Of a stretch of 31,830 nt of DNA, positions 1 through 31,830 are shown piece after piece. Source of the stretch: a virus. The first letter of the stretch is position 1; each line of letters opens with the position of its first letter. Made by a program: the position numbers and the translations under genes. Location of the stretch: the IMG/VR virus record IMGVR_UViG_3300037584_000565, positions 1 through 31,830 of that record. One strand, written 5' to 3'. The notes under the pieces are model-generated. The model ran no database searches and was not told the DNA's origin. It worked only from the letters and a program-made list of their open reading frames with translations.

Positions 1-1
1 T

Positions 2-2875
2 ACTCTCCATTGCTCAGATGATGGTTCTGCTAATGGAATTATGTCAAATCAAATTGTCAGAATAACTCCATCTGATGGAAACAATGGAATAAATATAGGC
101 TCAGACGGCACAGATGGGATGATTGGTGTAACTAATAATGATACTGATTTACATTTCTTGTCAAGAACTGGTGGAGTGTATTCTAAAGCTATGACTATTG
201 ATGGAGCAACAGGCAACGCCACATTTGCTGGTAACGTAACTGCATCCAATCTTCCTGAATCAAAATCTACTGGAGAAAGTTTTGCTTTTGGAACAAACGC
301 TGGTAGTGCTTTTCTTGGTGATAGTGTAAATAAAATTAATGTTGCAATTGGTTCTAACGCTGGAACTGCTATGGCTGATTATGGTGGGAATGTATTCATC
401 GGTAAGGACTCAGCTAAATTAAGAACTAGAGGTGATAACAATGTTGCTATAGGAACTAGTGCTGGTGGAGTAGATGGAGATGATTTTGGTGATAAAAATG
501 TTTTTATCGGATTAGATACTGGAAAAAACATAAATAGTATAAATGCAGATTCTAATGTTATGATTGGTAATTCATCAGGTACGGCGAGTACTGTTTCTAT
601 TTCAAATATATTAATTGGAGATAGAAGTGGAAATACACTTACAGATAGTCGAGACAATGTAGCTATAGGAACACTTGCTGGAACAGGGAACGGAGTTACA
701 AATACTACAACTGGAAATGGTGTTTATATAGGATATTATGCACGAAGTAATGCAACAAACGCTAATAATGAAATAGTAATTGGTTCAGAAGCAACTGGTC
801 ATGGAACAGATACAGTTACTATTGGAGATAGCCAAATAACTGGTAATTATTTTAATGGTGATGTAATTATTAAAAGTGTACAAGGTAACGATAATCCAGC
901 TACTATTAATCTATGGTCGCCAGATACATCAATTGTTGCAGATGATACATTTGGAACTATAATAGGACAAGCAAGTGATTCAGGTGGTAGTCCTCCATAT
1001 ACTGGAGCTAAAATAGAATTTAATGCAGATGCTACATGGGATACAGGCACTCCTACTTATCACGCTAGTAGAATAGATTTCTTTACACAAAGTAATGCTG
1101 GAGCAGATGCTTTAGCAAGTCCAAGAATGACAATTGACAGTTCAGGTAACTCTACATTTGCTGGTAATATAACTGTTAATGGTGATACTCTTTCAGTTGT
1201 TAAATCTAATAATAATGCTTTTTTAAAAATTGAATCTACTGATGGTGGTGAAGCAATTTTTGAAATGAGAGCAACTACAAACAGGACAAACCAAATTAGA
1301 TTTTTTGAAGGAGCTACTCAAAGAGGTTCTATTGTTTACGCTCATGCATCTCAATCTCTAACATTTAACACAGGAGATAGTGCAACATCTAAATTAGTTC
1401 TTGATGACAACTCACGAATCTCACTAAGTAATAATGATAGTGGTACATCTAATACTGTTTTTGGAAAACTAGCTGGTAATGCATTAGCGAGTGGTGGAGA
1501 TGAAAATGTACTCATCGGAGACAATGCTGGAAATGACCTTACTACTGGAGATAAAAATGTAATTATAGGCTCTGAAGCTGGAGATAATTTAACTTTAGGA
1601 ACAAGAAGTGTAGCAATTGGTTCACGAGCTTTAGGTTCGGAAGATGTAGGAGATAGGTCAATAGCTATTGGCTTTAGTTCTTTATTTTCTCAAAACTCAG
1701 ATTCCAACAATGAATCAACTCGCAATATAGGAATTGGTACAGAAGCTGGATTTTACAATATAACTGGTCAAGATAATACATTTATAGGCAACCAAGCTGG
1801 AATGGGTGCAAGTGGGCAAAGCAATAGTGGTAATACGGCAATAGGAAGTTCAAGTTTAAATGCAATTACTGATGGAGCAAATAATGTAGCTATAGGTTAT
1901 CAAAGTGGAGATTCAATTACAACAGAAAGTAATTGTACTTTAATTGGAAAGAGTGCTGGGAGTGCTATAAATAATGCAACTGCAAATGGAGCGACTGGCG
2001 TTGGAAGTGGTGCTTTATTGAAACTTACAAATGGTAGATATAATACTGCTGTTGGTTATCAAGCTTCATCTGAAAATTTGATTGGATGGAAAAATACTTC
2101 TTTTGGTTATCAGGCTTTGTATTCTGCTTTAAATGATGGAAATACTGGTATTGGATACAGGGCTGGCACATCCTTGACTTCAGGTACTAACAATGTAGCA
2201 ATTGGTTCAGATGCCTTAGACGGAATGTTAACTGGTGTTAAGAATACATCAATTGGTGCTGAGTCTATGGGTAGTGCGGATGGTGCTGAGGAACAGAATG
2301 TTGCTATTGGATATAAAGCAATGTTCAACAATAATAACGGTTCAAGTAATACATGTATAGGCTCAGGAACACTTTTATCAACTGCCGCTGGTCAAGGTCA
2401 AATTGCAATTGGTAGAGATGTTGCGTGTATAGCTAATGAAACAGTTACAATAGGATTTGGAAGTAATGTAGCATCATTAGGGTTAGATGGTAGTGACACA
2501 TCTTGGGCGGCTTCATCAGACGAAAGATTAAAAGAAAATATTGCAGATGCTACTGCTGGTTTAGATGTTATTAATGACTTAAGACCAGTTACATATAATT
2601 GGAAAAAAGCAAAAGATATAGATAAGTCTATGCCTCAATATAAAGATTCTGATGAGCCAGTATTAGGTAAAGAATATGGAGAATCATTGCATGGTTTTAT
2701 TGCTCAAGAAGTAAAAGTAGTAATAGATAAGCACGATAGCCTTAAAGAAGGTTTTAAGATGTGGAAACAATCAGATGATGGCACTCAAACAATAGCTGAT
2801 GGAAACCTTATTCCAATATTAGTAAAAGCAGTACAAGAACTATCTGCAAAAGTAAAAGAATTAGAAAGTAAATAA
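2..2875 (+). CDS. Tail fibre/spike, C-terminal part, with S74 intramolecular chaperone (5' partial)
   Basis: This is the distal part of a trimeric receptor-binding fibre. The frame is open from base 2, so the ATG at 41 is internal and the gene enters from outside the window. Two long blocks (about 332-833 and 1448-2483) carry some thirty copies of a degenerate NVAIGxxAG motif, as in the left-handed beta-roll heads of YadA-type trimeric adhesins. Between them lie shaft-like stretches with MTIDSSGN and TFAGNIT motifs. The C-terminus holds a Peptidase_S74 intramolecular chaperone: SDERLKENI, with the expected nucleophile Ser at 2516-2518 and Lys at 2531-2533, predicted to cleave just before that Ser after trimer folding. 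The gene ends in a short coiled coil. Bases 417-2875 probably continue the gene that starts at 30792. The fibre/chaperone call is secure; the receptor is unknown. Confidence 0.88.
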   Translation, partial: TLHCSDDGSANGIMSNQIVRITPSDGNNGINIGSDGTDGMIGVTNNDTDLHFLSRTGGVYSKAMTIDGATGNATFAGNVTASNLPESKSTGESFAFGTNAGSAFLGDSVNKINVAIGSNAGTAMADYGGNVFIGKDSAKLRTRGDNNVAIGTSAGGVDGDDFGDKNVFIGLDTGKNINSINADSNVMIGNSSGTASTVSISNILIGDRSGNTLTDSRDNVAIGTLAGTGNGVTNTTTGNGVYIGYYARSNATNANNEIVIGSEATGHGTDTVTIGDSQITGNYFNGDVIIKSVQGNDNPATINLWSPDTSIVADDTFGTIIGQASDSGGSPPYTGAKIEFNADATWDTGTPTYHASRIDFFTQSNAGADALASPRMTIDSSGNSTFAGNITVNGDTLSVVKSNNNAFLKIESTDGGEAIFEMRATTNRTNQIRFFEGATQRGSIVYAHASQSLTFNTGDSATSKLVLDDNSRISLSNNDSGTSNTVFGKLAGNALASGGDENVLIGDNAGNDLTTGDKNVIIGSEAGDNLTLGTRSVAIGSRALGSEDVGDRSIAIGFSSLFSQNSDSNNESTRNIGIGTEAGFYNITGQDNTFIGNQAGMGASGQSNSGNTAIGSSSLNAITDGANNVAIGYQSGDSITTESNCTLIGKSAGSAINNATANGATGVGSGALLKLTNGRYNTAVGYQASSENLIGWKNTSFGYQALYSALNDGNTGIGYRAGTSLTSGTNNVAIGSDALDGMLTGVKNTSIGAESMGSADGAEEQNVAIGYKAMFNNNNGSSNTCIGSGTLLSTAAGQGQIAIGRDVACIANETVTIGFGSNVASLGLDGSDTSWAASSDERLKENIADATAGLDVINDLRPVTYNWKKAKDIDKSMPQYKDSDEPVLGKEYGESLHGFIAQEVKVVIDKHDSLKEGFKMWKQSDDGTQTIADGNLIPILVKAVQELSAKVKELESK
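290..416 (+). repeat. 127-bp exact direct repeat, left copy
   Basis: These 127 bases are identical to 31704-31830, the last bases of the window. Both copies are in the same reading frame of a tail-fibre gene. Upstream of 290 the two sequences diverge, first only at synonymous third positions and then completely. The exact match stopping at the sequence end suggests circular closure or an assembly-graph junction. Confidence 0.95.
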
Positions 2876-2892
2876 CAAACAAGGAGTCCAAC

Positions 2893-3102
2893 ATGGCAAA
2901 AAAAGAAAAGAAGCCAGTCTTGAACTTAGATGATAAAGAGTATATCATTGAGGATATGACTGATGAGCAAAAAATGATGGTAAATCATATTAACGACATT
3001 CAGAACAAGCAGAATAGTAATCAGTTTATTGCTGACCAATTGTCTGTTGGTAAAGAGGCGTTTATCAATATGCTCAGAGAATCATTAGCTAAGGAAAAGT
3101 AA
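2893..3102 (+). CDS. Small acidic phage protein (DUF6447-like?)
   Basis: This is a 69-aa hydrophilic protein with no signal peptide or membrane segment. The N-terminus is lysine-rich (MAKKEKKP), followed by LDDKEYIIEDMTDEQK and a Gln/Asn-rich helical stretch. The DxKEYxxxDMTDEQ pattern resembles small marine-phage proteins with a DGKEYxLDxLSDEAK consensus (DUF6447-like), a resemblance recalled rather than searched. A good ribosome binding site (AAGGAG at 2881) supports the ATG at 2893. It follows the fibre gene by 17 bp and overlaps the next gene by one base. Its function is unknown; a place beside the fibre could mean a fibre-assembly helper, but nothing in the sequence proves this. Confidence 0.72.
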   Translation: MAKKEKKPVLNLDDKEYIIEDMTDEQKMMVNHINDIQNKQNSNQFIADQLSVGKEAFINMLRESLAKEK

Positions 3103-3392
3103 TGCTAGTAAGGAAATGCGCTCAAAATCACGATATAGCTATTTTCAAGAATACTAAACCAAATATGGTAAAGAAAATTCTAATGGCAGATGAATCCTTA
3201 ATAACTATCACTTATCCTAATTCTAAAGATTACTTTGTTTTGGTAGATGGTGAAATAGTGAAAAGGACTGACTCATTCCAAACTGCTGAAGAGTGTTATT
3301 TGGAAGAGAAAGGAAAAAAGAATATTGGTGGTCATGGGCGCATTGACATTGTAAAACATAAACTAATTGAAAATATAGTGACAGATAGATGA
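3102..3392 (+). CDS. Hypothetical protein, 96 aa
   Basis: I do not recognise this protein. It is soluble and mixed alpha/beta in appearance, with a central hydrophobic strand-like run (ESLITITYPNSKDYFVLVDG) and a lysine-rich C-terminal half. There are two cysteines but no metal-binding pattern. Its ATG overlaps the stop of the preceding 69-aa gene (TAATG), so it is probably translationally coupled to it. It lies between the fibre gene and the membrane-protein cluster. Confidence 0.65.
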   Translation: MLVRKCAQNHDIAIFKNTKPNMVKKILMADESLITITYPNSKDYFVLVDGEIVKRTDSFQTAEECYLEEKGKKNIGGHGRIDIVKHKLIENIVTDR

Positions 3393-3434
3393 ACAAAATA
3401 ATAAAGAAAATAAATGGAGACTTTGAAGTTGTAT

Positions 3435-3662
3435 ATGAAGATAGTAATGCAAGTTATAATATTAAGTTTAATTATATCTATGTTGGGTAGTTGCTCAAAT
3501 GGTTGGTCAGTAGGCAACCTTTCTGAAGATTCAACTATGTATTCATATATAGAAATTATAGATGAAGATTCTACAAGTCATTTTTATGCAGATAAAGTAA
3601 GAATTAATTCTGACAATTGGTGTTTTACACATAGTAGATGGGAAACAATAAGGAAGAAATGA
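3435..3662 (+). CDS. Small lipoprotein, o-spanin candidate
   Basis: From the ATG at 3435 the product is 75 aa and starts with a short positive n-region (MKIVMQ), a hydrophobic core and the lipobox LGSC. It should therefore be cleaved by signal peptidase II and lipidated on Cys. The mature part is about 56 aa, acidic then Trp/Arg-rich at the end. An in-frame ATG at 3414 exists, but the start at 3435 has GAAG six bases upstream and gives a proper lipoprotein signal. It overlaps the next gene by ATGA. A phage lipoprotein directly before a membrane-anchored coiled-coil protein suggests an outer-membrane spanin; it lacks the proline richness of Rz1, so a superinfection-exclusion lipoprotein is the alternative. 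Confidence 0.62.
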   Translation: MKIVMQVIILSLIISMLGSCSNGWSVGNLSEDSTMYSYIEIIDEDSTSHFYADKVRINSDNWCFTHSRWETIRKK

Positions 3663-3979
3663 GTGAGGTCAAGACTGCAAGAAGTTACAGAAGTGGCATT
3701 GTGGATGATAATGCCGTTATTAGTCTTAACCTTAAATGGCTTGGGCAACTTTGTATTTTGGCTTCAGTCTTGGGTTGGTCAGGATACAAACTACTTGATA
3801 GGTTGGAAGATGTTGAGAAAAAACTTGATGAACAACATTTACAGATTGGAGACTTACTTAATAAGCAGATTCTTGAAGAGCAGATAAAAAGGCAAGAGTT
3901 AGAAGAAAAGATAAATTTTTATGAAAAAGAATTTAATATAAATCCACTTTCGTGGGGTAAAAAAAGGAAAAGAAAATAA
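3659..3979 (+). CDS. Membrane-anchored coiled-coil protein, i-spanin candidate
   Basis: The product is 106 aa from the ATG at 3659, which overlaps the lipoprotein stop (ATGA) and has AGGAAG just upstream; a longer frame from 3638 lacks this support. After about 25 soluble residues there is one membrane segment (about 26-44), then a heptad-rich coiled coil to about residue 94 and a basic end (NPLSWGKKRKRK). One membrane anchor followed by a coiled coil is the architecture of Rz-type inner-membrane spanins, and the gene sits next to a lipoprotein. The strongly basic tail is not typical of Rz and could bind DNA or the membrane instead. Spanin is a structural guess, not a homology call. Confidence 0.6.
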   Translation: MSEVKTARSYRSGIVDDNAVISLNLKWLGQLCILASVLGWSGYKLLDRLEDVEKKLDEQHLQIGDLLNKQILEEQIKRQELEEKINFYEKEFNINPLSWGKKRKRK

Positions 3980-4335
3980 TGGGTGCTGAAGCATTACTGG
4001 ATAGTTATATGACATTAGGAGCTTCAGGGTTTTGTGTAGTCTTCTTGGGGTATATGCTTATAAATCTTGTAAAAAGTCAAAAAGCACAAGATGGAGAATT
4101 GGAAACCATTAGAGAAAATATTAGTAAGATGAGTGAGGTGATTTCTAACTCACAGTCTATTATTTTAAAGTTAGTAGATAAAACTCAAAGAATTAATGAA
4201 CAACAATCTGATGAGAGAAATAGAAGACATGAGAGTCTTATGCAGTCACATCAAAGTCTACTGAAAGAGTTTGATGATGTGAGTGATAAAATTTCATACA
4301 TCTCAGGAAGAATAAATGGGAATAGCAGACCATAA
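3979..4335 (+). CDS. Membrane protein with long coiled coil, holin-like candidate
   Basis: The product is 118 aa. A hydrophobic segment at about residues 12-32 (GASGFCVVFLGYMLINLV) is followed by KSQK and about 80 residues of charged coiled coil. This N-terminal-anchor layout resembles BhlA/UviB-type holin-like proteins, though it is longer. The ATG overlaps the previous stop (TAATG), and the next gene overlaps this one in the same way, so the block is translated as one coupled unit. A second spanin-like component is the other reasonable reading. No catalytic motif is present. Confidence 0.55.
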   Translation: MGAEALLDSYMTLGASGFCVVFLGYMLINLVKSQKAQDGELETIRENISKMSEVISNSQSIILKLVDKTQRINEQQSDERNRRHESLMQSHQSLLKEFDDVSDKISYISGRINGNSRP

Positions 4336-4547
4336 TGGAAAACAAAGAATATAGAACAGTCTATGCAAGACATGATGAAAAATTAAAAAATATTTATTCT
4401 ACTTTAAACAGAATAGAGAAACACTTAGCTAAGTTAAATGGTTCTGTGGGAAGACATGAAGTAAGTATTGCTAAGATGCAAGTTTGGGGAGGTGTTGCAT
4501 TAGTAACATTTCCAATAATCGTAAACACAATAATGGGGTTAATATAA
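4335..4547 (+). CDS. XhlA-like small membrane protein (lysis accessory/holin candidate)
   Basis: The product is 70 aa: an amphipathic coiled-coil N-terminus (about 1-48, with RIEKHLAKLNG and GRHEVSIAKMQ) followed by a single C-terminal membrane segment (WGGVALVTFPIIVNTIMGLI). This order is the signature of haemolysin XhlA-type phage proteins, membrane-associated partners of holins. It is coupled by TAATG to the genes on both sides. With its neighbours it makes a block of three small coiled-coil membrane proteins about 1 kb upstream of an endolysin candidate, which supports a lysis role. Confidence 0.6.
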   Translation: MENKEYRTVYARHDEKLKNIYSTLNRIEKHLAKLNGSVGRHEVSIAKMQVWGGVALVTFPIIVNTIMGLI

Positions 4548-4723
4548 TGTTAAAAAAAATGATAGCAGATGAATTATTAGGTAATGAAACAAAAGATGAA
4601 TTAATTGCAGAATTAAATAAGTCTATTGACATACCTATAATTAGTGAAAAAACTGAAAAAGCTATATTAGAAGCACTTTGGAAAATTATTAAAAAAGTTT
4701 TGCTCACTAAATTAGGAGTCTAA
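4547..4723 (+). CDS. Hypothetical protein, 58 aa
   Basis: The ATG at 4547 overlaps the stop of the preceding gene (TAATG), which fixes the start better than upstream in-frame alternatives inside that gene. The product is a small helical protein: MLKKMIADELLGNET, a charged middle, then an amphipathic C-terminus (ALWKIIKKVLLTKLGV). It has no membrane-length hydrophobic run. Similar 55-65 aa proteins follow holin-like genes in marine phages as far as I recall, but I know of no function. Confidence 0.55.
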   Translation: MLKKMIADELLGNETKDELIAELNKSIDIPIISEKTEKAILEALWKIIKKVLLTKLGV

Positions 4724-4725
4724 AT

Positions 4726-5037
4726 ATTAAAGACCCTAGATTAAAAAGATTTGGGTTAAAGGGATATAATAAACCCAAAAGAACACCTAGACATAAGACT
4801 AAAAGTCATGTTGTTTTGGCTAAATTTAAACAGTCAGGTAGGATGAAGACTAAATTAATTAGATTTGGTCAACAGAATGTAAGGACTAATCAGACAGTAG
4901 GTCAAAGAAGAGCATTTAAATCTCGCCATGCTAAGTCAATTGCAAAGGGTAAGAGCAGTGCGGCTTATTGGTCAAATCGTGTTAAATGGAGTCCTAGTAA
5001 GACTAAATCTAAATCTATGAAATGGAAAAAAGGGTAA
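4726..5037 (+). CDS. Basic marine-phage protein (DUF6321-like), probable ATT start
   Basis: The product is 103 aa and very rich in Lys and Arg. Its N-terminus reads KDPRLKRFGLKGYNKPKRTP, then KSHVVLAKFK, IRFGQQN and SFKxRHAKxIAxGKxSAAYWSNxVKW-like sequence, a pattern I recall from DUF6321 proteins of cyanophages and pelagiphages. The conserved beginning lies upstream of the first conventional start (TTG at 4816). The frame opens only after a stop at 4708-4710 and has no ATG, GTG or TTG before 4816. AGGAG at 4714-4718 sits seven bases before ATT at 4726, so initiation at AUU is likely. A sequencing error in an ATG is the alternative. The function is unknown; nucleic-acid binding is plausible from charge. 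Confidence 0.72.
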   Translation: MKDPRLKRFGLKGYNKPKRTPRHKTKSHVVLAKFKQSGRMKTKLIRFGQQNVRTNQTVGQRRAFKSRHAKSIAKGKSSAAYWSNRVKWSPSKTKSKSMKWKKG

Positions 5038-5040
5038 TCT

Positions 5041-5214
5041 ATGAAAATAAAAGGTGTTGATTTAAGTGGATTGACTAAAAGACAAGTTTCAGCTATGAGA
5101 AGACATTCTAAACATCATACGGCTAAGCATTTGAAATCAATGGTAAGAGCTATGAAAAAAGGAAAGACATTTACTCAATCTCATACAATAGCTCAAAAGA
5201 AAGTAGGAAGGTAG
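5041..5214 (+). CDS. Small basic protein, 57 aa
   Basis: This short gene runs from ATG at 5041 to TAG at 5212-5214. The product starts MKIKGVDLSGLTKRQVSAMR and continues with many His, Lys and Arg residues (RRHSKHHTAKHL, MKKGKTFTQSH). I recall near-identical small proteins beside DUF6321- and DUF5872-like genes in marine phages. It has no cysteine, so it is not a zinc finger. The stop overlaps the GTG of the next gene (TAGTG). It is the middle member of three adjacent strongly basic proteins. Confidence 0.7.
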   Translation: MKIKGVDLSGLTKRQVSAMRRHSKHHTAKHLKSMVRAMKKGKTFTQSHTIAQKKVGR

Positions 5215-5612
5215 TGGCTACTGCAGTTAAAACTAAACCTAAATTATGGAAAAGAATTGTCTCTTCTGTTAAGGCTGGTAATAAGGGAGGAAGAAAAGGA
5301 CAATGGTCTGCTCGCAAGAGTCAATTAGCAGTTCAGAGATATAAGAAGGCTGGTGGTGGGTATAGAGGTAAAAAGTCTAGTAAGAACTCTTTATCTAAAT
5401 GGTCAAAACAGAAATGGGGTTATATTACAAAAAGTGATGTTAAGAAACCAAGAGCTAAAAGAGGAAGGTATTTACCTGAATCAGTTAGAAAGAAATTGAC
5501 ACCTAGTCAAAAAGCTTATGAGAATAGAAAGAAAAGAAAAGCTACTGCTAAAGGTAAGCAGAGAGCTAAATATTCAAGGAAAACGGCTACAAAAGTCAGG
5601 AGGTCTAGATGA
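5214..5612 (+). CDS. Highly basic DUF5872-like protein
   Basis: The product is 132 aa, starting at GTG 5214 with AGGAAGG upstream and overlapping the previous stop. It contains GGRKGQWSARKSQLAVQRYK, then SLSKWSKQKWGY, the pattern of the DUF5872 family found in marine phages and some large eukaryotic viruses. The final third is nearly all Lys, Arg, Ser and Thr. The extreme positive charge suggests binding to DNA or to acidic surfaces; a packaged DNA-binding protein or a host-takeover factor are both possible. It overlaps the endolysin candidate by 4 bp. Confidence 0.74.
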   Translation: MATAVKTKPKLWKRIVSSVKAGNKGGRKGQWSARKSQLAVQRYKKAGGGYRGKKSSKNSLSKWSKQKWGYITKSDVKKPRAKRGRYLPESVRKKLTPSQKAYENRKKRKATAKGKQRAKYSRKTATKVRRSR

Positions 5613-6100
5613 TATATCAATTGCAAATGTTTTCTTTAATTAAGGATACATTGGAGGACATGGGTCATAAGTATTATTCACATGAAGCTATGATGTTGGT
5701 GTATAATACAGGGTTAGTTGAATCTAAATATAAATACCTTATGCAAAAGGGAGGCAATAACATAGCTAGAGGGTTTTTTCAATGTGAGCCATGGGTTGCA
5801 GTTTCTGTTTGTAAAGATTACTTACAATACAGAGATGATTTAATGAAAAAAGTTGCTGAAGTTTGTTATTTAGATTGGAAATATTTTATAAATCCAACAG
5901 AATTAGATTGGAAGAAAATATTGACAACAAATATTACTGCACAGATAGTTTTTTGTAGGTTGCACTATTGGAGAGTCCCTAAAAAACTACCTAAAACAAT
6001 AGATGAACAGGCTCTATATTGGAAAAAATGGTATAATACAGAAAAAGGTGCTGGGACTGTAGAACATTTTAAGGAAATTGTTAATGATTCAGAAAGATAA
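5609..6100 (+). CDS. Probable endolysin (lysozyme/transglycosylase-like)
   Basis: The 163-aa product has the layout of a small family of phage lysozyme-like proteins: a helix followed by NTGLVESKYKYLMQKGG, with Glu38 as the likely catalytic acid, then ARGFFQCEPW where family members have a GxxQxEP motif, and a C-terminal YWKKWYNTEKGAGT signature. It has no signal peptide, so release would need a holin, and holin-like genes lie 1-2 kb upstream. The start overlaps the preceding DUF5872-like gene (ATGA), with AGGAGG upstream. The lytic role is inferred from recalled family resemblance and context; the exact bond cut cannot be read from the sequence. Confidence 0.62.
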   Translation: MIYQLQMFSLIKDTLEDMGHKYYSHEAMMLVYNTGLVESKYKYLMQKGGNNIARGFFQCEPWVAVSVCKDYLQYRDDLMKKVAEVCYLDWKYFINPTELDWKKILTTNITAQIVFCRLHYWRVPKKLPKTIDEQALYWKKWYNTEKGAGTVEHFKEIVNDSER

Positions 6101-7157
6101 TATCACAAAATTTTACAAAAATGAGCATGGTTTTCTTATGGGTTGTCCTCAATGTTTGTCTCCTAATTTAAGTAAGGCTGGTGTCCAATCTTTTGTAAAT
6201 AAAGAAGATAAGCAAAAGTATAAATGTAAAGAGTGTGGAGTTGTATCACATACATTAAGAGAATTAAAAGATGATAACACCTTTGAAGTTCCTTCAGCAA
6301 AACCTGAACCTGAAATGTCTGTTGATGATATTATTAAATACAGAGTAAAGAAGTTTAAAATTAAAAACAATGTTCAGGAATATTACAACCTCACTCATGT
6401 CAATATAAATATTGATGGTGTAATAGGAATATGTCATTTTGGAGACCCTCATGTTGATGATGATGGTACTGATTTAGGTGAATTATTTGGAATATGTGAT
6501 GTCATTAAAAATACAGAAGGAATGTTTGCTGGTAATTTAGGTGATGTTCAGAATAATTGGGTTGGTAGATTAGCCGCTCTTTATAGTCAACAGAGTACAA
6601 CTGCAAAAGAGTCATGGAAACTAACAGAATACTTTTTAAACAAACTACCATGGCTTTATTTAGTAGGTGGAAATCATGATGTTTGGTCAGGTGATGGTGA
6701 CCCTATAGAATTTATAATGAGAGGTAACACTAGAACCACTTATGCAAATCATGGAGTGAGGCTAAATTTAAACTTTCCAAATAAATCATCTGTAAGGGTA
6801 AATGCAAGACATACTTTTAAGGGCAACTCAATGTGGAACTCTGCTCATGGTGTCAGTAAAGCTATTCAAATGGGTTGGAGAGACCACATAGTAACGGCTG
6901 GGCACACTCATGTTTCTGGCTATCAAGTTTTAAAAGACCCAGCATCAGGGTTAATTTCTCATGCCCTACAAGTTGCATCTTTTAAAAGAATGGATGAGTA
7001 TGCAAATAGATTAGGACTAGATGATAAGAATATTTTTAATTGTCCAGTTACAATAATAGACCCTAAATATTCAGATGATGATAATAGAAAAATAACAACA
7101 ATATTTAACCCTTATGAGGCGGCAGAATATCTAAAATGGAAAAGGTCACAGAAATAA
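6084..7157 (+). CDS. Calcineurin-like metallophosphoesterase with N-terminal zinc ribbon
   Basis: The 357-aa product carries the metallophosphoesterase metal-site motifs in order: GDPHVD (Asp121, His123), NLGDVQNNW (Asp154), GGNHD (196-199), a lone His243 and GHTH (273-276). Ahead of this domain is a zinc ribbon, CPQC (21-24) with CKEC (48-51), so the enzyme probably docks on nucleic acid or protein. The expected reaction is hydrolysis of phosphomono- or phosphodiesters with two metal ions; the substrate is unknown. ATG 6084 is preferred over TTG 6078 because AAGGA at 6071 is then eight bases away. It overlaps the endolysin candidate by 17 bp. Similar fusions occur in marine phages as far as I recall. 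Confidence 0.86.
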   Translation: MIQKDNITKFYKNEHGFLMGCPQCLSPNLSKAGVQSFVNKEDKQKYKCKECGVVSHTLRELKDDNTFEVPSAKPEPEMSVDDIIKYRVKKFKIKNNVQEYYNLTHVNINIDGVIGICHFGDPHVDDDGTDLGELFGICDVIKNTEGMFAGNLGDVQNNWVGRLAALYSQQSTTAKESWKLTEYFLNKLPWLYLVGGNHDVWSGDGDPIEFIMRGNTRTTYANHGVRLNLNFPNKSSVRVNARHTFKGNSMWNSAHGVSKAIQMGWRDHIVTAGHTHVSGYQVLKDPASGLISHALQVASFKRMDEYANRLGLDDKNIFNCPVTIIDPKYSDDDNRKITTIFNPYEAAEYLKWKRSQK

Positions 7158-7363
7158 CTACAAAAGAAAAAAACTCAAGTGCATTTGATGTAATTATGAG
7201 ATGTAAAGAGTTTGCCACTCAAATAGATATATCTAATATTATTCTAGATTCTACTTGCATAGATGAGAAAGAAATGTTGATAAATGTCATTGAATCATTA
7301 AGGGATTTAGAATTAGAAATAATAGAAATACATCCAAATTTTACCTTTGAGGCTGAAGCATGA
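7136..7363 (+). CDS. Hypothetical protein, 75 aa
   Basis: I do not recognise this small acidic protein. It is mostly helical in appearance, with two cysteines (Cys23, Cys41) not arranged as a metal site. It starts inside the end of the metallophosphoesterase gene (22-bp overlap) and overlaps the next gene by ATGA, so it is part of the same coupled transcript. It separates the accessory block from the head-completion genes. Confidence 0.58.
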   Translation: MEKVTEITTKEKNSSAFDVIMRCKEFATQIDISNIILDSTCIDEKEMLINVIESLRDLELEIIEIHPNFTFEAEA

Positions 7364-8349
7364 GTACATATCAAGAAAGTTACTGTAATATCACATCAGA
7401 TTTACTATTTATTGAAGCAAATTTGTCGGAATATGATGGCAAAAGGGTTTTGCCTAGTAGTTGGCTAGCCTCAGGAACTTCTCACCTATTTTACCTATAT
7501 AATGTTGGTGATTGTAGTGGTCAAGTTTATAGGGATGGGAAAGAATTAACTTCTGTAACTGATGAACCTAATTCAAATGATGAATATAGATATACTGCTA
7601 GTACAGATTTATTAGAATATTACAGTTCGGGAGGAAGTGCAAATACTTTAAATAGTAGTGTGTTTGAATCTAGTAGAGATTGGGTAGAATTAAAAACTGA
7701 AGCAGTAAAAAGAGCAAGTTCATTTATAATGTCAATATTACCTTTTCCTATATATCCAAATAAAGGTGTAGGAACTCAAGATGCAGTTGGTAATGATTAC
7801 CCTGAAATAATTGTAAGAAGCACTGCTATAATGGCGGTTGAATCACTTGTAAGACCTTATGATGTAGAAAAAGCAGACATAATTAAATCACAGGCTATGA
7901 ATGATGAGGGAACTGGTTTCATTGATATGCTCAGAAAAGGTGAGATGACACTTTATTCAAGTGAAAGTGAGTCGAAGCATAAAGGTATCCTTAGAACAGT
8001 CTCAGTAAATGCAAACACAACTGGTTCAATAGTTGATGTAAGAGGAAGGTCTTCTTATCCTTGGGATATTATAAAGATTAAAATTAGTAATGGTGGAACT
8101 ATAACTGCTGGAAGTTCTAACACTACTGTTAAGTTTGATTCCTTAATAGGAAATGAGAATGGATTGAAATTAGAACCTATGGCAACTGATGAAATTATAG
8201 ACTGTTATTGGCAGTTAGTTGGTCATGATATGTATGTTAGATTTTCGCCAGGCTTGTACACAACCAATGATGAGTGGGAATTAGAAGTAAGTGGTGAACT
8301 AGACCAATCTTTCACACCTATTAAAAGCATAAGAACTTCGAGGTATTAA
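7360..8349 (+). CDS. Head-tail connector/adaptor candidate
   Basis: The 329-aa product begins with SYCNITSDLLFIEANLSEYDGKR, like the head-completion adaptor (gp6/DUF1320-type) proteins of marine and other phages. Around residues 105-205 there is a helical section (RDWVELKTEAVKRASSFIMSIL, then EIIVRSTAIMAVESLVRP) typical of connector-ring subunits. A beta-rich C-terminal domain of about 100 residues follows (GRSSYPWDIIKIKISNGG onward), which may decorate the neck. The place directly before the tail terminator and tail tube genes supports the assignment. It overlaps both neighbours by ATGA or TAATG. The role rests on layout and order more than on a clear motif. Confidence 0.6.
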   Translation: MSTYQESYCNITSDLLFIEANLSEYDGKRVLPSSWLASGTSHLFYLYNVGDCSGQVYRDGKELTSVTDEPNSNDEYRYTASTDLLEYYSSGGSANTLNSSVFESSRDWVELKTEAVKRASSFIMSILPFPIYPNKGVGTQDAVGNDYPEIIVRSTAIMAVESLVRPYDVEKADIIKSQAMNDEGTGFIDMLRKGEMTLYSSESESKHKGILRTVSVNANTTGSIVDVRGRSSYPWDIIKIKISNGGTITAGSSNTTVKFDSLIGNENGLKLEPMATDEIIDCYWQLVGHDMYVRFSPGLYTTNDEWELEVSGELDQSFTPIKSIRTSRY

Positions 8350-8774
8350 TGCCAACAGATTATACAAATATAATTTATGATGAGATTATGGAAAATCTTG
8401 CTAATCTAGTAAATGGAGAGTTTACTATACCAGTTTACTATGATGAACATAAAGGGAATCAGTCCTTTTTATTTACACCTCAGTCAGATTCTTTGGTAGT
8501 TAAAATGTCTACTGGTTCTCATAGAGAATATGAAGTTTCAATCAGTTATCAATTAAAGTCAGGTGGTCAGTACACTAAAAATAATTTAAACCAAGTAAGT
8601 CAAATCATGGAAAGGTTGAAGAGATTAATTCATAATAATTCATCTTATTCTAATGGTGCAGAATGGTTTGATGCTAATTTATCTAGTATAGAATATGAAA
8701 GAGATGAGGAAGATTCTTCATTACAAAGAGGAATTGCAACTTTTAACTGTCAAAATATTGAGGTTATAACATGA
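8349..8774 (+). CDS. Tail terminator/completion protein candidate
   Basis: The 141-aa product has the length and layout of a tail-terminator protein: an N-terminal helix (YDEIMENLANLV), then beta-strands with PVYYDEHKGNQSFLF, a long helix (NNLNQVSQIMERLKRLIHN) and a closing strand pair. Such proteins cap the tail tube and join it to the head. The gene lies between the connector candidate and the major tail protein, the standard position in siphoviruses. It overlaps the next gene by ATGA. No single motif proves the call. Confidence 0.58.
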   Translation: MPTDYTNIIYDEIMENLANLVNGEFTIPVYYDEHKGNQSFLFTPQSDSLVVKMSTGSHREYEVSISYQLKSGGQYTKNNLNQVSQIMERLKRLIHNNSSYSNGAEWFDANLSSIEYERDEEDSSLQRGIATFNCQNIEVIT

Positions 8775-8962
8775 AAATAAAAGCAAAGATTAATAAAATT
8801 CACAGAATAAACCCTAATGGTGTTCTATGTGATAAGGGTTCACTTGATAAACTCAGGTCAGGTGAGTCTGTAGATGTGACTGAGGAAGTAGCTAATGAAC
8901 TTCTTAACATGGGAGTTATAGAGAAAGCACAAAACAAAAAAAGTAAAAAAGGAGTCAAATAA
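8771..8962 (+). CDS. Small phage protein, 63 aa
   Basis: The product reads MKIKAKINKIHRINPNGVLC, then CDKGSLDKLRSGESVDVTEE and a Lys-rich tail. The layout (short beta-strands, then EVANELLNMGVIE) matches small proteins often placed between tail terminator and tail tube genes in phages, which I recall but cannot name. It overlaps both neighbours. No enzymatic motif is present. Confidence 0.62.
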   Translation: MKIKAKINKIHRINPNGVLCDKGSLDKLRSGESVDVTEEVANELLNMGVIEKAQNKKSKKGVK

Positions 8963-10038
8963 TGGCTGATACAAGAGTCCTCCCTGTAAGTAGTGTTAAG
9001 TATGGCTTAAAAGCAGAAACATCTTTTGGGGTTGGTTTAGATAGCGATGGCGCAGATTCAATTGCGTATTTAACACAAGGAGTAGTGCAAGTCCAAAAGC
9101 CTACTTTTAACATAATGAGAGAATCTAGGTTATTAAGTGGTAGAGGTACTGTAAAAAATGCCGCTGATACTGTAACAAATACAAGAGGTGGGACTGTCAC
9201 CATGCCTTTTGAGATGTTGGCAACACCTAGAAACTTAGCTCAACACGCTTTGCTAGTGGGTCAGGAAAATAGTCAAAGTGGTTCAATATTACATGAAATG
9301 GAGATTGATGGTTCAAGTAATTCAACATCTATAGGAGGTACTATTTCAGGTGGTTTGCCTCATAGTGTTAATCTTGCTTATTATCCTAACGCTGGTGAAG
9401 GGATTAAGGTTTGTGGTGTAGTTTGTTCAGACCTAACAATTTCAGGTGATGTAGCGGCAAATAACGGGATGGTCTCTATAAGTGGAAATTATTTTTCAGG
9501 ATTTTCAAATCCAGTTTCAACATCTACAGTATTAGAGCAAACATTTGACGGAACTTGGGTTGCTCCTGAATCTACTTATTTTAATGTTTTAGATTTTGAT
9601 ACTAGGACACTAGATGTAGAAGGGAACGCCAATCAAGTTTTCATCATGAAGGCATTTACTTTCAATATTGCTAATGGTGTAAACAGAGTAGGTTTTGATA
9701 CAAATGGAAATGCTGAATTATATGCACTTCCTGAGTATACTATTACTGGTAGCATGACAATTAAATATGATGACTTATTTGATTATAGTGCTGGTACAAA
9801 TGTAATTCAAGACTTTCTTGATGGTGACACAATGACATTAAATCTAATTTGTGGAGCTGGTAATGACGCAGAAGGTGAGATGGAAATTACTGCTGAGATT
9901 CAGTATACTGGTGACCCAGCTCAGGATTTAAGTGAGAATGGTGTTTTTCACACACTTGAGTTTGAATGTGTTAAGAATGGTAATGATGAAGCATTTAAGT
10001 TAGAAGTATTTAAGAACGAAGCTATCACAAGTTGGTAA
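8962..10038 (+). CDS. Major tail (tube) protein
   Basis: The 358-aa product is beta-rich with Gly, Ser and Thr in excess and almost no long helices. The start MADTRVLPVSSVKYGLKAET and the internal pattern ESRLLSGRGTVKNAAD, PFEMLATPRNL and GSMTIKYDDLF resemble major tail tube proteins of marine siphoviruses. It has its own ribosome binding site (GGAGTC before ATG), as expected for an abundant structural protein. It follows the terminator candidate and precedes the frameshifting tail chaperones and the tape measure, the canonical order. The C-terminal part may form an exposed Ig-like domain, which I infer only from its beta-rich look. Confidence 0.8.
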   Translation: MADTRVLPVSSVKYGLKAETSFGVGLDSDGADSIAYLTQGVVQVQKPTFNIMRESRLLSGRGTVKNAADTVTNTRGGTVTMPFEMLATPRNLAQHALLVGQENSQSGSILHEMEIDGSSNSTSIGGTISGGLPHSVNLAYYPNAGEGIKVCGVVCSDLTISGDVAANNGMVSISGNYFSGFSNPVSTSTVLEQTFDGTWVAPESTYFNVLDFDTRTLDVEGNANQVFIMKAFTFNIANGVNRVGFDTNGNAELYALPEYTITGSMTIKYDDLFDYSAGTNVIQDFLDGDTMTLNLICGAGNDAEGEMEITAEIQYTGDPAQDLSENGVFHTLEFECVKNGNDEAFKLEVFKNEAITSW

Positions 10039-10057
10039 AAAATAAGGGGAGGTCAAA

Positions 10058-10333
10058 ATGACAATAACAACAAAACATGGTGAATACGACTGTAAGAAGA
10101 TGACAAGAAAGCAAAGACGAGAAATGTATAAAATGGTTAAAAAGGTTTTCGCTAGTGGAGACTTAGAACAATTACATGATTTAGGTGATGAATTTGCTTT
10201 GTTTGCCTTTGGAGATGAAAAGAAAGTTGAAGAACAACTAGGTAAATTAACTGCATTAGAAGAGGATGAGGTCTTAACTTCTATTATAAGTAGTTACATG
10301 GGTCTAGATTTGGGAAACCTTACTGGCGATTGA
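10058..10333 (+). CDS. Tail assembly chaperone (lambda G-like)
   Basis: The 91-aa product is helical, basic at the start (CKKMTRKQRREMYKMVKKVF) and acidic in the middle, like the first of the two tail assembly chaperones that coat the tape measure protein during tail assembly. AGGGGAGG at 10045 gives a very strong ribosome binding site. Near its end the sequence G GGA AAC (10312-10318) is a perfect X XXY YYZ slippery heptamer in the right phase. A minority of ribosomes should slip back one base there and continue into the next frame, making a G-T fusion. Confidence 0.82.
   Translation: MTITTKHGEYDCKKMTRKQRREMYKMVKKVFASGDLEQLHDLGDEFALFAFGDEKKVEEQLGKLTALEEDEVLTSIISSYMGLDLGNLTGD
10312..10318 (+). 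promoter_or_regulatory. Programmed -1 ribosomal frameshift site (GGGAAAC)
   Basis: In the zero frame the codons are TTG GGA AAC CTT. The heptamer G GGA AAC fits the X XXY YYZ rule and differs from the lambda G/GT site (GGGAAAG) only in the last base. After slippage, reading continues from CCT at 10318 through TAC TGG CGA into the downstream frame without a stop. The zero frame terminates at TGA 10331-10333, only four codons later. I see only a weak possible downstream hairpin (TTTGG with CCAAA). Confidence 0.85.
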
Positions 10334-10728
10334 GGATGACTGTTTGGTTTTCTAATTATGGATTGCCAAAAGTTGAATATGACCTCCCCTATGACACTCG
10401 GTCGCCAGTATCTTTGAAGAAGATTTCTTTTAAGACTGAAGAAGATATACTTAATGAGGTAGATATTATAATACAAGAAAGTAACAATAGAGATTACAAA
10501 ATAGGGGAAAGTCTATACTATCAACTTCCTTTCTTTTGTGACCCTAGTAAGTTAATACCTGACTGGTGTTGGGATATAGTTTCTGATTACTTTTCTGTAA
10601 AAAAATATAATATCCCAATTTCAAAAGACTTAGATAGTGCAGATGTTTGGATGTTGGATTGTTTTGCAATAATTGAAAATGAAATAGATAATATTTCAAA
10701 GCACGAAAGAGGAAAGAATGGCAGTTAA
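10318..10728 (+). CDS. Tail assembly chaperone, T part of a frameshifted G-T fusion
   Basis: This frame has no good start of its own: the first candidates (TTG 10330, ATG 10336) lack a properly spaced ribosome binding site. It is expected to be made by -1 frameshifting at 10312-10318. The fusion would be 87 residues of the upstream protein plus 136 from this frame, 223 aa in total. The T segment has aromatic residues (MTVWFSNYGLP, DPSKLIPDWCWDIVSDYF) in a sequence I would not otherwise recognise; position before the tape measure gene is the main evidence. In lambda the fusion recruits the tail tube protein. It overlaps the tape measure start by 11 bp. Confidence 0.8.
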   Translation, partial: PYWRLRMTVWFSNYGLPKVEYDLPYDTRSPVSLKKISFKTEEDILNEVDIIIQESNNRDYKIGESLYYQLPFFCDPSKLIPDWCWDIVSDYFSVKKYNIPISKDLDSADVWMLDCFAIIENEIDNISKHERGKNGS

Positions 10729-12643
10729 AGATTTATTTATAAGAATGGGTGTCCTAAATGCAAAGGACGCTGAAAGAAAAATAAAAGGTGTTGATGGGTC
10801 TTTAAGTAAACTAGGGAGTTCTGCTTTAAAGGTTGGAGGTGCATTTTTTGCCGCTCAAGGTATTATTTCAGGTTTTAGTTCTGTTATAAGACTAGCTGGA
10901 CAACAAGAAAAAGCAGAAGCTCAATTAAATGCAGTTTTAAAATCTACGGCTGGTGTAGCTGGATTGACTGCAAATGAATTAAAAAATATGGCTAAAAGTC
11001 TTCAGGATGTTACTACTTTTGGAGATGAAGCTATTTTAGAAGCTCAAAGTCTATTACTTACATTTACTAAAGTAGGTCAAGATGTATTTCCTCAAGCAAC
11101 TGAGACAATACTTAATATGTCTACTGCTATGGGAACAGACCTACAAAGTTCTACTGTTCAGTTAGGTAAAGCTTTAAATGACCCTATTGCTGGAATTGGT
11201 GCATTATCTAGGGTAGGTGTTCAATTAACAGAAACACAAAAAGAACAAATTAAAAAATTTACTGAGATGGGTGATGTTGCATCTGCTCAAAAAGTTATTT
11301 TAGGAGAGTTAGAAACTCAATTTGGTGGACTTGCACGAGCATCAGCAGAAACTATGGCTGGTGGACTAGAACAGATGACTAATGCAGTAGGTGATGCGGC
11401 TGAAGCTTTAGGAGGTCTACTATCACCAGTTGTAACAAGTGTTGCTAAAGCTATTAAATTCGCTTCTGAAGCAGTAGGAACTTTTTTCCAAAGATTGTCA
11501 CCTCCTGACTTTGATGACATAATTGATAATTTAAAATCTGTCAATGCTGAAGTAAGTTTAATTGCAGATATACAAAAATTAAAACTAACATCTGAATTAA
11601 TTGAGGTTAATAATAAATTAAGGTCTTTAGGTCAGGAAAATACAACAATAGCTGAAGTAGGAGAAAAAGTAAAAAAAGTTTCTGAAGATTTGACTTTTCA
11701 ATATAAGGCTCAAGCTAAAGCTATAGCTATGGGTCAAGATAAAACTGCTGGATTTAAACAAAGTTTAATTGATTTATCCTTAGAAGAATCAAAAGAATTA
11801 ACTCAAGTAGGTGAATTAATATCTAAAAGAGAAAAATTAAATGAGCTAATAAGTTCTATAAATGTAACAGAAAAAGAAGTTGTTGAGACAAAAAAAGAAA
11901 ATAATGAAATAGACCTAAATAGTATTGAATTAGCTAATACTAATTTAGAAATAAAAAAGTCAGAGTCTGAGCTTTTGCCTGATTTAAATTTAAGTTATGA
12001 AGCTTTAGTATCTTCTAAATTTCAACAATTAGAACAACAAGAAGAAGAAGCTAGAAATTTAAGTAGATTAATTGTTCAATATCCTGAACTAGCTAAAAAA
12101 TTAGGTTTAGTAAAAGTAGAAACAACTGAATCATCTTCTGCATTTAAAGACTTTAAGAAAAATATAGATGTCGCAACTGCATCAAGTGTTCAAGCTGGTG
12201 CGGCTATTACAAGTACATCTGATGCTTTATTTGCCTCAGGTCAAGCGGCTAAAAAAGTTGCCACAGAAGTGGTGACTGCTGAGATAATGAAATCAGTTGC
12301 AACATACATTAGGGATTTTATGGCTAGTACACCACTACCTCCAATTTTATCTGCTCCATTAGCCTTAGCTGGTGGGGCGGCTTTTGGTTCATTGATGGGG
12401 AGTGCAATTCAAAGAATACAGTTTCAAGATGGTGGAATAGTGCCTGGCACAGATAGAGGTCAAGGTGATACAGTCCCAGCCATGTTAACGCCTGGCGAAG
12501 TTATTTTAAACCAAGCACAACAACAAAATTTAGCATCAAATATGGGAACAACAGTTAATATTCAAGGAAATGTATTAGGTACAGAAGAATTTGTAAGAGA
12601 TACACTTATTCCTGAAATACAAAGAGGAATAAACTTAGCATGA
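10718..12643 (+). CDS. Tape measure protein
   Basis: The 641-aa product sets tail length and is expelled with the DNA. It opens with MAVKDLFIRMGVLNAKDAER, has a TMP-type section (SKLGSSALKVGGAFFAAQGI, then QEKAEAQLNAVLKSTAG and PQATETILNMSTAMG), a long coiled-coil middle (about 270-440) and a Gly/Ala-rich hydrophobic segment near residues 545-570. The C-terminus has the frequent TMP ending GGIVPGTDRGQGDTVPAMLT followed by PGEVILN. From length alone the tail would be roughly 95-100 nm by the usual rule of about 0.15 nm per residue. AAGAGGAAAG precedes the ATG. No lysozyme or peptidase domain is visible. Confidence 0.9.
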   Translation: MAVKDLFIRMGVLNAKDAERKIKGVDGSLSKLGSSALKVGGAFFAAQGIISGFSSVIRLAGQQEKAEAQLNAVLKSTAGVAGLTANELKNMAKSLQDVTTFGDEAILEAQSLLLTFTKVGQDVFPQATETILNMSTAMGTDLQSSTVQLGKALNDPIAGIGALSRVGVQLTETQKEQIKKFTEMGDVASAQKVILGELETQFGGLARASAETMAGGLEQMTNAVGDAAEALGGLLSPVVTSVAKAIKFASEAVGTFFQRLSPPDFDDIIDNLKSVNAEVSLIADIQKLKLTSELIEVNNKLRSLGQENTTIAEVGEKVKKVSEDLTFQYKAQAKAIAMGQDKTAGFKQSLIDLSLEESKELTQVGELISKREKLNELISSINVTEKEVVETKKENNEIDLNSIELANTNLEIKKSESELLPDLNLSYEALVSSKFQQLEQQEEEARNLSRLIVQYPELAKKLGLVKVETTESSSAFKDFKKNIDVATASSVQAGAAITSTSDALFASGQAAKKVATEVVTAEIMKSVATYIRDFMASTPLPPILSAPLALAGGAAFGSLMGSAIQRIQFQDGGIVPGTDRGQGDTVPAMLTPGEVILNQAQQQNLASNMGTTVNIQGNVLGTEEFVRDTLIPEIQRGINLA

Positions 12644-15102
12644 GTTTAAGTCTGCCAGAATCATTTAAAAGACCTAATATAATAGAAAATTGGGTGGTTC
12701 TTTTAGGTTACGATAAAGGAATTACAGATTCAGGGGAAACAACTGCTGAGGTTGTAAACACTACCGAGACAGAAATAGATGTGACAGATGGAAGCAAATT
12801 TGCTAGTGGTGATTTTATTTTTATTCGTACTGAGAGAATGAAAGTTAGTTCAGTTAGTTCTAATACACTTACAGTTGTTAGGGGTATAAATAAAACTCCT
12901 TCATCTTCAATGAATTCAGGAGAAATAGTTTATCACGATAATTTCAAATGCGTATCTTTTGCAGATACAAAATTTGAAGGTGAATATAGTGATGGTGTAA
13001 TAAGTTCTGAGCCTAGTATAAGAGAATCAATTAATCTAGAAAAATCTACATCAAAAACTGGAAATGTTTCTATTTCTGTACCCAACTTTAATTATCAAGG
13101 AAGTCCTTTCAGCAAAGAATTATTTGGAGGAACTAGAACTTACATTAATAGAGAATGTTTAATCTATATAGTTCCAAATGAAGCTACATTAAAATTTGAT
13201 AGTTTACTAATCTATAGTGGTAGACTTGAAGATATTAGCCACGACAATGATTCCATAAAGCTTTCTATTGTCTCTAGAAACCCTATAGATGGTGTAGAAA
13301 TTCCACAAACAAAGACAAGTAAGGATAATTATTTTCCTATTGCCTATGGGGATTATACACCAAGCACTGCTAGTTTAAATTTTGGTTCAGGTTCAGATGC
13401 AGATGATTACAGAAAAAGAAAAACCCTTTATCCTATTCCAGTAGAAGAAAGAAGAAGAGACACTATTTTTTCATTAACAGGAACAAGAAGCACAGGTGCA
13501 AATGCTTTTCCTAATTATTATGAAAAATCAACAGATACATTTCATCCCTTAGCTAATGATAGTTCAAATCCAGCATCAGTTGATTCAGAAAATGAATCTT
13601 ATGGAGATGGTTATGCAGTAAGATTTCATCAAAATTTATTAAAAAATGGTTTATTTAAAGTTGTAGAATTTGTAAGTAAAACTCAAGGAACAAGGCTTAA
13701 CTGGGGAAGTAATGAAGAAAACGCTTTTGATGGTGAATTTATTAATACAAGTAGTCATGTTCAATGTTCGTTTGATGGAAGTTTTGTTTTAAATGATAGT
13801 GCGTCAATAGAATATGGACTTCCTCAATTAACTGGTTATCCTTCTTTAATTACTACAAATTTAGTTATTCAAGCTACTTTTACTTTAGGGAGCATAGGTT
13901 CAACTTCAGGGGAAATTAGATTACAACTAATAGATGAAAGCTTTGGAGCTTCTGATGTTAAAGGATATTGGTCTCTGACAGGCGCAACAAGTACAACAAC
14001 TTTTAATGTTACTGGAGCTGGTACATTAAACACGGCTGGAGTTTCATATTTAAGTGATACAACCAATAATTCAAGTGAATACCTAGCATCAGGAAATGGT
14101 TGGGGAGAAACTGTTAAATTAAAATTAAAACTTATAAGACAGTCAGGAAATTTAGATGGAGAAGTTACAGGATTTGTTAGAATATATGATATAGCAGTAC
14201 AGACTAGAACTCAATTAGATTTTTCAGAAACAACAAAAACTGGTAAAACAGTAGCTTATCAAACTCTAGATGACATTGAATATGTATATAGTGGTGCGAA
14301 TGGACTAACTGATAATGGATGGAATAGCAGTTCTGCAATAACAGAAATTCACGAAGCTCATAGAGATTTATTACAAAGATTTACAAACTTTACAAATAGA
14401 AGCAATTCAGATTACACTTTAGGAATTCATCCTAAAAATTGGATTTCAGGAACTAATATAAATAGCATTAAAGATTGGAAGATAAGATATTGGATTAATA
14501 GACCGACATCATTAAAAAAAGTTTTAGAAGACCTTCAATATAATGGAGGTTTTATAGGAAGATATAATGGACAAGGAGACTACGAATATATTTTTATTCC
14601 TGATTCAATTACTGCAAATTATAACCTAACCAAAGAAGATATTTCTAGTATTGACATATCACTAACACCTTTTGATAAAGTTATTACTAGTATGGATATA
14701 GAGTACGAAAAACATCCAGCTACGAGTGGATATGTTTCTGAAGTAAACTCTAGTAACTCTTCATCTATTTCAGCTTATAATGTAGATTCTAAAGAAAATA
14801 AAAAACAGATTAAATTAAATGCTTTAGTATCTGCTCCAGCAACATCACCAACTACTCTTTCAAGTGGTAATGTTAATGATGATTTTTATACTTATTATAA
14901 TAATATTCTTGGAGAAGTTAAGCATTTAGTCAGTTTTAACGTTGTAAATCCTAGTAAATATGGGATTGATGTGGGTGATTTTTTAACATTTAGCAACATG
15001 ACCATTGAACCTTTTGGAGGAAGTTGGTCAGGTAAAAATTTTATTGTAGTTTCAGTTTCTAGAAAAAGAGGACAATTAAAAATTAAAGCAAGGGAAGTTT
15101 AA
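12640..15102 (+). CDS. Tail tip/hub structural protein
   Basis: The 820-aa product starts by ATGA overlap with the tape measure gene. The N-terminal 240 residues look like a beta-rich baseplate-type module (VVLLGYDKG, SIRESINLEKSTSKTG, DDYRKRKTLYPIPVEERRR further on). Around residues 370-540 there is an inserted jelly-roll-like section (GYPSLITTNLVIQATFTLGS, KLKLIRQSG), possibly carbohydrate binding. The C-terminal part (ITSMDIEYEKHP; VNPSKYGIDVGDFLTFSN; SVSRKRGQLKIKAREV) resembles tail-hub proteins that close the tube and start adsorption. Position after the tape measure supports distal tail or hub. The division into exact roles is inference. Confidence 0.68.
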   Translation: MSLSLPESFKRPNIIENWVVLLGYDKGITDSGETTAEVVNTTETEIDVTDGSKFASGDFIFIRTERMKVSSVSSNTLTVVRGINKTPSSSMNSGEIVYHDNFKCVSFADTKFEGEYSDGVISSEPSIRESINLEKSTSKTGNVSISVPNFNYQGSPFSKELFGGTRTYINRECLIYIVPNEATLKFDSLLIYSGRLEDISHDNDSIKLSIVSRNPIDGVEIPQTKTSKDNYFPIAYGDYTPSTASLNFGSGSDADDYRKRKTLYPIPVEERRRDTIFSLTGTRSTGANAFPNYYEKSTDTFHPLANDSSNPASVDSENESYGDGYAVRFHQNLLKNGLFKVVEFVSKTQGTRLNWGSNEENAFDGEFINTSSHVQCSFDGSFVLNDSASIEYGLPQLTGYPSLITTNLVIQATFTLGSIGSTSGEIRLQLIDESFGASDVKGYWSLTGATSTTTFNVTGAGTLNTAGVSYLSDTTNNSSEYLASGNGWGETVKLKLKLIRQSGNLDGEVTGFVRIYDIAVQTRTQLDFSETTKTGKTVAYQTLDDIEYVYSGANGLTDNGWNSSSAITEIHEAHRDLLQRFTNFTNRSNSDYTLGIHPKNWISGTNINSIKDWKIRYWINRPTSLKKVLEDLQYNGGFIGRYNGQGDYEYIFIPDSITANYNLTKEDISSIDISLTPFDKVITSMDIEYEKHPATSGYVSEVNSSNSSSISAYNVDSKENKKQIKLNALVSAPATSPTTLSSGNVNDDFYTYYNNILGEVKHLVSFNVVNPSKYGIDVGDFLTFSNMTIEPFGGSWSGKNFIVVSVSRKRGQLKIKAREV

Positions 15103-16161
15103 ATGGGTTATAATAGAGTAAAAACACCTAGAGTTTATACAGATGTAATAAGTCAAAGTTTAACAAATGGATGGAGAGATTTAAACGATATAACATTTAA
15201 ACAGAATGATGGTTCAACATCTGTTACATTTACTGGTACAGAAAGAAATTTATATGATTTAAAACCATCAAATTCTATTACAATAGCTAAAGAAAATCAG
15301 TCTTTTTACATTCAATATGATACTGGACATACTACAAATTCATTAGCAGAGTCTAATTATTTAGCAATATTAAATCATAATTTTTTATCTGCTGAATGTA
15401 TGTTCAAAGTTGAATTGTCTGATGATGTAAATATGAGTAGTAATGTGACTACTATTTCACAAAATGTGAACCATTCAAAATTAATAAACGCTACTCAAAG
15501 TACAATTAGTGGGAATACTACTTTTATAGAAGCTGATGAAAATGGATGGACATTAATTAAATGGACAACCCAAACAACTCAAAACCAATACTTAAGGATA
15601 ACATTTAAAGATACTGGAGGAGCGAGTCAAGACTTTGCAGATGATGTTATAATCGGTTCAATTATGTATGGTGAATACTTTGACTTTCCTCATTCACCTG
15701 ACTTGTCAATAAACACTTCTATTGATTATGATGGTGTAAAAACTCAAAAGTCTTTAGGAGGTAACACTTATGCAACCTCCACAAATTTAGGTCAGCCTGA
15801 GTGGGATAAAACACTATCATGGACTAATTCAACAAGTGCAGACATTAGCAATAATGTATTTAGTAAAAGAACTGGTAGGATTAGACATTCAATGAACTTT
15901 AGCTACTTAACTGATACTGATGTTTGGTCTAATAATCCTAGTTCTTCATTACCCTCAGAATGGTTTGACACATTAACAGTTCACAACTCTTTTTACAATA
16001 AAATAGTAGGACAGTTTCATCCATTTTTATTTAGTATAGATAAAGACTCTACAACTGAGGGTGACTATGGGATGTTTAGATTAAAGGATAAATCATTTAC
16101 TGCAAATCAGTCAGCTAATAATATTTGGGATGTAAAATTAAATATAGAGGAATCTTGGTAA
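15103..16161 (+). CDS. Minor tail protein
   Basis: The 352-aa product is beta-rich and begins immediately after the hub stop codon. It starts MGYNRVKTPRVYTDVISQSL and has an Asn/Ser/Thr-rich middle with a possible jelly-roll, then NTSIDYDGVKTQKSLGGNTY, FSKRTGRIRHSMNFSYLTD and SIDKDSTTEGDYGMFRLKD. The second half resembles marine-phage tail proteins located after the hub, which I recall as hypothetical or distal-tail-associated. It is the last gene of the late tail operon: 199 non-coding bases with strong inverted repeats follow. No enzyme motif was found. Confidence 0.65.
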   Translation: MGYNRVKTPRVYTDVISQSLTNGWRDLNDITFKQNDGSTSVTFTGTERNLYDLKPSNSITIAKENQSFYIQYDTGHTTNSLAESNYLAILNHNFLSAECMFKVELSDDVNMSSNVTTISQNVNHSKLINATQSTISGNTTFIEADENGWTLIKWTTQTTQNQYLRITFKDTGGASQDFADDVIIGSIMYGEYFDFPHSPDLSINTSIDYDGVKTQKSLGGNTYATSTNLGQPEWDKTLSWTNSTSADISNNVFSKRTGRIRHSMNFSYLTDTDVWSNNPSSSLPSEWFDTLTVHNSFYNKIVGQFHPFLFSIDKDSTTEGDYGMFRLKDKSFTANQSANNIWDVKLNIEESW

Positions 16162-16177
16162 TTATTTATTAACTTCT

Positions 16178-16193
16178 ACCCTAATGCTAGGGT
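16178..16193 (+). terminator. Hairpin after the tail operon (possible terminator)
   Basis: ACCCTA and TAGGGT flank an ATGC loop, a perfect 6-bp stem 17 bp after the tail operon stop codon. It lacks a run of T, so it is not a standard intrinsic terminator. Its right arm is also part of a larger inverted repeat at 16184-16252, so only one of the two can form at a time. Confidence 0.45.
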
Positions 16194-16252
16194 TGTAGAG
16201 GGTGAATGCTCCAAAACATCCTTATTCGCAAATATACTACCAGCCCTAGCAT
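16184..16252. repeat. Interrupted inverted repeat between tail and early genes
   Basis: ATGCTAGGG (16184-16192) is perfectly complementary to CCCTAGCAT (16244-16252), and just inside it GTAG (16195-16198) pairs with CTAC (16237-16240). A smaller GAAT/ATTC pair (16204-16207 and 16225-16228) nests within. The whole could fold as a long hairpin or cruciform that competes with the 16178-16193 hairpin. It may act as a transcription barrier, a replication origin or a protein-binding site; the sequence does not decide. Confidence 0.6.
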
Positions 16253-16256
16253 CTCC

Positions 16257-16276
16257 TAACCCTTAAATAACCCTAT
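16257..16276 (+). promoter_or_regulatory. Tandem 11-bp-phased TAACCCT element upstream of early promoter
   Basis: TAACCCTTA starts at 16257 and TAACCCTAT at 16268, exactly 11 bp apart. The same tandem arrangement occurs at 21870-21889 before another promoter. Both are followed by AAGTGTTTG at the -35 region. A shared operator or activator site is likely. Confidence 0.55.
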
Positions 16277-16296
16277 AAAATAATTTTAGAAAGTGT

Positions 16297-16325
16297 TTGT
16301 ATGTTTCATTACGCTTTATTAGAAT
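16297..16325 (+). promoter_or_regulatory. Early/replication promoter candidate
   Basis: TTGTAT (16297-16302) and TAGAAT (16320-16325) are separated by 17 bp and fit a sigma70-type promoter. It lies 36 bp before the first gene of the early block, after a structured intergenic region. Confidence 0.6.
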
Positions 16326-16360
16326 TGTATGCGAATTAAATAAACAATATGGAGTTTTTA

Positions 16361-16615
16361 ATGAATAAAATAAAAATGACAAAAGCTTTTGTAAAAAATA
16401 TTACAGATGATTTTCAAACTGGAATTGGTCAAGACACACACAACTTTGACAATATAGAAGATATGTTTAATAATAAAAAAGGTATTATTAAATATACTGA
16501 ACATTGTCTTGGTCTTTATGAAGTTATATCATGTGATTCTGAAGACGCTCTAGGAAATTATGCTATTATAAAATGTTATCGTTCTTTTTTAAGTAAAGTG
16601 AAAGGAGGTAAGTAA
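16361..16615 (+). CDS. Early hypothetical protein, 84 aa
   Basis: The ATG at 16361 is chosen over one at 16349 because GGAG at 16351-16354 then lies six bases upstream. The product is acidic and soluble, with KNITDDFQTGIGQDTHNF, a possible small beta-domain (IKYTEHCLGLYEVISC, NYAIIKCY) and the ending KVKGGK. I do not recognise it. It is the first gene after the early promoter. Its last codons contain the ribosome binding site of the next gene (AAGGAGGTAAGTAATG junction). Confidence 0.68.
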   Translation: MNKIKMTKAFVKNITDDFQTGIGQDTHNFDNIEDMFNNKKGIIKYTEHCLGLYEVISCDSEDALGNYAIIKCYRSFLSKVKGGK

Positions 16616-16947
16616 TGGATAAAGTTCAATTACAAGTACAAGAAACTATAAATAACTGGTTTGATGCTAAAAATTTAGGGATTGTAAAATCAATAAATAA
16701 AGACCAAGACTTAAAAGGTTTATTAAAACCATATAAAAATCTTACAGATGCTGGTGTAATGGTAAGTTATGGTGATGATGGTAGTGTTGCTTTTGATGGA
16801 GATATTCTTTCAGCATTAAGGGGTTATGCAGAGTTTGGACATTGTGAAAAATTAGCAGAATCTTTAACTGATATTTTTTATGATAATGAATATGATGATT
16901 TTGGTTTTGGTGTTTATAATCATTGTGAATATAAAGGAGGTAAGTAA
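16615..16947 (+). CDS. Early hypothetical protein, 110 aa
   Basis: This acidic protein of unknown function reads MDKVQLQVQETINNWFDAKN, with a GLLKPYKNLTDAGVMVSYGD segment and an Asp/Tyr-rich end (FYDNEYDDFGFGVYNHCEYK). It starts by TAATG overlap and also ends in GGK, because its 3' end carries the same AAGGAGGTAAGTAATG junction. A small ssDNA- or host-protein-binding acidic early protein would be typical in this position, but nothing proves that. Confidence 0.68.
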   Translation: MDKVQLQVQETINNWFDAKNLGIVKSINKDQDLKGLLKPYKNLTDAGVMVSYGDDGSVAFDGDILSALRGYAEFGHCEKLAESLTDIFYDNEYDDFGFGVYNHCEYKGGK

Positions 16948-17249
16948 TGGATAAGATTGCTTACTATAAGATGAGAGATGAGATGTGGTTAATAGGTGAG
17001 TTAGAGTATGCTTGTATATGTGTTATGGAGGGAGTAGGCTTTGACTATTATGATTATGAAAAATCTACACCTCAACAATTAATTGATGATGCTGAGTATG
17101 TTTTAGCAACTTACTATGAGCATGGTCATGCAAGGAATGATGACCTAAGAGAAGGAACTGAAGAAGCTAAAAAAGGTTGTCGTGAGGAAATTAAAGACAT
17201 CAGAAAATGGCTTAGAAAGTGGAAACCTAAAACTCAAGGAGGTAAGTAA
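16947..17249 (+). CDS. Early hypothetical protein, 100 aa
   Basis: The product is helical and Tyr-rich: MDKIAYYKMRDEMWLIGELE, an acidic middle (FDYYDYEKSTPQQLIDDAEY) and a basic end (KDIRKWLRKWKPKTQGGK). I do not recognise it. It uses the third copy of the AAGGAGGTAAGTAATG junction to couple to the next gene. The N-terminal MDK matches the preceding protein, but the rest does not, so I do not call them paralogues. Confidence 0.66.
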   Translation: MDKIAYYKMRDEMWLIGELEYACICVMEGVGFDYYDYEKSTPQQLIDDAEYVLATYYEHGHARNDDLREGTEEAKKGCREEIKDIRKWLRKWKPKTQGGK

Positions 17250-17557
17250 TGACTAAACCTCCTTATGATTTTAAGTTTCATGCTGAGATAAGATATGAAA
17301 CAGAAGACTGTTTTAATTTTACAAATGCAAATGGTAACACCATAGGTCAAATAAAAGAAGATATTCTAAGAGTTTGTACAAAGTATGAAAAAAGAAGTCC
17401 GAAGATAGTAACCATTTTAGGTAAATCAGAATATAATGATAGCTATAATGAATATATTTATTTGTTTGCCAATACTACTTTCTTCACAGAAAATGAGAGT
17501 GTTAAGAACGCATTAAAACATATAACAAAGGAAGGTAAAAATGCCAGTACCATTTAA
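17249..17557 (+). CDS. Early hypothetical protein, 102 aa
   Basis: This is a soluble alpha/beta-looking protein with no recognisable motif. The middle (GQIKEDILRVCTKYEKRSPK, IVTILGKSEYND) could form a small beta-alpha unit. The start is fixed by the TAATG overlap and strong AAGGAGG site upstream. Its 3' end overlaps the next gene by 17 bp. Confidence 0.65.
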   Translation: MTKPPYDFKFHAEIRYETEDCFNFTNANGNTIGQIKEDILRVCTKYEKRSPKIVTILGKSEYNDSYNEYIYLFANTTFFTENESVKNALKHITKEGKNASTI

Positions 17558-17948
17558 TCAAAAACTTGAAGAACATACTGAAAAACAATATTTAGAATTA
17601 GAAACTAATTATTTAAACCTTTTTAATTTTTTACAGAGTCTTTTAACTATAACAGAAAACAAAGATATTGATTCTGATAGTCAAAAAATTATTCATTTTA
17701 ATGCTTTGACCATTAGACTTAATGAAGGTTTAAGAAGATTTTTAAAATTTACAAAAGACCTTCGGAGTAATTCAATCTCAAGGAACTCCGCATCTTCCGA
17801 CTCCGAAGGCGACCCTTATGAAGTTAGAATACTAACATCAAAAGAAGAAAAGAAACTGATTATAGAAGCTTTAGAACACATGGCTAATAGCTATCCTGAT
17901 TTAAAAGTTTCTGACCAGTTTCAACAAATAGCGAATGATATAAAATAG
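17541..17948 (+). CDS. Early hypothetical protein, 135 aa
   Basis: The product is mainly helical: a Leu/Asn-rich N-terminal half that could form a coiled coil (QYLELETNYLNLFNFLQSLL), a serine-rich linker (SNSISRNSASSDSEGD) and a C-terminal helical segment (SKEEKKLIIEALEHMANSYP). AAGGAAGG precedes the ATG. The linker codons include TCCGAC and TCCGAAGGC, richer in GC than the surroundings. The function is unknown. Confidence 0.62.
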   Translation: MPVPFNQKLEEHTEKQYLELETNYLNLFNFLQSLLTITENKDIDSDSQKIIHFNALTIRLNEGLRRFLKFTKDLRSNSISRNSASSDSEGDPYEVRILTSKEEKKLIIEALEHMANSYPDLKVSDQFQQIANDIK

Positions 17949-17957
17949 GAGTAGTAT

Positions 17958-18185
17958 ATGAGTAGTCAATTAAAAGTAATTAGGCATTATCTAGAGTCAG
18001 GTGGTAAACTAACACCATTGGAAGCTCTTGACAAGTTTGGATGTTTTAGACTTGCCGCTATAGTGCATAATTTAAGGGAAGAAGGTCTTAATATTAAAAC
18101 AACAATGGTAAAGCAAGGTCAGAAGTCTTTTGCTGAATATTCAATAGATAATTCAGATGGTATGAATTTATTTGGTGGTCAGTAA
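17958..18185 (+). CDS. Helix-turn-helix protein (HTH_39-like)
   Basis: The 75-aa product matches the short phage winged-helix/HTH family (PF14090-type): YLESGGKLTPLEALDKFGCF followed by RLAAIVHNLREEGLNIKT. The second part is the likely recognition helix and wing. Such proteins are common in phage early regions and are presumed DNA-binding regulators. AGGAG lies upstream of ATG. It is the best candidate in this window for a protein acting on the TAACCCT elements, but that link is a guess. Confidence 0.75.
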   Translation: MSSQLKVIRHYLESGGKLTPLEALDKFGCFRLAAIVHNLREEGLNIKTTMVKQGQKSFAEYSIDNSDGMNLFGGQ

Positions 18186-18331
18186 TGATAGTCTTAAATA
18201 TAGCTGAATGGATTGCAAATTTATTAATCTTAGGAATATCTGCATTAATATGGTTTGTTGCTCTGTTTGGATTTGCTATGCTTTTATCAATATTACTTAA
18301 TTATATAAGGGAGGTCTCAAACTATGAATAA
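18185..18331 (+). CDS. Small membrane protein, 48 aa
   Basis: The ATG at 18185 overlaps the stop of the HTH gene (TAATG). The product is almost wholly hydrophobic from about residue 8 to 40 (NLLILGISALIWFVALFGF, MLLSILLNYI), long enough for one long or two short membrane spans. A membrane peptide in the early block could modify the host envelope or exclude other phages. It has no homologue I recognise. Confidence 0.55.
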   Translation: MIVLNIAEWIANLLILGISALIWFVALFGFAMLLSILLNYIREVSNYE

Positions 18332-18437
18332 GTATGAAAAAAAGTTAGAGTCATTTTTTGATTTTTGTGAAGGATTGTTCTTTATTTTAATAGGAATGAC
18401 TATGTTAAATTTATTTTTTCAATTAATAACAAGATAA
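18324..18437 (+). CDS. Small membrane protein, 37 aa
   Basis: The ATG at 18324 lies inside the end of the preceding 48-aa gene and has GGGAGG at 18309-18314 upstream. The product has a charged start (MNKYEKKLESFF) and one membrane segment (GLFFILIGMTMLNLFFQLI). Two overlapping membrane peptides in a row suggest a pair that acts together, for example in the inner membrane. The function is unknown and the gene is short, so the call rests on the ribosome binding site and overlap. Confidence 0.48.
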   Translation: MNKYEKKLESFFDFCEGLFFILIGMTMLNLFFQLITR

Positions 18438-18446
18438 GGAGTAGTA

Positions 18447-19055
18447 ATGTTTTTACAATTAAAAAAGTCCACTCATATTAATAAAACTTTGAGTGTGCAG
18501 TTAAGAGAAGACCCTATAAACATTAAGGGTGTAATGAATAAATTCAACAACTTAGAATATGAACTACCAGTCACTAATATTGGTGATAATTATTCTGCTG
18601 AAAAATGGGGAGACAAAGACCCTATTATATTTAAAAAAGGTGACCACTTTAATTTAAAAGTTTCATCTGCTCTTTATGGTAAACTTACAGACTTTTCAAA
18701 ATCAGAATTAGTTGACATAACAATGAGTCCAACAGATAAGGGAATAACTTATAAGATAAATCCTTCTATTGAAACATGGGAAAAACCAGTTTATGATGAA
18801 GGAGTTGCATCAAAGCCTTATGGATATGACTCTGTTAAAAGTAGAGATGATGACAGGTCTTTAGAAATAAAATGGGGAATGGCTTTTAATAATGCAACTA
18901 GATTATTTACTCATTCAAAAATGTTATATGAAGATAAAGTTAAAGCAATAGAAGAAATAATGCCAAAAATGTTTGAGATTGCTTGTGGAATGAAATCACT
19001 TACTGAAACAGAAACACCTAAAATAGTTGAGGATGATGATGATGCGCCGTTCTAA
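18447..19055 (+). CDS. Single-stranded DNA-binding protein candidate
   Basis: The 202-aa product ends in VEDDDDAPF, the acidic tip with terminal Pro-Phe used by bacterial and phage SSB proteins to recruit replication and repair partners. The body is beta-rich early on (LQLKKSTHINKTLSVQLRED; EYELPVTNIGD; GDHFNLKVSSALYGKL) and more helical later. I do not see a clear OB-fold signature, so the SSB call depends on the C-terminal tip and its place before a nuclease and a replication initiator. Its last codons (four GAT in a row) overlap, in another frame, the start of the next gene. AAGGAG precedes the ATG. Confidence 0.68.
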   Translation: MFLQLKKSTHINKTLSVQLREDPINIKGVMNKFNNLEYELPVTNIGDNYSAEKWGDKDPIIFKKGDHFNLKVSSALYGKLTDFSKSELVDITMSPTDKGITYKINPSIETWEKPVYDEGVASKPYGYDSVKSRDDDRSLEIKWGMAFNNATRLFTHSKMLYEDKVKAIEEIMPKMFEIACGMKSLTETETPKIVEDDDDAPF

Positions 19056-19227
19056 AATAACAAAATCAAATGAAAATCTATTAAGAAAAAGTATGAAGCG
19101 TAGGTCAACATTAAATGGTTACATAAAATTTTATGAAGACTTATGGACACAAGGTAAAATTCTTCCAAATGGAGGAGCTTATAAGAGACTATCTCAGTTA
19201 AAAGAAAGATATGTCAGTACATATTAA
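19039..19227 (+). CDS. Small basic protein, 62 aa
   Basis: The frame has four consecutive ATG codons (19033, 19036, 19039, 19042). GAGG at 19029-19032 makes 19039 or 19042 the best start; I take 19039. The product is rich in Arg and Lys (RRSKITKSNENLLRKSMKRR) with a helical end (GAYKRLSQLKERYVSTY). It may bind nucleic acid. It overlaps the acidic tail of the SSB-like gene by 17 bp and the next gene by TAATG. I do not recognise the family. Confidence 0.6.
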   Translation: MMRRSKITKSNENLLRKSMKRRSTLNGYIKFYEDLWTQGKILPNGGAYKRLSQLKERYVSTY

Positions 19228-19589
19228 TGAAAAAAGCTGAAAAAGTAAAACTCAATAAGCTTGTTAGGGAGTTATGTCTACTTAGAGATAAGTGTTGTTT
19301 GAGGTGTGGTAAATCTACCACACTTCAGGCATCTCATATTTATCCTAAAGGTAAATTTCCTAAAATGCAGTTTAATCCTGATAATGTTAAGATATTGTGT
19401 GTAGGTTGTCACTTGTATTGGTGGCATAAACATCCTATAGAGGCTCATAAATGGGCTGAAAAGACATTAGGGAGGGTAAGGTTAAACAGATTAAAAAAAC
19501 AGTCAAATACGATAAATAAAACACTTTGGGATTTTAAAGAAATACAAAGCGAATTAAAAAAACAAATAGGAGAACTAAATGATAATTAA
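19227..19589 (+). CDS. HNH-type nuclease, NinG-like
   Basis: The 120-aa product has two CxxC zinc knuckles, CLRCG and CVGC, around the motif QASHIYPKG and FNPDNVKILC. This matches the treble-clef HNH layout, with SH as the first conserved His pair position and the later YWWHKHPIEAHKW supplying further His residues. It resembles the Holliday-junction-related NinG proteins of lambdoid phages, usually located in the replication/recombination region as here. It more likely nicks or processes DNA in recombination than acts as a homing enzyme, because it is embedded in an operon by overlaps on both sides. Confidence 0.76.
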   Translation: MKKAEKVKLNKLVRELCLLRDKCCLRCGKSTTLQASHIYPKGKFPKMQFNPDNVKILCVGCHLYWWHKHPIEAHKWAEKTLGRVRLNRLKKQSNTINKTLWDFKEIQSELKKQIGELNDN

Positions 19590-19806
19590 GTTTTTAAAAA
19601 AATATCCAACATCAGATGGTTGGAGAAGTAACATAGGTCATGTTGGTACTTATAATTTAAACTCAACAATAAAAGCTATGAATTTAGTAATTCAAGGATA
19701 TGCAGAGTTGGTTCATTCTTGTAAGAGTTGCAACCCTTATCATTTAGATATTGGCTTAGAGGATTTTAAAAAACCATTTAAACTAGAGGAGAATGAAAAT
19801 GGCTAA
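19579..19806 (+). CDS. Hypothetical protein, 75 aa
   Basis: The product starts MIIKFLKKYPTSDGWRSNIG and has one CKSC pair near residues 48-51, too few ligands for a full zinc site unless it dimerises. I do not recognise it. It overlaps the HNH gene by 11 bp and the replication gene by 8 bp. Its end contains the ribosome binding site (GGAG at 19788) for the next gene. Confidence 0.6.
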   Translation: MIIKFLKKYPTSDGWRSNIGHVGTYNLNSTIKAMNLVIQGYAELVHSCKSCNPYHLDIGLEDFKKPFKLEENENG

Positions 19807-20602
19807 AAGATTTATAGATACTAAAATTTGGGATAAGGCTTGGTTCAGAAAGTTGCCAACTAAATATAAATTATTTTGGGTTTATTTACTAGGTAAATGT
19901 GACCATGCTGGAATTTGGGATGCTGATTGGGAACTAGCTGAATTTATTATAGGCGAACCAATAATATATAAAGATTTACCTGATGTTATAAAAGAAAAGA
20001 TGGAGTTTATAAGTGGAGAAGAGCAGTTTTTTATTCCATCTTTTATTGACTTTCAATATGGAGAACTTAAAGAACATTCCAAACCTCACATGAGTGTTTT
20101 AAAAAGACTGAATGAAAAACATTTAAAAATTAAGGGTTCACTAAGGGTATCAAATAAAATTGATACCATTAAAGATAAAGATAAAGATAAGGTTAAGGTT
20201 AAAGAAAAAGTAAAAACTAAAGAAATAAGAGAATCTGAATTTAGAGTTAAATCTTTTCGTATTGGTAAAGACTTAAAAAATGTCAAAGAAAGTACAATTG
20301 ATGGGTTTATAGATTATTGGACTGAGTCTAATATGAATGGTACTAAGATGAAGTTTGAAATGCAGAAGACATTTGATATTAAAAGAAGACTTGCAAAATG
20401 GGTTAATAATGAAAAAGAATGGAACATACAAAAAGAAGAAAAAGTTCCCTTTGAAGCTTCTTTTAAAAAGACTCCTACTGGATTATACAAAGCATATTGC
20501 TCTAAGTGTGGTAAAAGAGAAATGCCTAATGATAAATGGCAACTAAAAGAGGGAAGTAATTGTTGTAGGGTAGACTATACACCTGAACAGAATCATGCAT
20601 AA
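19799..20602 (+). CDS. Replication initiator-like protein with C-terminal zinc ribbon
   Basis: The 267-aa product begins MAKRFIDTKIWDKAWFRKLP, then KLFWVYLLGKCDHAGIWDAD, the hallmark of lambda O/replisome-organiser-type phage proteins whose N-terminal winged helix binds the origin. A repetitive charged linker (KDKDKDKVKVKEKVKTKE, about 121-140) connects to a helical domain. The C-terminus has a zinc-ribbon-like pair: CSKCG and a later CC. ATG 19799 is chosen because GGAG is seven bases away; 19793 would be too close. No helicase loader, helicase or polymerase follows, so host enzymes are probably recruited. Confidence 0.76.
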   Translation: MAKRFIDTKIWDKAWFRKLPTKYKLFWVYLLGKCDHAGIWDADWELAEFIIGEPIIYKDLPDVIKEKMEFISGEEQFFIPSFIDFQYGELKEHSKPHMSVLKRLNEKHLKIKGSLRVSNKIDTIKDKDKDKVKVKEKVKTKEIRESEFRVKSFRIGKDLKNVKESTIDGFIDYWTESNMNGTKMKFEMQKTFDIKRRLAKWVNNEKEWNIQKEEKVPFEASFKKTPTGLYKAYCSKCGKREMPNDKWQLKEGSNCCRVDYTPEQNHA

Positions 20603-20876
20603 GGATGATAAATTACATATCATTGACTATATATTAGAAAAAACTGATATTAGGAGATACACACCTCAATTAAATCAAGTAAGACATGAACATAGGAAGT
20701 ACAGACATGATGATATAATGAAATTCTGTACTTCTTGCGAACATCTTTGGAGTCCAGTTCCTCATTGGGTAGATAAAAGTTTGTTAAGAATTTACCCAAA
20801 AGACATTATTCCAAAGATAGGAAAGGAGAAAAAGAAATGTCCAAAATGCGAAAAACTAAATAGGAGTAATAAATGA
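20595..20876 (+). CDS. Small zinc-ribbon protein, 93 aa
   Basis: Two CxxC pairs, CTSC at about 47-50 and CPKC near 83-86, with basic residues throughout, suggest one zinc ribbon with a long insertion (LWSPVPHWVDKSLLRIYPKD). It may bind DNA or a replication partner. It overlaps the replication initiator by 8 bp and the methyltransferase by 4 bp (ATGA), so the three are coupled. Confidence 0.65.
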   Translation: MHKDDKLHIIDYILEKTDIRRYTPQLNQVRHEHRKYRHDDIMKFCTSCEHLWSPVPHWVDKSLLRIYPKDIIPKIGKEKKKCPKCEKLNRSNK

Positions 20877-21868
20877 AAAGCATTCTGCAAGGAAATGTAT
20901 TAGATAGAATAAAAGACATTGAAGAAAAGTCAGTTCAATGTGTTGTAACTAGTCCTCCTTATTGGGGATTAAGAGATTATGGAACTGCTGAATGGAAACA
21001 AGGAGATAAAAAGTGTGACCATATAGAAAAAATTCCTTTTAGTGGTAATACTGGTATTAGAGACCATAAAAAAGAAACTACTAAAAAAGAAGTAGAAGGA
21101 AAATCTATTCAATATAAGTCTAAATGTAAAAAGTGTGGTGCTATTAGAAAAGATTCTCAATTAGGATTAGAAGAAACACCTGAAGAGTTTATAGAAAACA
21201 TGGTTAAGGTATTTAGAGGAGTTAAGAAAGTATTAAGAGACGATGGAACACTATGGTTAAATCTTGGGGATAGTTACGCTTCAAATCAATCCAAAGGAGA
21301 CAGAGTAAGTAAGTATTCTAAAAAACAAAAAACTAACATTGGTAAATTGGGTGGTTCTCAAAAAGTGCCAAAAGGTTTTAAGTCAAAAGACCTTATTGGT
21401 ATCCCTTGGCGTGTTGCAATAGCACTTCAACAGGATGGATGGTATTTAAGACAAGATATAATTTGGCACAAACCTAATCCTATGCCTGAATCTGTCAAAG
21501 ATAGATGCACAAAAGCACATGAATATATATTTTTACTAAGCAAATCACCTAAATACTATTATGACTCAGATGCAATAAGAGACAAACCTAATTATGGTGA
21601 AGAAGTAGGAGCAAACAAAAGGTCAGTATGGTCTATTAATGTAAAAGCATACAAAGAGGCTCACTTTGCAACCTTTCCTGAGAAATTACCTGAATTATGT
21701 ATAAAGGCTGGTAGTAAGAAAGGAGATATAGTTTTAGACCCTTTTTTTGGTTCAGGAACTACTGGTTGGGTTGCTCAAAGACTTGGTAGAGAATGGCTAG
21801 GTATAGAACTAAACCCTGAATTTATTAAAATAGCAGAGAAGAGATTTGTTCAAAGAGAACTATTTTAA
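20873..21868 (+). CDS. Orphan site-specific DNA methyltransferase (N4-cytosine or N6-adenine)
   Basis: The 331-aa product has the catalytic motif TSPPYWG (26-32) near the N-terminus and the S-adenosylmethionine site VLDPFFGSGTT (287-297) near the C-terminus, the class beta order. GIELNPEFIKIAEKR follows as expected. SPPY is frequent in N4-cytosine enzymes but also occurs in adenine ones. Between them lie a Cys/His-rich insertion (KKCDHIEK, CKKCG), LWLNLGDSY, and the IIWHKPNPMPESVKDR segment linked to target recognition. No restriction enzyme is nearby, so it probably protects phage DNA from host restriction or marks it. It is the last gene of the early operon. Confidence 0.92.
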   Translation: MKSILQGNVLDRIKDIEEKSVQCVVTSPPYWGLRDYGTAEWKQGDKKCDHIEKIPFSGNTGIRDHKKETTKKEVEGKSIQYKSKCKKCGAIRKDSQLGLEETPEEFIENMVKVFRGVKKVLRDDGTLWLNLGDSYASNQSKGDRVSKYSKKQKTNIGKLGGSQKVPKGFKSKDLIGIPWRVAIALQQDGWYLRQDIIWHKPNPMPESVKDRCTKAHEYIFLLSKSPKYYYDSDAIRDKPNYGEEVGANKRSVWSINVKAYKEAHFATFPEKLPELCIKAGSKKGDIVLDPFFGSGTTGWVAQRLGREWLGIELNPEFIKIAEKRFVQRELF

Positions 21869-21869
21869 C

Positions 21870-21889
21870 TAACCCTTAGGTAACCCTTA
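21870..21889 (+). promoter_or_regulatory. Tandem TAACCCTTA element, second copy
   Basis: TAACCCTTA occurs at 21870 and again at 21881, exactly 11 bp apart, just after the methyltransferase stop. The element at 16257-16276 has the same period. Here the second unit begins 18 bp before the -35 hexamer; at the early promoter it is 29 bp, a difference of exactly 11. Confidence 0.6.
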
Positions 21890-21898
21890 GATAAGTGT

Positions 21899-21926
21899 TT
21901 GACATTTAGAATTTATTGGTTATATT
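21899..21926 (+). promoter_or_regulatory. Sigma70-type promoter
   Basis: TTGACA (21899-21904) is a perfect -35 hexamer and TATATT (21921-21926) a near-consensus -10, 16 bp apart. It is the strongest promoter match in the window and serves the first of three single-gene units. Confidence 0.72.
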
Positions 21927-21961
21927 CTTTTAAGAATATTAATCAAAAAAGGAGTTCTAAG

Positions 21962-22216
21962 ATGTTTAAAATAAAATATAAAAGGATGAATTATTTTTAC
22001 CCTTGTTATATGGCATATGTTGAAGATGTTGATGTAGACATAGTTATAGCAAAGCTAAATGGTGTTTGGAAGTTAGGAATATATAAAGAAAATATAGATG
22101 AGCAACCTCATCCTAGTAGGGATGGTTTTGTAGGGCTATTTGATTCTTTAAAACAGGCTAAAGAAGTTGCGGGAATAAATATTTTTAATAAAAAATATCC
22201 GAGCCTAAATATCTAA
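21962..22216 (+). CDS. Hypothetical protein, 84 aa
   Basis: ATG 21962 has AAAAGGAG at 21948-21955 upstream, so the longer frame from 21899, which would overlap the promoter, is not used. The product is soluble, with MFKIKYKRMNYFYPCYMAYV, then VIAKLNGVWKLGIYKEN and DGFVGLFDSLKQAKEVAG. I do not recognise it. It stands alone behind a strong promoter and ends just before an intrinsic terminator, so it is probably a strongly expressed early accessory gene. Confidence 0.66.
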   Translation: MFKIKYKRMNYFYPCYMAYVEDVDVDIVIAKLNGVWKLGIYKENIDEQPHPSRDGFVGLFDSLKQAKEVAGINIFNKKYPSLNI

Positions 22217-22237
22217 TACAAAATCAAGAAACCAATC

Positions 22238-22259
22238 AGCCCCTTAAATGGGGCTTTTT
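22238..22259 (+). terminator. Intrinsic terminator
   Basis: AGCCCC (22238-22243) pairs with GGGGCT (22250-22255) around a 6-nt loop, followed by a short T run. Confidence 0.75.
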
Positions 22260-22295
22260 GGGTATGAAGAATAAAAAACAAAATAGGAGTTAAAT

Positions 22296-22595
22296 GTGGT
22301 AACAACAATAACAGAACTAGAAAAGGATTTCTTAAATAGCTTATTAGATAGCGATTTTGCAGAGTTCCAAACAGATATTCATAATGAAGAAGATTCTTGG
22401 GTTGCTAATTGGGTTTGTAAAGAATATGGTTATGATATGAAAGTTGCTAGAGGGATAATGACAAGCTTACAACAAAAAGGCATAGTGAAAGTTGGAAAAG
22501 CAGAAAGATTAGACAGAAATAATAAGGCAACTGCTAATTGGGTTTCTATTAAATCTAAATATCTTGATTTTAAAAACTTTTGCCTAAATATCTAA
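22296..22595 (+). CDS. Probable winged-helix DNA-binding protein, 99 aa
   Basis: Translation starts at GTG 22296, with AGGAG at 22285-22289 six bases upstream; an ATG at 22294 is out of frame and stops at once. The product has a helical start (TELEKDFLNSLLDSDF), then WVCKEYGYDMKVARGIMTSL and QQKGIVKVGK, like the recognition helix and wing of a small winged-helix domain. I recall similar small marine-phage proteins but no known function. The gene is bounded by two copies of a shared gene-end plus terminator plus leader sequence (22203 onward and 22582 onward), so it looks like an exchangeable cassette. Confidence 0.66.
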   Translation: MVTTITELEKDFLNSLLDSDFAEFQTDIHNEEDSWVANWVCKEYGYDMKVARGIMTSLQQKGIVKVGKAERLDRNNKATANWVSIKSKYLDFKNFCLNI

Positions 22596-22618
22596 TAAAT
22601 AATAATCAAACCAAAACT

Positions 22619-22643
22619 AGCCCCTTCATATAAGGGGCTTTTT
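22619..22643 (+). terminator. Intrinsic terminator
   Basis: AGCCCCTT (22619-22626) pairs with AAGGGGCT (22632-22639) around a 5-nt loop, followed by T residues. The stem end and tail match the 22238 terminator over 14 bases (GGGGCTTTTTGGGT). Confidence 0.78.
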
Positions 22644-22676
22644 GGGTGCAAAGAATAAAAAAAAAGGAGTAGTAAC

Positions 22677-23030
22677 ATGAAGTATATTAAAAACCTAAAC
22701 ATATCAGCAGACAATGAACATAACTTTAAAATTTCTAGCGGTATGGACAGAAGTGATTGGTTTATGTTTGACTTAGAGTTTATATCTGTCACTAAAACTG
22801 ATACAGTTGGAAAAGGAAAAAATCTTTCTATTTGTTGGAATGGTGTTGGAGGAGTTCAATTAGTAGCTACACAATCAAATGGAATTTATACAGTTCCTGA
22901 ATATGAAGTAAACTTATTAGAAAAAGTTATGAAAGAATATAAAGAGGAAATAAGGGATGTGGTTAAGGAATACAGTAAAAACCTTAAGAGTGTCAATAGA
23001 ATTGGAAAATTTGGACTTGATATAAAATAA
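22677..23030 (+). CDS. Hypothetical protein, 117 aa
   Basis: The ATG follows AAGGAG by eight bases. The product starts with a possible strand (KYIKNLNISADN), a compact middle rich in beta-strand formers (DWFMFDLEFISVTKTDT, LSICWNGVGGVQLVAT) and an amphipathic helix at the end (NLLEKVMKEYKEEIRDVVKE). I do not recognise it. It is the third single-gene unit with its own terminator, just before the packaging genes. Its place at the early/late boundary would suit a regulator or accessory factor, without direct evidence. Confidence 0.65.
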   Translation: MKYIKNLNISADNEHNFKISSGMDRSDWFMFDLEFISVTKTDTVGKGKNLSICWNGVGGVQLVATQSNGIYTVPEYEVNLLEKVMKEYKEEIRDVVKEYSKNLKSVNRIGKFGLDIK

Positions 23031-23055
23031 CACTAACATAAACCTAAAAGAAAAG

Positions 23056-23081
23056 AGCCTTGAGAAATCAAGGCTTTTTTT
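23056..23081 (+). terminator. Strong intrinsic terminator closing the early region
   Basis: AGCCTTGA (23056-23063) pairs with TCAAGGCT (23068-23075) around a GAAA tetraloop, followed by seven T. It is the best intrinsic terminator in the window. Confidence 0.88.
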
Positions 23082-23108
23082 GTTTACTCTACTTTCTTTT
23101 ATTATACT
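23080..23108 (+). promoter_or_regulatory. Promoter candidate for packaging/head genes
   Basis: TTGTTT (23080-23085) and TATACT (23103-23108) are 17 bp apart and start within the T run of the preceding terminator. It is the only good match in the 237-bp gap before the head operon. The -35 is weak, so an activator may be needed. Confidence 0.42.
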
Positions 23109-23161
23109 TTACTATACTATCCCCTTTTCTCGTACTGGAAACTATATAAGGGAATTTAAGG

Positions 23162-23179
23162 ATTCCTCATATTCCTCAT
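23162..23179 (+). repeat. Tandem 9-bp repeat upstream of terminase genes
   Basis: ATTCCTCAT occurs twice without a gap. It lies in the 237-bp intergenic space before the packaging genes, together with an inverted pair TTTAGG (23203-23208) and CCTAAA (23224-23229). A regulator site or a packaging-initiation region is possible; neither is shown. Confidence 0.4.
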
Positions 23180-23267
23180 TTAATTACAAACCTTAATATA
23201 GTTTTAGGTATTTTATTAAACCTCCTAAATGATATAAATTAGACCCAATAACAACAAGGAGTATCTT

Positions 23268-23357
23268 ATGCCTAAAGGTAAAGGTTACGGCTTTGGTAAA
23301 GCGAAACCAAAGAAGAAACGAAAGATGACTAAGAAAATTGTCAAAAGAAAAAAGTAA
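23268..23357 (+). CDS. Tiny basic protein, 29 aa
   Basis: ATG 23268 has AAGGAG at 23256-23261 upstream and ends at TAA 23355-23357. The product starts MPKGKGYGFGKAKPKKKRKM and has almost no non-basic residues. Tiny MPKGKGYG-type proteins are frequent before terminase genes in marine phages, as I recall. Strong charge suggests DNA contact. The good ribosome binding site is the main reason to accept so short a gene. Confidence 0.55.
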   Translation: MPKGKGYGFGKAKPKKKRKMTKKIVKRKK

Positions 23358-23523
23358 GGAAGGTATTGCAATAACTACTGAATTGGTAGGGATTCGCAAT
23401 TTAAAGACTACAGGAAACTACAGACTAGAATTTGATGTCTTTGAAATAGACTCTCATAAAATCGCTGAGCTAATAATGAAATTAAACAAAGCATTTATGA
23501 TGGGTCTAGTGGAGATAGATTAA
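23338..23523 (+). CDS. Hypothetical protein, up to 61 aa, start uncertain
   Basis: The frame is open from TTG 23338, but that codon has no good ribosome binding site. AAGGAAGG at 23356-23363 instead points to a start near ATT 23365 or ATA 23371, giving about 51 aa that begin with ITTELVGIRNLKTTGNYRLE. The rest (FDVFEIDSHKIAELIMKLNK) is a compact alpha/beta piece. A conventional alternative is TTG 23383. It ends with TAATG coupling to the terminase small-subunit candidate. The function is unknown. Confidence 0.55.
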   Translation: MSKEKSKEGIAITTELVGIRNLKTTGNYRLEFDVFEIDSHKIAELIMKLNKAFMMGLVEID

Positions 23524-23852
23524 TGCCTAAAAAACAAACAGAGAACAAACGACCTGATGGGAAGTTTGCTAAGGGTAATAAATTAGGAAATAGATGGAAG
23601 AAAGGACAATCAGGAAATCCTAATGGGAGAAGAAACGCCTATACTGATTTAATTAAAGACTTTAGTTTTAAGAAGAATGGTGATAAGGAAAGAAGAGAGG
23701 TCATAGTATCTAAATTGTTTCAGTTAGCTGAAAGAGGCGACCTTAGAGCTATGCAGTTTATTATTGAAAGACTAGAAGGTAAAGCATTAGAAAGACAAGA
23801 AAGAACAACCAAGTCAGAACCTATTCAAGTCATGGTGATAGAAGATGATTGA
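23523..23852 (+). CDS. Terminase small-subunit candidate (DUF5681-like)
   Basis: The 109-aa product carries KKGQSGNPNGR (26-36), the signature of DUF5681 proteins often found directly before large terminases. The start is basic (MPKKQTENKRPDGKFAKGNK), the middle helical (REVIVSKLFQLAERGDLRAM) and the end acidic. It overlaps the large terminase by 8 bp. Small terminase subunits recognise the packaging site and stimulate the motor. Family and position support the role; DNA binding has not been shown for this family to my knowledge. Confidence 0.68.
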   Translation: MPKKQTENKRPDGKFAKGNKLGNRWKKGQSGNPNGRRNAYTDLIKDFSFKKNGDKERREVIVSKLFQLAERGDLRAMQFIIERLEGKALERQERTTKSEPIQVMVIEDD

Positions 23853-25047
23853 GTGGACTGTTAATAAGACTCGTAGAAAAATCCTAAATAATAAATCTAG
23901 GTTTAAAGTAATTGTAGCTGGGCGTAGATGGGGTAAGACCATATTAAGTTTAATGTATTTACTAAAAGACCCTTTCAAAGCTGATGAAAGAAGATTCTAT
24001 GTTACTCCTACCTACAGACAAGGTCGCATGATAGTATTTCCTATACTCAGGAGAATGTTTGGGAACTTTACTGGTGCAAAGTTAAATGAAACTGAGATGT
24101 CTGTTATCTTTGAGAATGGTGCAGAGTTATCAGTTAAGGGTGCTGATAATGAGAACAATTTAAGAGGTGTATCACTAACAAAATGTGTAATGGATGAAAT
24201 GGCTTATATTAAACCTCATGTGTGGGAGGAAATCATTATGCCTATGTTAGCAACCACTAAAGGAGAAGTCTTATTTATCGGAACTCCTAGTGGGTATGAT
24301 ATTATGTATGACCTATACTCTAAAGGTCAATCAGAAGATGACTGGAGTAGTTGGCAGTTTAAAACTATAGATGGTGGGTTTGTACCTAAAGAAGAGATAG
24401 AAAGAGCAAAGAGAACAATGGATGAGTCTATATTTAGACAAGAGTTTGAAGGTTCTTTTGAATCAACTGGTAATAGAGCCGCATGGAACTTTGATAGGGA
24501 AACTCATGTAGTAAAAGCTGATGAACTATCTAATAAGTTATGGTGGGGAGTAGACCACAATGTAGATTTTAATACGGCTACATTAGCAACAGAGTATTCA
24601 GATGGAACAGTACATTATTTTGATGAGATAAGACTAAAGAATAGTAATACTGAAGAACTTGCAATAGAGATGAAGAAGATTGCACCTAACATTGAGTGTT
24701 ATCCTGACCCAGCTGGTAGGAATAGGTCTACAACATCTAGAAGAAGTGACCATGATATATTAGCTGAACATGGGTTTTTAATTAGAGCAAAGAAGTCTCA
24801 TCCTAGTCATATAGATAGATTAAATATTTTAAATAGAAAACTAAAAGACGCTGAAGGTAATATAAGTATGACTGTTGACCCCTCATGTGTTCATTTAATT
24901 AAAGACCTAGAACAATGTCAAAGAGATAGAAGAGGTGGACTAGATAAGTCAGATATGAACCTTACTCACGCTTTAGACGCCTGTTCTTATGGGTTGGCAT
25001 ATAAGTTTCCTATTAGAAAAGCTTTTGCAACAACTAGGAGTTGGTAA
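23845..25047 (+). CDS. terL: Terminase large subunit
   Basis: The 400-aa product is the packaging motor. The ATPase domain has Walker A AGRRWGKT (25-32), Walker B CVMDEMA (114-120, Asp117 and Glu118) and the coupling motif GTPSG (146-150). The nuclease domain has the RNase H-like acids in GVDHNVD (Asp237), YPDPAG (Asp288) and HALDACSYGL (Asp378). All key residues are present, so it should be active. The length is slightly short but complete. It marks the start of the head operon and fits the expected order small terminase, large terminase, portal. Confidence 0.95.
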   Translation: MIEWTVNKTRRKILNNKSRFKVIVAGRRWGKTILSLMYLLKDPFKADERRFYVTPTYRQGRMIVFPILRRMFGNFTGAKLNETEMSVIFENGAELSVKGADNENNLRGVSLTKCVMDEMAYIKPHVWEEIIMPMLATTKGEVLFIGTPSGYDIMYDLYSKGQSEDDWSSWQFKTIDGGFVPKEEIERAKRTMDESIFRQEFEGSFESTGNRAAWNFDRETHVVKADELSNKLWWGVDHNVDFNTATLATEYSDGTVHYFDEIRLKNSNTEELAIEMKKIAPNIECYPDPAGRNRSTTSRRSDHDILAEHGFLIRAKKSHPSHIDRLNILNRKLKDAEGNISMTVDPSCVHLIKDLEQCQRDRRGGLDKSDMNLTHALDACSYGLAYKFPIRKAFATTRSW

Positions 25048-25095
25048 TAATAATAAAAGTTGGGGAGAACTAACAAATAAAGAGGAATATGGAAG

Positions 25096-26457
25096 ATGTA
25101 TAATTTTGGAAGAAGTGTAAATAGAGTGGTCATCCCTGAACTTTCTGAAATGGTAGTTATGCAGAGTGTTATTAATGCTCATGAAAACTATATTGATAAT
25201 GAGGATACTTATGTACTAGAGAGTTTAGATTTTTATTATAATCAGAACCTAGACACACACCTAGAACAATGGTTTGCATCTGAGAGTCTTAGTCAAGTTC
25301 CTCCTTATATAACATCTTGTGTTCCTCGTTTTGCTCGTGCTAGGATGATGTTATACAAAGAACCTCCTAAAAGATTTATAGGTGGTGAAAGAAATGAGAT
25401 GTATGATGATATATCTTTTAAATTAGATTCTAAGACTAAGGAATTTGCTGAGTTATCTTGGTTACTAGGACATTGTTGGATGAAGTCTAAGTACAATGAA
25501 AGAAAACAGAGATTAGAGTATGAAGTTCTCCCAATGGTACAGGAGTATTATCACACTTCAGATAGTGAGCCTTATGGGTATTCATATGAAATAGAGAGTC
25601 ATGACAATCATAAAAGGTTTGTTTTTTGGTCTGAGGAAAGAGATGGTGTCCAAGGTATGCACTTTGAGTTCAATCAAAAAGGTGAAAGATTTGCTATGTC
25701 TGAAGACATGATAAACCCTTATAAAATTAACCCTATCAGTAGAGTTGAGTTCTCTTCTAGTTCTTATGATGTCACTAGAGTTTCTTTACATTTAGCAATA
25801 GCCATGACTGAAGTAGCTCTAGGAATAAGGTCAAAGTTAGGTCAACCAGTATTCACAGGAATAGATGAAGGTCAATCAAGGTTAAAGGCTGGAATTGACA
25901 ATGCAATTATAATACCTGAAGGTGCATCCTTTGATTATAAGTCACCTAGTGGTAGTTTGACAGAAATGATAGAAGGTGTGAAGGCTATGGCTAATCAAGT
26001 AGCTGAGAACAATCAGTTAAGAATTAGATGGGGTGAGTCAGGTGGTAATGTACCTAGTGGAGAAGCATTAAGAATTATGGAGATTGAAAACCTTGAATCT
26101 AGAAAGTCAGATGAAGGAGTCTTTAGAGAGTGGGAACATTCAAGATATGAAATAGATAGAAGGATTTTAGAGGCACATAATGTAACTAATTTATCTGAAG
26201 ACTATGCAGTTGACTTTGGGGAGGTCAGTTTTCCAATGTCACCACAGGAGGAAAGAAACTGGTTAGATTGGAAGATTAAAAATGGGATAATGACTCAGAA
26301 AGACTTACTATTATACTTTAATCCTGACATGACTGATTCTGAGTTAGATGAGAAGTTAGGAGAGGTAAGAGAAGAACAAAGAGCAACAGTAGAAGCTACA
26401 CAACCTACACAACCAACCTTTGAGGGATTGAGAAAACTTGGCACAATTAATTCGTAA
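25096..26457 (+). CDS. Portal protein
   Basis: The 453-aa product sits directly after the large terminase. It has typical portal features: a helical N-terminal part with YYNQNLDTHLEQWFASESLS, a wing section (ITSCVPRFARARMMLYKEPP), a stem/clip region with helices (HLAIAMTEVALGIRSKLGQP) and SPSGSLTEMIEGVKAMANQV, then SGGNVPSGEALRIMEIENLE, close to SPP1-type portal sequence, and a charged C-terminal tail with TQPTQPT. It forms the dodecameric vertex through which DNA enters. AGAGGA at 25080 serves the ATG. A 48-bp gap separates it from the terminase. Confidence 0.85.
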   Translation: MYNFGRSVNRVVIPELSEMVVMQSVINAHENYIDNEDTYVLESLDFYYNQNLDTHLEQWFASESLSQVPPYITSCVPRFARARMMLYKEPPKRFIGGERNEMYDDISFKLDSKTKEFAELSWLLGHCWMKSKYNERKQRLEYEVLPMVQEYYHTSDSEPYGYSYEIESHDNHKRFVFWSEERDGVQGMHFEFNQKGERFAMSEDMINPYKINPISRVEFSSSSYDVTRVSLHLAIAMTEVALGIRSKLGQPVFTGIDEGQSRLKAGIDNAIIIPEGASFDYKSPSGSLTEMIEGVKAMANQVAENNQLRIRWGESGGNVPSGEALRIMEIENLESRKSDEGVFREWEHSRYEIDRRILEAHNVTNLSEDYAVDFGEVSFPMSPQEERNWLDWKIKNGIMTQKDLLLYFNPDMTDSELDEKLGEVREEQRATVEATQPTQPTFEGLRKLGTINS

Positions 26458-26668
26458 GTATATGGAAGACCTAGACAAGTTAGAATCTGTAATAGAAGAG
26501 AACGCTGATAATCTACTAGGTGCTATTGATTTAGATGAATTATTAAAAGACCCTGAAGGGTATTTACTATCATTAGGAGATGCTTTTCTTAAAGAACACA
26601 TAGACGAGATAGAGAAAGCTGGTCAATTAGGTACTAAGTTTGCACATAAGATTATAGAAGAGTCATGA
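26438..26668 (+). CDS. Hypothetical head-operon protein, 76 aa
   Basis: The start may be TTG 26438, overlapping the portal end, or ATG 26462. The product is acidic and helical (MEDLDKLESVIEENADNLLG, then LDELLKDPEGYLLSLGDAFL). It ends by ATGA coupling to the virion-morphogenesis gene. Proteins of this size after the portal can be head-assembly factors, but I do not recognise it. Confidence 0.62.
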   Translation: MAQLIRKYMEDLDKLESVIEENADNLLGAIDLDELLKDPEGYLLSLGDAFLKEHIDEIEKAGQLGTKFAHKIIEES

Positions 26669-27111
26669 AACCTAAAATAGAGATGAACTTTGACCTTAAA
26701 AAGTTAAAGTTAGACCTCACTAAAGAACTTAATGATGCTGGTAGGATAGTAAGAGAAGACCATTTTCAAAGACTAGAAAGAGGTATGGGTGTGAATGGTA
26801 GGATGCAGAAACTAAAAGATTCTACCATTAAAAGAAAAGGACATGACCAAATATTAGTAGATACTGGTAAGATGAGAAACCTTATTCTAAACAAAGCAAG
26901 TAAAGTAAAACAATTAGTTACATTACACCCAGGCAAGAAACAGAAAAGGAAAGGTGGTGTGACTAATGCAGATATAGGTTCATTTCATCAACAAGGTAAT
27001 CCCTCAACTAATTTACCTAAAAGAGAATGGTTTGGTATTACTAAAAAAGCTGAGAAAAGAGCCATTAAAATGATAGAACTAAAGATAGATAAGATATTAA
27101 GAAATGTCTGA
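26665..27111 (+). CDS. Phage virion morphogenesis protein (Mu gpG/HK97 gp10-like)
   Basis: The 148-aa product has a basic helical body (FDLKKLKLDLTKELNDAGRI; ERGMGVNGRMQKLKDSTIKR) and the distinctive C-terminal motif IGSFHQQGNPSTNLPKREWF followed by GITKKAEK, matching the HxxGxxxxxPxRxxxG pattern of virion-morphogenesis/tail-completion proteins. Such proteins join or complete the neck or tail. It is set unusually early, between portal and MuF genes, far from the other tail-completion genes at 7360-8962, but this occurs in other phages. It overlaps both neighbours. Confidence 0.74.
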   Translation: MKPKIEMNFDLKKLKLDLTKELNDAGRIVREDHFQRLERGMGVNGRMQKLKDSTIKRKGHDQILVDTGKMRNLILNKASKVKQLVTLHPGKKQKRKGGVTNADIGSFHQQGNPSTNLPKREWFGITKKAEKRAIKMIELKIDKILRNV

Positions 27112-28393
27112 ACCTCAAGACCTACTTATAACTATGTCTTCCTTACTTAGTAATTCTGTTGCTAAGTCTACAATTACCCTAGAAGAGTCTATATCCCAAA
27201 TGAAGTTAAGTGGGATGGATGTCAACCAAATTAAATCAGTCTTGATGAATGACCTTAATAATGGCGGTAGGATATTTGGTTCATATAGAAACGCTATTAA
27301 AAGTACAACTAAAAATGGTGTAGGGTATAGTTCTAATATTGCAAGTCAGAAGGTTTATCAAGATTCATCAGTAGAAGAGTTCCAATGGGTTGGTATATCA
27401 GATAAAAGAGTTTGTGAAGATTGTGAAGACAGGCATGGTCAAACTGGTACTATGGAATATTTTAGAACTGTTGGACTTCCTCGTTCAGGGTTTTCTATAT
27501 GTCAAACTAATTGCAGATGCCAGTTAGTACCTATGAACTATAAGGGTGAGAACATTAAAGAACCTATAATCACTAAAAAGGTTTTGCCTATTACTGCTTT
27601 TAAAATGGCTGGTAAACACAAGACATCTAAAGACTCTATAGAATGGTTAAAGTCAAATATTGCAGATGAGGTTAATATATCATCAACAATAGATATTAAA
27701 ATAATGAATGAAATTACTAAGTCATTATCAAGAAATTTTGAAAAATACAAATTAAGTAAATTAGAAAAAATTTACTTTAATAGAGGAAGTGCTATGGCTA
27801 GTGCTAGTGGGGGTACTCTAAGTATTAATAAAAAGTATTTTAATAAAAAGGGTATGCAACAAGCTTACAGAGATGATGTCATTGAATTTACATCTAAATA
27901 TAAAAAATGGATTAAAGAGCTTGAAGATGATTTAAAACCTTTACTTTCTAAACCTTTTAAGGAATTATCTTATGTTGAAAAAAGAATGGTACAATGGAAT
28001 ACAAGTAGAATTATTGATTTAAAAAAGACTTTAAAGTCAAAGCAAAAGTATAAATATTGGAATTATTACAATAAGAAAAAATTATATGGTAGCGTTATAG
28101 ACCATGAAATTGGACATATGATTCATGACCAATATACTGGAAAATTAAATAGGTCTAGATACAGAAGAAAAAGTGTTTCTACAGAAGTTGCAGACAAATG
28201 GAACAAAGAATGGATAAGTATTTATAGAAAGTCTAAAAAACAGGGATTGATTTATAAAATTTCTGAATATGCATCATCTGACCATTATGAATTATTTGCT
28301 GAGTCTTTTGCCATGTATGTAAATGGTCAAAAATTACCTGAAATAATTCAAGATTATTTAGATAGATATTTAACGTCAAAGGAGCTTAACTAA
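27104..28393 (+). CDS. MuF-type minor head protein fused to a zinc-metalloprotease-like domain
   Basis: The N-terminal part (about 1-165) is a minor head/MuF module: helical start, GRIFGSYRNAIKSTTKNGVG, then the usual Cys/His cluster CEDCEDRHG (104-112) and CQTNCRC (133-139). The remaining 260 residues carry DHEIGHMIHDQ, a perfect HExxH zinc-protease motif (His334, Glu335, His338), with Glu400 in ELFAESFAMY as the likely third ligand. Such a C-terminus is not part of ordinary MuF proteins. MuF proteins with toxin-like C-terminal domains, including peptidase-like ones, are known as phage polymorphic toxins. This protein could be carried in the capsid and injected, or act in head maturation. 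The C-terminal part uses more A/T-rich codons by eye, suggesting later acquisition. Confidence 0.85.
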   Translation: MSEPQDLLITMSSLLSNSVAKSTITLEESISQMKLSGMDVNQIKSVLMNDLNNGGRIFGSYRNAIKSTTKNGVGYSSNIASQKVYQDSSVEEFQWVGISDKRVCEDCEDRHGQTGTMEYFRTVGLPRSGFSICQTNCRCQLVPMNYKGENIKEPIITKKVLPITAFKMAGKHKTSKDSIEWLKSNIADEVNISSTIDIKIMNEITKSLSRNFEKYKLSKLEKIYFNRGSAMASASGGTLSINKKYFNKKGMQQAYRDDVIEFTSKYKKWIKELEDDLKPLLSKPFKELSYVEKRMVQWNTSRIIDLKKTLKSKQKYKYWNYYNKKKLYGSVIDHEIGHMIHDQYTGKLNRSRYRRKSVSTEVADKWNKEWISIYRKSKKQGLIYKISEYASSDHYELFAESFAMYVNGQKLPEIIQDYLDRYLTSKELN

Positions 28394-28584
28394 TGCCTAG
28401 GTCTACTCAATGTAATATATGTGTTCAGTATATAGAAGAATTTAAGTGTAAAGCTTTTCCTAAAGGTATTCCTAGAGAAATTTTTACTGGATTTCATGAC
28501 CATAAAAAGGAATTTAAAGGAGACAATGGAATAAGGTTTCAAACCATAGAAGACTTTATGAAAGAGAATAGACCTACAAAGTAA
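28393..28584 (+). CDS. Small Cys/His protein following the MuF gene
   Basis: The 63-aa product matches a small widespread family with the pattern CxxC, about 7 residues, CKAFPKGIPREI, then GFHDHKKEFKGDNGIRF. I recall such proteins near phage head genes and alone in bacterial genomes, with no established function. The Cys and His residues suggest a small metal-binding fold. It starts right after the stop of the MuF-zincin gene, so a partner, chaperone or antidote role for that protein is worth considering, but unproven. Confidence 0.72.
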   Translation: MPRSTQCNICVQYIEEFKCKAFPKGIPREIFTGFHDHKKEFKGDNGIRFQTIEDFMKENRPTK

Positions 28585-28653
28585 TTTGATTCTAGGACTT
28601 TTATTAAACATAGGTACATGATTAAATTTAATTAACTAAAAGAGGAAGACAGA

Positions 28654-29190
28654 ATGTCTGAAACTACAACAGAAGCAGTACAAGATAATGTACAAGAGGT
28701 GACTCCTAACAGTCAGAATGAAACTAATGAAACGCCTGATGTCACTAGTTACATAGCAGAAAGCAAGAAGTATAGAAGTAGGGCACAACTAGCAGAGTCT
28801 GAATTATCTGATTTAAAATCTAAACTTGAAAAACAAGAAGAGGAAAGATTAGCTAAAAACAATAAGTGGGAAGAATTGGCAACTAAAAGAGAATCAGAAT
28901 TAAACAGTATTAAGGATGATTACCAAAGGTTAAAAGAAGCCGAAGAAGCCTATAAAGAAGACTTGCTAAATATTCTAAGTGAAGAAGAAAGAGAAACATT
29001 TAAGGGTTTAAGTGTTGCTCAGCTTAGAGTTATAACTGATAAAATTAATAATCAATCTCAAGAGGTAGCTCCTACAAGCAATACTCCAGCTAAAAGTGTA
29101 AATCCAAGTCCTAAAGATTGGACTAGCATGAGTGCAGAAGAAAGAAGAGCAAATTGGGGTAGTATCTTACAGAGTTATGTCAAGAGATAA
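28654..29190 (+). CDS. Capsid scaffolding protein
   Basis: The 178-aa product is acidic and helical with a long coiled coil (about 45-110: ESELSDLKSKLEKQEEERLA and beyond), a disordered Thr/Asn-rich start and the typical terminal helix SMSAEERRANWGSILQSYVK after a Pro/Ser linker. It lies immediately before the capsid gene, the standard place for a scaffold. AGAGGAAG precedes the ATG. I see no protease domain, so if the scaffold is removed by cleavage the enzyme is elsewhere; the zincin-like gene upstream is one candidate. Confidence 0.84.
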   Translation: MSETTTEAVQDNVQEVTPNSQNETNETPDVTSYIAESKKYRSRAQLAESELSDLKSKLEKQEEERLAKNNKWEELATKRESELNSIKDDYQRLKEAEEAYKEDLLNILSEEERETFKGLSVAQLRVITDKINNQSQEVAPTSNTPAKSVNPSPKDWTSMSAEERRANWGSILQSYVKR

Positions 29191-29208
29191 TAATAAGAGG
29201 TTTTAAAA

Positions 29209-30105
29209 ATGGCAAAACATTATCAAGGTAGTGCAACCACAAATTCAACTGACCAACATTTCATACCTGAGATTTGGTCAGAGGGGATTTATAAGTTTTT
29301 CGAGAGAAAGACAATATTCAGAGGATTAATTGAAGACTATTCAGCTTTAGTAGGTGCTAAAGGGTTTGGAGATGTTGTTCATGTTCCTGAAATATCATTA
29401 GCAAGTGCGGCTGATAAGTCTGCTGGTTCTGATGTGTCTTATGATGCAACTGCAACTACAGAAACTCAGTTGTCGCTTAACAAACATAAGTACATTGGTA
29501 AGCTTTTTGAAGATTTGACAATCATACAAAGTGAAGCAGATTTAGTAGAAAAGTACACTAGAATGATGGGTGAGGCTCTTGCTCGTCAATTAGATGCTGA
29601 CATTTGGTCTGAATTAGATGGTTTAAACCAGTCTCAGGCTCTATCTGCTGATGATACTTTAACCGCCGCAGTCTTTGAAAGTGTATTAGCTACACTAGGT
29701 GAAAATGATGTTCCTTACATGGATGGTGAGTGTGCTATGGTTGTAAATCCAACTCTATTTGCAGACATCCTTAATCCTAGTGCTGGTATCGCTCAGTATT
29801 TCATCAGAAATGATGCAGTCGGAGAAGGTAACAGAGGACTAAGGTCAGGAATGGTCGGCTCATTATATGGCATTGATGTCTATATGAGTAATACTGTTTC
29901 AACTGCTGGAACAAGTTCAACAATAGCTGGTGCAGTTTTCCATAAAAGTGCCGCGGTTTGTGCAGTTCAGCAAGAAGTCAGAACTCAGTCAGAGTATTCT
30001 ATTGATGCTCTTGGAACAAAAATTGTCTCTGATTTAGTCTATGGCGTAAAGCTTTTAGATGATAGTGACAATATCAAAGGTGTTAAGTTTACTAACGTAG
30101 ACTAG
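29209..30105 (+). CDS. Major capsid protein, HK97 fold
   Basis: The 298-aa product has the features of a small HK97-type capsid protein. It has an N-arm (HFIPEIWSEGIYKFFERKTI), E-loop (GFGDVVHVPEISLASAADKS), spine helix (SEADLVEKYTRMMGEALARQ) and P-domain (NDVPYMDGECAMVVNPTLFA, then LYGIDVYMSNTVS). There is no N-terminal delta domain; a separate scaffold gene precedes it. AAGAGG is eight bases before the ATG. A strong hairpin follows its stop, which should favour high and separate expression. Confidence 0.9.
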   Translation: MAKHYQGSATTNSTDQHFIPEIWSEGIYKFFERKTIFRGLIEDYSALVGAKGFGDVVHVPEISLASAADKSAGSDVSYDATATTETQLSLNKHKYIGKLFEDLTIIQSEADLVEKYTRMMGEALARQLDADIWSELDGLNQSQALSADDTLTAAVFESVLATLGENDVPYMDGECAMVVNPTLFADILNPSAGIAQYFIRNDAVGEGNRGLRSGMVGSLYGIDVYMSNTVSTAGTSSTIAGAVFHKSAAVCAVQQEVRTQSEYSIDALGTKIVSDLVYGVKLLDDSDNIKGVKFTNVD

Positions 30106-30127
30106 CACATAGGTTGACAAATGAAAT

Positions 30128-30162
30128 CTAGGGGAGTGGGTTGGCGCTGACTCCCCTAGTTT
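30128..30162 (+). terminator. Strong hairpin after the capsid gene (partial terminator)
   Basis: CTAGGGGAGT (30128-30137) and ACTCCCCTAG (30050 + 100, i.e. 30150-30159) form a perfect 10-bp stem with a 12-nt loop, followed by only three T. It probably lowers transcription into downstream genes or stabilises the capsid mRNA. Confidence 0.7.
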
Positions 30163-30175
30163 AATGGAGATTTTT

Positions 30176-30394
30176 ATGCAATATTGGTTATCGAAAAAGA
30201 TAGGAAGAATGGAAAGACTTGAAAATAGTGTCTTGGAAAAACATCCTGAAAAACTACAAGAATTAAAAAGTCAAGGTTATGTAAGGGTAGTAGGTGAAAA
30301 CAACCATGAACCCTATAAAAAACCTTCTAAAAAAGAATCTATTAAAAAAGTAGTAAAGAAAGTTGCGAAGAAAGTGACTAAAAAGAAAAAATAA
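30176..30394 (+). CDS. Small protein with Lys-rich tail, 72 aa
   Basis: ATG 30176 has GGAG six bases upstream; an earlier in-frame ATG at 30164 lacks this. The product is MQYWLSKKIGRMERLENSVL, then a compact part (LQELKSQGYVRVVGENN) and a strongly basic C-terminus of alternating Lys and Val. The tail could bind DNA inside the capsid or acidic capsid surfaces. The middle recalls small head-associated sequences, but I do not recognise a family. It lies between capsid and fibre genes. Confidence 0.62.
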   Translation: MQYWLSKKIGRMERLENSVLEKHPEKLQELKSQGYVRVVGENNHEPYKKPSKKESIKKVVKKVAKKVTKKKK

Positions 30395-30446
30395 ACAGAC
30401 TAACGACTCATTCACGCTTAGTCATTAGCTTAGAGAGGAAGTAAAA

Positions 30447-30791
30447 ATGGCAGATTTACACACATATTCAGTACAAGAAGCATTAAACACAACAACTGGT
30501 GGAGGTTGGACAGTTGCAAGTGTTGGAACTGCTGGAAGTTCAGCAGATGTCGCTAATACAATTCATAAATCATTATTAGGTAATACAGGTACACTAGGTA
30601 TTTATAGTGCAGTAGAGATTTATTTTAATTTCACTACATCAGAAACCAATGTTAATGCTAGTAATGACTTAATTATTCCAAAGAACACAATGGTATTTAT
30701 TACAGTTCCTAGAGGACTAGGAAACACAATTTATTTTAATTACAATTCTACTAGTACAACTACTGGTGCAGTTAGATTGGTGGAGTGCTAA
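30447..30791 (+). CDS. Small structural protein, capsid decoration candidate
   Basis: The 114-aa product is beta-rich, rich in Thr, Asn and Gly and without cysteine except at its end. It starts MADLHTYSVQEALNTTTGGG and ends FNYNSTSTTTGAVRLVEC. This composition, an own ribosome binding site (AGAGGAAG) and the place after the capsid gene suggest a decoration or head-fibre protein; a fibre-attachment protein is the alternative because the fibre gene follows directly (stop TAA then ATG without a gap). Confidence 0.55.
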   Translation: MADLHTYSVQEALNTTTGGGWTVASVGTAGSSADVANTIHKSLLGNTGTLGIYSAVEIYFNFTTSETNVNASNDLIIPKNTMVFITVPRGLGNTIYFNYNSTSTTTGAVRLVEC

Positions 30792-31830
30792 ATGCAGAGT
30801 TCTATGATAAAATCTATTACTGAGGACTTTGGTAATGGAGGAACAATAGATGGTGATATTACAATCACAGGAGACCTGCAAGTCAATGGAGGTGGTTCAC
30901 TATCATTTGATGAGATAATACAAGGTACACAAGTAATTGATGTAACCAATACAGAGGCTTTATTAGTTCGTAAGAATGGTGATGGTGGAGATGTCTTTGT
31001 TGTTGATACTACTAATTCACGAGTTGGTATAAATAAAACCCCAACTAACTCATTACATTTAGATGTTGGCAACGGAACTGCTGAATTTGGCAAAGGTATT
31101 ACAATTGAAACTGGTGATGATAGTTATTCTGCTAATCGAGGCGGTATGCTTGAATTTCACAATGAAGATGTAATAATTGCTGGTATAAGAGCAGAAAGAC
31201 CAACTCTAGGTGGGCATAGAGGTGAGCTACAATTTTTTACTCACAGTTCAGCTTCAGGAAATACTTACGGAACTACTTTTTTAGAAAGAATGAGAATAGA
31301 TTCTTCTGGTCGTGTAGGCATAGGAACTGTTTCTCCAACATCAGCCTTAGTCGTGCAAACTACAAATGCTTTAGATGTTACTACTGCTCCTACTGGTTCA
31401 GTTAGTATAGGTTCTCCAAGTTCAACTCTTCAAGGTGCAATTTCAGGTAGGCAAACATCAAACACTACTGCTTTACATCTTATGGGGAGTGGGGCAGATG
31501 GAAACACTAGTGGTGATATGATTTTTAATGTAAGAGAAAATAATAACTCTACATTTGCAACTCTTACAAATAGTGCTTTTAAATTTCAACACTTTAGTAC
31601 TGATTTAATTAATATCTTAAGAAATGGTAACACTACATTTTCTGGCAATATTACTGCATCTAATCTTCCTGAATCAAAATCTACTGGAGAGAGTTTTGCC
31701 TTCGGAACAAACGCTGGTAGTGCTTTTCTTGGTGATAGTGTAAATAAAATTAATGTTGCAATTGGTTCTAACGCTGGAACTGCTATGGCTGATTATGGTG
31801 GGAATGTATTCATCGGTAAGGACTCAGCTA
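30792..31830 (+). CDS. Tail fibre, N-terminal part (3' partial, continues at 417)
   Basis: ATG 30792 follows the previous stop directly, and the frame stays open to the end of the window. It encodes 346 residues: MQSSMIKSITEDFGNGGTID, shaft-like repeats (GDITITGDLQVNGGG), LLVRKNGDGGDVFVVDTTNS, RVGINKTPTNSLHLDVGNG, ERMRIDSSGRVGIGTVSP and TTFSGNITASNLPESKSTGE, then FGTNAGSAF at the 127-bp repeat. These SGRVGIGTxxP-type repeats are common in fibre shafts that end in S74 chaperones. The last 127 bases equal 290-416 in the same frame, so the gene should continue from 417 to 2875, giving about 1,165 aa. No ribosome binding site is obvious, so translation may be coupled to the upstream gene. Confidence 0.88.
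   Translation, partial: MQSSMIKSITEDFGNGGTIDGDITITGDLQVNGGGSLSFDEIIQGTQVIDVTNTEALLVRKNGDGGDVFVVDTTNSRVGINKTPTNSLHLDVGNGTAEFGKGITIETGDDSYSANRGGMLEFHNEDVIIAGIRAERPTLGGHRGELQFFTHSSASGNTYGTTFLERMRIDSSGRVGIGTVSPTSALVVQTTNALDVTTAPTGSVSIGSPSSTLQGAISGRQTSNTTALHLMGSGADGNTSGDMIFNVRENNNSTFATLTNSAFKFQHFSTDLINILRNGNTTFSGNITASNLPESKSTGESFAFGTNAGSAFLGDSVNKINVAIGSNAGTAMADYGGNVFIGKDSA
31704..31830 (+). repeat. 127-bp exact direct repeat, right copy
   Basis: This copy is identical to 290-416 and ends exactly at the last base of the window. Upstream of it, identity fades through synonymous changes (GAG/GAA, GCC/GCT, TTC/TTT). The pattern fits a circular molecule closed within the fibre gene, or a second repeat copy inside the same fibre. 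Confidence 0.95.

What the first reader, a model, noticed from the sequence alone, without database searches (positions are those of the whole stretch)
27104..28393. MuF minor head protein fused to a HEIGH zinc-protease-like domain: candidate injected effector
The first 165 residues are a head module with its Cys cluster; the last 260 contain His334-Glu335-x-x-His338 and a possible third ligand Glu400. MuF proteins with toxin-like C-termini are a described class of phage polymorphic toxins, but a zincin in a phage without visible lysogeny genes is unusual. Alternatives are an injected host-modifying protease or a head maturation protease, since no other prohead protease is visible.
Basis: partly seen in the sequence, partly recalled or inferred. 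Interest (0 to 1): 0.78.

Follow-up and report, generated by a model that had tools for sequence, protein, structure and literature searches.

The report
Swappable protease on phage head protein
A marine phage carries a zinc-protease domain on the end of a head protein that is thought to be ejected into the host; near-identical phages carry a different protease at the same spot, swapped together with a tiny partner gene, even though these phages seem purely lytic.

Summary
Window 27104-28393 is one ORF: a MuF minor head module (residues 1-155) joined to a zincin of the lethal-factor/Pro-Pro-endopeptidase fold (166-429). A deep alignment gave a confident model (pLDDT 89.9) and clear fold matches. 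H334, E335 and H338 are invariant in 46 relatives, but the likely third zinc ligand is E396, not E400.

The domain is one version of an exchangeable tip. Phages with 97-99% identical capsid protein keep the same MuF module but carry a different zincin (types B and C). A relative with 83% identical capsid protein carries an ADP-ribosyltransferase, others no tip. The exchanged block ends at a tiny CxxC ORF (28393-28584), absent behind type C and tipless MuF. Two cultured phages isolated on one Flavobacterium strain and reported as lytic-only, lotta8-1 and pippi8-1, show the same: flanks 99% identical, different zincin, different small ORF.

Best reading: a head-delivered effector protease with a tip-matched partner that probably keeps it harmless in the producing cell. 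Head maturation is unlikely. MuF toxins with metallopeptidase tips are known, so this is a new variant; new are tip exchange in apparently lytic phages and the recurrent partner. Substrate, packaging and partner function are untested.

The parts
27104..28393 (+). MuF-zincin fusion protein, 429 aa
27104..27568 (+). MuF minor head module, residues 1-155, with Cys/His cluster C104, C107, H111, C133, C137, C139
   Evidence: PF04233 E 1.5e-6, TIGR01641 E 1.7e-7, positions; nearly identical in all close relatives
27599..28390 (+). zincin tip, residues 166-429, lethal-factor / Pro-Pro endopeptidase (M34-like) fold
   Evidence: AF2 pLDDT 89.9, pTM 0.84; VIA Z 12.9 and 10.5; profile E 2.5e-9 against PDB
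28103..28117 (+). H334-E335-I-G-H338 active-site motif
   Evidence: H334, E335, H338 invariant in 46 sequences
28268..28270 (+). Y389, at least 90% conserved, 7 residues before E396
28289..28291 (+). E396, likely third zinc ligand (invariant)
28301..28303 (+).
28393..28584 (+). small CxxC partner ORF, 63 aa, start codon overlapping the stop of the fusion
   Evidence: homologues behind tips A, B and ART, and behind the lotta8-1 tip
27569..28579 (+). exchanged cassette: tip plus partner ORF. Flanks 90-95% nt identical to L004, L005 and L007, inside 0-62%
23845..25047 (+). terminase large subunit
   Evidence: phrog_2 E 3.7e-36
25096..26457 (+). putative portal protein (by position and size; no confident profile hit)
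26665..27111 (+). tail completion / Neck1 protein, overlaps the MuF start codon
   Evidence: phrog_222 E 8.4e-13
28654..29190 (+). putative scaffold, 178 aa, no protease domain found
   Evidence: position and weak phrog_1879 hit only
29209..30105 (+). major capsid protein
   Evidence: phrog_267 E 7.5e-42

Best explanation
The protein is a head-carried effector protease. The MuF module is bound by the portal and so placed inside the capsid in a few copies. The C-terminal zincin rides along, is ejected with the DNA, and cleaves a host protein early in infection, either to remove a defence or to help takeover. The tip is one allele of an exchangeable cassette that also carries a small downstream ORF. 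The small protein most likely keeps the tip inactive, or fit for loading, in the cell that makes the virions, so that the protease works only in the next cell. Shown here: the fusion, the fold, the conserved active-site set, tip exchange and co-exchange of the small ORF. From published work on SPP1 gp7: portal binding and capsid targeting. Inferred: packaging of this fusion, ejection, substrate and partner function.
For: Fold and active site: AF2 pLDDT 89.9, VIA Z 12.9 to the lethal-factor catalytic domain and 10.5 to PPEP-1, PDB profile E 2.5e-9, H/E/H/E invariant in 46, purifying selection. Tip exchange on a constant head module: types A, B, C and an ART tip (PF03496 E 2.2e-11), plus tipless forms, with sharp borders. 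Co-exchange of the small ORF: in the window clade 7 of 8 tipped MuF genes with readable downstream DNA have it, 0 of 23 tipless; lotta8-1 and pippi8-1 swap both tip and small ORF inside 99% identical flanks. Targeting: SPP1 gp7 is carried into the procapsid by the portal in few copies, and only about 25% of virions without it are infectious (PMC6316719). [quoted passage not shown]
Against: No direct evidence of packaging, ejection or proteolysis. Tip C (L007) has no small partner, so the partner is not always required. In cellular genome contigs the small family is mostly not beside a zincin, so it is not an exclusive antidote. One family serves zincin and ART tips, which is odd for a classical specific immunity protein.
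Confidence: 0.68

Rival explanations
1. Head maturation (prohead) protease: the zincin trims scaffold or capsid protein during assembly, standing in for the missing prohead protease.
For: No other protease was recognised in the head module. Some databases call MuF proteins head or capsid maturation protease (phrog_595; Indlulamithi).
Against: Phages with 97-99% identical capsid protein use very different tips, and relatives at 82-92% have no tip or an ART instead, with no protease seen nearby. lotta8-1 and pippi8-1 have the zincin tip plus a separate annotated protease. phrog_595 also matches the ART-tipped protein of L069, so that label is not evidence for proteolysis.
Confidence: 0.07
2. Self-processing protease: the zincin cuts its own fusion to release part of the protein before packaging or after ejection, as proposed for phage P1 DdrB in polyvalent proteins.
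For: Autoprocessing is a proposed role of zincin domains in phage polyvalent proteins (PMC5512222).
Against: Here the zincin is the last and only effector domain, so there is no other cargo to release; an ART tip occupies the same site in L069 without any protease.
Confidence: 0.12
3. Bactericidal polymorphic toxin for competition, with the small ORF as a true immunity gene that protects lysogens, as in classical MuF toxins.
For: Architecture and small ORF match Jamet 2017 (PMC5576092); Bxa-type MuF toxins have proven immunity proteins (PMC11699363).
Against: No lysogeny genes recognised in the 31.8 kb window; no capsid relative in the genome contigs pattern scan; the pippi/lotta group is reported as lytic-only (PMC7077304). 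Immunity of lysogens gives a lytic phage nothing.
Confidence: 0.1
4. The small CxxC ORF is a chaperone or adaptor for tip folding or ejection rather than an inhibitor (a rival for the partner's role, compatible with the effector reading of the tip).
For: The same family sits behind unrelated tip folds (zincin, ART and others) and also occurs away from any tip.
Against: pippi8-1 uses an unrelated small ORF with its own tip, and the partner tree is clustered by tip class (16 changes against a shuffled mean of 27.8, 0 of 500 as low, poorly resolved), which favours tip-specific function.
Confidence: 0.35

Closest known systems
MuF polymorphic toxins with metallopeptidase tips (Jamet et al. 2017, PMC5576092)
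   Same: MuF N-terminal module, exchangeable C-terminal enzyme, small downstream ORF
   Different: Described as exclusive to temperate phages, with no toxin-tipped MuF in virulent phages; here tips are exchanged in phages without recognised lysogeny genes, and one small-ORF family recurs behind different enzymes
MuF + zincin of Flavobacterium phages lotta8-1 / pippi8-1 (gp028)
   Same: MuF fused to zincin, small ORF overlapping the end of the gene, tip and small ORF exchanged together
   Different: Different head lineage (MuF modules not closely related) and different tips; annotated only as structural protein
Lethal-factor catalytic domain and Pro-Pro endopeptidases (peptidase family M34 / ATLF fold)
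   Same: Fold (VIA Z 12.9 / 10.5), HExxH plus downstream Tyr and two Glu with the local spacing that I recall for lethal factor
   Different: 12-20% identity, below the Pfam ATLF cut-off (19 against 27.4 bits), long helical insert at model residues 83-146, phage head delivery, unknown substrate
Zincin MPTase domains of phage polyvalent proteins (Iyer et al. 2017, PMC5512222)
   Same: Phage-encoded zincins proposed to act on host proteins or in self-processing
   Different: Single effector domain at the end of MuF, not a large multi-domain protein

Membership tests
MuF polymorphic toxins | N-terminal MuF (PF04233 / SPP1 gp7) module | tested here: met
   E 1.5e-6 and 1.7e-7, both below the curated cut-offs for this single sequence; gene lies in the head module between neck and scaffold/capsid genes
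MuF polymorphic toxins | C-terminal enzyme that varies between close relatives on a constant N-terminus | tested here: met
   Zincin A, B, C; ART; none
MuF polymorphic toxins | Small ORF directly downstream of the toxin-tipped gene | tested here: met
   Window 28393-28584; absent for tip C
MuF polymorphic toxins | Encoded by a temperate phage or prophage | tested here: not met
   No integrase or repressor among the scanned ORFs; no capsid relative in genome contigs. The record may be slightly incomplete and many ORFs have no profile hit
MuF polymorphic toxins | Toxicity of the tip and neutralisation by the small protein | not testable with these tools
   Needs expression experiments
ATLF / M34-type zincins | HExxH plus downstream Glu ligand, conserved | tested here: met
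   H334, E335, H338, E396 invariant in 46
ATLF / M34-type zincins | Fold of the lethal-factor / PPEP catalytic domain | tested here: met
   VIA Z 12.9 over 158 residues, rmsd 3.1; PPEP-1 Z 10.5; unrelated rows about 7.8. Foldseek alone is weak (best E 0.045)
ATLF / M34-type zincins | Pfam ATLF curated cut-off | tested here: not met
   19 bits against 27.4. So it shares the fold and active-site set of this group but is not filed as a Pfam member
Head maturation protease | Conserved together with the capsid protein it processes | tested here: not met
   Tip replaced or absent while the capsid protein stays 82-99% identical
Polyvalent proteins | Several effector domains in one polypeptide | tested here: not met
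   Only MuF plus one zincin

The most novel reading that the evidence does not exclude
Apparently lytic phages maintain an exchangeable arsenal of head-delivered proteases, each travelling with a tip-matched small protein that acts as a safety catch in the producing cell. That would be an effector-antidote system whose purpose is safe manufacture, not protection of lysogens, and the CxxC family would be a previously unnamed class of such partners.
Probability: 0.33. Interest if true: 0.82.

Novelty: new variant of a known kind. Interest (0 to 1): 0.6.

Why it matters
It extends MuF effector delivery from prophages to apparently lytic marine phages, and it points to a cultured natural pair (lotta8-1 and pippi8-1 on Flavobacterium LMO8) that differ, in the head-module DNA compared here, mainly by the tip cassette. 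That makes it directly testable whether head proteins deliver host-modifying proteases. It also points to a widespread unnamed small CxxC family as a marker for head-effector fusions: of 73 non-redundant proteins encoded just upstream of it in virus contigs, 47 have a MuF domain.

Tried and rejected
The first AF2 job on residues 150-429 with only five sequences failed (pLDDT 41); adding zincins found through the partner gene solved it. A profile of divergent partner proteins had no stretch conserved enough for a scan; a degenerate DNA pattern worked. A capsid-protein scan of genomes found no prophage relative, hence no host assignment. Direct phmmer against PDB found nothing. Foldseek against PDB gave no match at E below 0.001; the fold call rests on the profile search and VIA. 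Scans with tip A or tip C alone returned only the window's own clade. Rejected: head maturation protease, and chance HExxH. The idea that the small gene is exclusive to MuF tips was tested in cellular genomes and does not hold. Caveat: the count of 59 zincins among 107 genes upstream of the small gene uses an HMM built partly from those same proteins.

Full report
What is there. Window 27104-28393 is an intact 429-aa ORF whose start overlaps the preceding neck gene. It sits in an ordinary head module: terminase, putative portal, neck protein, MuF, putative scaffold, capsid protein.

The C-terminal domain. Single-sequence tools see it only weakly (ATLF E 0.0012, Peptidase_Mx E 0.0027, below cut-offs). 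Relatives found through the neighbouring small gene settle it. An HMM of 48 zincin tips without window-clade members hits the window at E 7e-25, lotta8-1 at 1e-16, tip C at 9e-15 and tip B in two pieces at about 1e-7. In the 46-sequence alignment H334, E335, H338 and E396 are invariant and Y389 and E400 at least 90% conserved. The profile finds lethal-factor catalytic-domain entries (best E 2.5e-9) and Pro-Pro endopeptidases (about 6e-6) in the PDB. The AF2 model of residues 166-429 has pLDDT 89.9 and pTM 0.84; VIA gives Z 12.9 to lethal factor residues 562-774, 10.5 to PPEP-1 and 10.2 to PPEP-3, against about 7.8 for unrelated rows, although plain Foldseek E-values are weak. The spacing Tyr-7-Glu-4-Glu matches what I recall of the lethal-factor site, where the first Glu is the zinc ligand; so E396 is the likely ligand and E400 second shell. 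The atomic geometry was not measured.

Tip exchange. Virus contigs with capsid protein 97-99% identical to the window's fall into three tip types on one MuF module: A (window, L001, L002), B (L003-L006, L008; L003 and L006 truncated) and C (L007). L069 (capsid 83%) has an ADP-ribosyltransferase tip (PF03496 E 2.2e-11). Twenty-three other MuF genes in relatives have no tip. DNA identity to L004 and L007 is mostly 90% or more up to about 27560, falls to 0-62% inside, and returns to high identity at 28564-28579, at the end of the small ORF. The tip is under purifying selection (dN/dS 0.13 between window and L002, 0.02 between two B copies). This is exchange of working alleles, not decay.

The small partner. 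ORF 28393-28584 (63 aa, CxxC) overlaps the stop of the fusion. Homologues follow tips A, B and ART, but not tip C and none of the 23 tipless MuF genes. No Pfam, NCBIfam or named PHROG family covers it (phrog_33375 has unknown function). A degenerate pattern found at least 119 virus stretches. Of 107 with an upstream ORF within 60 nt, 59 encode a zincin by an HMM partly built from them; of 73 non-redundant upstream proteins, 47 have PF04233 and 7 an ADP-ribosyltransferase domain. In cellular genomes the family is more scattered, so it is not exclusive to tips. The partner tree is clustered by tip class (16 changes against 27.8 shuffled, 0 of 500), but most forks are unresolved. The window partner's nearest relatives, L100 and L183, also carry the nearest zincins (39% and 36%).

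A cultured natural experiment. Flavobacterium phages lotta8-1 and pippi8-1 were isolated on the same strain LMO8. Their head modules are 99.1-99.3% identical on both sides of a replaced block, which runs from the end of the shared MuF part to the last bases of the small ORF. Both tips are HExxH zincin-like proteins (pippi8-1 weakly: E 1.4e-6 for a single-sequence search), but their small ORFs are unrelated. Their authors found no lysogeny genes and regard the group as lytic only (PMC7077304). Both also carry a separate annotated protease in the capsid module.

How it most likely works. SPP1 gp7 is carried into the procapsid by the portal in a few copies and supports the start of infection (PMC6316719); the same has been proposed for MuF toxins (PMC5576092). 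I infer that this fusion is packaged and ejected, and that the zincin cuts a host protein early in infection. Frequent exchange of tips fits selection by changing hosts or defences. The co-exchanged small ORF would hold the tip inactive, or help load it, in the producing cell. Which of these it does is open.

Rivals. Head maturation is unlikely because the tip is replaced or lost while the capsid protein hardly changes, and because lotta8-1 and pippi8-1 have another protease. Self-processing is possible but there is no other cargo to release. A classical toxin-immunity role for lysogens does not fit a phage with no recognised lysogeny genes and no prophage relatives found.

What is known. MuF toxins with metallopeptidase domains make up 20% of the 191 described, usually with a small downstream ORF, but were reported only from temperate phages (PMC5576092). 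Zincins in phage polyvalent proteins are also known (PMC5512222). The present case is therefore a new variant of a known kind; tip exchange in apparently lytic phages and the recurrent CxxC partner are the new parts as far as the held literature shows. I did not find a paper naming the partner family, but a sequence family cannot be searched for by name, so that is weak evidence.

Noticed in passing
window 1-416 and 31670-31830: At least the last 120 bases of the record recur at about 297-416 inside the same tail-fibre-like gene, so the contig probably closes into a circle of about 31.4 kb with a divergent bubble; the genome is likely near complete.
   Followed up: partly
L069:4223-5293: A relative (capsid protein 83% identical) has an ADP-ribosyltransferase tip on its MuF protein in the same genomic place.
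   Followed up: partly
L282:1498-3320 and L090:3425-5153: pippi8-1 and lotta8-1, phages of one Flavobacterium strain, differ in this head-module region by tip plus small ORF inside 99% identical DNA; a ready natural pair for experiments.
   Followed up: yes
L108, L104, L122, L135, L256 and others: A second large group of small CxxC proteins, with longer N-termini, follows proteins (several with a MuF domain) that end in a helical tail (WHEVW-like) with no recognised enzyme; these tails may be an undescribed tip or a partner-binding region.
   Followed up: no
phrog_595: The PHROG label head maturation protease matches MuF proteins including one with an ART tip, so the label looks misleading for MuF proteins.
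   Followed up: no
window 4816-5612: Run of small, very basic ORFs (57-132 aa); a similar 61-aa peptide occurs in L069:107-292. Function unknown.
   Followed up: no
window 2-2875 and 30792-31829: Tail-fibre-like gene with a repetitive body and a C-terminus resembling an S74-type intramolecular chaperone (by eye, not searched).
   Followed up: no
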